64,000 nt of DNA from Agaricicola taiwanensis (GTDB lineage Bacteria > Pseudomonadota > Alphaproteobacteria > Rhizobiales > Methylopilaceae), in assembly GCF_014635245.1 (NCBI RefSeq), contig NZ_BMCP01000002.1, positions 1 to 64,000 of the forward strand. The letters are read 5' to 3'. The first letter of the stretch is position 1; each line of letters opens with the position of its first letter. Below are positions 1-64,000 of this stretch, one piece after another. The notes beneath the pieces were generated by a model, which did not search any database, had not been told where the DNA came from, and saw only the letters and a list, made by a program, of their open reading frames with translations. The position numbers and the translations under genes are program-made.

Positions 1-141
1 CCCGTCCTCCCGATGCAATCCGCATCAAAAGTGTCAGGGATGTCTCCGAACATCTGTCAGCTATGTCTCAAGACCAAACAACTAGGGCGGGCATGACGCG
101 TGTGTGGCGAGTACCTCAACCACAACCCCCGCCGGTCACAC

Positions 142-1002
142 TCAAGCCCCCTTCAACCCCCGCGTAAAGGCCGTCACGGCCGACCAGTCCTTGTCGCCGA
201 GCCCCGCCTCGACAGCGCCTTCCATCTGCGTGGCGACCGCATCCAGCATGGGCGTCGGCCGTCCGGCGGCCTGCGCGGCTTCGGTCGCCAGCCGCAGGTC
301 CTTCAGTCCCAGCGTCATGCGGAAGCCGGGCGTGAAATCGCCGCTGGCGATCTTCGGCGCATAGCTCTGATAGGCGCGGCTGCCGAACAGCGTGCCCGTC
401 ATCAGCTCCAGGAAGGCCTCCGGCTTCACGCCATGGGCGCCGGTCAGCAGCAGCCCCTCGGCCATGGCTTCGATGGCCATGGATATCATCATGTTGCCGC
501 CGATCTTGGCGGCATTGGCCTGTTTCGGGTCCTCGCCCATTACCCAGGTCTTTTGGCCGATTACATCGAACAGCGGCTCCACCCGGGCGATCGCCTCAGG
601 CCGGCCCGCCGCCACCACATTGAGCGCCCCTGCGGCCGCCACATCCGGGCGGCCGAACACCGGCGCGGAGACATAAGCGACGCCAGCCGCTTCATGGGCA
701 CGGGCCAGTTCGTCGGCAAAAGCCGTGGAAATGGTGGAGGTGACCACATGCACGCATCCCGAAGGGGCATGCGCGAGCAGGTCTGCCTCCAGCACCACCT
801 GCCGGATCGACGCATCGTCCGACAGCATGGTGAAGACCGCCTCGGCCTGGAAAGCCTCAGCGGGCGAGGCGACAAGATCGACGTCATCGATCACCTCAGT
901 GACGGGCGAGCGGTTCCAGGCGGACACCCGATGCCCCGCCTTCGCCAGATTGCGGGCCATGGCGACGCCCATCTTGCCGAGACCGATGAAACCGATGTGC
1001 AT
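142..1002 (-). CDS. NAD(P)-dependent 3-hydroxyacid dehydrogenase (beta-HAD family)
   Basis: A 286-residue protein of the 3-hydroxyisobutyrate/tartronate-semialdehyde dehydrogenase family, cytosolic, oxidising a 3-hydroxy acid with NAD(P). The N-terminal Rossmann fold opens with GLGKMG (residues 7-12). NR at 30-31 after the second strand suggests a preference for NADP. The substrate-binding segment SAPVFGRPD lies at 112-120, and the catalytic lysine is K166 in KIGGNMM. Length and motif order are normal for the family. The ATG sits at 1002 and the gene is transcribed away from the AT-rich two-gene island to its right, so it marks the core-genome side of that junction. The true substrate cannot be read from the sequence. 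Confidence 0.9.
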   Translation of the reverse strand: MHIGFIGLGKMGVAMARNLAKAGHRVSAWNRSPVTEVIDDVDLVASPAEAFQAEAVFTMLSDDASIRQVVLEADLLAHAPSGCVHVVTSTISTAFADELARAHEAAGVAYVSAPVFGRPDVAAAGALNVVAAGRPEAIARVEPLFDVIGQKTWVMGEDPKQANAAKIGGNMMISMAIEAMAEGLLLTGAHGVKPEAFLELMTGTLFGSRAYQSYAPKIASGDFTPGFRMTLGLKDLRLATEAAQAAGRPTPMLDAVATQMEGAVEAGLGDKDWSAVTAFTRGLKGA

Positions 1003-1292
1003 GGGGGAGGCTCCTTTGGAAAAGGCGGTGGCGTGAGAAAATTGAATGAGTGTTGTGGCATACCACGCGGCAGCGCAACCGCCCGCGTCCTCACGTCATG
1101 GCAAGAATTGGTGTTACCGTCCGCAAGTGCTTGTCAGGAGGCCTATATTGTGAGGGAGCGACATCATCTCAACGCCAGCTGTGGATACTTAGATCAATCA
1201 ATCGCGATTAGGCAAAATTAGTGCAATGGTTCAATTCGTTGTGGACCGTCTCCCATGGGCGAACGATATATCTGCGCCTACTGCTGAAGGTT

Positions 1293-2126
1293 ATGATGAA
1301 TGCAATAAGTGTTGAACCCGTAGAAATAAACGATCATGTAGCTGGCTTTGCCCTATCTGTAGGATGCCAAGACAGCCTTGCCAAGATCATCGCTGTGATA
1401 GCCTTAGGTCAAGCGGAACACGCAGTGCGTATCTTGCGGGCGCTCGAGCCTATGGGTCCTGCTATATCCCACGCTCATCTGTATCGTTGTGCGAGGATGC
1501 ACCTGCAAATCTCTGGGGATACTCAGCCTAAGTTGGAGGCGTCTCGATACCAGCGCGATGGTTTTCTTTTTGAATGTATATCCTGGATTGCTGCCAGATC
1601 GTCAGTTGGGCAGCGGACCTTTATGAAGGAGCCGCATATATCATCCACAACTCAAGGTCTGGATGGTTTGATGATCGAGTTGGATGAGGTCGAGGCGAAC
1701 GTAATACGTGCGACGATCTTTGAAGATAAGTGCACAGAAAACCCTCGAAAGAAGTTCAAGCAAGAAGTTCTGCGAAGCTTTGGTGACTACCATAACGATC
1801 GCCGATGTAATGAGCTCGTGGCTTGCGCTGTTGCCCTGATCAAGGAAAGCGACATCAACGGAACTGCTGCGACTAAGGCCGCGGCTCGCGTGCTGGACAG
1901 AGCATGTCGTAGCTACCGAGCTTCGTTAACAGTCAGTTCTCACATCAGCTCTGCAGCAAAGCGCGCCAAGCTCTTCAAAGATTATGAAGTTATTTTGGAT
2001 CAACTTAATCAAGACCAACGTGTTGCTGCTATTTTCACGGTAGATCAACCTTTACGAGATTGGTTTGATGGCCTTGCCGGTCAAGTTCTAACGGTGCTGT
2101 CAAAATATGAGGGGCGGAATGTTTGA
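1293..2126 (+). CDS. HamA/AbpA-like PD-(D/E)XK nuclease-like protein
   Basis: About 276-277 residues, no recognised close relative by eye. Numbered from the ATG at 1296, it carries E93 (in FLFECISW), D123 (in GLDGLMI) and E143-x-K145 (in TIFEDK). That is the spacing of a PD-(D/E)XK nuclease core and resembles the DUF1837/HamA effector of Hachiman. No signal peptide or membrane segment is seen, so it should be cytosolic. The start is uncertain: tandem ATGs at 1293 and 1296 follow GAAGG at 1286-1290, while a GTG at 1221 would add an unsupported N-terminus. It overlaps the helicase gene by 8 nt, implying translational coupling. Codon use is visibly more AT-rich than in the flanking genes, suggesting horizontal acquisition. 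No convincing sigma-70 promoter was found between 1003 and 1292. The family call is an inference from motif layout plus the helicase partner. Confidence 0.72.
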   Translation: MMNAISVEPVEINDHVAGFALSVGCQDSLAKIIAVIALGQAEHAVRILRALEPMGPAISHAHLYRCARMHLQISGDTQPKLEASRYQRDGFLFECISWIAARSSVGQRTFMKEPHISSTTQGLDGLMIELDEVEANVIRATIFEDKCTENPRKKFKQEVLRSFGDYHNDRRCNELVACAVALIKESDINGTAATKAAARVLDRACRSYRASLTVSSHISSAAKRAKLFKDYEVILDQLNQDQRVAAIFTVDQPLRDWFDGLAGQVLTVLSKYEGRNV

Positions 2127-5100
2127 TCCACTAACCGCCCGAATGTTGGCCTCCGCACCCAGTCTTCCGGGCCTAGATTCGGATCAGCTTCCGCAACTTC
2201 TTACCAGGCATTATGCTCAAATAGTCTCAATGCGACTGGGGGCAGATGCCCTTGAGGATGATGCAAATGAAGAATGGCCTTTGGAGCGGATCGCTGATGC
2301 ATATGAAATAGTCGCGTCGATCGAAGAAGATGGAGAATATCGAAGAGCCGCTGCGTTTGTGGCCGGAACTGCTCAGCAAATACTATCTAGACGAACTCTA
2401 AGCCAAAGCCAGGTGGATTCTTCTCCTCTGATCAGTCGCGAGAGAGTTGATCCTTCTCTTTCGGCTGCTCTCTTGTTTTTAATCGCAGAACAATATGCTG
2501 ATGCCAACGAGGCAGCGCTAGCCATCCCTAAGAGCGGCGGCTATCGCGAAGCAATTGTATTGGGAGATCACATCAGAGATCTTAGTCGCGGCAAGCTAGT
2601 CTCGATATTGCATCGTGCCGATCGATGGAGAGAAGGGCGAAGATCGGTCGGGCGATTAGATAATCGTGCTTTCCGCGCGCTAGCTGCTGCTCTCTGTGAT
2701 GGGATAGAGATTCTGGCTGCGCACATGCTGTCAATGCCGCTGCCAGACTCAACGCCCCAACGGTTTGCCACTGCGCAATCGGCGTTTCGCAGCGTTATTG
2801 GTCTCGCTAGCAACACGAGTGAAAGAGCTTCCCGCCACATCGATGGACACTACACGACACATTTTGCAGGCCCGGCTCACCTAGCGTCGTTGCTTTTGTC
2901 GGTTGCAGATGCCCTAAATGATGCGGCTCTAACAAAGCTTGTGCCACCGACCGGTGCCGAGGCTACCTGGTGGTCAGAGTGGCTGCGTTTCAGGGCGACG
3001 AGTATGCCGTTTCTCTGGCGCAACCACCGAGAGGCGATCGCTAAGGAATTTTATGAAACCGGCAAATCCGCTGTCTTGGTGCTTCCTACGGGAGCGGGAA
3101 AAACAACTGTCTCTGCGTTAAAGATAGCCGGTGTTATTGCTAGAGGAAAGAAGGTAATATTCCTTGCCCCTACTCATGCTCTTGTCGAGCAGCTTACGGA
3201 GGATCTTCAAGAGATATTTCCGGAAGATAAATTTGAATTAGGAATTTCTAGCGATTTTGACTCTGTTCTTTTGGATGATCAGCAACTTCAGTCTATTGAG
3301 GTGATGACGCCAGAACGCTGCTTGGCTATGCTGTCGTTCTCGCCATCTTCGTTTTCTCAGGTTGGACTTCTTGTCTTTGACGAGTGTCACCTTCTCAGCC
3401 CAGACACTCAAAAGATTGGTCGAGCTCTTGATGGGATGTTATGTATTTTGGCCTTCCTAGTAGCTGCTCCTGAAGCTGATTTGCTGTTTTTGTCAGCAAT
3501 GCTTAACAATGGCGAGCAATTTGCAAATTGGATAAGTGAGCTGACTGGAAGATCCTGTGTGGCTGTTGAATTGCTTTGGAAGCCAAGCCGTCAGGCACGA
3601 GGTATTGTGGTTTATGATGAGCGGGAGGTGCAGAAGTCTTTAAGTAGAGCTCGATCGCAGCAGCGAAAACAGGATCTTCTTGCGGGTAAGACAGCGAAAA
3701 GCTTACGTGTTGCTGCTGAGAGAGAAATTACCGCTAGGCCCTACGTTGTCTGGGGCCTTCACCATAACTGGATGGCGGTAGCTGATGCCTATTCGCACAC
3801 GGCCATCATCAATGAGCCGCTGACACTAGGAGGCGGCTTTAAAAATGGATCGCTCTGGGCCAGCCCAAACGCTAACGAGGTTGCCGCGCGGATAGCGTCT
3901 AATGCCGTGTTAGGCGGGCTGAAAACAATTGTTTTCGTCAATACAAAGGCGGATTCAGTCCGAGTTGCGAGAAAGATTGCCACTCAGATCGAGTTCACAG
4001 TCAATTTGTCTGAGGGGGAAGAAGCACTTTGGGAGGTGCTGGTCGCTGAGCTCGGCGATGAGAAGCACTCGATATTCGCTGGCCGGGATTTTTCGGCTGT
4101 TCCTCACAATTCAGCTATGCTCAGGCTTGAGCGAGCCATGTCGGAGCGTCTCTTCAGAAGGTCTGACGGGGCTAAGGTTATCGTTGCTACGCCTACCTTG
4201 GCTCAAGGCCTGAATCTCCCGGCAAGCTTAGCGGTGCTGGCAGGCGATAAGCGGGCTGGAGAAGCCAAAGGTGAGCGCAGGCCCCTCGAAGCGCATGAGC
4301 TGCTAAATGCTGCTGCTCGCGCAGGTCGCGCGGGTCACCTGGCAAATGGCCTAGTTATTCTGATTCCAGAGCCTTTGATAAGATTTTTACCCGGCGAGAC
4401 ATTGCGTAAGGATTTGAAAGACAAGCTGAATTCTGTTCTGCCAAATGATGATCGGTGCGTTGCGATCAGCGATCCCCTAGAGATAGTACTTGATCGCATA
4501 ATGGAGGGGGATTTTCAGGATCGGGACGTCCGCTATACGATAAACAGGCTTGCATCTCTCAGTTCATCTCCCGATTTCGATGTCTCGAAGGACAATATTC
4601 TAATCAAGTCTTTCGGTGCATTTCTGGCGAGAGCAAACGCGACAGAGAATGAATACAATGCAAAGATGACTAAGCTTTGGACGCAGGCGCGGCTGGTGGC
4701 AGATGAAAGCACAGAAGCTGCTGTTCTGTTGATAGCTTCCCAAAGCGGGCTGCCGCTTGATCTGCTGGAGCGCCTCAGGATGCGGTTGCAGACAAGCCTC
4801 GGTCGCTTGCCCACGTCGGTTGTCGCTTGGCTCGAATGGACGATCGATTGGTTGAAAGAAGATGCGGATGCAAGACAGCAGTTGCTATCTGACGTCAGTC
4901 GGTCTGCGTTGATTGCCACTGGCCGAGCAGGCAATACCGAGCTTGACGCGGAGATCTTGAGCAATCTCTTGCCCGGAATAATTGGTTGGGTGCAGGGCGA
5001 AACCATTCGGCAGATAGAAGAGGCCCTGGGAGGTTCACCCGACGGTTCTACGGACCTAGAACGGCTCTGCCCCCGAGCAAGGGAACTAGTATCAACATTC

Positions 5101-5334
5101 ATTCCGCGCGGGTTAGCGTATGCAACAGGTATTATTTCCCGGATGGGTGAAGAAATAAAGGTTGCGGATGTTCAAGAAGACCTTGATGAAGGTATGATGC
5201 GTGGGCTTTCAGCGGCTGTACGAAGAGGTTTCGTGTCTCTATCAATGTTGGAGTACGCGAACGAAAACAAGATGCTTATTGGACGAGTGCAACTTCATAG
5301 ATCATATCTGTCACAATTCTTTTTGCCCGAGTAA
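2119..5334 (+). CDS. Ski2/Hel308-like SF2 helicase (HamB-like)
   Basis: A 1071-residue ATP-dependent nucleic-acid motor. From the ATG at 2119, motif I PTGAGKT lies at 323-329, motif II DECH at 421-424, motif III SAM at 459-461, a motif IV strand [10 protein letters not shown] near 602, motif [14 protein letters not shown] at 690-702 and motif [11 protein letters not shown] around 732-740. The motif V/VI wording is typical of Ski2/Hel308-type helicases. About 320 N-terminal residues precede the helicase core and about 330 alpha-helical residues follow it, as in HamB-type defence helicases. An upstream in-frame ATG at 2107 exists, but GAGGGG just before 2119 favours 2119, which overlaps the nuclease-like gene by 8 nt. 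The gene ends 13 nt from the gltD stop with no terminator. By analogy with Hachiman it would sense or unwind damaged or phage DNA and license the nuclease. Confidence 0.85.
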
Positions 5335-5347
5335 GGCCCGCCGCGCC

Positions 5348-6775
<1,428 letters not shown>

Positions 6776-6778
6776 AAC

Positions 6779-11443
<4,665 letters not shown>

Positions 11444-11736
11444 CGTTTCGTCCCTATCTTCACGGAAACAACCTCCCGTAACGCGTTCGATCTTTCCGCC
11501 GAACGGGCTTTGGAAGGGTAGTAAGGTTGTCCTATTGCGCTGCGAACATGCACGAGAACCCTCTCGCGCGCAAGAGGTGTTTCAAAACTGTTCCATGTCG
11601 ACTGCTTCTTCGCCCAGCAGCCTCCCTGCATCATGGCGCGCATGATCTTGAAATGGAATAATAAAAACCTGCTTTGGCGCCAAAATCGGTGCCGGGATCA
11701 AGGCTGCGCCGCCTTGTCGCGACTGGTTCAGGGCAT
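11444..11736. other. Intergenic region upstream of gltB
   Basis: The space between gltB (leftward) and the Hsp20 terminator holds no convincing gene. It should contain the gltB promoter on the minus strand. Short frames across it have no ribosome site or recognisable protein. The stretch near 11640-11680 is locally AT-rich. Confidence 0.5.
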
Positions 11737-11766
11737 GAAAAAGAGCGCCACGGTTGCCCGTGGCGC
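11737..11766 (-). terminator. Rho-independent terminator of hsp20
   Basis: On the minus strand a 9-bp perfect stem (GCGCCACGG/CCGTGGCGC, 11745-11753 with 11758-11766) closes a 4-nt loop and is followed by TCTTTTT. It lies 28 nt past the hsp20 stop. Confidence 0.85.
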
Positions 11767-11793
11767 CCTCATCAGACGGAAGGTTCGAAACCG

Positions 11794-12243
11794 TCAGGCG
11801 GCCTCTTTGGTAGCCTCCAGAGCCTTGGGCGCCGCAATCTCGATGCGGCGCGGCTTCAAGGCCTCCGGAATCTCGCGGACGAGATCGATGTGGAGGAGGC
11901 CGTTCTCGATGGAGGCACCCTGTACCTGCACGTAATCGGCGAGCTGGAACCGGCGCTCGAAGGCCCGGGCAGCGATGCCCTGATGCAGGACGGTGGTGCT
12001 GGGCGAGGTGACGGCCTGCCTCTCACCACGCACGAAGAGCGCGTTTTCCTTCACCTCGATGTTGAGGTCGCCTTCGGCGAAGCCGGCGACGGCGATCGAG
12101 ATGCGGTAGGTGTTCTCGCCGGTGCGCTCGATGTTGTAGGGCGGATAGGTCGGAGCCGTATCGGCCGCGGCATCGAGAAGCGAGAAGAGCCGGTCGAAAC
12201 CGACGGTGGAACGATAAAGCGGGGTCAAATCGAACTGACGCAT
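11794..12243 (-). CDS. Small heat-shock protein, Hsp20/IbpA family
   Basis: A 149-residue ATP-independent holdase chaperone that binds unfolding proteins in the cytosol. The alpha-crystallin domain covers about 35-130, with the family signature GIAARAFERRFQLADYV near 93-109. The C-terminal IEI motif near 138, which docks neighbouring subunits, is present. The start at 12243 (MRQFDL) is chosen because AAAGAGGA precedes it at proper spacing; the in-frame ATG at 12261 would place that site inside the gene. The 5' leader folds as a ROSE-like thermometer (separate entry). A strong terminator follows, so it is probably monocistronic and heat-induced at the translational level. Confidence 0.94.
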   Translation of the reverse strand: MRQFDLTPLYRSTVGFDRLFSLLDAAADTAPTYPPYNIERTGENTYRISIAVAGFAEGDLNIEVKENALFVRGERQAVTSPSTTVLHQGIAARAFERRFQLADYVQVQGASIENGLLHIDLVREIPEALKPRRIEIAAPKALEATKEAA

Positions 12244-12300
12244 AGCATATCCTCTTTCCATTTGAGCAACATGCGGGTGTCCGCCTTCAAAGGCCGGACG
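12244..12300 (-). promoter_or_regulatory. ROSE-like RNA thermometer in the hsp20 leader
   Basis: On the minus strand the leader has an upstream hairpin (GTCCgGCCTT/AAGGCGGAC, 12299-12279). Next to the gene, TTGCTC (12269-12264) can pair with the Shine-Dalgarno GAGGA (12254-12250): U-A, a G-G mismatch, C-G, U-A, C-G. The U(U/C)GCU element opposite the ribosome site with a G-G pair is the hallmark of ROSE elements on alphaproteobacterial hsp20 mRNAs. The pairing was drawn by hand and no folding energy was computed. Confidence 0.65.
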
Positions 12301-12385
12301 TCCGTAGCGCAACCACATGGTCTGCGCAGGAGAGAGGTGGTAAGCCCTTTTCCGCAGTTCAAGACCCCCTTTTCAGGTGATTCTT

Positions 12386-13387
12386 ATGCCGCGTGACGCA
12401 TGCGCCGAACTTTTCGGGATCCCCGAAAATCCGGTGCCGGAAGGAGCCGTCGTCGAGGTCCTGACGGCGGAAGACGGGGTCCGCCTGCGCGCCGCGCGCT
12501 TTGCCCCGCCGGCGGGGCAGCCAAAGGGAACGATCTGCCTGTTCCAGGGGCGGGCCGAGACCATCGAGAAATATTTCGAAACCATCGAGGACCTGCGCGC
12601 CCGCGGCTTCGTGGTGGCGGCGCTCGACTGGCGCGGGCAGGGCGGCTCGGCGCGGCTGACCCGTGACCCATTGAAGGGGCATATCCCGCATTTCTCGCAT
12701 TATCAGCGCGACATCAAGGTCTTCATGGAGCGCTTCGTGCTGCCGGAATGTCCGGCGCCGATCTTCGGGCTGGCCCATTCCATGGGCGGCCCGATCGCCC
12801 TCATCGCGGCCCAGAGGCACTTCACCTGGTTCGAGCGCCTGGTCCTCCTGGCGCCACTGTTTGGCCTACCCGGCCTTCAGATGGGCCGCACCGCGCGCAG
12901 CATCGCGCGCACGGTCACGCTGCTCGGGCTGGGTTCTTTCTTCATGCCTTTCGGCAACCGCAAGCGCATCCTGCAGCGGGTGTTCGAGGGCAACCTCCTG
13001 ACCTCGGATCAGCGGCGCTTCCTGCGCACCGCGGCGGTGCTGACAGCGCACCCGCATCTGCGCATCAGCGGGCCGACCAACGGCTGGATCCACAGCGCCT
13101 TCGGCGCCATGGACATCATCTCGGCACGTCAGTTTCCCGCCTCCCTGCGAACACCGGTGCTGATCCTGACGGCCGCCTACGAAGGCATTGTCAGCAATGC
13201 CGCCATAACGCGGGTGGCAAGGCGCCTGCGCACCGCCCGCGTGATCTCGATCGATGGCGCGCGCCACGAAATGCTGATGGAGCGTGATGCCATCCGGGAG
13301 GGGGTGCTGGCCGCCGTCGACGCCTTCATCCCCGGCACGGACCCCTTCGCTGAAGCGGACAGCAGGCATCATCATGACGCCCTATGA
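12386..13387 (+). CDS. Alpha/beta hydrolase, serine aminopeptidase/monoacylglycerol-lipase type
   Basis: A 333-residue cytosolic hydrolase of the S33/lysophospholipase (PldB-like) group. The nucleophile elbow is HSMGG (Ser near residue 133), an early ALDWRGQGGS motif supports the fold, and the C-terminal histidine is in DGARHEMLME near 295. The ATG at 12386 is preferred because AGGTGA lies 6 nt upstream; a GTG at 12377 is inside that site. The gene diverges from hsp20. Substrate unknown; monoglyceride or lysophospholipid cleavage is likely from family resemblance. Confidence 0.85.
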   Translation: MPRDACAELFGIPENPVPEGAVVEVLTAEDGVRLRAARFAPPAGQPKGTICLFQGRAETIEKYFETIEDLRARGFVVAALDWRGQGGSARLTRDPLKGHIPHFSHYQRDIKVFMERFVLPECPAPIFGLAHSMGGPIALIAAQRHFTWFERLVLLAPLFGLPGLQMGRTARSIARTVTLLGLGSFFMPFGNRKRILQRVFEGNLLTSDQRRFLRTAAVLTAHPHLRISGPTNGWIHSAFGAMDIISARQFPASLRTPVLILTAAYEGIVSNAAITRVARRLRTARVISIDGARHEMLMERDAIREGVLAAVDAFIPGTDPFAEADSRHHHDAL

Positions 13388-13432
13388 CGATGAATGTCCG
13401 ACCTGTGAAAGGGTCAACGCCGCCTTGTGCTT

Positions 13433-14062
13433 CTATTCGGCGGCGACCTTTGCACTCTGATACTTCTCGCAGAAAGCCAGCGGGGGCAGGTCCTTGAAGT
13501 CGTCAAGCCTGCCGAAGAGAGTCTCGAAATCCCACTCCCACCAACCGAGGGCGAGAAGCTTTTCGGCCTCGGGCTCGGAGAAGCGCGCCTTGATGACTTT
13601 GGCGGGCACGCCGCCCACAATCTGATAGGGCGCGACGTCTCGTGTAACCACAGCGCCCGCCGCAATGATCGCTCCCGTGCCGATCGTCACCCCGGCGATC
13701 ACGGTGGCGCCATGCCCGATCCACACGTCATGGCCGACGCATGTCCGCGTCGCCCGCCTGTCGGCAAAGAAGCCGGCGTCGCGCTGGGCATGGTCGTCAT
13801 AATACTCGGGGCAATAGGTGAAACGGTGCTGCGATACGCGTTTGTAGGGATGGTCGGGCGCGCCAATTCTGACGGATGCCGCGATCGCGCAGAACTTTCC
13901 GATGGATGCGTCGGATACCGTGCAGTCCGGGCCGAGATAGCTGAAGTCTCCGAGAACGGAATATTCCAGGCCGGAGCGTTCAAGAATCTCGCAATGCAGG
14001 CCGACCTGCGCCTCGCGCAGGCGCGCGCTCTCGTGGATGAAGGTTTGGGTGAGTTTTGCCAT
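13433..14062 (-). CDS. Hexapeptide-repeat acyltransferase (phosphonate/xenobiotic acetyltransferase type)
   Basis: A 209-residue left-handed beta-helix enzyme that acetylates a small molecule from acetyl-CoA. Imperfect hexapeptide repeats run through about 20-165, notably [19 protein letters not shown] and [10 protein letters not shown], ending in the [18 protein letters not shown] signature. The C-terminal helix contains LGWWEWDFE. The wording is closest to the phosphonate-cluster transferases and to CatB/Vat enzymes, but no phn genes are nearby, so the substrate is open. It converges with the hydrolase to its left, 45 nt away. Confidence 0.82.
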
Positions 14063-14159
14063 GTATCCGCTCGTTCCAGACGAGTTCCATATGTGAATAC
14101 GGTGGCTATGAGCACGCTCTCTGTTGCAGTTGGATGACAGCCGGCAACCTTCACGCGTC

Positions 14160-14948
14160 CTAGGCGCTATGGTTCAACAGCTCCATGGCCTCGGCATGCA
14201 CGCGCTTGTCGCCGGCGGCGATGATGCGGCCGCCCTTGGTGGCGGGCTGGCCATCCCAGGTCGTGACCACGCCGCCCGCGCCCTCGATGATGGGGATGAG
14301 GGCGACGATGTCGTAAGGCTGCAGTCCGGCCTCGATCACGAGGTCGATGTGGCCGGCCGCCAGCATGCAATAGGCATAGCAGTCACCCCCGTAGCGGGTG
14401 TGCTTGGCCCTGGCCTCGACGCGCTGGAAGGCGGGAATTTCATCCATGTCGAAGATCGCCGGCGATGTCGCCGACAGCACGGCGTGAGCGATGTCCGGGC
14501 AGTGCCGTGTGCGCAGGCGGCGGTTGCCGTTGGGCCCCTGATAGCGGGCTGAGCCGCCATCACCGGAAAAGCGCTCACGGGTGAAAGGCTGATGCATGAG
14601 GCCGAAAGCCGGATTGCCGCCACGCAGAAGCCCAATCAGTGTCCCCCAGGCAAGAAGGCCGGTGATGAAGGCGCGGGTGCCGTCGATGGGATCGAGCACC
14701 CAGACAAATTCGGCATCGGGGTGTTCGGACCCATATTCCTCACCGACGATGCCGTGGCTCGGGAAGGTCTCCATGATCAGGCGCCGCATGGCCGCCTCAC
14801 CGGCGCGGTCGGCGGCCGTGACCGGATCAAACATGGCGCCGGCACCTTTGTCCTCGACGCCGATGGACGAGCGGAAGAAGGGCAGGATGGCCTCGCCTGA
14901 CGTGGCGGCCAAACGATCGACGAAGGCTTCGAAGTCAACGGCCGTCAT
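14160..14948 (-). CDS. hisN: Histidinol-phosphatase / inositol monophosphatase family protein
   Basis: A 262-residue metal-dependent phosphatase. Metal ligands are visible in GEEYG (E70/E71) and DPIDGT (86-91), with the distal aspartate in [16 protein letters not shown] near 218. RAFITG right after DPIDGT is typical of the HisN branch that dephosphorylates histidinol phosphate in actinobacteria and alphaproteobacteria, whereas SuhB types read TNF at this place (compare the gene at 62342). The start at 14948 (MTAVDF) is preferred over an upstream ATG at 15011 whose added residues are basic and unconserved-looking. No other his genes lie in the window. Confidence 0.83.
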
Positions 14949-15079
14949 ACAACTGTCCCATTCACCTGTAAGATGCCCCGCAGTGATAGGTGAGACGCGC
15001 CGGCGGCGCAATCACCCCACGCTGCTCCTGAGACTGGGCATATGAGACCTTAGTCTTAAGATAAAATCGGCCGGTGAGC

Positions 15080-15108
15080 TTGATTTTTGTGCGGCGCAGT
15101 AATATTAT
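15080..15108 (+). promoter_or_regulatory. Sigma-70 promoter of predicted sRNA
   Basis: TTGATT (15080-15085) and TATTAT (15103-15108) are separated by 17 nt. A start near 15115 fits the downstream hairpin and terminator layout. Confidence 0.65.
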
Positions 15109-15114
15109 TTGTGC

Positions 15115-15205
15115 ATTGCGATACCGCACCTCGTGCGGTTTTCGTGGCCCTTCTTGGGCGTTTCCTCCCTAGACTTGGGCCGCTGTCTCAGCGGCCTTAT
15201 TTTTT
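15115..15205 (+). ncRNA. Predicted autonomous small RNA
   Basis: About 90 nt with its own promoter. Order of elements: hairpin CCGCAC-ctc-GTGCGG (15124-15138); hairpin GCCC-ttctt-GGGC (15147-15159); an unpaired TTTCCTCCCT stretch (15161-15170), complementary to ribosome binding sites; and terminator stem GGCCGCTG-tct-CAGCGGCC (15178-15196) followed by TTATTTTTT. This is the architecture of a trans-acting Hfq-type sRNA and recalls the rhizobial suhB/MmgR (alpha-r8) family; that family link is from memory. The terminator overlaps the stop codon of the opposing gene at 15204. No open frame of note lies within it. Confidence 0.6.
15178..15205 (+). terminator. Rho-independent terminator of predicted sRNA
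   Basis: A perfect 8-bp GC stem with a 3-nt loop, followed by TTATTTTTT on the plus strand. Confidence 0.85.
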
Positions 15206-16088
15206 ACTCGGCGGCCGCCCGCTCGGGCAGAAGGTCGTCAAAGGGGAAGGTTATCAGCTCATCGATCATCTGCCCCAGATCCGCCGCCAGCCGGTCGAAG
15301 CCGTCGTTCCTGGTCAGGGTCGCCTCATCCATGTAGAGGCCGCGGTTGATCTCGATCTGGAGCGCGTGAAACCGCATGGCGGGGTTGCCGTAATGTTCGG
15401 TGATATAGCCGCCGGCATAGGGCCTGTTGTGCATGACCGCGTAGCCGAGCCGCGTCAGGGCCGCCGCCACGAAAGCGGTGAGCTCGGGCGCGCAGCTGGT
15501 CCCATAACGGTCTCCCAGCACGATATCGGCACGGAATTTCTCCGGTCGCCGCTGGCTGTTTGACGGCATCGAATGGCAGTCGATCAAAACCGCCGCCCCA
15601 TGCGCCTGATGGATGTCGATCAACGCGTTGGTCAGCGCCTGATGATAGGGCTTGTAGAGGTTCTCGATACGCTCCAGCGCCGCGGCGACCGGCAGGCGCG
15701 ACCGGTAGATTTCCTGGTTCTCGCCTACGAGACGCGCGATGGTGCCGAGGCCGCCGGCCACACGCAGCGACCTCGTATTGGCGTAAGGCGGCAGCCGTCC
15801 ATCGAACATGCGCGGGTCGAGTTCGTAGGGCTCGCGGTTCACGTCGAGATAGGCGCGGGGGAAATGCGCGCGCATGAAGGATGCGCCCTTTTCCACAGCG
15901 CCCACGAAGAGCCCGTCCACGAAGGTGTCTTCCGAGCGCCGGAGCGTCAGCGGATCAAGCCGCGACGTGGCGAGGAAGCTCTTGGGGTAAATCGATCCGG
16001 AATGGGGCGAGTTGAACAGAACGGGTGCTCGCCTCGCCGCGGGCGTGAAGAGATCGAAGGGGGCTGGAAAGTCGTTGGTTTCTGTCAT
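15204..16088 (-). CDS. N-formylglutamate amidohydrolase
   Basis: A 294-residue zinc-type hydrolase that cleaves N-formyl-L-glutamate to glutamate and formate (last step of one histidine degradation route), or a related N-acyl amino acid. Family segments are FNSPHSG (about 26-32), DVNREPYELDPRMF (about 81-94), LIDCHSMPS (near 162) and EINRGLYMDE near the C-terminus. The start at 16088 (MTETND) is preferred to an upstream GTG/ATG that lacks a ribosome site. It diverges from cpdR with 180 nt between, a neighbourhood conserved in rhizobia. A second, fused family member lies at 20987. Confidence 0.88.
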   Translation of the reverse strand: MTETNDFPAPFDLFTPAARRAPVLFNSPHSGSIYPKSFLATSRLDPLTLRRSEDTFVDGLFVGAVEKGASFMRAHFPRAYLDVNREPYELDPRMFDGRLPPYANTRSLRVAGGLGTIARLVGENQEIYRSRLPVAAALERIENLYKPYHQALTNALIDIHQAHGAAVLIDCHSMPSNSQRRPEKFRADIVLGDRYGTSCAPELTAFVAAALTRLGYAVMHNRPYAGGYITEHYGNPAMRFHALQIEINRGLYMDEATLTRNDGFDRLAADLGQMIDELITFPFDDLLPERAAAE

Positions 16089-16268
16089 CAATCCGCGTAG
16101 AGCCAGTCCGACGGGCAATTTTTGTCCGCCAATCGTGCCAAGCCGGAATGACGCTGTCCATGACAGAATGTTCCATTCGCTGGAACAGAAACCGGCTGTT
16201 TACTAAATTCGGTCGAAATCGCACTGTCTGGCTGATGCCGCCGACGCCCCGTTTGATGCTGAGCCTCC

Positions 16269-16631
16269 ATGAACAAGATTCTGCTTGCCGAAGACGACAA
16301 CGATATGCGCCGCTTTCTCGTGCGTGCACTGGAAAACGCCGGATATCAGGTGATCTCCTATGATAATGGCCTCGAGGCCTATCATCGCCTGCGGGAAGAG
16401 CCCTTCGAACTGCTGCTGACCGATATCGTCATGCCGGAGATGGATGGCATCGAGCTGGCGCGCCGCGCGTCCGATATCGATCCCGATATCAAGATCATGT
16501 TCATCACAGGCTTTGCGGCCGTGGCGCTGAACCCCGATTCCCAGGCGCCGAAGGATGCCAAGATCCTGTCCAAGCCGTTTCATCTGAAGGACCTGGTCAA
16601 TGAGGTTCAGAAGATGCTGACCGCAGCCTGA
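16269..16631 (+). CDS. cpdR: Single-domain response regulator CpdR
   Basis: A 120-residue stand-alone receiver domain with acidic pocket E8-D9-D10, phosphorylation site D52 in LLTDIVMPEMDG, conserved threonine in MFITGF and lysine in LSKPFHLKDL. In Caulobacter and Sinorhizobium, unphosphorylated CpdR binds ClpXP, takes it to the cell pole and primes degradation of CtrA-pathway substrates; phosphorylation through CckA-ChpT switches it off. Sequence wording and the neighbouring N-formylglutamate amidohydrolase support CpdR rather than a generic CheY. It is a single gene between an opposing gene and the tRNA-Val promoter. Confidence 0.92.
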   Translation: MNKILLAEDDNDMRRFLVRALENAGYQVISYDNGLEAYHRLREEPFELLLTDIVMPEMDGIELARRASDIDPDIKIMFITGFAAVALNPDSQAPKDAKILSKPFHLKDLVNEVQKMLTAA

Positions 16632-16673
16632 TCCGCCCCTGAAAAATTTGGCGGAACAGCGCTTGTCAGGCGC

Positions 16674-16702
16674 TTGCGCACAGGCCTCCAAGCGGCTATA
16701 TG
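16674..16702 (+). promoter_or_regulatory. Predicted promoter of tRNA-Val
   Basis: TTGCGC (16674-16679) and TATATG (16697-16702), 17 nt apart, lie about 60 nt before the tRNA. The hairpin GAGCAC-ttcg-GTGCTC follows in the leader. Confidence 0.5.
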
Positions 16703-16761
16703 GGCGCCTCCGCTTCCGGTTCCGGCCGGAAACCCAGAATTTCGAGCACTTCGGTGCTCAC

Positions 16762-16836
<75 letters not shown>

Positions 16837-16879
16837 TTCAAGATGAAGGCCGTCGCAGCCGGCGGACAAGGGAAGTCAG

Positions 16880-17005
16880 ATGAAGATCCGTAACTCGCTC
16901 AAGTCGCTGCGCGACCGCCACCGCGACAACAAGATCATCCGTCGCAAGGGCCGCGTCTACATCATCAACAAGACGCAGAAGCGCTACAAGGCCCGCCAGG
17001 GCTGA
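16880..17005 (+). CDS. rpmJ: 50S ribosomal protein L36, type B
   Basis: A 41-residue, very basic protein beginning [18 protein letters not shown] and ending QKRYKARQG. This is the longer proteobacterial L36 form that lacks the zinc-binding cysteines of the short form (YkgO-type). It stabilises the 50S subunit. The start at 16880 follows GGAAGTCAG. It lies 43 nt after tRNA-Val and could be read through from it. Confidence 0.95.
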
Positions 17006-17073
17006 GGCGGTCCCGCGCCAGCTCACAGCTTTATGCTTTGACGTCGCGTCCATCGCGCCATACTTTTCAAGGT

Positions 17074-17658
17074 ATGGGTCGGTGGACGTTTTTTCGTGCC
17101 TGTTGCGCCGCGATGGTGGTGGCTTTCTTGAGCTTCGGTCCCGCCGCGGCGCAGGATGCTCCTGCGCAACCCGGACATCAATCGCGACTTGATCGGTTGT
17201 TCGACAGCCTCGCCGGCAGCGAAACGCCTGAAGAGGCCAAGCGCATCGAATCCAACATCGAGGCGATCTGGCTGCAGTCCGGCAGCCCGACGGCCGATCT
17301 GCTGACGCGCCGGGCGCTCGATGCGTTCCAGCGCGACGACCATTCCGCCGCCCTTACGCTTCTCACCGCAGCCATTGATGCCGCGCCCAAGCATGCCGAG
17401 GCCTACAACAAACGCGCCACGGTCTATCTCGTGGAAGGCCATGTCCAGCGCGGTCTGCTCGACATCCGTCAGGCGCTGCGGCTGGAACCGCGCCACTACG
17501 GCGCCTGGGTCAGTCTTGCCCGCATCATGGAACAGATGGGCGATGAAGCGACGGCGCTGGAAGCTTTCCGACGCGGCAAGGCTCTCAATCCCTATATCGA
17601 TGAGATCGACGAGAACATCGAGCGTCTCGAGCTGATCGTGCGGGGACGGGAAATCTGA
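17074..17658 (+). CDS. Exported TPR protein
   Basis: 194 residues. A signal peptide (basic start, hydrophobic CCAAMVVAFLSF, cleavage after GPAAA near residue 25) directs it to the periplasm. The mature part has TPR-like helical repeats at about 70-175 (for example AYNKRATVYLVEGHVQRGL and AWVSLARIMEQMGDEATAL). Such proteins act as assembly or binding scaffolds; the partner is unknown. The start at 17074 gives a proper signal peptide; a TTG at 17038 would add twelve residues before it. It abuts the following hydrolase gene and probably forms an operon with it. Confidence 0.8.
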   Translation: MGRWTFFRACCAAMVVAFLSFGPAAAQDAPAQPGHQSRLDRLFDSLAGSETPEEAKRIESNIEAIWLQSGSPTADLLTRRALDAFQRDDHSAALTLLTAAIDAAPKHAEAYNKRATVYLVEGHVQRGLLDIRQALRLEPRHYGAWVSLARIMEQMGDEATALEAFRRGKALNPYIDEIDENIERLELIVRGREI

Positions 17659-17690
17659 TTCGCCTCATCCTTCTCGCTGTCCTGGTCCTT

Positions 17691-18647
17691 GTGGTCCTGT
17701 CCGTGGCCGGGCTCGCCCTCTTCACGGCGGTCCAAACGGCGCGGCTTGAGGAGCGTTATCCGCCGCGCGGTCAGTTCATCGGCGTCTTCGGCGGCCGGCT
17801 GCATTACGTGGAGCGGAGACCGGAGGGCGTTCCCAGCGGCGTCACCGTGGTCCTGCTGCATGGCGCCTCAGGCAATGCGCTGGAGATCGACCTTGGCCTC
17901 GGCGCGCCGCTCGCCGCCAGGGGACACAGGGTGATCGCCTTCGATCGCCCAGGCCATGGCTGGAGCGATCGGCCGAAGGGGGAGAAGGATGCCTCGCCGG
18001 CCATGCAGGCGGGCCTTATCGCACAGGGCATGGCCGGGCTCGGCATCGATCGTGCGGTGGTCGTGGGACACTCCCTGGCCGGAGCCGTAGCGGCAAATCT
18101 TGCGCTGGATCACACCGATCGCGTTTCGGGGCTGATGCTGCTGTCGGCGGCCACCCATCCCTGGGAGGGAGGTGTGGCCTGGCAGAACCACGTCGCGACC
18201 GCGCCGCTCCTGGGCGATGTCATGGTGCGCACCATCGTCATGCCGCTGGGGCTTGCCACCCTGGAGAAGGTGGCCGACCGCGTGTTCCTGCCGCATCAGC
18301 CCCCGAAGGACTATCTGCATCGCGCCGCAATCCCGCTGATCCTGCGGCCGGATGAATTTCAGGCCAATGCCGAGGATGTGAAAGGCCTGCTCGCCTTCGT
18401 GACACGCCAGGCCCCACGATATGGGGACATCCGGGTGCCCACCACCGTGATGACGGCTGACCGGGACACGATCGTCTATCCAGATACCCATTCGCGGCCG
18501 ATCGTAAAGCAGATCGAAGGCTCCAAGCTCGTCATTCTGCCCGAGGCCGGCCATATGCCCCATCACACCGCGACGGATCGCGTGGTGGCGGAGATGGATG
18601 AGTTGATCGCGCGCGTCAGGCGCGGCGCGGCCCGCCCGTCATCATGA
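17691..18647 (+). CDS. Membrane-anchored alpha/beta hydrolase
   Basis: About 318 residues from the GTG at 17691. The nucleophile elbow is GHSLAG (Ser near residue 122), an oxyanion segment VVLLHGASGN lies near 53-62, and the catalytic histidine is in PEAGHMPHHT near 293. The N-terminus is a hydrophobic anchor. The hydrophobic run continues upstream in frame to CTG 17655 / ATT 17658, touching the stop of the TPR gene, with no ATG, GTG or TTG before 17691. Either GTG 17691 is used and the anchor is short, or a rare start at the overlap is used. Function beyond ester or epoxide hydrolysis is not determinable. Confidence 0.82.
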   Translation: MVLSVAGLALFTAVQTARLEERYPPRGQFIGVFGGRLHYVERRPEGVPSGVTVVLLHGASGNALEIDLGLGAPLAARGHRVIAFDRPGHGWSDRPKGEKDASPAMQAGLIAQGMAGLGIDRAVVVGHSLAGAVAANLALDHTDRVSGLMLLSAATHPWEGGVAWQNHVATAPLLGDVMVRTIVMPLGLATLEKVADRVFLPHQPPKDYLHRAAIPLILRPDEFQANAEDVKGLLAFVTRQAPRYGDIRVPTTVMTADRDTIVYPDTHSRPIVKQIEGSKLVILPEAGHMPHHTATDRVVAEMDELIARVRRGAARPSS

Positions 18648-18728
18648 CTGCTGCGGGCTCCGAACGGCTGCGCCAGCACCGGCGTTGCGGCGAGAGCCGC
18701 TATGAGGATCAGGACCAGAGGCTTCATG
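18564..18728 (-). CDS. Possible small exported protein
   Basis: A 54-residue reading frame on the minus strand starting MKPLVLILIAALAATPVLA, a clean signal peptide with cleavage after VLA. GGAG lies 9-12 nt upstream of the ATG. The mature part is short, polar and unlike any family I know. Its second half overlaps the 3' end of the hydrolase gene in antisense, which lowers the likelihood that all of it is under selection. It follows pyruvate kinase on the same strand. Confidence 0.35.
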
Positions 18729-18776
18729 CCGCCGTCTCCATACTAGGTACCGAGCAATCTGCTCATGCCGCCCTTA

Positions 18777-20201
18777 TCAATGCGGCACGTTGATGAAGGC
18801 GATGCGCATCATATTGGTGGAGCCGGGGGTGCCGAAGGGAAGGCCGGCGATGATCACGACCCGCTCGCCGATCTTGGCGAAGCCCTCCTGATGGGTGAGG
18901 TCGCAGGCGCGCCGTACCATGTCGTCCATATCGCGCACATCGTCGGTCAACACGCTGTGGAGGCCCCAGGGGAGGGCCATACGGCGGGCGGTGTTGATGT
19001 TGGGTGTCAGCACCACGATGGCGTTCCGCGGCCGTTCGCGCGAGGCGCGGATGGCGGTTGCGCCTGAAAAGGTCCAGCACACGATGGCGGCAAGGTCCAG
19101 TGTGTCCGTCATGGTGCGGGCGGCAAGGCTGATGGCGTCCTGGCCGGTGGCTTCCGCCACGCTGCGCTGGGCATGGATGATGGGCGGATAGAGATCATCC
19201 GTTTCCACCGCCTCGGCGATGCGGTTCATGGTGGAGACCGCCTCGACGGGGTATCGCCCTGCGGCGCTTTCCGCCGAGAGCATGACGGCGTCGGCACCTT
19301 CAAAGACGGCGGTTGCCACGTCGGAGACTTCGGCGCGCGTTGGCACCGGGCTTTCGATCATGGATTCCAGCATCTGCGTTGCCACGATCACGGGCTTGCC
19401 ATAACGACGGGAGAGGCGGGTGATGCGCTTCTGGATGCCGGGCACCTGTTCCAGCGGCATTTCCACGCCGAGATCGCCACGCGCCACCATCAGGCCATCT
19501 GACAATTCCACGATCTCATGGAGGTGCTCCAGCGCCTGGGGTTTCTCGATCTTTGACATAATACCGGCGCGGCCGCGCACGATCTTCCTGAGTTCGGCCA
19601 CATCCGCCGGCCGCTGGATGAAAGAGAGCGCGATCCAGTCGGCGCCGGCCTCGATGGCGGCATCGGCATCGGCGCGATCCTTTTCCGTCATGGCCGTCGT
19701 CGGGATCACGGTGTCGGGGAAGCTCATGCCCTTGCGGTTGGAGAGCGTGGTGCCGACCACCACCTCCACCAGCACCTTGCCGTCGCTCGCTTCGATCACC
19801 TTCAACTGCACCCTGCCATCATCGACCAGGATGCGCTGATCGGGCTTCAGGGCGGCCAGCACCTCCGGATGCGGCAGTTGAACCCGGGACTTGTCGCCGG
19901 GGGCGGGATCACCGTCGAGCGTCAGGCGGTCGCCCTTTTCGACGCTGATGGATTTTTCCGCGAAGAGGCCAAGCCGGAGTTTCGGGCCCTGGAGATCGGC
20001 CAGGATGCCGATGGGGCGACGCACGATCTTCTCCACCGCGCGGATGTCGGAAACGAGATTGTTCAACACCTCATGGCTCGAGTGGCTCATGTTGATGCGG
20101 AAGACATCCGCACCTGCCTCGAACAACCGCTGGATCATCGCGCGATCCGACGATGCAGGGCCAAGTGTCGCGACTATCTTGACCCGCCGTAACCGTCTCA
20201 T
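18777..20201 (-). CDS. pyk: Pyruvate kinase
   Basis: A 474-residue glycolytic enzyme converting phosphoenolpyruvate and ADP to pyruvate and ATP. It opens MRRLRRVKIVATLGPASSD, the active-site signature IMSKIEKPQALEHLHEI lies near 215-231, and DGLMVARGDLGVE and ATQMLESM follow. The full A, B and C domains are present. The start at 20201 has AAGGCGC upstream; an in-frame extension to 20288 looks non-coding. DUF1036 lies just upstream on the same strand, a conserved alphaproteobacterial pairing, so co-transcription is likely. Confidence 0.96.
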   Translation of the reverse strand: MRRLRRVKIVATLGPASSDRAMIQRLFEAGADVFRINMSHSSHEVLNNLVSDIRAVEKIVRRPIGILADLQGPKLRLGLFAEKSISVEKGDRLTLDGDPAPGDKSRVQLPHPEVLAALKPDQRILVDDGRVQLKVIEASDGKVLVEVVVGTTLSNRKGMSFPDTVIPTTAMTEKDRADADAAIEAGADWIALSFIQRPADVAELRKIVRGRAGIMSKIEKPQALEHLHEIVELSDGLMVARGDLGVEMPLEQVPGIQKRITRLSRRYGKPVIVATQMLESMIESPVPTRAEVSDVATAVFEGADAVMLSAESAAGRYPVEAVSTMNRIAEAVETDDLYPPIIHAQRSVAEATGQDAISLAARTMTDTLDLAAIVCWTFSGATAIRASRERPRNAIVVLTPNINTARRMALPWGLHSVLTDDVRDMDDMVRRACDLTHQEGFAKIGERVVIIAGLPFGTPGSTNMMRIAFINVPH

Positions 20202-20232
20202 GAATGCGCCTTGCTGTGGGAGGGAAGGAAAC

Positions 20233-20715
20233 TTATTGCGTGGTAGGAGGATTCTGGCCGCTGGAGGCAGCGGCGTGACTGGCGGCATTGGTGGCGGTGA
20301 GCTGCACGGTCCATGTGCGGTTCTCGCCCGTGTCCACCTCGAAGAAGCCCTTGCGCTCGAAACCGCGCGCCAGGCAGTTGTCGATGCCCTTGATGGTGAA
20401 CTCGCTGTCGCGAATGCACATGGGCACCGGGCCGTCCCAGGCTTCGTTCTGATTATCGTAGTCGATGGCGTGGATGTAGTAATAGCGGGCGATGAGGTCG
20501 CCCCGCATCAAGGTTTCGCAGCTGTTGGCGGGGATGTTCCACCAGCCCTCGGTCGCCCAGCCTTCGCCGTCCTTATAGCCGACGGAAACGCCGACGCGGC
20601 TCGACGTGGAGTTGCAGACCTGGAAGTCCGCCCGCGCGGCACCCGCCGCGGCAAGGAGCAGAAGAGTGCTTGTGAGGCCTGTCGTAACGAATTGTGTGAC
20701 GATGCGGAGGTTCAT
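20233..20715 (-). CDS. DUF1036 secreted protein
   Basis: 160 residues with a signal peptide (hydrophobic TTGLTSTLLLLAAAGAARA, cleavage near residue 30). The mature domain starts DFQVCNSTSSRVGVSVGYK, a DUF1036 hallmark, with further conserved aromatic residues (EGWWNIPANSC, RYYYIHAID). Four cysteines could form two disulfides. The biochemical role of the family is unknown. It precedes pyruvate kinase by 31 nt on the same strand. Confidence 0.88.
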   Translation of the reverse strand: MNLRIVTQFVTTGLTSTLLLLAAAGAARADFQVCNSTSSRVGVSVGYKDGEGWATEGWWNIPANSCETLMRGDLIARYYYIHAIDYDNQNEAWDGPVPMCIRDSEFTIKGIDNCLARGFERKGFFEVDTGENRTWTVQLTATNAASHAAASSGQNPPTTQ

Positions 20716-20738
20716 GAGAGGGTCTTGAGTCTCGCAAA

Positions 20739-20880
20739 TCACTGACGGCCAAGGTCTAGCTGGTGCCAGAGGGCCGGGTCAACGAGGATCACCCTCACGT
20801 CGATGACATTGGTCCGCGTGGGGCCGGTGCGGAGAAGATCTCCTGTTGTCTCGAAGAACCGGTGGCAGTGTTTTGCTACA
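20739..20880 (-). pseudogene. Relic of glycerate 2-kinase C-terminus (MOFRL domain)
   Basis: On the minus strand an open stretch reads HRFFETTGDLLRTGPTRTN followed by VIDVRVILV and stops at 20739. This matches the C-terminal motif of MOFRL glycerate 2-kinases (typically FF-x-x-x-GDL-x-x-TGPT-x-TNVND-x-R). The frame is lost upstream of about 20880 and the rest of the roughly 420-residue enzyme is absent. In rhizobia the ttuD-type gene is associated with pyruvate kinase, so this is probably the residue of a deleted gene. The similarity is by eye. Confidence 0.6.
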
Positions 20881-20986
20881 GAAATGCGACGGCATCACGA
20901 CCGTCCAGAAGAGATTTCTGCCCGATGCGCCGCCGCAGGGCTGCTGCCTCTGGAGTGCGGGCGATCCCCTGCTTATGTTTGCGTCC

Positions 20987-22111
20987 ATGAACATGACAAC
21001 CTCCCTGACCCATACCTCCCATGAGGTCATCAACGGCAATCAAGGCACCCCCTTTGTGCTGTTGTGCGACCATGCGTCCAATGCGGTGCCCGAGCCCTAT
21101 GGGGACCTCGGTCTGCCGCGGGAGCAAATGGAGCGGCACATCGGCTATGATATCGGCGCGGCGAGGGTGACGCGGCAGCTTGCCGCCACGCTCGGGGCAG
21201 AGGCCCTGCTCACGCGCTTTTCCCGGCTGCTGATCGATCCCAACCGCGGTGAGATCGATCCCACCCTGGTGATGCGGCTGTCCGATGGAGCCATTATTCC
21301 GGGCAACGCACGGGCCGATGCGGACGAAGTGGAGAAGCGGCTGGATCTGTTTCACCGGCCCTATCATCAGGCCATCACGCGAACGCTGGACGAGCGGCAG
21401 GCGCGCGGGCAGGTGCCGCTGCTCGTCTCCATTCACAGTTTTACGCCATCCTGGCGGGGAGCGGTGCGGCCTTGGCATGCGGCGGTGCTGTGGGACAAGG
21501 ATCCGCGCCTTGCGCTGCCGGTGCTGGAGGCGCTGCGCCAGGATGCCGGGCTGATCATCGGCAACAATGAGCCTTACGATGGCGCGCTTCCCGGCGACAC
21601 CATGCACCGGCACGGCACCTCCCGCGGATTGCCGCATGTTCTGATCGAGGTGAGGCAGGATCTTATCGCCGATGACGCAGGCGCCGACGAATGGGCGGCG
21701 AGACTGGCCGATGTGCTGCGGCCTCTTGCGGATGATCCGGCGAACGGCCGGGTTGAATTCTATGGCTCACGTACCGACAGGCACGACGGAGGAATCGCGC
21801 CTGCGCTGAAAGCCGAGATCGAAGCGGCGGTGCTGGATCGTCTCATCACGCACCTGCGCGCGCGCACCGACGTGCAGAACATCGACCTGATGAATCTCGC
21901 CGGCTTCTGCCGCAACTGCCTTTCGAACTGGATGCTGGAGGCGGCCAGGCTGCATCATCTGCCCATGACCAAGGATGAGGCGCGTGAAGCGGTCTATGGC
22001 ATGCCCTACGAGCGCTGGAAGGAGCTTTATCAGCGAGAGGCCAGCCCTCAGGCAAGGGCCACCTTCGAAGGATCAGGTGGACGGCATGTGGATGACGGCA
22101 ACTCCGCTTGA
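20987..22111 (+). CDS. N-formylglutamate amidohydrolase-DUF1244 fusion protein
   Basis: About 374 residues. Residues about 10-275 are an N-formylglutamate amidohydrolase domain (LLCDHASNAVPE, DIGAARVTR, LLIDPNRGEIDPT, LVSIHSFTPSW). After a short linker the C-terminal 90 residues are DUF1244: THLRARTDVQNIDLMNLAG, FCRNCLSNW, MTKDEAREAVYGMPYERWK. In rhizobia these are two adjacent genes upstream of the DUF2312 gene; here one uninterrupted frame covers both. The start is uncertain: ATG 20987 or 20993 fits the domain, but no good ribosome site is seen. It lies 67 nt before gapR and is probably co-transcribed. Whether the product stays fused or is processed is unknown. Confidence 0.82.
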   Translation: MNMTTSLTHTSHEVINGNQGTPFVLLCDHASNAVPEPYGDLGLPREQMERHIGYDIGAARVTRQLAATLGAEALLTRFSRLLIDPNRGEIDPTLVMRLSDGAIIPGNARADADEVEKRLDLFHRPYHQAITRTLDERQARGQVPLLVSIHSFTPSWRGAVRPWHAAVLWDKDPRLALPVLEALRQDAGLIIGNNEPYDGALPGDTMHRHGTSRGLPHVLIEVRQDLIADDAGADEWAARLADVLRPLADDPANGRVEFYGSRTDRHDGGIAPALKAEIEAAVLDRLITHLRARTDVQNIDLMNLAGFCRNCLSNWMLEAARLHHLPMTKDEAREAVYGMPYERWKELYQREASPQARATFEGSGGRHVDDGNSA

Positions 22112-22178
22112 CGCCTCGGACTTATTGGTTGAGACCCTCGGCATCAGTTTCTCACATTGAAGCCAGCCGGAGTTTTTC

Positions 22179-22424
22179 ATGATCAATCCCGACGAGATCG
22201 CCAAGGATCAGCTACGGTCCATCATTGAGCGCATCGAGCGGCTCGAAGAGGAGAAGAAAGCCCTCTCCGAAGACATCAAGGAAGTTTATGCCGAGGCCAA
22301 GGGCAACGGCTATGACACGAAGGTCCTGCGCAAGGTCGTGTCGATCCGCAAGCAGGATCGCGATGAGCGGCAAGAGCAGGAGGCGATCCTCGACCTTTAC
22401 CTGCAGGCTCTGGGTATCAACTGA
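22179..22424 (+). CDS. gapR: Nucleoid-associated protein GapR (DUF2312)
   Basis: 81 residues, nearly all alpha-helical, beginning [19 protein letters not shown] and containing [18 protein letters not shown], the DUF2312 signature. In Caulobacter GapR is an essential or near-essential dimer/tetramer that clamps overtwisted, AT-rich DNA ahead of replication forks and transcription and stimulates topoisomerases. The neighbouring DUF1244 region supports orthology. A strong terminator follows. Confidence 0.93.
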
Positions 22425-22498
22425 GCGGGGCGGGTTCCCGGAGGTCTCGCCCTGTGAGGCCTTCAGGAACTGAGGTCAGCGTTGGCCATTAGGCGGAA

Positions 22499-22521
22499 GG
22501 GGCGGTAACCGCCCCTTTTTT
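22499..22521 (+). terminator. Rho-independent terminator after gapR
   Basis: Perfect 7-bp stem GGGGCGG/CCGCCCC, loop TAA, then six T. Confidence 0.92.
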
Positions 22522-22540
22522 CATGCCCGGCTGAGCAATG

Positions 22541-24073
22541 TCAGCCGCCGCGGCGGGCCAGCGATTGGTTGGCCTGAGCCAGATCAAGCCGCACGGTGCG
22601 GATGAGCGCGACAGCCCGGCCCTGGAACATGTCGCTGCGCAGTCCGCCAGTCGGGTTGCCGCCGAAGGATTGGCCCAGTGACTTCGATGGTTTGTGCATC
22701 AGCGCGGCCAGCGCGTTCTGATCGGGATGGGAGAGGTGACTGTTCTCGCCGCTGCGCGTGATGCGATCCGGCGTGACGGCGGTGCGGATCGTGGAGGCGT
22801 CAAGCTTGACGGTGACAAGCTCCGGCCTCGGCTCTTCCGCGATCGCGGCGCGCAGCAGCGCGCCACTGTGTGGTGAGACGGTTGCGGTGCGCGCCACGTC
22901 TTGCACCGGAAGGGCTTTCGGCAGCATCGCGGCCTGCACCGGCGCCCGCAGCGGTAGCGGTACCGGATCGGGCTCGGCGGCGAAAGCGGTGACCATGGAG
23001 GGCTCGCTCTCCTGAGCCGCAGCTACTATGTGCGACGCCGGGCGCGGCAGCGGTAAGGCCGGTGCCGCGGCAGTTGGGGCGGCTGCCGGTTGCTGGCCTT
23101 CGGCGCCGGTCTGCCAGACCATGCGCGGCCCGCCAGCAAGAGATGCCATCTGGACCTGCGCATTGGCGGCGACGCCGCTCGGACGAGGCATGGGCATGGC
23201 GGGAGCCGCGGCAAGCACAGGGGCCGCTGGCTGAGGCGCCGCAACCGGTGCCGCCGGAGCCGGGGCAGGCGCTGCGCGCTGAGCGGCGGCCACCTGGACC
23301 GGTGCGGCCGCTGTGGTCTCTTCTTCTTCATCCCCACCGAAAAGGCGGGCGAAGAGGCCGCCACTGGACGAGGTTTCCGGCGCGACTGAACCACCGCGCT
23401 TTAGATCGGCCATGGCCAGGGCGTAGCCGGGCATCGGCTTGCCGTCAGACGGTACGTGGATCGTGCGGCCATCCGGGAACACACGGGCGAGCTGCGAGCG
23501 CGTCATGCGCGGCCAGTGCCGCACGCTGCCGGTGTCCATATGGATGAAGTAGGAGTTGCCACCGGGATAATAGCCGACGCCGCCACGCTGGAGACGAAGC
23601 CCGATGGCCCGCACCGTATCGGCGCCAACGCCGGGGATACGGAAGTCCATGGCCCGTCCGTGCGTATGCTGACTGTTCTTTGCCACGCCTTTGGAACGCG
23701 ACCGCAGCATGGCGTTGGTCTTCGGGGAGCGATAGGCGGAAACGATCTGGATCGGCTGGCGGGCGTTGGCCTCGCGATAGACCTCCCACACGAGGTCGAA
23801 CAGGCGCGGATCCATCTTGATGACGTCGTCGTTGCGCCAGTCTCGCAGGAAGTAATTGAGCTTCTTCAAGGCGTCGCTGTCGTAGCGTCCGTTCTTCTTG
23901 AAGGTGATGTTGATGCTTTCGCGGGTGTGAGTGTGAAAGAGGCTGATGGTCCGGGTGTCGCCGTTGGCGATGACACCTTGCAATCCCTGGACCCCGAAAA
24001 GCACCCCGCCGGATGCCAGCACTGCCGTCAAAAGCCCTTTGAGGCTTTTGCGCTTAAGCTTTGTCAGCGACAT
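22541..24073 (-). CDS. DUF882 / M15-like peptidase-fold protein
   Basis: 510 residues. An N-terminal hydrophobic segment (about 12-33) exports or anchors it in the cell envelope. The DUF882 (YcbK-like) domain at about 40-200 has SAYRSPKTN and HTHGRAMDF, the zinc-ligand signature of D,D-/L,D-carboxypeptidase-type folds, and YFIHMDTGSVRHWPR. The C-terminal 280 residues are Pro/Ala-rich, low-complexity and probably disordered, much longer than in the basic family. The start at 24073 (MSLTKLKRK) is chosen since the upstream extension to 24196 has no signal-like or conserved features. Likely role: peptidoglycan binding or trimming. Confidence 0.85.
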   Translation of the reverse strand: MSLTKLKRKSLKGLLTAVLASGGVLFGVQGLQGVIANGDTRTISLFHTHTRESINITFKKNGRYDSDALKKLNYFLRDWRNDDVIKMDPRLFDLVWEVYREANARQPIQIVSAYRSPKTNAMLRSRSKGVAKNSQHTHGRAMDFRIPGVGADTVRAIGLRLQRGGVGYYPGGNSYFIHMDTGSVRHWPRMTRSQLARVFPDGRTIHVPSDGKPMPGYALAMADLKRGGSVAPETSSSGGLFARLFGGDEEEETTAAAPVQVAAAQRAAPAPAPAAPVAAPQPAAPVLAAAPAMPMPRPSGVAANAQVQMASLAGGPRMVWQTGAEGQQPAAAPTAAAPALPLPRPASHIVAAAQESEPSMVTAFAAEPDPVPLPLRAPVQAAMLPKALPVQDVARTATVSPHSGALLRAAIAEEPRPELVTVKLDASTIRTAVTPDRITRSGENSHLSHPDQNALAALMHKPSKSLGQSFGGNPTGGLRSDMFQGRAVALIRTVRLDLAQANQSLARRGG

Positions 24074-24296
24074 CAATTTCACTGGGCAATCCGATCCGAA
24101 AGACGCGCAATCTCTACAAGAGCGGCCGCAGAAAGCGGCAGCTTTGGCGAATGAAGTCTTTCCGAGATTGGTAAATAGCCGGTTGACACCGACCAAGAAC
24201 CCCCGCCCGGAATGCCCCGGTTACGGTCGGATGATGGCGAAAACAAGCCCTCAACGGTGATCAGGCTGAAGATTCTGCTGCCTTAAAGGGCGGATT

Positions 24297-26030
24297 TTAG
24301 TGGCCCGCAAGGCCTAGAGCTGCCCGCATCCTGCTGTCGTGTCCGTAGATATCCTTGTGCGTTTTCAAGGTATTACCGTCATCTACGAAGGCGGTGAAAT
24401 AGGCAAGATGCACCGGAACCGGGGTCTTCAGGTTGATGCGTCGTTCAGAGCCGCCAATAAGGCGCTTCACTTTTTCCTTCGACCATCCATTTTCGACGCC
24501 GAGCAGCACTTCGGCCAGCGCGAAAGGATCTTCGACCCGCACGCAGCCGTGGCTGAAGGCCCGCGAAGAGCGGCCGAACAGGCTACGGCTTGGCGTGTCG
24601 TGCAGATAGACCGCATGCTCATTGGGGAACATGAACTTGATGTTGCCCAGCGCGTTGCGCTCGCCCGGTGGCTGGCGGAAGTACAGCCCCTTCAGGCTGA
24701 CGTTGTTCCAGTCGATGGCTGTTGAATCCAGCACCCGGCGGCGATTGCCCCGCACATGCACCACCTCGATCCCCTGACGGGCGAGGTAGGTCGGGTCCTG
24801 CTGCAGACGCGGGAGCATTTCCTTGGAGGCAATGGAGTAGGGGACGTTCCAGTAGGGATTGACGATCAGAAACTGGATGGCGTCGGAAAACACAGGCGTC
24901 TGGTTGGCCGGTGTCCCCACCACGACGCGCGTGTCGTGGATGGCCGAGCCGTCTTCCATCACCCAGGCGTGGAACTCCGGGATATTCACGAAGACATGCC
25001 GCCGCCCAAGATCCCGGGGCAGCCAGCGCCAGCGCTCCATATTGACCAGGATGTCGGCCACGGGATCAGCTGATATTTCCTCGTTCAGCGCGGTGATGGT
25101 GAGATTGCCGACCACCGCCTCGTCGTTGAGGCCTTTGGAGCGCTGGAACTCCCTCACGGCGTCGGCCAGCGCCGAGTCGTAGGTCGTGTCCTGGGCGGTG
25201 GGCAGGCCGAGACGGGCGCGCAGCACGGGCACGCGCGGATCCTGCATGCCGGGGCGGATCAGCTTGCCTTTCTCCACCACCGGCAGTGTCTCATGCGTTT
25301 TCGCGGTCCGGCGCAGCTCGGCGAGCTTGACGCGCAGCTTGCGGAAACCGTCATGGGATGGATTGAAGCTGTCGAGCACGCCTGCGACGTCGCGTGCGCC
25401 GGAGACCTTGTCCAGAACCTCGCCTGCGTCCGGCTTCTCCGGCTTTGCGGTCAGCAGAGGCGATATGGAGCGGGGCTCGATACGGCCTCCCTCCGCTTCG
25501 GTCGCATAGGCGACGACGGCGGCGGAGAGTTCGATGTCCGCGAGGGCAAGCGTATCGGCATCTTTCGACGGGGGAGCGGGAAGCTTGTACGCCGCCGGGT
25601 CGAGACCGTCGTCAGCAGCCTTGGCGATACGGTCGAAGGCTGCCGTGGCATTGTCGCTCCAGGCGCCGTTCTCGCTCCACAGCGGGCGGTACTGGCGGGC
25701 AGCATAGAAGGCGGTGATCGCCTCCAGCCGGCCGGCCTCCATGGCGGGCGCCGTGCCGGCGAGGAAGATCGATTCGATGCGGCTTCGGGTCTTCTCGTCG
25801 GCAATTTCGGCGGAGATATCCGGTGCCTGCCAATCAAGCGGCATGGGCGCGGGGGGCTCCGCCATGGCCGGAGCCGGCGCGTGCGGTATGGCCGGCGCGG
25901 CCCAGTCCAAGGGTATCTCTGATTCAAGCGGCGCGCGAGGCAGTTCTGCCCGGCCTTCGGCCAAGGAGATGCCCGGTAACAGCAAGGTCAGCGCGATCGC
26001 CGAGCCACCAGATTTCCAGCCCTTACGCAT
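24297..26030 (-). CDS. L,D-transpeptidase (YkuD/YcbB type)
   Basis: 577 residues. A signal peptide (cleavage near SLAEG, residue 25) leads to the periplasm. A scaffold region and a peptidoglycan-binding domain (RPGMQDPRVPVLRARLGL and EFQRSKGLNDEAVVG, about 245-300) precede the YkuD catalytic domain, whose signature SHGCVRVEDP carries the nucleophile cysteine near residue 495. It forms 3-3 peptide cross-links or attaches proteins to peptidoglycan. The size and scaffold resemble LdtD/YcbB. It lies 75 nt downstream of the sigma-54 activator on the same strand. Confidence 0.92.
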   Translation of the reverse strand: MRKGWKSGGSAIALTLLLPGISLAEGRAELPRAPLESEIPLDWAAPAIPHAPAPAMAEPPAPMPLDWQAPDISAEIADEKTRSRIESIFLAGTAPAMEAGRLEAITAFYAARQYRPLWSENGAWSDNATAAFDRIAKAADDGLDPAAYKLPAPPSKDADTLALADIELSAAVVAYATEAEGGRIEPRSISPLLTAKPEKPDAGEVLDKVSGARDVAGVLDSFNPSHDGFRKLRVKLAELRRTAKTHETLPVVEKGKLIRPGMQDPRVPVLRARLGLPTAQDTTYDSALADAVREFQRSKGLNDEAVVGNLTITALNEEISADPVADILVNMERWRWLPRDLGRRHVFVNIPEFHAWVMEDGSAIHDTRVVVGTPANQTPVFSDAIQFLIVNPYWNVPYSIASKEMLPRLQQDPTYLARQGIEVVHVRGNRRRVLDSTAIDWNNVSLKGLYFRQPPGERNALGNIKFMFPNEHAVYLHDTPSRSLFGRSSRAFSHGCVRVEDPFALAEVLLGVENGWSKEKVKRLIGGSERRINLKTPVPVHLAYFTAFVDDGNTLKTHKDIYGHDSRMRAALGLAGH

Positions 26031-26105
26031 GATTCCCCACTGTCACATGCACCCCGTGGATACGCTTCTATGCTTCCGGCCGCGGCGCGCAAGATGCAAA
26101 AAGGG

Positions 26106-27578
26106 TCAGCCCGCCGCGCGCTCGCCCGTCGTGGTATCCGGACCACATTCGGCATCCAGCCCGAGTTCCTTCATGCGCCGGTAAAGGGTGGAACGGCCGA
26201 TGCCGAGCCGGCGGGCCACATCGGTGATGCGCCCGGAATAGCGGTCGAGGGCGTGGCGGATCGCCTCCTCCTCGATGACGCCCAGGGGGCGGGCATGACC
26301 ATCGTCGCCAATGAGCCGGGCAAGGTGTGGATAGTTGCGCTCCTCCATGGCCCGAACGCCGCCGGCGGACGGCTGAGCGGGAGCAGAGGACGGCTGGCTG
26401 AGAGCGGGCAGCTGCGGGAAGTCGTCGGCGCTCAACTCATCACTTTCCGCCAGCACCACGGCCCGGAACACCGCATTTTCGAGTTGCCGCACGTTGCCGG
26501 GCCAGTCGCAGGCCTCCAGCTTGGCGAGTGCCGCCGGTGAAATGCCTTTGATGCGGCGGCCTTCTTCCGCCGCGAAGCGGGCGGCGAAACGGCGGGCAAG
26601 GCTCGCGATGTCCGCCCGGCGCTCGCGCAGCGGCGGCAGCATGATCGGGAACACGCTGAGCCGGTAATAAAGATCCTCGCGGAAGCGGCCCTCGCGCACG
26701 AGGTCGATCAGATTGCGGTTGGTGGCGGAGATGATGCGGACGTCGACACGCACGGGGCGCTTGCCGCCCACGGGGTCGATCTCGCCCTCCTGGATGACGC
26801 GCAGCAGTTTCACCTGCGCCTCGAGCGGCAGCTCTCCCACCTCATCGAGAAGGAGCGTGCCACCGTGGGCATCCTGGAACTTGCCGATGTGCTTTTCGGT
26901 GGCGCCGGTGAAGGCCCCCTTTTCGTGGCCGAAGAGAATGCTTTCAACGAGATGGCCGGGGATGGCGCCGCAGTTGACGGCGACGAAAGGCTTTCCGGCG
27001 CGGTCGCCGGATCCCGCCACGGCGCGGGCGAGCACTTCCTTGCCAACCCCCGATTCGCCCTCGATGAGCACGGGGATCGATGAGGCCGCAGCGCGCCGGG
27101 CCAGTCCCACCGCGCGCTCCATGGAGGCGCTCTTGGTGGCGAGATCGTCGATGGTCATCCTGCCCAAGGTGCGACGGCTGAGACGGCGGATTTCGCCTTC
27201 AAGCGCACTGGTCTGCAGAGCGTTGCGCAGTGACACCTGCAAGCGCTCGGGCGCCACCGGCTTGACCACGAAGTCCACGGCACCGGCGCGCATGGCGGCC
27301 ACGACGGCATCGATGGAGCCGTTGGCCGTCTGCACGATCACGGGCACATTGACCTTCTTCTCGGCGAGCTTTTCGAGCACGCCCATGCCGTCGAGCTCGG
27401 GCATGACGAGATCAAGCACCACAGCGTCGATGCGGCCGCCGTCAGGGCCCGTGAGACGCTCCACCGCCTCGTTCCCGTTTTCCGCGAGCTCCGGCGTGCC
27501 GCCCTGACGGCGGATCATGGCCTCCAGGAGCCGACGCTGAACGGGATCGTCTTCGACGATGAGGATGGTGGCGTTCAT
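26106..27578 (-). CDS. Sigma-54-dependent response regulator (NtrC family)
   Basis: 490 residues. The receiver domain (1-125) has phospho-acceptor D56 in VVLDLVMPELDG. The AAA+ domain has Walker A GESGVGKE near 175, the sigma-54-contact loop GAFTGA near 217 and LLLDEVGELP. A Fis-type helix-turn-helix (RITDVARRLGIGRSTLYRRM) is at the C-terminus. The intact GAFTGA means it should drive RNA polymerase-sigma-54. No histidine kinase gene lies beside it. It precedes the L,D-transpeptidase, which may be a target or just downstream. Targets are unknown. Confidence 0.93.
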   Translation of the reverse strand: MNATILIVEDDPVQRRLLEAMIRRQGGTPELAENGNEAVERLTGPDGGRIDAVVLDLVMPELDGMGVLEKLAEKKVNVPVIVQTANGSIDAVVAAMRAGAVDFVVKPVAPERLQVSLRNALQTSALEGEIRRLSRRTLGRMTIDDLATKSASMERAVGLARRAAASSIPVLIEGESGVGKEVLARAVAGSGDRAGKPFVAVNCGAIPGHLVESILFGHEKGAFTGATEKHIGKFQDAHGGTLLLDEVGELPLEAQVKLLRVIQEGEIDPVGGKRPVRVDVRIISATNRNLIDLVREGRFREDLYYRLSVFPIMLPPLRERRADIASLARRFAARFAAEEGRRIKGISPAALAKLEACDWPGNVRQLENAVFRAVVLAESDELSADDFPQLPALSQPSSAPAQPSAGGVRAMEERNYPHLARLIGDDGHARPLGVIEEEAIRHALDRYSGRITDVARRLGIGRSTLYRRMKELGLDAECGPDTTTGERAAG

Positions 27579-27734
27579 GAGACCTGCGCAGTTTCTTATA
27601 TGGGTTGGCAGCGATGCTCGCCTGTCGAGGTAAACGAGCGTTTAAGCCGGCGCCGGAAAGTCTTCCCCCGGATGGCACCTTTTCGGAAAATTCAACGAAA
27701 AATGTCTGTTTCAAGTTGGAGCAGTCAGGAACGG

Positions 27735-27764
27735 TTGAACCTTTTTGCAAAGCGCCGATATGTT
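27735..27764 (+). promoter_or_regulatory. Predicted promoter of pepF
   Basis: TTGAAC (27735-27740) and TATGTT (27759-27764), 18 nt apart, end 40 nt before the chosen start. Confidence 0.5.
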
Positions 27765-27804
27765 CCTCGTTGCCCGCCATGGATGCTTTCATCAGGAGAA
27801 TGCC

Positions 27805-29616
27805 TTGACCACGACGACCGCTGTCCGCCCGCAAGCCGTTGATCTCGGAGCCCTGCCGGAGTGGGATCTGACCCACCTCTATCCCGCGATCGATTCTTCC
27901 GAGGTGGCGCGCGATCTGGAAAAGGCGCAGGCCGACTCAGCCGCCTTTGCCAAGGCCTATGAAGGCAAGGTGACCGACCTCGCCCAGGACGGCGCGAAGC
28001 TGTTCGAGGCGATCCAGGCCTATGAGGCGCTCGATGATCTCATGACCCGCCTCGGCTCCTATGCCGGCCTGATCTATGCCAGCGACACCAGCAACCCGCG
28101 CTATGCCAAGTTCTATGGCGACGTGCAGGACAAGCTGACCGCGGCCTCTGCCCTGGTCCTGTTCTTCCAGCTGGAGATCAACCGGGTGGACGATGGGGTG
28201 ATCGAAAGCGCGCTGCAGCATGAGGGCCTGTCGCGCTATCGGCCCTGGTTCGACGATGTGCGCAAGGAAAAGCCCTATCAGCTCGAGGACAGGATCGAGA
28301 AGCTGTTCCACGAAAAGTCGTCCACGGGACGCGGCGCCTGGAACCGGCTGTTCGACGAGACCATGTCGAGCCTGCGCTTCAACGTCGATGGCGAGGAACT
28401 TTCCATCGAACAGGCGCTGAACCTGATGGTGGATACCGATGGCGCGGTGCGCCGCAAGGCGGCGGAGGCGCTGGCCAAGACGTTCAAGGAGAACCTCCGC
28501 GTCTTCACGCTCATCACCAACGTGCTGGCGAAGGACAAGGATATCTCCGATCGCTGGCGCGGCTTCGAGGACGTGGCGGATGCGCGCCATCTTTCCAATC
28601 GGGTGGAGCGGGAAGTTGTGGACGCGCTGGTCTCCGCCGTGCGCGAAGCCTATCCGCGCCTCTCGCATCGCTATTACAGGCTGAAGGCCAAATGGTTTGG
28701 CAAGGATGCGCTCGACTACTGGGATCGCAACGCGCCTTTGCCCAAGGTGCCGACGCGCAACATCAAATGGGATGATGCGCGGAATACGGTTCTATCGGCC
28801 TATGCCGGCTTTTCGCCTGAGATGGCGAAGATCGCGCAGCGCTTCTTCGATGAGAAGTGGATCGATGCACCGGTGCGGCCGGGGAAATCGCCCGGCGCCT
28901 TTGCCCATCCGACCACGCCTTCGGCCCACCCCTATGTGCTGCTCAACTATCTCGGCAAGCCGCGTGATGTGATGACGCTGGCCCATGAGCTGGGCCACGG
29001 CGTGCATCAGGTGCTTGCCGGGCCGCAGGGCCCTCTGATGGCGCCGACGCCGCTGACGCTCGCCGAGACCGCTTCGGTGTTCGGCGAAATGCTGACCTTC
29101 CGGTCGATCCTGCAGAACACCACCGATCCCGAGCAGAAGAAGGCGCTGCTCGCCTCCAAGGTGGAGGACATGATCAACACGGTGGTGCGCCAGATCGCCT
29201 TCTACACCTTCGAGCGCAAGATTCATCTGGAGCGCAAGAACGGTGAACTCACAGCCGAGCAGCTTGGCGAGATCTGGATGGAGGTGCAGCGCGAGAGCCT
29301 GGGCTCCGCCATCACCCTCCATGAGGGTTATGAGAATTTCTGGACCTATATCCCGCACTTCATCCACTCGCCGTTCTACGTCTACGCTTACGCCTTCGGC
29401 GACTGTCTGGTGAACTCGCTCTATGCCGTTTACGAGAAGGCGGAGACGGGCTTCCAGGAGAAGTACTTCGAGCTTCTGAAGGCCGGTGGCACCAAGCATC
29501 ATTCCGAGCTGCTGGCCCCCTTCGGGCTCGACGCGCGCGATCCGGCCTTCTGGCAGACCGGTCTCAATCTCATCGACCGCATGATCACGGAGCTGGAAGA
29601 GCTGGAAGAAGCTTGA
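27805..29616 (+). CDS. pepF: Oligoendopeptidase F (M3 family)
   Basis: A 603-residue cytosolic zinc metallopeptidase that degrades oligopeptides. The zinc motif HELGH is at 394-398 with the distal glutamate in LAETASVFGEM. The TTG at 27805 is chosen because AGGAGA lies 5 nt upstream and the product length then matches the family; an upstream start at 27745 would lie in the promoter region. It has its own putative promoter and diverges from the sigma-54 activator. Confidence 0.93.
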   Translation: MTTTTAVRPQAVDLGALPEWDLTHLYPAIDSSEVARDLEKAQADSAAFAKAYEGKVTDLAQDGAKLFEAIQAYEALDDLMTRLGSYAGLIYASDTSNPRYAKFYGDVQDKLTAASALVLFFQLEINRVDDGVIESALQHEGLSRYRPWFDDVRKEKPYQLEDRIEKLFHEKSSTGRGAWNRLFDETMSSLRFNVDGEELSIEQALNLMVDTDGAVRRKAAEALAKTFKENLRVFTLITNVLAKDKDISDRWRGFEDVADARHLSNRVEREVVDALVSAVREAYPRLSHRYYRLKAKWFGKDALDYWDRNAPLPKVPTRNIKWDDARNTVLSAYAGFSPEMAKIAQRFFDEKWIDAPVRPGKSPGAFAHPTTPSAHPYVLLNYLGKPRDVMTLAHELGHGVHQVLAGPQGPLMAPTPLTLAETASVFGEMLTFRSILQNTTDPEQKKALLASKVEDMINTVVRQIAFYTFERKIHLERKNGELTAEQLGEIWMEVQRESLGSAITLHEGYENFWTYIPHFIHSPFYVYAYAFGDCLVNSLYAVYEKAETGFQEKYFELLKAGGTKHHSELLAPFGLDARDPAFWQTGLNLIDRMITELEELEEA

Positions 29617-29677
29617 CCGCTACTGCAACCTTTCCACATCGGGAGCGTTTGACTTTTCCAATGCTCCCGGTGGCCTG

Positions 29678-31153
29678 ATGCTTTCCCCCGAACCGATCTC
29701 CAATCAAAAGGCGGACACGCGCCGCCTGCTCAAGCCCGGCGAGACCTGCTGGCGGATCGACCGGGCGGATCGGGTTAGGCTGATCGTCGATGCGGCGGAT
29801 TATTTCCGTGCCGCCAAGGCTTCCATGCTGGCCGCCCGGCACTCGATCTATCTGATCGGCTGGGACTTCGACACGCGGATCCGGCTCGAACCTCAGGGCA
29901 AGACGCTCGATGGTCCCAACAAGCTCGGACGTTTCCTCATCTGGCTGTCCAAGACGCGGCCCGAACTCCACATCTACATGCTGAAGTGGGATCTCGGCCT
30001 GATCCAGTTCCTCTGGCGCGGCTCGACGCCCCTGATGCTGATGGACTGGATGACGGACAACCGTGTGCGCTTCCGCTTGGACAAGAAGCACCCGGTTGCA
30101 GCCGCCCACCATCAGAAACTGATCGTGGTAGACGATGCGATCGCCTTCTGCGGCGGCATCGACATGACCTCGTCTCGGTGGGACACGCGCGAGCATAAGG
30201 ACAAGCAGCCCTGCCGCCGCAGGCCCTGGGGTGGCTCTTACGGCCCCTGGCATGATGCTGCCACCATGGTTGACGGCAAGGCGGCGAAGGCGTTGGGCGA
30301 TCTGGCTCGCCGCCGCTGGCACCACGCCACCGGCGAGGAACTGCCGGAAGCGCCCGGTGGCGGTGAGGCTTGGCCGGACGAATTTGAACCGGTGCTGACC
30401 GATGTGGACGTCGCGATCGCGCGGACGGTTCCAGAAATGCCGGATTCTCAGGAAGCGCGGGAGGTGGAGGCGCTCTACGTGGCCGGCATCCTGGCGGCAG
30501 AGCGAACCATCTATCTGGAGAGCCAGTATTTCGCCTCTCGCAAGGTTGCCATGGCGCTGGCCAGACGCCTACGCGAACCTGACGGGCCCGAGGTCGTTGT
30601 GGTGAACCCGAAGAAGGCGGATGGCTGGCTTGAAGAAGTCACCATGGATTCCGCCCGTGCGAAGTTGGTCACCTATGTTCGCAACAACGATCTCCACGAT
30701 CGCTTCCGCCTTTATTATCCGGTGACGGAGGAGGGGAGACCCATCTACGTCCACGCCAAGATCATGGTCATTGACGACCGCCTGCTGCGGGTCGGCTCCT
30801 CCAATCTCAACAACCGTTCCATGGGTTTCGACAGCGAATGCGACCTCGCCATGGAAGCGGTGGAGGGGGATTCTGATGAAACGCGTCTGCGCAAGGCATT
30901 CCATGCGATCCGGGACGATCTCTTGGCGGAGCATCTCGGCCTTCCATCCGCAAAGGTTGCGGAGCATGCCTGCGCGACCGGATCCCTGATCAGGACGATT
31001 GAGGAACTGCGCGGGCCCGGCCGCTCGCTGAGGCCGCTGGAGCCGGAGCCGGTGGATGCCATCGGAGACGTTCTGTCGGAAACCGAACTGGTGGACCCCG
31101 AACGTCCTCCCAAGATGTGGCGACGCCTGTTCCGGCGCCGGCCGATCGCCTGA
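29678..31153 (+). CDS. Phospholipase D-family phosphatidyltransferase/phosphodiesterase
   Basis: 491 residues with two HKD motifs: HQKLIVVDD (H145, K147, D152) and HAKIMVIDD (H359). GG/GS and the downstream NNRSMGFDSE of the second repeat are present. No transmembrane segment at the N-terminus, unlike cardiolipin synthase ClsA, so it is a soluble or peripheral PLD acting on membrane phospholipids. It follows pepF by 61 nt and precedes the UbiB-like kinase gene, all on one strand. Confidence 0.9.
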   Translation: MLSPEPISNQKADTRRLLKPGETCWRIDRADRVRLIVDAADYFRAAKASMLAARHSIYLIGWDFDTRIRLEPQGKTLDGPNKLGRFLIWLSKTRPELHIYMLKWDLGLIQFLWRGSTPLMLMDWMTDNRVRFRLDKKHPVAAAHHQKLIVVDDAIAFCGGIDMTSSRWDTREHKDKQPCRRRPWGGSYGPWHDAATMVDGKAAKALGDLARRRWHHATGEELPEAPGGGEAWPDEFEPVLTDVDVAIARTVPEMPDSQEAREVEALYVAGILAAERTIYLESQYFASRKVAMALARRLREPDGPEVVVVNPKKADGWLEEVTMDSARAKLVTYVRNNDLHDRFRLYYPVTEEGRPIYVHAKIMVIDDRLLRVGSSNLNNRSMGFDSECDLAMEAVEGDSDETRLRKAFHAIRDDLLAEHLGLPSAKVAEHACATGSLIRTIEELRGPGRSLRPLEPEPVDAIGDVLSETELVDPERPPKMWRRLFRRRPIA

Positions 31154-31225
31154 CGCCGGTGGCCTTTCAACCGGAGCTCGCACGGCCCATATGTCAGAGA
31201 TCTCCGCGACAAAGGTGTTCCCCGC

Positions 31226-32587
31226 ATGGCCATCAAGGACGACGAAGCCAACCGCATCTCCGCGCGTGCCGCACGTTATGCACGTGTCGGCGTCAATGTT
31301 GGCGGTGTCGCGGCGCGGCTGGCAGGCGCGCGCCTTCTTGGCCGTGACCGGACGCGCTACGCCTCGGACCTCGCGCAGGCGCTCGGCGGGCTTAAGGGGC
31401 CCCTGATGAAGGTCGCGCAGCTTATGGCGACCATTCCCGATGTCCTGCCGCCTGAATATGCCGAGGAGCTGCAAAAGCTGCAGTCCGATGCGCCGCCCAT
31501 GGGCCCCGCCTTCGTCAAGCGCCGGATGACCGCCGAGCTCGGCCCGGACTGGAAAGACCGCTTCTCCTCCTTCGATCTCACACCCTCCGCCGCAGCATCC
31601 CTGGGGCAGGTGCATCGTGCGGTCAGCCTCGAGGGCGCGCCTTTGGCTGTGAAGCTGCAATATCCCGACATGCAGTCCGCCGTGGAGGCCGATCTCGCAC
31701 AGCTTCAGGTGCTGTTTTCACTGCATCGGCGAATGGACCCCGCGATCGATACCCGTGAAATCGCTGAGGAACTTGGAGCGCGTATCCGCGAGGAACTGGA
31801 TTATCGCCGCGAGGCCAAACACGCCGCGCTTTATGCCTCCATGCTATCCGACGTCCCGGAGGTGAGGGTGCCCGGCACTCATGCGGCTCTGTCCACGGGG
31901 CGCCTCCTCACGCTCGACTGGCTTGAGGGCACGAAGCTTCTGAGCCATCGGGACGCGAGCCTCGATATCCGCAATCGACTGGCGATGGTCATGTTCCAGG
32001 CCTGGTGGCGGCCCTTCTCGCACTATGGCGTGATCCACGGCGACCCCCACCTCGGGAATTATACGATCTGGGCGGAGGAGGGAGAGCCGCGCGGCATCAA
32101 CCTGCTCGACTATGGCTGCATCCGCATCTTCCCGGCGAGCTTCGTCAAAGGCGTGGTGGATCTTTACGAGGGGCTGAAATCCGATGATCGCGCCAGGGTC
32201 GTTTCCGCCTATGAAACATGGGGCTTCCGCGGGCTCACCAATGAACTCATCGAAGCGCTCAGCATCTGGGCGCGTTTCATCTATGGCCCCCTTCTCGACG
32301 ACAGGGTGCGCACCATCGCCGATGGGGTGGCGCCGGGGCATTACGGCCGCCGTGAAGCATTTTTGGTGCACAAGACCCTGAAGGAGAAGGGGCCCGTTAC
32401 CGTTCCACGAGAATTCGTCTTCATGGACCGTGCCGCCATCGGTCTTGGCTCGGTGTTCCTGCATCTCAGGGCAGAGCTCAATTTCCATGATCTTTTCGTC
32501 GAGACGATCGCCGGTTTCAGCGCGGCCGAGGTGACGCGGCGGCAGGAGGCGGCGCTCGCCAGCGTGGGCCTTGAGAACCAACCATGA
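31226..32587 (+). CDS. ABC1/UbiB-family atypical kinase
   Basis: 453 residues. The family KxxQ motif appears as KVAQ in KGPLMKVAQLMAT (about 58), the Ala-rich nucleotide loop is AAASLGQVHRA near 128, an ATP lysine is in AVKLQYPDM, the catalytic loop is HGDPHLGNY near 272 and the metal site is LLDYG. Such proteins support ubiquinone biosynthesis or lipid homeostasis, often as ATPases. Position next to PLD and respiratory genes is compatible with a membrane-lipid or quinone role. The N-terminus is shorter than canonical UbiB and lacks C-terminal membrane helices. Confidence 0.9.
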   Translation: MAIKDDEANRISARAARYARVGVNVGGVAARLAGARLLGRDRTRYASDLAQALGGLKGPLMKVAQLMATIPDVLPPEYAEELQKLQSDAPPMGPAFVKRRMTAELGPDWKDRFSSFDLTPSAAASLGQVHRAVSLEGAPLAVKLQYPDMQSAVEADLAQLQVLFSLHRRMDPAIDTREIAEELGARIREELDYRREAKHAALYASMLSDVPEVRVPGTHAALSTGRLLTLDWLEGTKLLSHRDASLDIRNRLAMVMFQAWWRPFSHYGVIHGDPHLGNYTIWAEEGEPRGINLLDYGCIRIFPASFVKGVVDLYEGLKSDDRARVVSAYETWGFRGLTNELIEALSIWARFIYGPLLDDRVRTIADGVAPGHYGRREAFLVHKTLKEKGPVTVPREFVFMDRAAIGLGSVFLHLRAELNFHDLFVETIAGFSAAEVTRRQEAALASVGLENQP

Positions 32588-32665
32588 AACATTTTTGAAT
32601 CGTTGCCCTTAGGGCGGGATTCCGCTAATTGCCTGTTCAAACCTTAGTTGAACGGGGAATGCGAA

Positions 32666-32959
32666 ATGGCCGAGCATGCCACGCCGGAATATGCCACCGC
32701 TCAGGGTAATGATTACCCCGAGCACGAGCGCACCTACGAGAACGTCATCAAACTGGCGAAGGTCAGCACGCTGGCGACGCTCTGCGTGGTTGCTGCCCTG
32801 GCCGTGGGTGGCATCGCGGGCTCGATGTTCTGGATGCTCTTCGGCATTTTCGCGGCGTTGGTCGGCACCGGCATCGGTCTTGCGTCCAGCGATGGCAAGC
32901 CCGCGATCCTGGGCGGGCTGCTCGTCTTCCTGCTTCTCGTGCTCGCGCTCGTGAGCTGA
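32666..32959 (+). CDS. aa3-type cytochrome c oxidase subunit IV
   Basis: 97 residues beginning MAEHATPEYATAQGNDYPEH, with the conserved YENVIKLAKVSTLATL segment leading into the first hydrophobic helix and a second hydrophobic helix (GGLLVFLLLVLALV) at the end. The alphaproteobacterial subunit IV family is short with one helix; this copy is longer. It precedes pntAA by 4 nt, the usual rhizobial arrangement, so it is likely the first gene of the pnt operon. The ATG 32666 follows GGGGAATGCG. Confidence 0.82.
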   Translation: MAEHATPEYATAQGNDYPEHERTYENVIKLAKVSTLATLCVVAALAVGGIAGSMFWMLFGIFAALVGTGIGLASSDGKPAILGGLLVFLLLVLALVS

Positions 32960-32963
32960 TCCG

Positions 32964-34112
32964 ATGAAGATAGCCGTTGTCGCGGAGACCGATCCGAACG
33001 AAGCGCGCGTCGCTGCCACACCTGAAACGGTCAGGAAGCTGGCAGGCCGGGGCGCGACGGTGGTGGTCTCAGCCGGGGCAGGGACAGCGTCCGGCATCTC
33101 CGACGCTGATTACCAGGCGGCAGGCGCGGATGTCTCGGCCGATCCCGCGGGGACTGTCGCTGCGGCCGATATCGTTCTTGCGGTGCGGCGCCCCTCTCCG
33201 GACAGCCTCAACGGCGTCGCCTCCGGCGCGTTCGTCGTCTCTCATATGGACCCTTACGGCCACGAGGGTGAAATCGGCGCTTTGGCCGGCGCCGGTGTTA
33301 CCGCCGTCGCCATGGAGCTGATGCCGCGGATTACGCGCGCCCAGGTCATGGACGTGCTTTCCTCGCAGGCGAACCTCGCCGGCTATCGCGCCGTAATCGA
33401 TGGCGCGGAGGCCTTCGGCAGGGCCATTCCCATGATGATGACCGCCGCCGGCACGATCCCTGCCGCGCGTATTTTTGTCATGGGTGCGGGCGTCGCCGGT
33501 CTTCAGGCCATTGCCACCGCGCGCCGCCTCGGCGCGATCGTCACCGCGACGGATGTCCGCCCGGCGGTGAAGGAGCAGGTGGAAAGTCTGGGCGCGAAGT
33601 TCGTGGCCGTGGAGGACGATGAGTTCCGTCAGGCGGAGACCTCTGGTGGCTACGCCAAGGAAATGTCGGACGCCTATAAGGCCAAGCAGGCCGAGCTTGT
33701 GGCCTCTCACATCGCCAAGCAGGACATCGTGATCACCACGGCTCTGATCCCGGGGCGCCCGGCGCCGCGTCTCATCACGGCCGATATGGTCGCTTCCATG
33801 AAGGCGGGCTCCGTGCTGGTCGATCTCGCGGTGGAACGCGGCGGCAACGTCGAGGGCGCGCGTGCGGGCGAGGTGGCCGAGGTCAATGGCGTGAAGATCC
33901 TGGGCTATACCAATGTGGCTGGCCGCGTCGCGGCCTCGGCTTCGGCGCTCTACGCCCGCAATCTTCTCTCCTTCCTCGACCTTCTCATCTCCAAAGAGGG
34001 AACGATCGAAGTGCCGTGGGAGGATGACATCCTGAAAGCCGTGGTCCTGACCCGCGATGGCGCGGTGATCCATCCGGCCTTTGCGCCCAAAAGCGTGGGA
34101 GAAACGGCATGA
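32964..34112 (+). CDS. pntAA: NAD(P) transhydrogenase subunit alpha part 1
   Basis: A 382-residue soluble NAD(H)-binding domain I of the proton-translocating transhydrogenase. It resembles alanine dehydrogenase (N-terminal [13 protein letters not shown]-like segment, [18 protein letters not shown] at about 172-189). It transfers hydride between NADH and NADP+ using the proton gradient. Its stop overlaps the pntAB start (ATGA at 34109). Confidence 0.96.
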
Positions 34113-34555
34113 TCCATCTTGCCCAAGCACCAATGGAAGATGCGGCGGAACGGGCCCGCCAGGCGGCTGACGCCGCCCGCGCTGCGGCCGATGCCGCCCA
34201 GACCTATGCCGATAGTGCCGCCGAGGCCGCAGGCATGATCGCTCATGGCGCCACCGGCGGTGCCATCGATCCCTTCGTCTTCCGCTTCGCGATCTTCGTG
34301 CTGGCGATCTTCGTCGGCTATTATGTGGTCTGGAGCGTGACGCCCGCGCTCCATACGCCGCTGATGTCGGTCACCAACGCGATCTCCTCCGTGATCGTCG
34401 TAGGCGCTCTTCTTGCCGTCGGCGTCAATCTCATGGACGGCGGCGGCTGGTCGCGCCTCTTTGGTTTCCTCGCCCTGGTGTTCGCATCCGTGAACATATT
34501 CGGTGGCTTCCTGGTCACGAGCCGCATGCTCGCCATGTACAAGAAGAAGGGCTGA
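34109..34555 (+). CDS. pntAB: NAD(P) transhydrogenase subunit alpha part 2
   Basis: 148 residues: an Ala-rich N-terminal helix (about 10-45) and transmembrane helices from about 53 on ([52 protein letters not shown]). This is the membrane part of the alpha subunit in the split alphaproteobacterial form. It overlaps pntAA by 4 nt and is 6 nt from pntB. Confidence 0.95.
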
Positions 34556-34561
34556 GCAGCC

Positions 34562-35959
34562 GTGATCAATCTCGCCCAGTTCCTTTATCTCGCCTCCGGC
34601 GTGCTCTTCATTCTCGCGCTGCGTGGGCTGTCGCATCCGACCACGTCGCGCCGGGGCAACCTGATGGGCATGGCGGGCATGGCCATCGCCATCGTCACCA
34701 CACTCATCATCGCGCCGCCCGGTGGCTTTTCAGCCTGGGGCCTCACCATTCTCGGCATCGCCATCGGCGGTGGAATCGGCGCGGTGGTGGCCAAGCGCAT
34801 CGCCATGACGTCCATGCCGCAGCTCGTGGCCGCCTTCCATAGCCTCGTCGGTCTTGCCGCGGTCTTCGTCGCCGCGGCGGCTCTTTATGCGCCGGAGGCC
34901 TTCGGCATCGGTGTTCCGGGTGATATCCACGGCGCAAGCCTTGTGGAGATGTCGCTCGGCGTCGCCATTGGCGCCATCACCTTTTCCGGCTCCATCATCG
35001 CCTTCCTGAAGCTTGATGGCCGGATGTCGGGCAAGCCGATCATCCTGCCGGCACGCCATCTGGTGAACCTTGCCCTTGCCGCGCTTTTGGTGGTGCTGGT
35101 CATCCTCTTTGTCGCCACCGGCAGCACCACGCTGTTCTGGGCCATCACGGTCGTCTCCCTGGTGCTGGGCGTGACGCTCATCATCCCCATCGGCGGAGCC
35201 GACATGCCCGTCGTCGTGTCGATGCTGAACTCCTATTCCGGATGGGCGGCCGCCGGCATCGGCTTCACGCTCGGCAATCTTGCCCTGATCATCACCGGTG
35301 CGCTGGTCGGCGCGTCGGGCGCGATCCTCAGCTACATCATGTGCAAGGGCATGAACCGCTCCTTCGTCTCGGTGATCCTTGGCGGCTTCGGCGGCGACAG
35401 CGTCGCGGCGGCGGGCGCCCGCGAAGAACGGCCGGTCAAGCAGGGTTCTGCCGACGACGCGGCCTTCATCATGAAGAACGCTTCGAAGGTGATCGTGGTG
35501 CCCGGCTACGGCATGGCCGTCGCCCAGGCGCAGCATGCGCTGCGCGAGATGGCGGACACGCTGAAGAAGGAAGGCGTGGAGGTCAAATATGCGATCCATC
35601 CCGTCGCCGGACGCATGCCGGGGCACATGAACGTGCTGCTGGCCGAGGCGAATGTGCCTTATGACGAGGTCTTCGAGCTGGAAGACATCAACGCCGAATT
35701 CGCTCAGGCGGATGTCGCTTTCGTTATCGGCGCCAATGATGTGACCAACCCCTCGGCGAAGACCGATCCTTCATCTCCCATCTTCGGCATGCCGGTGCTG
35801 GATGTGGAGAAGGCCAAGACGGTGCTCTTCATCAAGCGCGGCATGGGTTCAGGCTACGCCGGCGTCGAGAACGAGCTGTTCTTCCGCGACAACACGATGA
35901 TGCTGTTCGGCGATGCCAAGAAGGTCACCGACGACATCGTTAAGGCGCTGGCGCACTGA
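34562..35959 (+). CDS. pntB: NAD(P) transhydrogenase subunit beta
   Basis: 465 residues. The first 260 form transmembrane helices of the proton channel, and the C-terminal domain III binds NADP(H) (VIVVPGYGMAVAQAQHALREM, GRMPGHMNVLLAEA, NDVTNPSAKTDPSSPI, and FIKRGMGSGYAG). It completes the pntAA-pntAB-pntB operon. An inverted repeat lies just downstream. Confidence 0.97.
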   Translation: MINLAQFLYLASGVLFILALRGLSHPTTSRRGNLMGMAGMAIAIVTTLIIAPPGGFSAWGLTILGIAIGGGIGAVVAKRIAMTSMPQLVAAFHSLVGLAAVFVAAAALYAPEAFGIGVPGDIHGASLVEMSLGVAIGAITFSGSIIAFLKLDGRMSGKPIILPARHLVNLALAALLVVLVILFVATGSTTLFWAITVVSLVLGVTLIIPIGGADMPVVVSMLNSYSGWAAAGIGFTLGNLALIITGALVGASGAILSYIMCKGMNRSFVSVILGGFGGDSVAAAGAREERPVKQGSADDAAFIMKNASKVIVVPGYGMAVAQAQHALREMADTLKKEGVEVKYAIHPVAGRMPGHMNVLLAEANVPYDEVFELEDINAEFAQADVAFVIGANDVTNPSAKTDPSSPIFGMPVLDVEKAKTVLFIKRGMGSGYAGVENELFFRDNTMMLFGDAKKVTDDIVKALAH

Positions 35960-35965
35960 TCAGGC

Positions 35966-35997
35966 AGGGAATGAGGCGCCTCATGCCTCATTCCCCT
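35966..35997. terminator. Inverted repeat between convergent genes
   Basis: GGGAATGAGGC (35967-35977) and GCCTCATTCCC (35985-35995) form an 11-bp stem with a 7-nt loop between the pntB and cupin stops. No T run follows on either strand, so terminator activity is only likely. Confidence 0.5.
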
Positions 35998-36019
35998 GTC
36001 GGTGCAACGGCGCTGATTT

Positions 36020-36544
36020 TCAAGAGTTCTGCGTCCAGGCCGTCACTAGTGGGCCATCTTTCCCCTCCACCGGATCCTCATGGGGGAGGGGCACCTTTTC
36101 GATGTTTTCTCTCACCTCAGCCAGTTCGGCGGGATCTCCCTTGCGGATGTCCCAGTCGCGGCCTTCGGCATAGGCACCGACGACCAGAAGGTCGGATGCT
36201 CCCTCGCAGCGATGAGCAACGCCTGCCGGAATGACGACAACGTCGCCTCGAGCCAGCGAGAATGTTCGCCCGCTGTCGCCGCCCAGTCTGAGGTCGATCT
36301 GGCCTGTGGCGATCCCCAGCACCTCGTGGGTGTTGGAATGAAAGTGGTGATAGTCGAAAACACCGGCCCGCCAGCTGTTGGTCCAGCCGTTCTTTTCAAA
36401 CAGCTCTTCAAAGAAGCGTGCGCCGTCTGGGGCTTCGGTGGCCACCTTCCGGTAGATCAATGCCGGCAGCGAAGAGTTGGGAAAGCCCCCGTTGGGCGCC
36501 AGAACAACGCTCTCCGGCTCTTGAGTGGGAGCGGCGGTTCTCAT
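36020..36544 (-). CDS. Cupin domain protein
   Basis: 174 residues with a single cupin fold. Motif 1 is HHFHSNTHEVLGIATGQI (metal-binding H, H, E) near 64-81, and motif 2 is GDVVVIPAGVAHR near 100-112. This resembles the YjlB-like small cupins of unknown substrate. It converges on pntB and stands alone on the minus strand. Confidence 0.8.
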   Translation of the reverse strand: MRTAAPTQEPESVVLAPNGGFPNSSLPALIYRKVATEAPDGARFFEELFEKNGWTNSWRAGVFDYHHFHSNTHEVLGIATGQIDLRLGGDSGRTFSLARGDVVVIPAGVAHRCEGASDLLVVGAYAEGRDWDIRKGDPAELAEVRENIEKVPLPHEDPVEGKDGPLVTAWTQNS

Positions 36545-36605
36545 GGCATTCTCCTCCGTGATGGACTGATGCCCATCAACGCGTGAAATGCCGCCGTGGC
36601 TCCCG

Positions 36606-37469
36606 CTACTGAACGTTGTAGTTCACGCCGGGTTCGCCGCCGACCTGCCGGAAGCCTTCCTTGGCGTTGGCGTGGTTGGGATCGACCATGAGCGCGCGGG
36701 CATAGGAGCCGCGAGCGCGTTCCAGATTGTTCATCATGGCATAGGCCTGACCGCGGCCAGACCAGGCGTCGGCGTTCTTCGGGTCGATGTTGATCGCCAG
36801 CTCGAAGTCCTCCGCGGCGCTCTTGGGGTCGTTGATGGCCAGATAGCTCATGCCGCGCGCGATGTAGGGCGGTTGCGCGTTGGAGGCGGCGGCGATGGCG
36901 CTGGTGAAATCGTCGATGGCCATCTGGTGATTGCCCTCCGTCTGGTACAGCAAACCGCGATTGTGGAACGCCTGGGCATTGCGCCGGTCGATTTCCAATG
37001 CGCGCTGGTAATCGGCCAAGGCCTCGTTGCCGCGATTGGACTGGCGATAGATGTTGCCCCGGCCGACGTAAGCGGAGGCATAATTGGGGTCGGCCTGAAT
37101 AGCGAGATTGTAGTCCTGGATGGCTTGGCCGTCCTGACCCAGTTCGCGGCGGGCTAGCGCCCGGTTGGCGTAGGCCTTTGCCATGTTCGGGTTGATCCGA
37201 ACCGCCTGACTGAAATCCTCGATGGCGTCGTCGTACTTGCCCTGTCGTGCCAGGGCGATGCCTCGGGTGTTGTAGACCTCGGGATCGCTCGGATTGGCCT
37301 TCACCACCTGGCTCAGGGAGGCCACGTTGACCTGCTGTGCCGCATAGACGCTCGGATCGACGCTCTCACCTCCCCCCATGCTCTGGCAGGCCGCCGTCAT
37401 CAACACGAGGCCGAGGGCTGTGGCGGGGCGGCGATGAGCGGAGGCGGAAAGCAAGATCATGAATCGCAT
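36606..37469 (-). CDS. TPR-repeat lipoprotein
   Basis: 287 residues. The signal ends in a lipobox-like MTAAC near residues 24-28, so it should be lipidated on that cysteine. Six or more TPR units follow (VYNTRGIALARQGKYDDAI, AYANRALARRELGQDGQAI, AYVGRGNIYRQSNRGNEAL, AFHNRGLLYQTEGNHQMAI and later copies), like NlpI-type scaffolds. Role inferred: protein-protein scaffold in the envelope. Stands alone, followed in the same direction by the cupin gene 61 nt away. Confidence 0.86.
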   Translation of the reverse strand: MRFMILLSASAHRRPATALGLVLMTAACQSMGGGESVDPSVYAAQQVNVASLSQVVKANPSDPEVYNTRGIALARQGKYDDAIEDFSQAVRINPNMAKAYANRALARRELGQDGQAIQDYNLAIQADPNYASAYVGRGNIYRQSNRGNEALADYQRALEIDRRNAQAFHNRGLLYQTEGNHQMAIDDFTSAIAAASNAQPPYIARGMSYLAINDPKSAAEDFELAINIDPKNADAWSGRGQAYAMMNNLERARGSYARALMVDPNHANAKEGFRQVGGEPGVNYNVQ

Positions 37470-37537
37470 ATCCTTCAGGGAACGAGGCCAGTGTCGGAGC
37501 GAATACGGCGAGAATTGGATGGAGAGCTTGCTCCAAA

Positions 37538-37572
37538 ACGGAAAGCGCCCGCGAGGAGTTCCCCGGGGCGCT
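37538..37572 (-). terminator. Terminator of rpsU
   Basis: On the minus strand AGCGCCC (37572-37566) pairs with GGGCGCT (37550-37544) around a GC-rich loop, followed by TTTCCGTTTT. Located 34 nt after the rpsU stop. Confidence 0.6.
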
Positions 37573-37605
37573 GGGCCGTCTTCACATGCCAGGACGCTTG
37601 GAGCG

Positions 37606-37830
37606 TCAGGCGCGCTTCTTCATGGGGATCAGGCCTTCACGCTGCGCGCGCTTGCGAGCGAGCTTGCGGGCGCGACGAACAGCTTCAGCCTTCTCGCGAG
37701 CCTTCTTCTCAGAAGGCTTCTCGTAATGACCACGGAGCTTCATTTCGCGGAAGATGCCTTCGCGCTGCATCTTCTTCTTAAGGGCCTTAAGGGCCTGGTC
37801 GACGTTGTTGTCGCGAACGAGAACCTGCAC
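37606..37830 (-). CDS. rpsU: 30S ribosomal protein S21
   Basis: A 74-residue basic protein starting [20 protein letters not shown], with the [20 protein letters not shown] core and a Lys/Arg-rich tail. It is needed for initiation on many mRNAs. It is downstream of purEK on the same strand, 107 nt from purK, a common rhizobial order. Confidence 0.97.
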
Positions 37831-37937
37831 GGATCGTCCTTTATCTCACGGAATGGACAAAAACATGACGGTGCGCCGCGTATGCGTCGCCCGCCGTTTG
37901 AAAGTTGCATAGCAGGCCATCCGGCCTATGTCCACCG

Positions 37938-39053
37938 TCATCCGGCGTCTTCCTCGGGCAAAACGCGGGTGATGTGGCCCATTTTGCGTCCGGCGCGCAC
38001 CTCCGTCTTTCCATAAAGATGGAGTGAGGCTCTCGGGTCCTCCAGCCAGCGGTCAAGATCCAGCACCTCATCCCCAATGAGGTTGGTCATCTCGGTGCGG
38101 CCGCGGCGAGCGGTGCCGCCGAGCGGCCAGCCCGCGATGGCCCGGATGTGCTGTTCAAACTGGCAGGTGACCGCACCATCCTGCGTCCAGTGGCCGGAAT
38201 TGTGAACACGAGGTGCGATCTCATTGACGAGAATCTCCTCCGTGCCCTGGCTGTTCCGCGTGACGAACATCTCGACCGCGAGGACGCCGACGTAGGAGAG
38301 CGATTCGGCGATGCGGCGCGCGCAGTCCACCGCGGAGGCGCTGGCGTCAGGGGAGATCCTCGCCGGTATGCTGGTGGTTTTGAGAATGTGATTCTCGTGA
38401 TGGTTCTCGGCCACATCCCAGGCGGCGAAGGAGCCGTCGAGGCCGCGCGCCGCCACCACTGAGACTTCGCGCTCGAATGGGACAAAGGCTTCCAGGATCG
38501 AGGGCTGCCGACCGATGAGCCCCCAGGCGGCATCGAGGTCCAGCCCTTCGCGCAGCATGATCTGGCCCTTGCCGTCGTACCCGAAGCGGCGGGTCTTCAA
38601 CACGGCGGGGCGACCGACATGGCCCACCGCCTTTGCGAGGCTGGCGCGGTCGTTCACAGGCGCAAAACGCGCGGTCGGGATGCCAAGTCCGTTGATCCAG
38701 CTTTTTTCCGTCAGACGATCCTGTGTCGTCTCAAGTGCCTTGGCATCGGGATAAAGCGGCTTTTGACGAGCGACGATGGCGGCGGTCCGCGCCGGCACAT
38801 TCTCGAACTCATAGGTCACAACGTCGACGCTGTCGGCGAACAGCATCAGCGCCGATTCATCCTCATAGGGGGCGATGGTGAAGTCCCGGGTCACATCGAA
38901 GGCAGGGCTTTTCACATCAGGGCAGTAGATGTGCGTCCTGAAGCCCAGCCGGGCAGCGGCAAGTGCCAGCATGCGTCCGAGCTGGCCGCCGCCGAGAATG
39001 CCGATGGTGGCGCCGGGCGAGAGGCGCTTTGGGGAAGCTGTCACTGGCCTCAT
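37938..39053 (-). CDS. purK: 5-(carboxyamino)imidazole ribonucleotide synthase
   Basis: A 371-residue ATP-grasp enzyme that carboxylates AIR to N5-CAIR in purine synthesis. [20 protein letters not shown] lies at 17-36 (glycine loop), [12 protein letters not shown] forms the ATP-grasp loop near 151, and [13 protein letters not shown] near 273 is a family signature. It overlaps the purE stop by 4 nt (39050-39053) and is translated after purE. Confidence 0.96.
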
Positions 39054-39547
39054 GCCCCGTCGGACGGACGTTCGGCAACCGCGCCCGTCTGCTTTGCTCG
39101 CCAGTCGGCAAGGCGCTTGGCCAGAGCCGGATCATGATTGGCAAGCATGGCGGCCGCGAGGAGGGCGGCATTGACGGCACCGGCCTTGCCGATGGCAAGC
39201 GTGCCGACTGGGATGCCCGCGGGCATCTGAACGATGGAGTAAAGGCTGTCGACCCCCGAAAGCGCCTTGCTCTCCACCGGAACGCCGAGGACGGGCAGCT
39301 CGGTGAGAGCCGCGACCATCCCGGGAAGATGCGCCGCGCCGCCGGCACCGGCGACCACCACCTGGAAGCCTTCGGACTTAGCACCCTTGGCGAAGGCATA
39401 AAGGCGATCCGGCGTGCGATGAGCCGAAACGATGCGCGCGTCATAACCCACGCCGAGCGCGTCAAGCGTTTCAGCGGCGTGGCGCAGGGTGGGCCAATCG
39501 GATTGGCTTCCCATGACGATCGCGACCGGGCGGGCCGGTTCGCTCAT
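39050..39547 (-). CDS. purE: N5-CAIR mutase
   Basis: 165 residues (class I PurE), converting N5-CAIR to [13 protein letters not shown] (about 13-21) binds the substrate phosphate, SAHRTPDRL carries the catalytic histidine, and [14 protein letters not shown] and PVLGVPVES follow. The start at 39547 (MSEPARP) is chosen over an extension to 39574 without similarity to the family. First gene of purEK. Confidence 0.96.
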
Positions 39548-40145
39548 TTGTGCTCTCCGTGGTGGGGGATACAAGAGGCGGCGGATTATAGGAATCCGCT
39601 GCGACCATGCAAGGGGAGGGGCGCTCTATCGATGGCGTCGCGATCAAGATATCGAAGTTCTTTGTTCACGAACAGGGAACATTGATGTTGTCGGCAAAGT
39701 AGGGAGAGGAAGAGCGCGCTTCGGTAGTCCAGATGGACCAACGGGATGGTTGTGAGGGTGCAAGTATTATACCGCAAAATGGGAAGATCGTCCTGACGGA
39801 CGGAAAAAATCAACGGGTAACCTGGATCACAGTTATCTTGTTGTCGGGTGCGAAATCTAAGTCTTGATCGAGTGCATCCTTGTGAGTTGAGCCTTGATTA
39901 TCCTGTATTGAATTTGTCTGATTTTGTTTTTAGTGCGACATATTTGGTCCAGGCGCGCGGCTTAGCTCCCAGATACTCTAGAAGTTTGGGATGAGGGATG
40001 CTTTCCGGCGATTTAATTGATCGCTGGAACGTTCACTGACGCGACTTAAAACCTTCATTTAAGACGGATTGTGACGATCCCGCTTGACGGCGGGCGCGAA
40101 ATTGCGTCTTCTTGGGAGACGATCAGGGTTGCGGCCTGTCTTGAC
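39548..40145. other. Long intergenic region between purE and cspA
   Basis: About 600 nt without a supportable protein gene, visibly more AT-rich than the surroundings from about 39640 to 40070. It contains inverted repeats (GCGAT-ttaattg-ATCGC near 40009-40025 and TTAAA-accttca-TTTAA near 40046-40062). A 75-residue minus-strand frame (39586-39813) has no ribosome site or family resemblance. It must hold the purE promoter and part of the cspA control region. Confidence 0.5.
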
Positions 40146-40261
40146 TATAATCGCCTCTCGTTTCGGGTCGCGCCTTTCAGTCAATCCCCACAACTCCGAT
40201 TGCCACCCGGACGCGCCCACGAGGCCGGACGCATTACGCACTGTCATGCATGGAGGCCATC
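40146..40261 (+). promoter_or_regulatory. cspA -10 box and long 5' leader
   Basis: A perfect TATAAT at 40146-40151, with only a weak -35, lies about 110 nt before the cspA ATG. A leader of about 105 nt would result, consistent with temperature-responsive leaders of cold-shock mRNAs. The structure was not computed. Confidence 0.45.
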
Positions 40262-40465
40262 ATGGCCGAAGGTACCGTTAAGTTCTACAACGCCCAGAAG
40301 GGTTATGGATTCATTCAGCCTGACGATGGCGGCAAGGACGTGTTCGTCCACGCGACCGCTCTCGAGGCTGCTGGTATCTATAGCCTCGCAGAAGGCCAGA
40401 AAGTCAGCTTCGAGCTGGTCGAGAGCCGCGGCAAAATGGCTGCCGGACAGCTCCGCACCGTTTGA
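40262..40465 (+). CDS. cspA: Cold-shock protein
   Basis: 67 residues, a single OB-fold cold-shock domain. RNP1-type KGYGFIQPDD and RNP2-type VFVHATAL are both present. It acts as a single-strand nucleic-acid chaperone. The start at 40262 is preferred to the ATG at 40250, since GGAGG lies between the two (40252-40256), 5 nt before 40262. It is followed by a clear terminator. Confidence 0.95.
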   Translation: MAEGTVKFYNAQKGYGFIQPDDGGKDVFVHATALEAAGIYSLAEGQKVSFELVESRGKMAAGQLRTV

Positions 40466-40490
40466 ACTCCATGCCTCAGTCGCATGAACG

Positions 40491-40518
40491 AAGGCTCGGT
40501 CTCCACCGGGCCTTTTTT
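40491..40518 (+). terminator. Rho-independent terminator of cspA
   Basis: AAGGCTCGGT (40491-40500) pairs with ACCGGGCCTT (40505-40514) with one G-T pair, loop CTCC, ending in six T. Confidence 0.85.
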
Positions 40519-40569
40519 CTTGGGCGCCAGGTCAGGTTGACGTCACCTTCTGCGGCGGTCGATGCTGCG

Positions 40570-40776
40570 TCAGGCGATGATATCAGGGGTGAGCTGGTCT
40601 TCCAGATAGGAAATGCGGTCCTTCAACCATAGCTTGCGCTTCTTCAGCCGCTGGATCTGCAGGCGGTCAGCCACAGCCAGGCGGCCGAGGGCCTCGATGG
40701 CGCTGTCGAGATCGCCGTGTTCCTGACGCAGACGAGCCAGTTCCGCGCATACTTCATTGCGTTCTTCTTCGCCCAT
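40570..40776 (-). CDS. DUF465 (YdcH-like) protein
   Basis: 68 residues beginning MGEEERNEVCAELARLRQEH, with the DUF465 core LQIQRLKKRKLWLKDRISYLEDQL at the end, forming an antiparallel helical hairpin. Function unknown. The start at 40776 gives the normal family length; an extension to 40851 adds unrelated residues. It diverges from a second DUF465 gene with 166 nt between. Confidence 0.85.
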   Translation of the reverse strand: MGEEERNEVCAELARLRQEHGDLDSAIEALGRLAVADRLQIQRLKKRKLWLKDRISYLEDQLTPDIIA

Positions 40777-40942
40777 GGATTTGACCGCTTTTACGCCACA
40801 TTTGCCGTTCGAAAGGCGCGGGAAGTATCGCATTATTCCCGAGCTCTTCAAGGCCTCCTAACCAGCATTCAAAGAGGTTCGACACGAGCCGCCAAAGCGT
40901 GCCAGACTGTCGCGGTAACCGTAGCAACTTAAAGGAGCGACC

Positions 40943-41125
40943 ATGTCAATTGAATCGCATCTTGCGGAGCTGAAACGGAAGCATCTGGCGCTTAAGCAGG
41001 AAATCGAAAATGAACTCAGGCATGCCAATGCCAACGACATGCGGGTCGTCGAACTGAAGCGCCGCAAGCTGCACATCAAGGATGAAATAACCCGGCTAGG
41101 GAGCAGCCCCGAGACCCTGCACTGA
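40943..41125 (+). CDS. DUF465 (YdcH-like) protein
   Basis: 60 residues: MSIESHLAELKRKHLALKQE at the start and VVELKRRKLHIKDEITRL at the end, the standard DUF465 pattern. AAAGGAGCGACC precedes the ATG. It is a paralogue of the minus-strand gene at 40570-40776. Function unknown. Confidence 0.9.
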   Translation: MSIESHLAELKRKHLALKQEIENELRHANANDMRVVELKRRKLHIKDEITRLGSSPETLH

Positions 41126-41299
41126 CCCCAGGGCGGCTTTGACTGGATGATCTCTTAGGCCGGTCGCATTTCGAGTTCTGCGTTTGAGCTGCCATCGAAC
41201 AGCGGCCTTGCGCCGTTACCGGCCTCCGCAGGCGTTGCCGAGACAAGAGGTCAGGCCGTAGGGGTGTGGCCCATTGGTTCAGTGTTGACGAATGGATGA

Positions 41300-41329
41300 C
41301 CGCGCCATGAGACCATGGCGCGGTTTTTT
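41300..41329 (+). terminator. Rho-independent terminator
   Basis: CCGCGCCATG (41300-41309) and CATGGCGCGG (41314-41323) form a perfect 10-bp stem followed by six T. It lies 175 nt past the DUF465 stop; the stretch between shows no gene, so it may end a long 3' UTR or an unrecognised small RNA. Confidence 0.88.
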
Positions 41330-41346
41330 GTGCAGGAGATCGGTGA

Positions 41347-42564
41347 TCAGCGGGCGCGTATCGGAACGGCAGCCAAGGATGCCGGAGCGGTAGACTTTCC
41401 GCTCTTCAGGCTTGCGCGGGCATGGTCCGGCAGTGCTTTCGCAGGCTTCGTCTGCGGGACCGTGGACGGCTTCGGCACCGTGGCAGTGCGATTCCATTCC
41501 ATGACCTGTGCGAGGCCCAGCTGGATCGCAACACCAATGGAGATCAGCACCGTATCGAGGCCGAAGCTGCCTCCCTGTTCCTCGCGCAGGATCATGCTTG
41601 CCATGGACAGAAGCGAGGCGGTGCAGAAGATCGGAAGTGAATGGCGCCCCACCAATGCGATGGGGTGATCGTAGCGGATCTGCTTGCACCATTCGCCGAC
41701 CGGCGAGTGCACGAAGACATAGACCAGCGCCAGCACATGGAGGAGCCGCATCAGCGACTCGTTGGTCTTGTCGAAGCCGAACAGTGTGATCGGGTTTGGG
41801 ATGTTGGCGTTATCAACCCAGAAGCCCGTGATGGCCCAGACGAAGGCGACGGTGAGGAAGCCAACGGCGGCGTAAAAGACGACCGGGTGATAGGGCACGC
41901 CGTGCCCCGAGCGGGTGAGGGCGCCGGCGGTGAAGCCGATGGTGAAGAGGAACTGCCAGGCCAGCGGATTAAAGAACCAGCCGCCGCCCAAGGGGTATTG
42001 CGGCAGGTTCAGCCCAAAGAGGTGCGTCGCCAGATACAGTGCGAAAGATGCGCCGAGCGCCAGCCGCAGGTCGATCCGGGCGAGCATCATGATGACGGGC
42101 AGCATGGCCAGCAGCACGATGTACATCGGCAGGATGTTGAAGTAACCGAGCTGGTGACCCAGCGTCGCAAGGCCCAGGATGGTGTTGGCCGGGTCTTCCA
42201 GGATGGGCGCGATGTTGATCTTGCCCGCGATCGAGGCGTCGCCATAGAGCTTGGCGGCGAAGGCGAAAAGCGCGATGGCGGCAACGATCGAGGCGATATG
42301 GGCGAGGTAAAGCTGGCCCGAGCGCCTCATGGATTTGTAGCTTTGCGCCAGAACCCGGCCTTCAAGGAATTTCGGAAAATAGGCGAGGGCGGCCACGAAT
42401 CCTGCCAGGAACACGAACAGCTCTGCCGCGTCCGAGAACCCGAAGTTGCGGTGCGTGAACCGGTCGTAGAGGTTCCCGGGGATGTGGTTGATGAAAATGC
42501 TGAGAAGGGCCAGCCCGCGAAAAAAATCAATGCGGACGTCCCGATTTCCAACATTCCCGCGCAT
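41347..42564 (-). CDS. opgC: OpgC-family acyltransferase
   Basis: 405 residues, an integral membrane protein with about ten hydrophobic helices (acyltransferase-3-like). The signature RDVRIDFFRGLALLSIFINH occurs near the N-terminus and the proline/lysine-rich tail is cytosolic. OpgC adds succinyl groups to periplasmic glucans. The start at 42564 puts RIDFFRGLAL close to the N-terminus, as usual in the family; GTG 42633 and ATG 42603 are possible alternatives. A PAP2-type gene lies upstream on the same strand. Confidence 0.88.
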   Translation of the reverse strand: MRGNVGNRDVRIDFFRGLALLSIFINHIPGNLYDRFTHRNFGFSDAAELFVFLAGFVAALAYFPKFLEGRVLAQSYKSMRRSGQLYLAHIASIVAAIALFAFAAKLYGDASIAGKINIAPILEDPANTILGLATLGHQLGYFNILPMYIVLLAMLPVIMMLARIDLRLALGASFALYLATHLFGLNLPQYPLGGGWFFNPLAWQFLFTIGFTAGALTRSGHGVPYHPVVFYAAVGFLTVAFVWAITGFWVDNANIPNPITLFGFDKTNESLMRLLHVLALVYVFVHSPVGEWCKQIRYDHPIALVGRHSLPIFCTASLLSMASMILREEQGGSFGLDTVLISIGVAIQLGLAQVMEWNRTATVPKPSTVPQTKPAKALPDHARASLKSGKSTAPASLAAVPIRAR

Positions 42565-42772
42565 TGCAAAGCCTATCCGTTGATCTATCAAGCGATTGGA
42601 CAACATCCGACTCGCTCTAAGGTTCCACCTCACAGATGAGGTCTAGGATGTCGAGGGAGGGATGGCCACATCAAACGGACTTTATTGTCAGAATTTTTTC
42701 TCGATCTGACGAAATCTTGTTCTGTTTGTGGCGTTCTCGTGACTCAGCATGATTGTCGAATCTAAGTCAGGC

Positions 42773-43903
42773 TTAATTCTTCGAAAAATCTGTGCATGTT
42801 TCGTCGAGCTTGCGATTCCATGAGGTCCTCGACCAAACCCGTGCGTAGCAGCCGCTGATCCACCACGCCAGTCCCGTCATAGCCCAGCCAAGATATGCGT
42901 CGACGGCATAGTGCCAGCCGAGATGTACCGATCCGAGGAACATGACGGCCGAGACAACGTACATGGCCGCGCCTAGGCGTTTATCCATGCGCCAGGCCGT
43001 CAGTGCAAAGAGCAGGGAGGTCGCGTTGTGCAGGCTTGGCATGGCGGAGATACCGGCGACGATGTTCTGTTCGCCCATCTAGGCCTGCCACAGGAGATGC
43101 TGAGCCTGGACCGAGAAGAGGTGGTAGTTTCCGTTCACTTGGTGGAGATAGTCCATCAGCGGCGCGTAGGGGTTCGGCGCAAGTCCCAAAGGCCCATAGA
43201 AGCAGGGGCCGACGGACGAGAAGCCAATGGCCGCCAGGCTTCCACCCAGCGACCAAATCAGGACGAAGACCGCAAAGAATTGCGTGCGGATGACCGAGGG
43301 ACGCAATGCGAAAGCCAACACCACCCAGAACATCCACATGATCATGAACCAGAGCTGGTAGACGATGTCGAGGGCCAGCGTGATCAGCGGATGTCCAAGC
43401 ACCGGCTGCAGCAGTTCATGCGGGTGGTAGCCAAAGTGCAACCACTGGTCGAGGTTCATGAAGGTCTCGTCCCAGGAATAGGGTGCGAGAGTTGGGATGT
43501 TGTACTTGATGTCGGTAAAGACGCGCACAAAGAGACAGAGCGAGATCACCAGCGGCATCCCGAGGATCAGCCGGGGTGGAGAGGTCAGGAAGCGGAAGAT
43601 GTCGACGGGGAGAGCGATGATTGGATGTTTCGCCCGCTGATGGAAGCCGACATGCAGGAAGCGTGCGACGACGATGGCGAAAAAAAGGACCGGCATCGAG
43701 GTCGAAAGGAAGATCGTCGCCAGGTTTTGGAAGTCGTGTGGTTTGACCCGGTCTGTCGATTGCAGCAGGACATGTCCTACCATCGTGTAGAGGGCGATAT
43801 AGGTGAGCGTCGGCGCTTGTCCAGCGATGGTGGCGGCGGTCATCCGCGCCAGATGTAGGTGCCACTTCGGCAGCCTGATCCTAGAAGCGATTGCTGTTGT
43901 CAC
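42773..43903 (-). pseudogene. PAP2-family membrane phosphatase/phosphotransferase interrupted by in-frame TAG
   Basis: Two same-frame pieces separated only by TAG at 43079-43081. The first (274 residues) has an N-terminal region and about five transmembrane helices ending LFSVQAQHLLWQA. The second (101 residues) begins with ATG right after the stop and holds the catalytic part: AMPSLHNATS and SVHLGWHYAVDAYLGW, corresponding to PAP2 motifs with PS-x-H and H...D. Joined, they form a normal inositolphosphotransferase/AUR1-like PAP2 protein of about 376 residues. Frame and codon use are intact on both sides, so this is a single amber change. It may be a recent pseudogene, readthrough, re-initiation, or a sequencing error. 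Confidence 0.8.
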
Positions 43904-43904
43904 G

Positions 43905-43943
43905 AAAAAGCCCTCTCCGGCGTGGTTCTAGCCGGAAAGGGCT
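43905..43943 (-). terminator. Rho-independent terminator of trcR
   Basis: On the minus strand AGCCCTTTCCGG pairs with CCGGAGAGGGCT (one mismatch) and is followed by five T. It lies 50 nt after the trcR stop. Confidence 0.82.
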
Positions 43944-43994
43944 GATGTTCGCTTAACCGCGGTGCGGAAAACGGCGTCTCGACGCCGCGTCCGA

Positions 43995-44702
43995 TCAGTC
44001 TTCGTCGTCTTCGTCGCGCTTCAGCTGCTTCAGCTTTGCAAAGACGGAATTGACGTCGATGTCGTCGGCCTGCTGGCGCAGATCACGGGTGTCTTCCTGC
44101 GGTTCCGGAACGGCACCGGTGGTCGTTTCGGCGGGAAGAAGCGTCTGGTTGCTCTCGGCTTCCTCCACCTGCGGGCGGTCCTTTGCCGAGCGCGCCACTT
44201 CGAAATCGAGGTCGATCTGCGAGCAGAGGCCAAGCGTCACCGGATCCATGGGGGTCAGGTTGGCGGAATTCCAGTGGGTGCGCTCGCGGATGGCCTCAAT
44301 GGTCGTCTTGGTGGTGCCGACGAGGCGGATGATCTGCGAGTCCTTCAGTTCAGGATGGTTGCGCACGAGCCACAGGATGGCGTTGGGACGGTCCTGGCGG
44401 CGCGAGACCGGAGTGTAGCGCGGACCCTTTCGCTTCTTGACTTCCGGTAGGCGCACCTTGGATTCCTGAAGCTTCAGGCGATAGGCCGGGTCCTTCTCGC
44501 CGCGCTCGATCTCCTCGCGGCTGAGCTGGCCCATGGTAACGGGATCAATGCCGCGAATGCCCTGCGCGGCGTCGCCATCGGCAATGGCCTTCACCTCAAG
44601 CTCGTGCAGATGGCAAAAATCTGCGATCTGCGAAAAGGTGAGCGAGGTGCTGTCGACGAGCCAGACAGCTGTGGCTTTCGGCATCAGGGGCGCGTTCGAC
44701 AT
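43995..44702 (-). CDS. trcR: Cell cycle transcriptional regulator TrcR (DUF1013)
   Basis: 235 residues, all-alphaproteobacterial DUF1013 family. KATAVWLVDSTSLTFSQIAD (about 9-28) and WLVRNHPELKDSQIIRLVGT with KTTIEAIRERTHWN form two helix-turn-helix-like units, and the acidic tail ends RDEDDED. In Caulobacter TrcR associates with RNA polymerase at cell-cycle promoters. The start at 44702 has GGAG 9 nt upstream; a TTG at 44708 is too close to it. Monocistronic by context. Confidence 0.92.
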   Translation of the reverse strand: MSNAPLMPKATAVWLVDSTSLTFSQIADFCHLHELEVKAIADGDAAQGIRGIDPVTMGQLSREEIERGEKDPAYRLKLQESKVRLPEVKKRKGPRYTPVSRRQDRPNAILWLVRNHPELKDSQIIRLVGTTKTTIEAIRERTHWNSANLTPMDPVTLGLCSQIDLDFEVARSAKDRPQVEEAESNQTLLPAETTTGAVPEPQEDTRDLRQQADDIDVNSVFAKLKQLKRDEDDED

Positions 44703-44811
44703 GGGCAAAATCTCCTCTGCAGCTCCGCCCGCCTTCGGGCGAAGCTTTCCTCATCCAGCGATGACGGGAATGGGCTACATATAACGCGCCGGCCCCTCGA
44801 CGCAAATGAGA

Positions 44812-45804
44812 TTAATCGACTTTCAGAATGATCTTTCCCATGTGGGAACTGGTTTCCATCAGTTCGTGGGCCTCCCGCGCCTGCTCCAGGGGAAGGGTGG
44901 CGTGAACGGCGGGCTTGAGGCGGCCTGAGGCGATGAGGGGCCAGACCTCGCGCTCCACGGCCTCTGCGAGCTTCGCCTTGAAGGCGATGGAGCGGGCGCG
45001 CAGGGTGGAGCCCGTCAGTATGAGCCGCTTGGTCATCAGAAGCCTGAGGTCGGCCGTCACGCGCGAGCCTTTGAGAAAGGCGATCTGAACGATGCGCCCC
45101 TCCTCGGCGGCGGCCTCCAGATTGCGCCCGGTGTAATCGCCTCCCACCATGTCCAGGATGACGTCAGCGCCCTTGCCCTCCGTTGCCGCCATGACTTCGG
45201 CCACGAAATCAGCCGTGCGGTAGTTGACGGCATGGTCCGCCCCCCAGCCGAGGCAGGCGGCGAGTTTTTCCTCCGATCCTGCTGTGGCGATGACGCGGGC
45301 GCCACGCGCCTTCGCGATCTGAATTGCGGTCATGCCGATGCCGCTGGTGCCGCCATGCACGAGGAAGGTCTCACCCTCGCGGAGCGCCCCGCGCTCGAAG
45401 ACGTTGTTCCAGACCGTGAAGGTGGCTTCGGGCAGGGCGGCCGCCTCAACCATCGAGAGCCCCTCAGGCACCGGCAGGGCGCAGCTTTCGGCCACCGTCG
45501 CATATTGCGCATAACCGCCACCGGCCATCAGCACCGCGACCTGATCGCCTACCTGCCAGCGGGACACGCCCGGGCCGGTCTCGGCCACCGTGCCGGCGAC
45601 TTCCAATCCGGGAAGATCCGACGCTCCAGGTGGCACGGGGTAGTTTCCCTTGCGCTGCAGGATATCTAGCCGGTTCACGCCTGCCGCGGCCACGCGCACC
45701 AGGATTTCTCCGGGAGCCGGGGCGGGGACAGGGCGCTCCTCCAGGACCAATGCCTCCGGGCCGCCGGGGCTGGCAATGGCGATGGCGCGCATCATGGCGG
45801 GCAT
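44812..45804 (-). CDS. NAD(P)H-quinone oxidoreductase (MDR superfamily, PIG3-like)
   Basis: 330 residues of the zinc-independent quinone oxidoreductase branch of medium-chain dehydrogenases. The catalytic domain starts MRAIAIASPGGPEALVLEE, GLEVAGTVAETG near 70 is conserved, and the nucleotide-binding fold has HGGTSGIGMTAIQIAKARGA near 147. It reduces quinones with NADPH. ATG 45804 has AGGGAGGA just upstream. A 15-bp inverted repeat lies between it and the divergent DUF1192 gene. Confidence 0.92.
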   Translation of the reverse strand: MPAMMRAIAIASPGGPEALVLEERPVPAPAPGEILVRVAAAGVNRLDILQRKGNYPVPPGASDLPGLEVAGTVAETGPGVSRWQVGDQVAVLMAGGGYAQYATVAESCALPVPEGLSMVEAAALPEATFTVWNNVFERGALREGETFLVHGGTSGIGMTAIQIAKARGARVIATAGSEEKLAACLGWGADHAVNYRTADFVAEVMAATEGKGADVILDMVGGDYTGRNLEAAAEEGRIVQIAFLKGSRVTADLRLLMTKRLILTGSTLRARSIAFKAKLAEAVEREVWPLIASGRLKPAVHATLPLEQAREAHELMETSSHMGKIILKVD

Positions 45805-45847
45805 GGTTTTTCCTCCCTGAAGCGTCAAATGCTATGCTGTGTAGCAC

Positions 45848-45862
45848 TTCCGGTTCCCGGAA
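45848..45862. promoter_or_regulatory. Inverted repeat in divergent promoter region
   Basis: TTCCGG-TTC-CCGGAA, a perfect 6-bp inverted repeat between the quinone oxidoreductase and DUF1192 start codons. It could be an operator; no regulator gene is adjacent. Confidence 0.35.
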
Positions 45863-45889
45863 ACACGGCGCGAGTGGAGGAGGCATTTC

Positions 45890-46084
45890 ATGTTCGCAGA
45901 CGATAACGAGCCGCGCGTCCCGCAGGACGCGATCCGCATCGGTCAGGATCTGTCATTACTTTCCGTTGATGAGCTGCATCAACGTATCCGTATACTGGAA
46001 GGTGAGATCGAGCGTATACGCAAAGACATCGATGCCAAGTCAGGTCACAAGCTGCAAGCAGAGGCGGTGTTTTCGCGCAAATGA
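45890..46084 (+). CDS. DUF1192 protein
   Basis: 64 residues. LSLLSVDELHQRIRILEGEI and RIRKDIDAKSGHKLQAEAVF match the DUF1192 pattern, a short amphipathic helical protein found throughout alphaproteobacteria. GGAGGCATTTC precedes the ATG. Function unknown. It lies upstream of rcdA in many relatives. Confidence 0.9.
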   Translation: MFADDNEPRVPQDAIRIGQDLSLLSVDELHQRIRILEGEIERIRKDIDAKSGHKLQAEAVFSRK

Positions 46085-46094
46085 TCGTTTTGCG

Positions 46095-46109
46095 TTAACC
46101 TGAAGTTAA
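46095..46109 (+). promoter_or_regulatory. CtrA-type binding box
   Basis: TTAA-CCTGAAG-TTAA, exactly the CtrA consensus TTAA-N7-TTAA, 298 nt before the rcdA start and 10 nt after the DUF1192 stop. Confidence 0.6.
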
Positions 46110-46208
46110 GGTTTCTATTTTATGACTTGGTCCATCCAGTGTTTCTGGACTTTGTCTGAGTGGTTCTGTCCCACTCTGTTTGACGCCTCCCTGTCATCAC
46201 AGACTTTG

Positions 46209-46237
46209 GAGCCGCGATTTTGAGCGGCTCTTTTTTT
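46209..46237 (+). terminator. Rho-independent terminator upstream of rcdA
   Basis: GAGCCGC (46209-46215) pairs with GCGGCTC (46224-46230), loop of 8 nt, followed by seven T. Confidence 0.88.
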
Positions 46238-46406
46238 GTGCCGCAACGGCAGCGGCCGGTGCACAGGCTGTGGGTTTTAACCTTCTATTCACGAATTGCT
46301 TGCAGCCGCGCCATTGTGCGCCACAATCAGACCCGCAAGAGCACGACCTCGCCTGCAGTCCAGCCGCGAGGGCGTTGAGAAACTGGTGTGTTCTGAAAGG
46401 CTGTTC

Positions 46407-46931
46407 ATGTCTGCTTCGTCCGATCTTCTCGATGAGCCCTCGACGGTTGCCGTTGCCTTCGGGGCGCGGCTCCTGTCATCGGACGCTTTCAAGGTGCTGT
46501 TCCGCGAAGGCATGGGGCTTGTGGAAGAAACGGCCTCGTACCTCGATGGCGACGGCCGTACGGAGTCGCGGGTTCTGGAGCGAACCGTGGCGCTCGCCTA
46601 TGCCACCGAAAGCATGCGGCTGACGACGCGGCTCATGCAGCTGGCCTCCTGGCTTCTGATCCAGCGCGCGACCAACGAAGGCGAGATGACGCTGGAGCAG
46701 GCGCAGGAAGAGCGCGCCAAGGTAAAGCTTGCCAAGCCGGTTCGCCCCACTTCGGCCGAGGTCTATGCCCAGCTTCCCGAACGGCTCCGCGACCTCATCG
46801 AGCGGGTCGAGCGCCTGCATGCCCGCATCGTCTATCTGGAAAAGCAATCCCGGCTGGATCTTGCCGCGGACGCTCCGATCAGCCCCGTGCAGGACCAGCT
46901 TTCGCTCATCAAAACCGCTTTTGGCATCTGA
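46407..46931 (+). CDS. rcdA: Protease adaptor RcdA (DUF1465)
   Basis: 174 residues, a three-helix-bundle protein. TVAVAFGARLLSSDAFKVLF near 13-32 and RLMQLASWLLIQRATNEGEM around 78-97 are recognisable DUF1465 blocks; the disordered C-terminus follows LSLIKTAFGI. In Caulobacter RcdA joins CpdR and PopA to deliver CtrA and other substrates to ClpXP at the G1-S transition. AAAGG lies 6 nt upstream of ATG 46407; an extension to 46296 runs through leader DNA. A bidirectional terminator follows. Confidence 0.92.
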   Translation: MSASSDLLDEPSTVAVAFGARLLSSDAFKVLFREGMGLVEETASYLDGDGRTESRVLERTVALAYATESMRLTTRLMQLASWLLIQRATNEGEMTLEQAQEERAKVKLAKPVRPTSAEVYAQLPERLRDLIERVERLHARIVYLEKQSRLDLAADAPISPVQDQLSLIKTAFGI

Positions 46932-47010
46932 CAGGAGGTCGGGGCCGGTGCGCGCCAACTGGGGGCGCGGGCCTGTGCCTGATGGACTGCTGCCGCGATA
47001 AAAACGGCAC

Positions 47011-47040
47011 AAAAAAGCCCCGGTCGATCCGGGGCTTTCT
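47011..47040. terminator. Bidirectional terminator between rcdA and rpmE
   Basis: GCCCCGG (47017-47023) and CCGGGGC (47029-47035), flanked by six A on the left and TTTCTT on the right, serve both convergent genes. Confidence 0.88.
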
Positions 47041-47059
47041 TATTTCAGATGTCGGCGGC

Positions 47060-47284
47060 TTACTTGAAGCCGAAGCCTTCGAACTTCTTGTTGAAGCGCG
47101 ACAGGCGGCCGCCGCGATCAAGCAGCTTCTGCTCGCCGCCGGTCCAGGCCGGATGCACCTTTGAATCGATGTCGAGCTGCAGGGTGTCGCCCTCTTTGCC
47201 GTACGTCGAGCGCGTCTGATACTCGGTGCCGTCGGTCATCAGCACCTTGATGAAGTGGTAGTCGGGATGAATGTCGTTCTTCAT
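47060..47284 (-). CDS. rpmE: 50S ribosomal protein L31
   Basis: 74 residues: [40 protein letters not shown] and [11 protein letters not shown]. The zinc cysteines of L31 type A are missing; this is the cysteine-free alphaproteobacterial form. It bridges the ribosomal subunits. It diverges from the ABC exporter. Confidence 0.96.
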
Positions 47285-47442
47285 GGCCTTGCTCCGTCGC
47301 CGCCAGGCGCCGGCGGACTTCATATCGATGGATTGGAAAGCTGCGTGCCTATAGCGCAGGCGAGGGCCGGGCACAAGCGTTGCCCTCGCCGGGCTTGGCC
47401 GTCATTGTCCGGCCCCGTGATCGACAGCCGGTATGGACGAGA

Positions 47443-49233
47443 ATGACGGACGCTTCTTCCCCACCGCGGCGCAGCCTGCGCCCGCTCGGGCGGCTCGCGC
47501 CCTATGCCTTGGCTTATAAGGGGCGCATCGCGCTCTCCGTGCTCGCGCTCCTTGCTGCCGCCGGCGCGACGCTCGTGGTGCCCATCGCGATCCGCCGCAT
47601 CATCGATTTCGGTTTTTCCAACGCCGAGCCGTGGGTGGTGGACCGCTATTTCCTGTCCATGATGGCCGTGGTGGCCGTGCTCTCCCTTGCCAGCGCCGCG
47701 CGCTACTACCTCGTGACCACATTGGGCGAGCGGGTCGTGGCCGATGTGCGGGCGGCGGTGTTCCGGCACCTGGCCGAGCTTTCGCCTTCCTTTTACGATC
47801 GCACGCTTTCCGGCGAGATCGTCTCGCGCCTGTCCGCCGACACCACCCAGATCAAGGCGGCCTTCGGCGCCTCCGCCTCCGTCGCGTTGCGCAATCTCTT
47901 CCTCTTCGCGGGCGCCGCCACCATGATGGTGGTGACGAGCCCACGCCTTTCCGCACTGGTGCTCATTGCCATTCCAGTCATCGTGCTGCCCCTGGTGGGC
48001 TTTGGCCGCCGTGTGCGCCAGCGGGGCCGCGCCGCGCAGGACAAGCTCGCGGAGGCCTCCGCCTTCGCGTCGGAGGCCATCGGCGCCATGCGCCTCGTGC
48101 AGGCGTTCGGAGCGCAAAGCAGGCTCTCCGACAGCTTCGGTCTGGCTGCCGAACGCTCCTATGAAGCCTCCCGCGATGTCGTCGCCGTACGCGCGGTGCT
48201 GACGGCCGTCGCGATCTTCCTGATCTTCGCCAGCATCGTCGGTGTGCTCTGGTATGGCGCCAGCGATGTCATGGCCGGCCGCATGACCGCAGGCACGCTG
48301 GGTCAGTTCGTTCTTTATGCGGTCTTTGCCGGCGGCGCGCTGGGCGAGCTCAGCCAGGTGTCTGGCGAGGTGGCGCAGGCGGCCGGCGCCGCCGAACGGC
48401 TCGGGGAACTTCTGGCCACCGAGCCGGAGATACGCGCGCCGGCCCAACCGAAGGCCCTGCCGCAGCCGGCTCGCGGCGCACTTGCCTTTGACAGCGTGAG
48501 CTTTTCCTATCCCGGCAGGCCCGACATGCCGGTGCTCCACGATGTGAGCTTCAGCATTCGCCCGGGAGAAACCGTGGCCCTGGTAGGGCCATCAGGTGCC
48601 GGCAAGAGCACCATCGTCCATCTCATCCTGCGTCAATATGATCCTGCTGTCGGCACCGTCAGTCTCGATGGCATCGCCATCAGCGAAGCCGATCCTTCCG
48701 AGCTGCGGTCCCGGATGGCCTTCGTGCCGCAGGAGCCGGTGGTCTTCGCCATGTCCGCCCGCGAAAACATCCGGTTCGGCCGGCCCGATGCCAGCGATGC
48801 CGCGGTTGAAGCGGCTGCGCGCGATGCCGCCGCCGATGGTTTCCTCTCCGCTCTGCCAGATGGCTATGACACCATGATCGGCGAACGAGGCGTGAACCTT
48901 TCGGGCGGGCAGCGCCAGCGGATCGCCATCGCTCGCGCGATCCTGCGCGATGCGCCGGTGCTTCTTCTGGATGAGGCGACTTCGGCGCTCGATGCGGAGA
49001 GCGAAACGCTCGTCCAGCAGGCCCTGGAACGGCTGATGGCGGGACGGACCACCGTGGTGATCGCGCATCGGCTGGCGACCGTTCTCAAGGCCGATCGCAT
49101 CGTGGTGCTTGATGGCGGCCGCATCGTGGAAGAGGGTACCCATGCCGAGCTCGTCGCGCGCGGCGGGCTTTATGCGCGACTGGCCAAGCTGCAGTTCGAG
49201 GATGGACCGCAGTCTGGCGTCGTGGTGGCTTGA
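47443..49233 (+). CDS. ABC exporter, fused permease and ATPase (MsbA/ABCB type)
   Basis: 596 residues. Six transmembrane helices in residues about 30-315 are followed by an ATPase domain with Walker A GPSGAGKST near 383, signature LSGGQRQRIAIARAI near 487, Walker B VLLLDEATSALD and H-loop VIAHR. It works as a homodimer in the inner membrane. Substrate (lipid or drug) is not evident. ATG 47443 has GGACGAGA directly upstream; an earlier frame start at 47380 overlaps leader DNA. In relatives it adjoins rpmE, as here. Confidence 0.93.
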   Translation: MTDASSPPRRSLRPLGRLAPYALAYKGRIALSVLALLAAAGATLVVPIAIRRIIDFGFSNAEPWVVDRYFLSMMAVVAVLSLASAARYYLVTTLGERVVADVRAAVFRHLAELSPSFYDRTLSGEIVSRLSADTTQIKAAFGASASVALRNLFLFAGAATMMVVTSPRLSALVLIAIPVIVLPLVGFGRRVRQRGRAAQDKLAEASAFASEAIGAMRLVQAFGAQSRLSDSFGLAAERSYEASRDVVAVRAVLTAVAIFLIFASIVGVLWYGASDVMAGRMTAGTLGQFVLYAVFAGGALGELSQVSGEVAQAAGAAERLGELLATEPEIRAPAQPKALPQPARGALAFDSVSFSYPGRPDMPVLHDVSFSIRPGETVALVGPSGAGKSTIVHLILRQYDPAVGTVSLDGIAISEADPSELRSRMAFVPQEPVVFAMSARENIRFGRPDASDAAVEAAARDAAADGFLSALPDGYDTMIGERGVNLSGGQRQRIAIARAILRDAPVLLLDEATSALDAESETLVQQALERLMAGRTTVVIAHRLATVLKADRIVVLDGGRIVEEGTHAELVARGGLYARLAKLQFEDGPQSGVVVA

Positions 49234-49332
49234 TGAAGGCACTGCTCCGCGTCACGCTGTGGCACGGCATTGCCATCGTCATGGCAAGACCAAGCTTTGG
49301 GATGATGGAGTGGATGGCGCGGGCCGGTTCGG

Positions 49333-49374
49333 GCGTCATGCTCGCCCTTGTGGCGAGCATCCACGAATTCCTTT
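49333..49374 (+). repeat. Dispersed palindromic repeat, copy 1
   Basis: GCGTCATGCTCGCCCTTGTG followed by GCGAGCATCCACGAATTCCTT. The arms ATGCTCGCC and GGCGAGCAT are complementary. It shares the frame GTCATGC...GCATCCACGA(A/G)TTCCTT with two copies near 63200. It overlaps a short frame that would start at 49233. Confidence 0.75.
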
Positions 49375-49448
49375 TCCGTCGCGGCCGCTGCTGAAGGCGT
49401 GGATCTAGGCACAAGGCCTAGCATGACGCATCTGGCGTCTGCCGTGCC

Positions 49449-50471
49449 TCACCGCTCCGTCAGCTTCAATTCGATGCGGCGGTTGCGGCGATAGGCTTCA
49501 TCGTTCTCGGCGGTGTCGAGCGGCTGGAATTCGCCGAAGCCAGCCGCCACCAGATGCTGGGGCGGCACCCCTTTTGAGATCAGATATTGCACCACCGCGA
49601 TGGCGCGGGCGGATGACAGCGCCCAGTTCGATGGGAACGCGCCGCGGATGGGACGGGAATCGGTGTGTCCGTCCACCCGCAGGACCCAATTGATGTCCTC
49701 GGGGATTTCCTTTTCCAGCTGCAGCAAGGCCTCTGCCAGCTTGTCGAGTTCCGTGTTGCCGGCAGGATTCAGATCCGCGGAACCGGTGTCGAACAGAACT
49801 TCGGACTGGAACACGAAGCGATCGCCGACGACGCGGATATCAGGTCGGTCGGCGAGGATCTGGCGCAGGCGGCCGAAGAAGTCGGAGCGGTAGCGGGACA
49901 GTTCCTGCACCCGCTGGGCGAGGGCAAGATTGAGCCGGGAGCCAAGATCCGCGACCTTTGCCTGGCTTTCCTTCTCGCGTGCTTCGGAGGCCTGCAGGGC
50001 CTCTTCGATGGCACCGAGCTGACGGCGAAGCGCGGCGATCTGCTGATTGAGGATGTCAATCTGCGAGCGGGCGCGGGCGGTCAGCTGTTGTTCGGCTTCA
50101 AGCTGACCCTGAAGCTCGCTGGCACGGGCGCCGGAGGTTGCCGCGCTGCCACGCTCATTCTCGAGAAGGCCGTGCAAGCGGTCGCGCTCGCTCTCGGCAG
50201 AGGAGAGGCTGGCCGCGAGCGCCGAGAGCTGATCTTCCAGCGAACGCTTGGCCGAACGTTCAAGGGACAGAATTTCCGTGAGTTCGGCGATCTGCGAGTT
50301 CAACCTTTCCAGCGCCGTGTCCCGCCCGCTGAGTTCGCGGGACAGAAAGAACTGCGCCACCACGAAGACCGTGAGCAGGAAGGTGAAGACCAGCAGCAGG
50401 GTGGAGAGGGCGTCGACGAAGCCTGGCCAGTAGTCGATGCCGCGTTCCCGCCGCCGCGCACGCGTCGCCAT
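49449..50471 (-). CDS. OmpA/MotB-domain inner-membrane protein
   Basis: 340 residues: one N-terminal transmembrane helix (about 20-43, LSTLLLVFTFLLTVFVVAQFF), a long coiled coil (about 50-190), and a C-terminal OmpA-like peptidoglycan-binding domain with LFDTGSADLNPAG, RVDGHTDSRPI and RNRRIELKL. Together with the MotA/TolQ-like partner upstream (3 nt gap) it should form an ion-driven stator-like complex. This pair is a standard rhizobial chromosomal module of unclear role. Confidence 0.88.
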   Translation of the reverse strand: MATRARRRERGIDYWPGFVDALSTLLLVFTFLLTVFVVAQFFLSRELSGRDTALERLNSQIAELTEILSLERSAKRSLEDQLSALAASLSSAESERDRLHGLLENERGSAATSGARASELQGQLEAEQQLTARARSQIDILNQQIAALRRQLGAIEEALQASEAREKESQAKVADLGSRLNLALAQRVQELSRYRSDFFGRLRQILADRPDIRVVGDRFVFQSEVLFDTGSADLNPAGNTELDKLAEALLQLEKEIPEDINWVLRVDGHTDSRPIRGAFPSNWALSSARAIAVVQYLISKGVPPQHLVAAGFGEFQPLDTAENDEAYRRNRRIELKLTER

Positions 50472-50474
50472 GGA

Positions 50475-51506
50475 TCAGCTTTCGATCTTGTTGCTGGCGA
50501 TCTTGGCCAGCAGGCGTCTGACTTCCTTCTGGTCCTCGGCCTGCGCCTCCACCCAGTCACGGATCATCTGCTGCTCGCTGCGCATGTGATGGACGAGACC
50601 TTGAATACCTTCGGCCAGCTGGGCCATGGCCTGGTTGGCCTTGGTGCCGCTGCCCTCGGAAATGGCGCGCTGCATGCGCTCGATCGCCGCCGTGAGGCTG
50701 GCTCCGGCCGAGCCCTCGCCCAGGGCCGGGTCGGAGACATTGGTTACTGTCGTCGACAGCCAGTCCTCAAGCTCGTTGTAAAAGCGGTTCTGGGCCTGGC
50801 TCGCCTGAAGGTCGAGGAAACCCAGCACCAGCGATCCGGCAAGACCGAACAGAGACGAAGAAAAGGCAATGCCCATGCCGCTGAGCGGGGCGGCGAGACC
50901 TTGTTTCAGATCCTCGAAGATCACGGCGCTGTCGCCCTCGCCGCCGAGGGAACCGATGACCTGGCTGATGGAGCCGACGGTTTCCAGAAGGCCCCAGAAG
51001 GTGCCGAGAAGGCCGAGGAAGACAAGGAGGCCGGTGAGATAGCGGTTCATGTCTCTGGATTCGTCGAGGCGTGTGCCGACCGAATCAAGAATCGAACGCA
51101 GGGTCACGGTGGAGACGCTGGCGGGGCCCATGCGGTTGTTGCCGAGGAGGGAGGCCATGGGAGCCAGCATGACCGGCGAATCGCGCAAGGCAATTCCCGG
51201 CTCGGCAACCCTGTAGCTGTTGACCCAGCGCACCTCGGGCAACAACCGGGTGACTTGCCGGAACGCCAGGGCGATGCCGACGCCAAGCACGCCGAAGATC
51301 AGTCCGTTGAGGCCGGGATTTGCCATGAAGGCATTGATGATCTGCTCGTAGAGTACGATGGCGATCAAGATGGCCAAGGCCAGGAAGAGCGCCATCCGCA
51401 CGAGGAAGATGCGGGGCGACGACAGGCGATGCGGTTCAAGGTCAGTCACGGCCATGGTCGGCGGTTCATCCCGGAGATGAGCAAAGATTTTGGCAACCTT
51501 ACTCAT
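50475..51506 (-). CDS. MotA/TolQ/ExbB-like proton-channel family protein
   Basis: 343 residues with transmembrane helices near 33-52, 66-83 and two around 150-225 (TGLLVFLGLLGTFWGLLETVG and a following FSSSLFGLAGSLVLGFLDL). The GLLGTFWGL motif belongs to the MotA/TolQ/ExbB family. The C-terminal tail is helical and moderate in length. It is transcribed just before the OmpA/MotB-like gene. Its role may be envelope maintenance; it is not a flagellar gene by context. Confidence 0.86.
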   Translation of the reverse strand: MSKVAKIFAHLRDEPPTMAVTDLEPHRLSSPRIFLVRMALFLALAILIAIVLYEQIINAFMANPGLNGLIFGVLGVGIALAFRQVTRLLPEVRWVNSYRVAEPGIALRDSPVMLAPMASLLGNNRMGPASVSTVTLRSILDSVGTRLDESRDMNRYLTGLLVFLGLLGTFWGLLETVGSISQVIGSLGGEGDSAVIFEDLKQGLAAPLSGMGIAFSSSLFGLAGSLVLGFLDLQASQAQNRFYNELEDWLSTTVTNVSDPALGEGSAGASLTAAIERMQRAISEGSGTKANQAMAQLAEGIQGLVHHMRSEQQMIRDWVEAQAEDQKEVRRLLAKIASNKIES

Positions 51507-51542
51507 GCTGGGGGACGAACGGAACTGCCCCGAGGCGATTTC

Positions 51543-51989
51543 TCATGCAATCAGTCGCAGGTCGCAGCGCAAGCGGTCGGGATCAGTGCCCGACAAGGCC
51601 CCTTCGATCTCGGCGTGAGTTTCCTCCCAAACCGGCACGGCCGCCGCCAGGAGCGCGCGTCCCGCCTCGGTCAGCTTCAGCAGCCGGCTCCGTCTGTCGC
51701 GCGGAGCGGTAATCACTTCGACCAGCTCGCGCCGCTCCAGCGGCTTCAGCATGGCGGTGAGGGTGGTTCGATCCATGGCCAGAAGGTTTGCCACAGGTGC
51801 CATGGGGGGAGGCTCGGGGCGGTTCAGCGACATCAGCAATGAAAACTGGCCGTTGGTGAGATCGAATGGCTTGAGCGCCATGTCGAACCGGCGTGCCAAT
51901 GCCCGTGCTGCCCGCTGCATGTGCAGGCACAGACAGTGGTCGCGCACACGGATGGTAGTCTCGAAAGAAAGCTCTGACTTTGACATCAT
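51543..51989 (-). CDS. MarR-family transcriptional regulator
   Basis: 148 residues with a winged helix (LTNGQFSLLMSLN, VANLLAMDRTTLTAMLKPLERRELVEV, and DRRSRLLKLTEAG). It opens with two adjacent ATG codons. It diverges from a DUF899 gene over a 12-bp palindrome and probably controls both. Cysteines near residues 18-20 (HCLCLHM) could make it redox-sensing. The ligand is unknown. Confidence 0.88.
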   Translation of the reverse strand: MMSKSELSFETTIRVRDHCLCLHMQRAARALARRFDMALKPFDLTNGQFSLLMSLNRPEPPPMAPVANLLAMDRTTLTAMLKPLERRELVEVITAPRDRRSRLLKLTEAGRALLAAAVPVWEETHAEIEGALSGTDPDRLRCDLRLIA

Positions 51990-51997
51990 CTAATAAT

Positions 51998-52009
51998 GTT
52001 GATATCAAC
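51998..52009. promoter_or_regulatory. Probable MarR operator
   Basis: GTTGATATCAAC, a perfect 12-bp palindrome, lies between the divergent MarR and DUF899 start codons. Confidence 0.6.
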
Positions 52010-52049
52010 GTAAAAAATCAAGAGCCCGAGGCAGGGTGGAGGAGGAAAA

Positions 52050-52784
52050 ATGCCGAACCATCAGGTTGTTGGTCGTGAGGAATGGCTAAAGGCCCGCCGG
52101 GTGCTGCTGGCCAGAGAAAAGGAGGCGGTGCGCCTGCGCGACGCCATCAACGCGGAACGTCTTGCGCTGCCTTGGGTAAAGGTTGAGGAGGATTATCTCT
52201 TCGACACGGCTGACGGACCGAAACGATTGAGCGAGCTCTTCGCGGGCCGCAGCCAGCTCATGGTCTACCATTTCATGCTGGCGCCCGGTTGGGATGCCGG
52301 CTGCGACGGCTGTTCGTTCCTTGCCGATCATTTCGACGGTACACTGCCTCATCTCAACGCGCATGATGTGACGCTGATCGCCATATCGCGCGCGCCGTTG
52401 TCGGAAATCGAAGCTTACCGGATGCGCATGGGATGGAAGTTCCCTTGGGCCTCCTCAATCGGCAACCGCTTCAACTATGACTATCAGGTCTCTTTCACCG
52501 AGGAGGACCTGGCCCGCGGCAAGGTTACCTACAACTATCGGGAGACCGATGCGGCGCATGTCGGTCCGGAAAATCCGGGTCTCAGCGCCTTCTACTGCGA
52601 TGCCGACGGCACCGTCTTCCATACCTATTCAAGCTATGCGCGGGGTCCGGAGGAACTGATCGGCACCTTCATGATCCTCGATCGTGCGCCGCTCGGCCGC
52701 AACGAAGGCACAATCATGGATTGGGTGCGCCGTCACGATGAATATGAGGTGGCCAGGGAAACCGCCTCCTGCTGCCATTCCTGA
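52050..52784 (+). CDS. DUF899 thioredoxin-like protein
   Basis: 244 residues. The N-terminal EWLKARRVLLAREKEAVRLR and the core LMVYHFMLAPGWDAGCDGCS (CDGC pair near residue 90) are DUF899 hallmarks, a thioredoxin-fold family. Ends in CCHS. GGAGGAAAA precedes the ATG. First gene of a two-gene unit with the VOC protein under the divergent MarR regulator. Substrate unknown. Confidence 0.88.
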   Translation: MPNHQVVGREEWLKARRVLLAREKEAVRLRDAINAERLALPWVKVEEDYLFDTADGPKRLSELFAGRSQLMVYHFMLAPGWDAGCDGCSFLADHFDGTLPHLNAHDVTLIAISRAPLSEIEAYRMRMGWKFPWASSIGNRFNYDYQVSFTEEDLARGKVTYNYRETDAAHVGPENPGLSAFYCDADGTVFHTYSSYARGPEELIGTFMILDRAPLGRNEGTIMDWVRRHDEYEVARETASCCHS

Positions 52785-52813
52785 CATTCCGCCTAACGAA
52801 CAGGAGAAGCACC

Positions 52814-53587
52814 ATGCCTGCCAATTCATTCGTCTGGTATGAACTGATCACCTCCGATGCGGAGGCCGCGAAGGCCTTCTACGGCAAGGTTGTCGGATGG
52901 GATATGCGCGATGCCGGCGTTCCCGGGATGTCCTACAACATTCTTTCCGCCGGAGGTATCGAGATGGGCGGTCTCATGGGCATGCCGCCGGAGCAGTGCG
53001 AGGCCTGGGACAGGCCCGGATGGCTCGGCTACATAGAGGTCGAGGACGTCGACAAGGCCGCCGAGAAGGTGACAGCCGCGGGAGGCGCGATTCTCCGGGC
53101 ACCCGACGATATTCCCAATATCGGCCGCTTCGCCGTCGCGGCGGACAATCAGGGCGCCGGCTTTATCCTTTTCTGCCCGAAGCAGGGGATCGCCAATACG
53201 TCAACGGCGCCGCAGCGGGCGCCGGGGCACGTCAGCTGGCACAGCCTGTTTGCCGGCGATGAGAAGGGCGCGTTCGACTTTTACTCCGGCCTCTTCGGCT
53301 GGACCGAGACCGATCAGATGGATTGCGGGCCGATGGGCATCTACCGCATCTTCGCCACCGGCGGTGAAGAGCCAGCAGGCGGCATGATGACGAAGCCGCC
53401 TGCGGTTCCAGCGCCGTTCTGGCTCTTCTATATCAACGTCGACGACATCGATGCTGCCAAGGCGCGTATCGAGGAGGCGGGCGGTACCGTTGTCATGGGG
53501 CCTGATCCGGTGCCCGGAGGCTGCTTCATCCTCCACGGTGTCGATCCTCAAGGTGCGGATTTCGCCGTTGTGGGCCCCCGCGGTTAA
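52814..53587 (+). CDS. VOC-family protein (glyoxalase/bleomycin-resistance fold)
   Basis: 257 residues made of two VOC modules of about 125 residues, each starting with FVWYELITSD / HVSWHSLFAGD-like strands and containing AKAFYGKVVGWD / AFDFYSGLFGW. Such tandem modules form one metal-site barrel. Similar proteins are annotated as hydroxylase or glyoxalase-like. GGAGAAGC precedes the ATG, 29 nt after the DUF899 gene. Confidence 0.88.
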   Translation: MPANSFVWYELITSDAEAAKAFYGKVVGWDMRDAGVPGMSYNILSAGGIEMGGLMGMPPEQCEAWDRPGWLGYIEVEDVDKAAEKVTAAGGAILRAPDDIPNIGRFAVAADNQGAGFILFCPKQGIANTSTAPQRAPGHVSWHSLFAGDEKGAFDFYSGLFGWTETDQMDCGPMGIYRIFATGGEEPAGGMMTKPPAVPAPFWLFYINVDDIDAAKARIEEAGGTVVMGPDPVPGGCFILHGVDPQGADFAVVGPRG

Positions 53588-53660
53588 GGATGTGAAACTG
53601 AATCCGCCGGCCCGCGTAAGCTCCTGACGGAACTTTGTTCCCGAAGGAAACCTGATCGTA

Positions 53661-54374
53661 TCAGGAGCGGTCGAACCAGTCGTGCGGCAACTGGAAAACA
53701 CTCGTGAGGCCACGCCGTCCCGTGCTCGTGATTTCAAGAGCGCGGGTGTCCGGCAAGCGAACGACCCATCGCAGCTCCAGCAGGCGGTCCAATAGGGCTG
53801 CCCCCAGTCGACCGGCAAGATGAGGGCGACGCTCGCTCCAGTCGAGACACGTCCGGCAAAGGGGGCGTGCCGAGCTCTTGGATGTTGAAAGACCGACTCC
53901 GAATTCAGCGAAAAACTGAAGACCCTCATCGGTGATGGTGGCAGCCCCGTCGCTCACGACGATAAATGCCCGATCACACAGAAAATCCGTGAGCGCCAAG
54001 GCAAGCCGACCCGCGATATGGTCGTAGCACGTACGGGCCGTGCGCAAGGCTTCATCGCGCGGGCCGATCGGACGATGCCGCCTCGGTCCGGCCGCAGCCA
54101 CGGCCATCAGCGACTGCATGGCGTGCGCCACCTCGGGTGAGGCAAGCCTGTAATAGCGATGCCGGCCCTGTCTCTCCATGGCAATCAGTTTGGCTTCCGC
54201 CAGCTTTGCAAGATGACCGCTCGTCGTCTGGGCTGTCACACCTGCGCAGCGTGCCAGCTCACCCGCCGTCAGGGCATGACCGCCCATAAGAGCCGACAGG
54301 ATGTTCGCTCGCGCCACGTCGCCGATCAAAGAGGCAACTTCTGCGATCGTGTTCCCCGAAGCGACATTGGACAT
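53661..54374 (-). CDS. ArsR-type helix-turn-helix regulator
   Basis: 237 residues. The winged helix (SLIGDVARANILSALMGGHA, TAGELARCAGVTAQTTSGHL and MERQGRHRYYRL) occupies about 10-85; a C-terminal domain (about 100-230) has CYDHIAGRLALALTDFL and CRTCLDWSERRPHLAG, usual for this larger ArsR subgroup. The start at 54374 (MSNVASG) fits the domain; a longer in-frame extension upstream is antisense noise. It diverges from the EamA transporter and likely controls it. Confidence 0.87.
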   Translation of the reverse strand: MSNVASGNTIAEVASLIGDVARANILSALMGGHALTAGELARCAGVTAQTTSGHLAKLAEAKLIAMERQGRHRYYRLASPEVAHAMQSLMAVAAAGPRRHRPIGPRDEALRTARTCYDHIAGRLALALTDFLCDRAFIVVSDGAATITDEGLQFFAEFGVGLSTSKSSARPLCRTCLDWSERRPHLAGRLGAALLDRLLELRWVVRLPDTRALEITSTGRRGLTSVFQLPHDWFDRS

Positions 54375-54419
54375 GGGCCGATCATATCCGGCGTTCGCTT
54401 GCCAGTCAGCCACCCATAC

Positions 54420-54435
54420 TTCGGTCGACGCCGAA
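54420..54435. promoter_or_regulatory. Possible ArsR operator
   Basis: TTCGG-N6-CCGAA inverted repeat, with a TCGA core, in the 120-nt space between the ArsR and EamA genes. Confidence 0.4.
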
Positions 54436-54494
54436 ACATCCACCGGAGAAGTCACGGTAAAGAGACAGGCGTTATTTCTCATCAGGGGCCGCGC

Positions 54495-55400
54495 ATGATC
54501 TCCCATAATCCCAATCTCGCGAAGGATCTGGCCCTGCTGTTGGCACTGTCGACGCTTTGGGGCGCCTCCTACAGTTTCATCAAGATCGGCATCGAGACCA
54601 TCCCACCGGTGACGCTGATCGCCGCCAGAACCTTCATCGCCGGAGCAGTGCTCGTCGGCATCATGCAGTGGCGCGGCGTGGCGATTCCGAGCGATGCGGC
54701 GACATGGCGGCGGCTTCTTGTTCAGGCGTCCCTCAACTGCGTCATCCCCTTCACCCTGATCGCCTGGGCGCAGCAGACGATTGATGCAGCGCTTGCGGTG
54801 ATCCTGAACGCCGCGTCGCCGATCTTCGCCTTCCTCATCACCGCGGGCGTCACTCGGCATGAAGCCGTGACGGGCCGCAAGCTGTTCGGCGTGGGGATCG
54901 GGATGGCGGGCATCTGCCTGATCGTTGGCGTCCAGGCTCTCGGCGGCGTCGGGCAGGCACTATGGGCGCAGCTTGCCGTCATCGCGGCCACGCTCTGCTA
55001 TGCCGGCGCAGCGATCTTCGGCAGGAATTTCAAAGGATCGGATCCTGTCGTTCCGGCGGCGGGATCGATGATCTGCGGCGCCGCGATCCTCGTACCCTTG
55101 AGCCTCGTCACCGAGCGGCCTTGGACCCTCGCCCCATCGCTGGTGTCGGTCTTGGCCTTGCTGGCGCTCTCGATCTTCTCGACGGCGCTGGCCTTCGTGA
55201 TCTATTTCCGGCTCATCCAGACGCTTGGATCGGTTGGCACGACGGCACAGGCTTATCTGCGTGTTCCGATCGGTGTGGCGATCGGCTTCGTCTTTCTCGG
55301 TGAAAGCCTGAGTCCCACTGCGTTGATAGGGATGCTGTGCGTGATCGCGGGTGTGGCTGCGATGACCATTCCGGCGCGGCAACCTGCACCCGTGCGCTGA
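54495..55400 (+). CDS. EamA/DMT-family transporter
   Basis: 301 residues with ten hydrophobic helices in two EamA repeats (ALSTLWGASYSFIKIGIETI at 15-34 and the second repeat from about 150). A drug/metabolite exporter of the inner membrane; substrate unknown. AGGGG lies before ATG 54495. Paired with the divergent ArsR regulator. Confidence 0.9.
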   Translation: MISHNPNLAKDLALLLALSTLWGASYSFIKIGIETIPPVTLIAARTFIAGAVLVGIMQWRGVAIPSDAATWRRLLVQASLNCVIPFTLIAWAQQTIDAALAVILNAASPIFAFLITAGVTRHEAVTGRKLFGVGIGMAGICLIVGVQALGGVGQALWAQLAVIAATLCYAGAAIFGRNFKGSDPVVPAAGSMICGAAILVPLSLVTERPWTLAPSLVSVLALLALSIFSTALAFVIYFRLIQTLGSVGTTAQAYLRVPIGVAIGFVFLGESLSPTALIGMLCVIAGVAAMTIPARQPAPVR

Positions 55401-55457
55401 ACTTCATCTGGCCGCCCGCTAAATAGAAAATCGAGTCAGGAGAGGGGCCTGGCCCGG

Positions 55458-56531
55458 TTATTTCGCAGCCTGATTCACCCATGCCGCATCCGGCTGCGCA
55501 TCGGTGTCGACGCGCACCACCACGGACATGCCCGGTGCGAGGCGCTCGGCATTGGGCTGGTCCGGGTCGATGCGGATGCGGAGTGGCAGGCGCTGCGCTA
55601 CCTTGGTGAAGTTGCCGGTGGCGTTGTCCGGACGGATGATGCTGAACTCCGAACCCGTGGCTGGCGCGAACCGTTCGATGTGGCCCGTCAGCTCGGCATC
55701 GCGGAGCGCATCGACCGTCAAGGTGACCGGCTGGCCCGCCTTCATTCCCGGCAGCTGCGTTTCCTTGAAGTTTGCCACCACCCAGATCCGGTTCGGAACC
55801 AGCGCGACGAGCTGGGTGCCCGCGGAGACATATTGGCCGAGCCGGGCACCCACCTCACCGAGGCGGCCGTCTTCCGGCGCCACGACGCGTGTGTTCTGAA
55901 GATCGATCTCGGCCAGATGGACCGCCGCCTCCGCACCCTCGACCGCGGCCTCCAGTGACTGGCGGTTGACGATGGTGGATTGAAGGTCCTGCTGCGTTAC
56001 CTCCAGCTGCGCCTTTGCCTGCGCATAGGCCGCGCGGGCCTGGTCGAGATCGGCGCGGGCGGCGTCGAGGTTGGACTGGGTCACGACGCCTCTCTCCGAC
56101 AGGGGCTCCACGCGTTGCCAGTTGGCCTCGGCCGCGTCGAGTGCGGCCTTGGCGCTGTCCACTGCCGCTTGTCCCGCCCGAACGCGGGCCTCGTCCGAAC
56201 GACGGGCCTGTTCCGCGTTGGCGAGCGCCGCCTTCTGGGACATGAGAGTGGCGCGGGCCTGGCTCAGCTTCTGCTGGAAGATGCGATCATCGATCCGCAC
56301 CAGCAGGTCGCCGGCCTTCACCTCCTGATAGTCCTGTACGGGGACCTCGGCGATGTAGCCGGCGAGCTGCGGCGCGACCACGGTCACCTGGCCCCTCACA
56401 TAGGCGTTTTCCGTCACCTGCACCGATGAGGTGAAGGGAGGCAGGCGCCAGGCATAGAGAACGATCATCAGGCCGGTGAAGCCGACGGCGAGGGCGATCA
56501 GGGTGACATGCGAGCGAAGGATCTTCGTCAT
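55458..56531 (-). CDS. emrA: HlyD-family periplasmic adaptor (EmrA type)
   Basis: 357 residues. One transmembrane helix near 9-28 anchors it; the lipoyl/barrel-sandwich halves are around 45-80 (VTVVAPQLAGYIAEVPVQDY) and 205-250 (VVAPEDGRLGEVGARLGQYV), with an alpha-hairpin coiled coil between and a beta-barrel with PGMKAGQPVTLTVD. It links the MFS pump to an outer-membrane channel. It is last in a marR-emrB-emrA operon, 18 nt after emrB. Confidence 0.92.
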   Translation of the reverse strand: MTKILRSHVTLIALAVGFTGLMIVLYAWRLPPFTSSVQVTENAYVRGQVTVVAPQLAGYIAEVPVQDYQEVKAGDLLVRIDDRIFQQKLSQARATLMSQKAALANAEQARRSDEARVRAGQAAVDSAKAALDAAEANWQRVEPLSERGVVTQSNLDAARADLDQARAAYAQAKAQLEVTQQDLQSTIVNRQSLEAAVEGAEAAVHLAEIDLQNTRVVAPEDGRLGEVGARLGQYVSAGTQLVALVPNRIWVVANFKETQLPGMKAGQPVTLTVDALRDAELTGHIERFAPATGSEFSIIRPDNATGNFTKVAQRLPLRIRIDPDQPNAERLAPGMSVVVRVDTDAQPDAAWVNQAAK

Positions 56532-56549
56532 TTTCAGGTTTTTCCGAAT

Positions 56550-58220
56550 TCAGGCAGCGGCCGCTGTTCCCGGGGCGCGGCGATCGCGCAGGGCATTGAT
56601 GGCGATGTGTCCGAGGAGGGTGGCAAGAGAGATTGCAGCGATGGCGCCGATCAGGAGGAAAGCGTCGTTGTAAGCAAGGACATTGGCCTCCCGCGTTGCC
56701 TGTTGGCTCAGAAGTGCCAAACCTTCGGCATTGAGAAGCGTTTTGTCCGTCAGCACCCGGCCATAGGTTTGCCCCAGCTGGGCGACGCGCTGTGCGACGT
56801 GCGGCTGGGTCAGCACCAGATGCTCCACCAGCATGTTGGAATGGAACTTCTCGCGCCAGGTGATGAAGGTGCCGAAGACCGCCGATCCCAGCAGTCCGCC
56901 GAGGCTCTGCGTCGACAGGAAGATGACGATGAAGCTCAGGATGTAGTTCGGGCCCTTCTTGAGCGCCGACATCAGCCCGGAGGCGAGCGCCGGCGGCAGG
57001 AACAGGACGCCGCCGAAGGCGATGAGCGCCTGGCTCAGATACATGTCCTGCGGCCGCGTCAGGCTGGTGGCATGGCTGTCCATGAATGCACCAGTGGCGA
57101 TCATGAGCAGCGCAACCACGTGGATGTAGGGCTCGCGGCCCGGTCGCAGGACGGCGGCGCAGGTCAGCCCACCTGCAATCGTGGCGGCCATGATCACGAG
57201 ATAGAGGCTGTGCATCTGCTCGTTGAGCAGGCCAAGCTGCTGGAACAGGCCGGCGGCGCCCGTCGTCTGCTCGGAGAGGACGACACGGAAGATCAGCAGC
57301 GCCGCCGCGAAGTGCAGCATGGCCGGGCTCGTCAGCCAGCGGATGTCGATGAGCGGCTGCTCCCGGTTGAGTTCGATCACAACCGCCGCCGTCACGCAGG
57401 AAATCGCGACGGCGAGCAGGACGCCAAGCCAGGGTGCCTCGAACCACCAGTAGAGCCGCCCGAGCACAAGAGTGACGGCGGTGCAGCCAAAGCCGATGGC
57501 GATGAGGAGATAGCTGGTGACATCCAGCGTACTGATCACTTTGGCGCGGGGCTGCGGCGTCAGCGGCAACATATAGACGGCGCCGAAGGCCATAAGTGCG
57601 GTGCCCAGTTCCAGGACCATGAGGCCATGCCAGTGGCCGATGTCGAGCAGCGCCGGTGATATCAACCGGGCCAGGATTGGACCCAGCGCCGTGTTGGTGA
57701 GGACCAGCGACAGCCCGATGGTGAACTTCTTCTGCGACGGGAACGGCTCCAGCATGTAGAGGAAGGCAAGCGTCGACATGGGCGCGGCGGCGATGCCGCT
57801 GACGAAGCGGACCACGAGTGCCGACTGAAGGTCGTTGATGAAGAGATTGAGGATGGCGACGATAACGAAGCCGAGGATCGACAGCTCGGCGAAGTTCCTC
57901 AGCCCATACTGGGCCCGAATCTTGATGAGCGCGATCGCCATGGAAACATTGGGCGCCATATAGGCCGCGACGAGCCAGGTGGTCTCGGTGGTGGTGGCGC
58001 CGATGGCCCCTGAAATCTGCGGGATGTTGACCGTGACAAGGTTCATGGCCATGCCCTGTGTCAGGCCAAGCAGCGTGGAAGCGCCCATATAGGCCGCGAC
58101 CATCAGAGGGTGCCTTGGAACGAACGGCGGGGGTGCCGCAGATGCCGGGGGCTGTTGCTCTGCCGCGGAAGCGGCTGTCGTGCCGGTTGGCATGGACATG
58201 GCCTTCGTCTCAGCTGACAT
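56550..58220 (-). CDS. emrB: DHA2-family MFS multidrug transporter (EmrB type)
   Basis: 556 residues with 14 predicted helices. Early MVAAYMGASTLLGLTQGMAMN and TTETTWLVAAYMAPNVSMAI (motif region before helix 3) are characteristic. It uses the proton gradient to export hydrophobic compounds through EmrA. The ATG 58220 overlaps the marR stop by 11 nt; an alternative ATG at 58199 follows GAAGG closely. No outer-membrane channel gene is in the operon. Confidence 0.91.
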   Translation of the reverse strand: MSAETKAMSMPTGTTAASAAEQQPPASAAPPPFVPRHPLMVAAYMGASTLLGLTQGMAMNLVTVNIPQISGAIGATTTETTWLVAAYMAPNVSMAIALIKIRAQYGLRNFAELSILGFVIVAILNLFINDLQSALVVRFVSGIAAAPMSTLAFLYMLEPFPSQKKFTIGLSLVLTNTALGPILARLISPALLDIGHWHGLMVLELGTALMAFGAVYMLPLTPQPRAKVISTLDVTSYLLIAIGFGCTAVTLVLGRLYWWFEAPWLGVLLAVAISCVTAAVVIELNREQPLIDIRWLTSPAMLHFAAALLIFRVVLSEQTTGAAGLFQQLGLLNEQMHSLYLVIMAATIAGGLTCAAVLRPGREPYIHVVALLMIATGAFMDSHATSLTRPQDMYLSQALIAFGGVLFLPPALASGLMSALKKGPNYILSFIVIFLSTQSLGGLLGSAVFGTFITWREKFHSNMLVEHLVLTQPHVAQRVAQLGQTYGRVLTDKTLLNAEGLALLSQQATREANVLAYNDAFLLIGAIAAISLATLLGHIAINALRDRRAPGTAAAA

Positions 58221-58647
58221 CGCCAATCTTGCCCGACACGGCGCGCAGTACACGAATGGCGGCGAGAAGGTCTTCCTCGTCGATCTCCTCGAGGATCTCG
58301 TTCCGCAGTTGATTGGAGAAGCTGAGGACACCGTCCGCCTGGGTACTGGCGGCCTCGGTGAGGACAACGCGCTTGGATCTCCGGTCGTTCTCCATGACCT
58401 GGCGTTCGAGAAGACCGATCTTCTCCAGGCCATCGATCAGGCGCACCATGGTGGGTTGCTCGACGTCCATCGCGTCGGCAAGCTGGGTCTGCGTCGCTTC
58501 GCCGTTCTTGGCCAGATGCAAGATAAGCCGGGCGCGGGAATGGGTCAGGCCGAAACTTTTGGCGCGGGCGTTGAAGAGCGTGCGGATCTGACGATTGACC
58601 TTCACCAGTTCATCGATGAAGGCCATGCGGGTGCTTGATGTGCTCAT
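58210..58647 (-). CDS. MarR-family repressor of the emr operon
   Basis: 145 residues. Winged helix: SFGLTHSRARLILHLAKNGE, TQTQLADAMDVEQPTMVRLI and NDRRSKRVVLTEAAS. It is first in the operon and its start lies 19 nt from a palindrome placed between probable -35 and -10 boxes, so autorepression is expected and release should follow binding of a pump substrate. Confidence 0.9.
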   Translation of the reverse strand: MSTSSTRMAFIDELVKVNRQIRTLFNARAKSFGLTHSRARLILHLAKNGEATQTQLADAMDVEQPTMVRLIDGLEKIGLLERQVMENDRRSKRVVLTEAASTQADGVLSFSNQLRNEILEEIDEEDLLAAIRVLRAVSGKIGDVS

Positions 58648-58658
58648 GATGTGAGTGT

Positions 58659-58687
58659 CTTTTAGTTAGCATGCTAATTGTTGCCAA
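58659..58687 (-). promoter_or_regulatory. Promoter/operator of the marR-emrBA operon
   Basis: On the minus strand TTGGCA (58687-58682) and TAAAAG (58664-58659) are 17 nt apart. The palindrome TTAGCATGCTAA (58666-58677) fills the spacer, a typical MarR block of RNA polymerase. Confidence 0.65.
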
Positions 58688-58821
58688 GCTACATAAGTTC
58701 AGAGGGGGCTGGATGCAAGGCGAAAGCGCTATATTTTGCACCTGCACACAGGCGCTTGCCTTGCCGTTGCCGAAGTTCAGCGGTAAAGGCGCGCCGCAAC
58801 CCAACGAAGATGGAGAGAGAC

Positions 58822-59850
58822 ATGGATATCGCGGGCTTGGCGAAAGTCGCCGGGGCAATGGTGGCGGACGGCAAGGGCATCCTGGCAGCCGATGAAAGCT
58901 CCGGCACCATCAAGAAGCGCTTTGATGCGATCGGTGTGACCTCCACGGAGGAGAACCGCCGCGATTACCGTGAAATGCTGTTCCGCTCGCAGGAGGCGAT
59001 GTCGAAGCATATCTCCGGCGTCATCCTCTACGACGAGACCATCCGTCAGAAGGCCAAGGACGGCACGCCGCTGGTGAAGCTCATCGAGCAGGCCGGCTCC
59101 ATCCCGGGCATCAAGGTCGATGCCGGCGCAAAGCCCATGGCAGGCTTCCCCGGTGAGACCATCACCGAGGGTCTCGATGGCCTTCGTGAGCGCCTGCAGG
59201 AATATTACCAGCTTGGCGCCCGCTTCGCGAAGTGGCGCGCGGTGATCGATATCGCCGACGGCATCCCCACCTGGGGCGCTGTGAAGGCCAACGTCCATGC
59301 GCTGGCCCGTTACGCGGCGCTCTGCCAGGAAAGCCAGATCGTTCCCATCGTCGAGCCCGAAGTGCTGATGGATGGCGCCCACGACATCGACCGTTGCTAC
59401 CAGGTCACCGAGTGGGTGCTGAAGACGCTCTATACCGAGCTGTTCGACGCCCGCGTCGTGCTGGAAGGCTCTATCCTGAAGCCGAACATGGTGATCTCGG
59501 GCAAGAAGGGCACCAACCGCGCCGGCGTCGAGGAAGTGGCCGAGAAGACCGTGAAGGTGCTGAAGGCCTGCGTGCCATCAGCCGTGCCCGGCATCGCCTT
59601 CCTCTCCGGCGGCCAGTCGGACGAAGAGGCCACCGCGCATCTCGACGCCATGAACCGCATCGGCAATCTTCCCTGGAAGCTCACCTTCTCCTACGGCCGC
59701 GCCCTGCAGGCCGCGCCGCAGAAGGCCTGGAGCGGCAAGGCGGAGAATGTCGCCGCCGGACAGCGCGCCTTCTCGCATCGCGCTCGCATGAACAGCCTGG
59801 CGGCGCTCGGCCAGTGGACGGCCGACGGCGAGAAGCAGGCGGCTGCCTGA
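58822..59850 (+). CDS. fbaB: Class I fructose-bisphosphate aldolase
   Basis: 342 residues. GILAADESSGTIKKRFDAIG (about 18-37) and the Schiff-base lysine in VLEGSILKPNMVISG near 220 mark the metazoan-like class I enzyme. It cleaves fructose 1,6-bisphosphate. GGAGAGAG lies just before ATG 58822. It ends in YSHRARMNSLAALGQW-like sequence as normal for the family. A good terminator follows. Confidence 0.95.
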   Translation: MDIAGLAKVAGAMVADGKGILAADESSGTIKKRFDAIGVTSTEENRRDYREMLFRSQEAMSKHISGVILYDETIRQKAKDGTPLVKLIEQAGSIPGIKVDAGAKPMAGFPGETITEGLDGLRERLQEYYQLGARFAKWRAVIDIADGIPTWGAVKANVHALARYAALCQESQIVPIVEPEVLMDGAHDIDRCYQVTEWVLKTLYTELFDARVVLEGSILKPNMVISGKKGTNRAGVEEVAEKTVKVLKACVPSAVPGIAFLSGGQSDEEATAHLDAMNRIGNLPWKLTFSYGRALQAAPQKAWSGKAENVAAGQRAFSHRARMNSLAALGQWTADGEKQAAA

Positions 59851-59872
59851 GCCTCCATCTTTCGTGATAGCG

Positions 59873-59905
59873 ACGGGGCCGCCATCCGCGGCCCCGTTTC
59901 ATTTT
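59873..59905 (+). terminator. Terminator of the aldolase gene
   Basis: ACGGGGCCGC/GCGGCCCCGT, a 10-bp stem with 5-nt loop, followed by TTCATTTT. Confidence 0.8.
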
Positions 59906-60022
59906 GTGGCCGCGCTTTCGCCACGCTTGCCCGATCTTTTGCCGCTCCCGTTCGTCCGCAGCCTTGAGGCAAAGCGACGGGAGCCTTAAGGCTGGCAGGA
60001 TGCTGCATTAGAGATCGATCTT

Positions 60023-60670
60023 ATGGATGACATCGTCGATACCCGCCTGATCCTCATCACGCCGCTCGTGTCGGACGCCGCGGCCTTTGAGCCGCGGCTT
60101 GCTGAGGCATGTGCCGCCGGCGATGTGGCCGCTGTGGTCCTGCGGCTGGCGGAGGCTGATGAACGAACCCTCCTGGAGCGGGCCAAGCCCTTGGTGGCCG
60201 TGGCGCAGCAGGCGGGCGCGGCCGTGCTCCTGGAGGGGCATGCCGACCTGGTTGGAAAGTCCGGCGCCGACGGCGTCCACACCCACGGCCTCGAGGGTGC
60301 GCGGGAGGCGGTGGAGCGTTTCCGCCCCCAGAAGATCGTTGGCGCCGGCCGGCTTCGGAGCCGCGATGAGGCCATGAGCGCCGGCGAGGGGGATGTAGAC
60401 TATGTGATGTTTGGAGACGCCGGCGCCGACGGCGGCCGCCCGCCCTTCGATGCGGTGGTGGAGCGCGTGGAATGGTGGGCAGAAGTGTTCCAGACGCCTT
60501 GCGTCGGTGTCGCGCCCCATGCGGAAGGCGTCGAGGCACTGGCGGCCGCGCGCGGCGAGTTCGTGGCACTCGATGCCTGGCTGTGGGATGAACCTGATAT
60601 CGCCGCCGTGGTGCGTGGGGCTCTTGCCGCCGTGGAAAAAGGCAAGAAGCTGGGAGCGGTGTCGGCATGA
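60023..60670 (+). CDS. Thiamine-phosphate-synthase-like protein (divergent ThiE)
   Basis: 215 residues with a TIM-barrel pattern of the ThiE family: RLILITPL, AAVVLRLAEADE, AGAAVLLEGHADLVGKSGAD, VDYVMFGD. Key ThiE residues look altered: the N-D-R segment reads LEGHAD and HLGQ-x-D reads HTHGLE, so diphosphate and HMP binding may be lost. It overlaps the next gene (ATGA at 60667) in a run ending with efp and suhB; this context is usual for a ThiE-like protein in rhizobia. A true thiamine role is doubtful. Confidence 0.75.
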   Translation: MDDIVDTRLILITPLVSDAAAFEPRLAEACAAGDVAAVVLRLAEADERTLLERAKPLVAVAQQAGAAVLLEGHADLVGKSGADGVHTHGLEGAREAVERFRPQKIVGAGRLRSRDEAMSAGEGDVDYVMFGDAGADGGRPPFDAVVERVEWWAEVFQTPCVGVAPHAEGVEALAAARGEFVALDAWLWDEPDIAAVVRGALAAVEKGKKLGAVSA

Positions 60671-61713
60671 CGGCAGAACGCCTTGGGCTGATCCTTCTGT
60701 TGGCGATGGGCGGCCCGGCCCTCGCGGCGCCTGCGCTGCCTCAGGTGGATCTGCCCATGGCGCTGGAACGCCGGATGCCTCCTCCGGTGGAGGAGCCTTC
60801 GGGAGATGCGGCCTTTGCCGCCTATCAGATCGGCCATTATTACGCCGCGCTTGATCTGGCGCTGCGGCGCGTGGAGAAGGATGGCAACGACGCGGCGGCG
60901 CTTACCCTTCTGGGCGAGCTTTACCGGCAGGGGCTCGGCGTTCCGGTTGACCTGGAGCAGGCGGTGGATTGGTACAGCGCCGCGGCACAGCGCGGCGATG
61001 TTTCCGCCGCGATCGCGCTTGCGCTGATGAAGATCGAAGGCGCCGGCACCGCCCGCGACATGGCGGGGGCGGCCAGGCTGTTTGAGCAGGCCGCCGCAAA
61101 GGGCAATGCGCAGGCCCATTACAACCTCGGTCTGCTCAGGCTTCAGGGGCAGGGTCTTGAGCTGGATACCGGCAAGGCCGCGGAACACTTCCGCATCGCG
61201 GCGGAAGCGGGCGACAGCGATGCCCAATATGCCTATGCGACCATGCTGAAGGACGGCCGTCTCGGCCCGCCCAACGCCGAAGCGGCGGCGGAATGGCTTG
61301 GCAAGGCGGCGGCGCAGGGCAACATCATCGCCCAGATCGAATATGCCATCGCGCTCTTCAATGGCGACGGCCTTGCGAAGGACGAAGAGGCGGCAGCCCG
61401 CAATTTCGCCTTGGCCGCCGGCAAGGGAAATCCGATCGCTGAGAACCGGCTGGCGCGGCTCTATGCCAATGGCCGCGGCGTGCCGCTTGATCCGGTGAAA
61501 GCCATGGCTTGGCACCTTCTGGCGCAAGCCGGCGGTCGGGATGATCCCTGGCTCGACGTTTTCGTCCAGCGCCTGCCCGAGGAAACCCGCCGACAAGGCT
61601 ATGCTCAGGCGCAGCAATGGCGGGGGATCGAATTGCTGGCTCTTGACGGCTCGCGGCCAACGGGGCAAACGACCGACCAGCCCAATTCCATCGCACCAGA
61701 AGTGACCCCATGA
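60667..61713 (+). CDS. Sel1-repeat (TPR-like) exported protein
   Basis: 348 residues. A signal peptide ([15 protein letters not shown], cleavage near residue 20) and about six Sel1 repeats of 36 residues follow, for example [40 protein letters not shown], and [21 protein letters not shown] periplasmic scaffold; partner unknown. Its stop overlaps the efp start by 4 nt. Confidence 0.88.
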
Positions 61714-62273
61714 AGATCAACGGCAACCAGATCACCCCCGGTAACGTCATCACCCACCAGGGCGGCCTCTGGGTCGCGGTCAAGACCATGGCGGTGAAGC
61801 CCGGCAAGGGCGGCGCCTTCAATCAGGTGGAACTGAAGAACCTCATCGACGGCCGCAAACTGAACGAGCGCTTCCGCGCCGATGAGACCGTGGAAAAGGT
61901 GCGGCTGGAACAGAAGGACTATCAGTTCCTCTATGCCGAGGGCGACAACCTCGTCTTCATGGATACCGAGAGCTACGAGCAGATCACCATCTCGCAGGAC
62001 TTCCTGGGCGATCGCGTTGCCTTCCTGCAGGACGGCATGATGGTGACCGTGGAAAGCCACGAAGAGACGCCAATCGGCGTGAAGCTTCCGGACTACGTGA
62101 CGCTCGAGATCACTGAAGCTGATCCCGTGGTGAAGGGGCAGACGGCGGCCTCCTCGTACAAGCCGGCTAAGCTCGAGAACGGTCTGCGCGTCCTGGTGCC
62201 GCCCTTCATCGCAACCGGCGAGCGCATCGTCGTCGACACCAACGAAGTAACCTACGTCCGCCGCGCCGACTGA
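61710..62273 (+). CDS. efp: Elongation factor P
   Basis: 187 residues with three OB/KOW-like domains. The ribosome-contacting lysine is K33 in KPGKGGAF, and [16 protein letters not shown] near the end is typical. It relieves stalling at polyproline. No epmA/epmB gene is nearby. Overlaps the Sel1 gene by 4 nt, suggesting coupling. Confidence 0.97.
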
Positions 62274-62341
62274 TCGGCGCCGAAGCCTTGCGCGTGTGCC
62301 TTTCCCGGCCGCGCTTTGCGGCTTGAGTGTAAGGAAAATCC

Positions 62342-63130
62342 ATGCCCCGTTCCGCTCTGATGACCGTGATGGCCCGCGCCGTGCTCGCCGCGGGCAAGGG
62401 CATGCGCCGCGACTTCAACGAGGTCGAACAGCTGCAGGTCTCGATCAAGGGGCCGGCTGATTTCGTTTCCGCAGCCGACCGCCGTGCGGAGGAGACCATC
62501 CGCCGTGAGCTTGAAAAGGCGCGGCCCGGATATGGCTTCCTGATGGAAGAGGCCGGTGAGATCCCAGGCACGGACGCAGAGCACCGCTGGATCGTGGATC
62601 CGCTCGATGGAACCACCAATTTCCTGCACGGCATGCCGCATTTCGCCATCTCGGTGGCATTGGAGCGGGCCGGCAACATCGTCGCCGGGATCATCTATAA
62701 TCCCGCTACCGACGAGCTCTACACAGCCGAGCGCGGGCAGGGTGCCTATTTCAATGACCGCCGCATCCGGGTGGCGGCACGTCAGAAGCTGCGTGAGTCG
62801 GTGATCGCCTGCGGCATCCCCTTCATGGGGCATGGCGAGCATGACACGTTCCGGGCGGAGCTTGCCAAGGTGCAGGCGCAGGTGGCGGGCGTGCGTCGCT
62901 TCGGATCCGCGGCGCTCGATCTCGCCTGGGTCGCCTCCGGCCGCTTCGATGGCTATTGGGAACGGCATCTGCAAGCCTGGGACATTGCGGCCGGACTGCT
63001 TCTGGTGAAAGAAGCCGGCGGCTATGTCAGCGACGCCTGGGGCGGACAGAAAATGCTGGAGACCGGCACGGTCGTGGCGGGCAACGAGACGATCCAGCGT
63101 GACCTGCTGCGTCTGGTGGGCAAGGTCTGA
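62342..63130 (+). CDS. suhB: Inositol-1-monophosphatase
   Basis: 262 residues. Metal ligands are seen in MEEAGE near 65 and DPLDGTTNFLHGMPHFAISV near 81-100, and the distal site in WERHLQAWDIAAGLLLV near 212. It dephosphorylates inositol 1-phosphate. TAAGGAAAATCC precedes the ATG; it follows efp by 68 nt, a common alphaproteobacterial order. Confidence 0.95.
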   Translation: MPRSALMTVMARAVLAAGKGMRRDFNEVEQLQVSIKGPADFVSAADRRAEETIRRELEKARPGYGFLMEEAGEIPGTDAEHRWIVDPLDGTTNFLHGMPHFAISVALERAGNIVAGIIYNPATDELYTAERGQGAYFNDRRIRVAARQKLRESVIACGIPFMGHGEHDTFRAELAKVQAQVAGVRRFGSAALDLAWVASGRFDGYWERHLQAWDIAAGLLLVKEAGGYVSDAWGGQKMLETGTVVAGNETIQRDLLRLVGKV

Positions 63131-63182
63131 TCGGGCGACGTGTGGCTGCCGCAGCAACGAGCGGCTTAATTTCTGAAAGGGA

Positions 63183-63224
63183 AGGAATTCGTGGATACCC
63201 GGGCCAAGCCCGGGCATGACGACG
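63183..63224 (-). repeat. Dispersed palindromic repeat, copy 2
   Basis: Minus-strand reading: CGTCATGCCCGGGCTTGGCC followed by CGGGTATCCACGAATTCCTT. ATGCCCGGGC and its near-complement GCCCGGGTAT form the hairpin. It faces copy 3, 57 nt away. Confidence 0.8.
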
Positions 63225-63281
63225 ATTGCGCTTCCCATACCCAACCAAACATTGCCGAAATCCACCGACGCTTGCCGCAAC

Positions 63282-63322
63282 CGTCATGCCCGCCCTTGGG
63301 GCGGTATCCACGAGTTCCTTCT
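63282..63322 (+). repeat. Dispersed palindromic repeat, copy 3
   Basis: Plus-strand CGTCATGCCCGCCCTTGGGG followed by CGGTATCCACGAGTTCCTTC. Same frame as copies 1 and 2, with different hairpin arms, and inverted relative to copy 2. Confidence 0.8.
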
Positions 63323-63346
63323 TGGCCTGCCTTGCGGCCATAGGAC

Positions 63347-63862
63347 TTACCGCATCGCCGCCAGAGCCCGCACTGTGCGGTGGTGGGCGTGGGTGATGGC
63401 AACGGCCAGCGCATCCGCGGCATCTGCGCTCGTGGTGCTGGCGGCGGGCAGCAGCACGCGGATCATGGCCTGGATCTGGCCCTTGTCGGCATGGCCGCTG
63501 CCGACCACCGACTTCTTGACCAGATTGGCCGCATATTCCCCCACCGGCAGTCCGGCGCGCGCAGGCGCGAGAAGCCCTATGCCGCGTGCCTGGCCGAGTT
63601 TCAGCGTCGAGGCAGGATTGGTGTTGACGAAGGTCTCCTCCACCGCTGCCTCGTCAGGACGATGGGCCACGATCACACTGGCGATGCCGTCGTAGAGCGC
63701 GGACAGGCGTTCGGCCAGGCTCAGCTTGTCATTGGACAGGATGACGCCGCAGGCCACATAGGACAGCCGCGAACCCGCGCTGTCGATCACGCCCCAGCCG
63801 GTGCGCCTGAGGCCGGGATCGATACCGAGGATGCGGATCGTATGCTGCTGCATTGCTGACAT
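63347..63862 (-). CDS. ruvC: Holliday junction resolvase RuvC
   Basis: 171 residues, RNase H-fold nuclease resolving Holliday junctions with RuvAB. Catalytic acids: D14 in [14 protein letters not shown]74/E75 in [12 protein letters not shown], and D147/D150 in [12 protein letters not shown]. It is at the right end and reads leftward; ruvA and ruvB would lie downstream in many relatives, but here the next gene is suhB on the other strand, with the repeats between. Confidence 0.95.
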
Positions 63863-63927
63863 CCAACAATAAGTCAGAAACCGTGACCGTTTACGCGATG
63901 GTCAAACTTCCGTGCCACATTCCGGCC

Positions 63928-64000
63928 ATGATTAATCGCCGCAAACATCCCCGCAGGGACATCAGACTTGATGCCATAGTAACCTGTCGCCTTACGGGCG
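63928..64000 (+). CDS. Start of a probable PilZ-domain protein (partial)
   Basis: The frame from the ATG at 63928 begins MINRRKHPRRDIRLDAIV and continues off the window. An RRKHPR-type segment followed by a hydrophobic strand is the start of many short PilZ (cyclic-di-GMP-binding) proteins. Only 24 codons are visible and no good ribosome site is seen. Confidence 0.45.
   Translation, partial: MINRRKHPRRDIRLDAIVTCRLTG

Follow-up and report, generated by a model that had tools for sequence, protein, structure and literature searches.

An alpha-r8 (MmgR/suhB) small RNA with two predicted PhaR operators may link carbon storage to nutrient uptake

The gap between a hisN/suhB-like gene and an N-formylglutamate amidohydrolase (FGase) gene in the 64-kb stretch of DNA analyzed here (the window) holds, on the plus strand, a member of the known MmgR/alpha-r8/Rfam suhB small RNA (sRNA) family. 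The structure of this RNA is conserved, as are two PhaR-type palindromes in tandem in its promoter, and the same genome encodes PhaR, PhaC and a phasin with PhaR-type boxes. It is probably a trans-acting sRNA that is repressed by PhaR, the sensor protein for the storage plastic PHB, via the two operators and blocks mRNAs of uptake genes and possibly of phasins, an arrangement that suggests a link between carbon storage and nutrient uptake.

Using cmscan, RF00519 (suhB/MmgR, alpha-r8) was matched at positions 15140 to 15212 of the plus strand with 69.8 bits (E value, 2.3e−12), against a gathering score of 41 bits. This bore out the guess of an earlier note, made from the letters alone, that the region encodes an RNA of the suhB/MmgR class. 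The 10-mer, hairpin, terminator and FGase neighbor by which the alpha-r8 family has been described (PMC12559287) are all present and, together with the RF00519 score, support the assignment; the FGase linkage, usual for alpha-r8 in most species, was identified through PF05013. Both neighboring genes lie on the minus strand, with the start of hisN at 14948 and the stop codon of FGase (15204 to 15206) overlapping the U tract of the sRNA, and the gap between them is free of protein genes, as the note had stated. Coordinates of all features are given in Table 1.

Table 1. Features of the sRNA locus, in positions of the window
Feature	Position	Strand	Basis or remark
−35 element TTGATT (CTTGA/C in relatives)	15080-15085	+	Promoter scan; CTTG nearly invariant there among relatives
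Predicted PhaR box 1, core TGCGGCGCA at 15090-15098	15084-15104	+	Between −35 and −10
−10 element TATTAT	15103-15108	+	Promoter scan
Predicted PhaR box 2, core TGCATTGCG	15112-15120	+	YGCRNYGCR core match over predicted transcription start
Predicted sRNA transcript	15115-15205, start 15115-15117	+	Placed from −10 and S. meliloti box-to-start distance
5′ stem-loop SL1, outside Rfam model	15118-15145	+	Covariation; 5′ GCG is right half of PhaR box 2
Hairpin 1, GCCC-UUCUU-GGGC	15147-15159	+	RF00519 and fold
Single-stranded anti-Shine-Dalgarno 10-mer UUUCCUCCCU (seed)	15161-15170	+	RF00519, fold, alignment
Intrinsic terminator	15177-15205 (9-pair stem 15177-15197, U tract 15198-15205)	+	Stem followed by TATTTTTT
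hisN/suhB-like inositol monophosphatase family protein, neighbor	14163-14948	−	PF00459
N-formylglutamate amidohydrolase (FGase), convergent neighbor	15204-16088	−	PF05013

Matches to alpha-r8 above the cut-off were found in 51 of 61 related genomes, often several per genome. The sRNA core was identified in 74 of the 80 hisN-linked loci from other genomes, which places the feature far beyond chance. These loci were from named Hyphomicrobiales, including Hansschlegelia, Methylopila, Afipia, Bradyrhizobium, Rhodopseudomonas and Rhodoplanes. The genomes nearest to that of the window make up a single family, within which the window's genome is a separate genus. Three hisN loci carried neither FGase nor an sRNA within 3 kb.

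The predicted transcript of ∼90 nt (15115 to 15206 in the calculation) folds at −39.5 kcal/mol (z = −5.3), and none of 200 shuffles folded as well. Three stem-loops were predicted with UUUCCUCCCU left unpaired between them and the terminator stem last, the same anatomy as the two hairpins, exposed CU-rich loop and strong terminator read earlier by eye, and the loop and hairpins are conserved: hairpin 1 was invariant in 50 aligned sequences. In that alignment 8 of the 10 SL1 pairs had changes on both sides, and 5 of the 9 terminator pairs covaried. Overall, 94.2% of all pair cells were standard, compared with 37 to 58% when the partners were slid by 1 to 3 columns, and the median SL1 fold z over 73 distinct 5′ parts was −4.0. 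MmgR has been described with three stem-loops (PMC7143759), and thus the 5′ stem as such is not new. The covariation of SL1 and the overlap of its GCG with box 2, of which no earlier mention was found in the literature surveyed, look new; the right half of box 2 doubles as a strand of the RNA's 5′ stem, and it is unusual for a single sequence to serve two such roles.

These data bear on two other explanations of the region. Open reading frames of 75 and 158 codons cross it mechanically, but the chance that it represents a short unannotated protein gene, or merely inverted repeats that arose at random, is vanishingly small. The length of SL1 varies from 20 to 65 nt regardless of frame while its pairing is kept, and on this and the Rfam match a protein-coding reading of 15080 to 15205 was rejected. 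A cis element, either an antisense RNA or a terminator controlling read-through of an FGase-hisN operon, would fit the position of the sRNA, which is antisense to the minus-strand genes on either side; in sister genomes these two genes abut. It is nevertheless very improbable, given that copies at unrelated loci retain both seed and structure, and that on the minus strand the terminator lacks a U tract; these copies, together with the sRNA's own plus-strand promoter and terminator, led to rejection of the cis-antisense reading.

The near-consensus promoter with 17-nt spacing that had been proposed, TTGATT-17-TATTAT (15080 to 15108), was the sole promoter-like site on both strands of 14950 to 15300, with 0.3 expected from shuffles. 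Two PhaR-type operators in this promoter were absent from the earlier note. The Sinorhizobium meliloti PhaR (AniA) motif WNWDDNYGCRNYGCRNHHWNW, taken from PMC12542648, had a single full match in the 64-kb window (0.25 expected), identified from sequence alone as a dyad between −35 and −10 (box 1), at −31 to −11 relative to the predicted start. By sequence comparison, its position is that of the EMSA-confirmed PhaR site of S. meliloti mmgR (3046679 to 3046699; start, 3046712) (PMC12542648, PMC7143759), with equal spacing to the start (13 nt beyond the 21-mer, here at 15117). Unlike S. meliloti mmgR, for which one site is on record (PMC12542648), a second predicted box lies here over +1, its core 22 nt after that of box 1. 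The S. meliloti phaP1 and phaP2 promoters likewise have two PhaR palindromes each, either of which is enough for binding there (PMC12542648); however, the palindromes there lie on either side of a protein gene's −35, whereas here the −10 of an sRNA is flanked.

Both PhaR-type boxes were present at all 74 hisN-linked copies of other Hyphomicrobiales (69 exact and 5 with one mismatch), spaced 19 to 22 nt apart; a −10 of the CATATT type is conserved between them, and CTTG occupies the −35 position. Over the 61 related genomes, tandem boxes were found at 33 of 84 sRNA copies, compared with 0.07 in dinucleotide shuffles, and unlinked alpha-r8 paralogues mostly did not carry them. A second alpha-r8 copy in the window's genome (C1:473925-473999, minus strand; 72.5 bits) has the same core and one PhaR-like core, TGCGCCGCA, upstream, with the tandem absent; the seed therefore works under other control too. 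Tandem PhaR operators at an alpha-r8 sRNA appear to be new, within a surveyed literature that lacks the main work on the mmgR promoter and on alpha-r8 phylogeny.

PhaR is encoded in this genome at C4:176462, with both domains present, as is the PHA synthase PhaC; a predicted palindrome in the promoter thus coincides with a PhaR gene in the genome, as in a PhaR regulon. The main phasin gene was also preceded by paired boxes in each of 30 genomes, that of the window included, which supports reading the palindromes as PhaR sites within the clade. The palindromes could instead be read by another factor, NtrC-linked or another regulator, so that expression would follow nitrogen and not PHB; mmgR of S. 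meliloti is also induced by nitrogen limitation, with NtrC required (PMC8401924). Only a slim chance is given to this explanation, however, as the palindromes are complete matches to the PhaR motif, the same boxes precede the phasin genes of the clade, and the boxes are absent in five of six PhaR-less genomes. The sixth, in which boxes were present and a PhaR match was absent, is a 67%-complete assembly.

Control by PhaR is consistent with how the sRNA is distributed. In four genomes of one sister genus, searches for PhaR, PhaC and phasins found none. The hisN-FGase gap in these PHB-less sisters is 13 to 19 nt with no sRNA between the genes, whereas in PHB-positive kin of the same family it spans 258 to 441 nt and holds the sRNA. 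The sisters keep a box-free alpha-r8 copy elsewhere, with the same seed. The linked copy occurs throughout the order, so that its loss in the PHB-less sisters seems the simpler reading; erosion of its promoter was rejected, as the linked gene is absent and an unlinked, box-free copy remains. The alpha-r8 copy in the fifth PhaR-less genome is box-free as well. Across genomes the association between PhaR and boxes was modest (Fisher p 0.022, uncorrected for kinship), and the absence in the four sister-genus genomes represents one loss event. In the literature surveyed, the absence of the FGase-linked copy jointly with the PHB genes looks new.

The earlier proposal that the loop could pair with the ribosome binding sites of many mRNAs was sharpened by target prediction, in which the best-matching starts appear to belong mostly to solute-binding proteins. 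The pattern GGGAGGAA(3-10)ATG, complementary to the seed, occurs at 29 places in this genome. Nineteen plausible genes could be identified at these starts, 12 of them for solute-binding proteins of four unrelated kinds (TctC, NMT1-type, SBP_bac and DctP) and 3 more for TctB. A control word of similar Shine-Dalgarno (SD) strength, MAGGAGGY, was found at 133 places, and the first 30 examined yielded 8 real genes, none of which encoded a solute-binding protein (12/19 versus 0/8; Fisher p 0.003). The starts of 30 TctC genes were more seed-complementary than 104 background starts, drawn from the window and selected genome stretches with heuristic start choices (p 3e−7, and 2e−5 once pairing with the 16S tail is subtracted), with GGGAGG in 40% compared with 2% of starts; TctC paralogues share ancestry and their ribosome-binding words are not independent, and these p values are therefore optimistic. 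With 40 TctC-type solute receptors (PF03401) in 3.76 Mb, the genome has a large tripartite tricarboxylate uptake set. Solute-binding proteins look new as a target class for the FGase-linked alpha-r8 copy in the literature surveyed.

A different main action, on PHB metabolism via phasin mRNAs, with the match to uptake genes a by-product of strong ribosome sites, was also considered. The main phasin start at C2:1140083 has the ribosome binding site CTAGGGAG, which forms 8 perfect pairs with the seed and occurs at only 6 starts in the genome, and its promoter carries PhaR-type boxes. In S. meliloti, MmgR lowers PhaP1 and PhaP2 protein with mRNA unchanged (PMC8401924), and PHB and phasin protein both increase when the 10-mer is lost (PMC12542648, PMC8401924), a phenotype that differs from an uptake phenotype and counts against uptake genes as the main targets. 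We nonetheless consider a primarily phasin-directed role unlikely. The pairing was not conserved in kin (32 phasin starts; p 0.026), the match of the uptake genes to the seed exceeds what SD strength explains, and the PHB-less sisters keep alpha-r8 copies with the same seed, which therefore serves more than PHB. On the 32 starts, phasin was rejected as a conserved direct target and retained as an alternative for this genome.

From the features described above we infer transcription of the sRNA, binding and repression by PhaR, use of Hfq and each of the targets in the following scheme. Free PhaR would repress the sRNA promoter via the two operators bracketing the −10, as in S. meliloti, where PhaR binds mmgR in EMSA and AniA/PhaR represses it (PMC12542648, PMC8401924). 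Under carbon surplus, PHB granules would titrate PhaR off the DNA, the promoter would open and the ∼90-nt RNA would accumulate. The unpaired UUUCCUCCCU, probably on Hfq, would then pair with ribosome sites and stop translation, most likely of mRNAs for periplasmic solute-binding proteins and for the TctB subunits of systems that import organic acids; the phasin mRNA at C2:1140083 may be a further target. A wider version is more doubtful than otherwise and is put forward tentatively. It holds that the sRNA acts as a storage gauge, shutting off, in a manner dependent on PHB granules through the tandem operators, translation of many solute-binding proteins for organic acids and other solutes (TctC, NMT1-type and DctP), with the PhaR-boxed copy kept or lost with PHB metabolism across Hyphomicrobiales and paralogues under different regulation keeping the seed. 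If true, a cell full of PHB would stop importing carbon. The double operator, the joint absence and the target class make the role of FGase-linked alpha-r8 copies testable in many species.

Compared with S. meliloti MmgR, the sRNA shares core sequence, hairpin, 10-mer and terminator, but is ∼90 rather than 77 nt long and has a second genomic copy. A 2025 statement has it that no direct base-pairing partner of MmgR has been identified (PMC12559287). The same 10-mer, several copies per genome and the FGase linkage (SisA) are found in SisA to SisD of Caulobacter crescentus, also alpha-r8. Anti-Shine-Dalgarno action has been demonstrated there, with experiments on SisA, which pairs with targets by means of the 10-mer and represses them (PMC12559287), whereas here it is predicted from sequence. 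SisA has been reported to be nearly constitutive, and a search for a promoter motif common to SisA to SisD found none (PMC12559287), in contrast to the PhaR-type operators here. CU-rich anti-SD seeds with mostly solute-binding-protein targets are likewise known from S. meliloti AbcR1 and AbcR2 (alpha-r15) and NfeR1 (PMC8844928). Those RNAs, however, are of a different family, carry two or three seeds, are located at lsrB or elsewhere and have other regulators. AbcR sRNAs have two anti-SD motifs in 114 to 121 nt, whereas one CU-rich motif in ∼90 nt was found here, and cmscan returned no AbcR-type match in the window.

A second known sRNA in the window, BjrC1505 (RF02356; 46088 to 46237, plus strand; 78.5 bits), exposes a GCCUCCCU loop similar to the MmgR seed; with this CCUCCC loop, it could serve the same targets as the alpha-r8 sRNA. 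A start at 45802 to 45817 (minus strand; GGGAGGAAAAACCATG), 270 nt from BjrC1505, belongs to a zinc-type alcohol dehydrogenase/quinone oxidoreductase gene and has a seed-complementary ribosome binding site. The only tRNA gene in the window, for tRNA-Val (GAC), is located at 16762 to 16836 on the plus strand.
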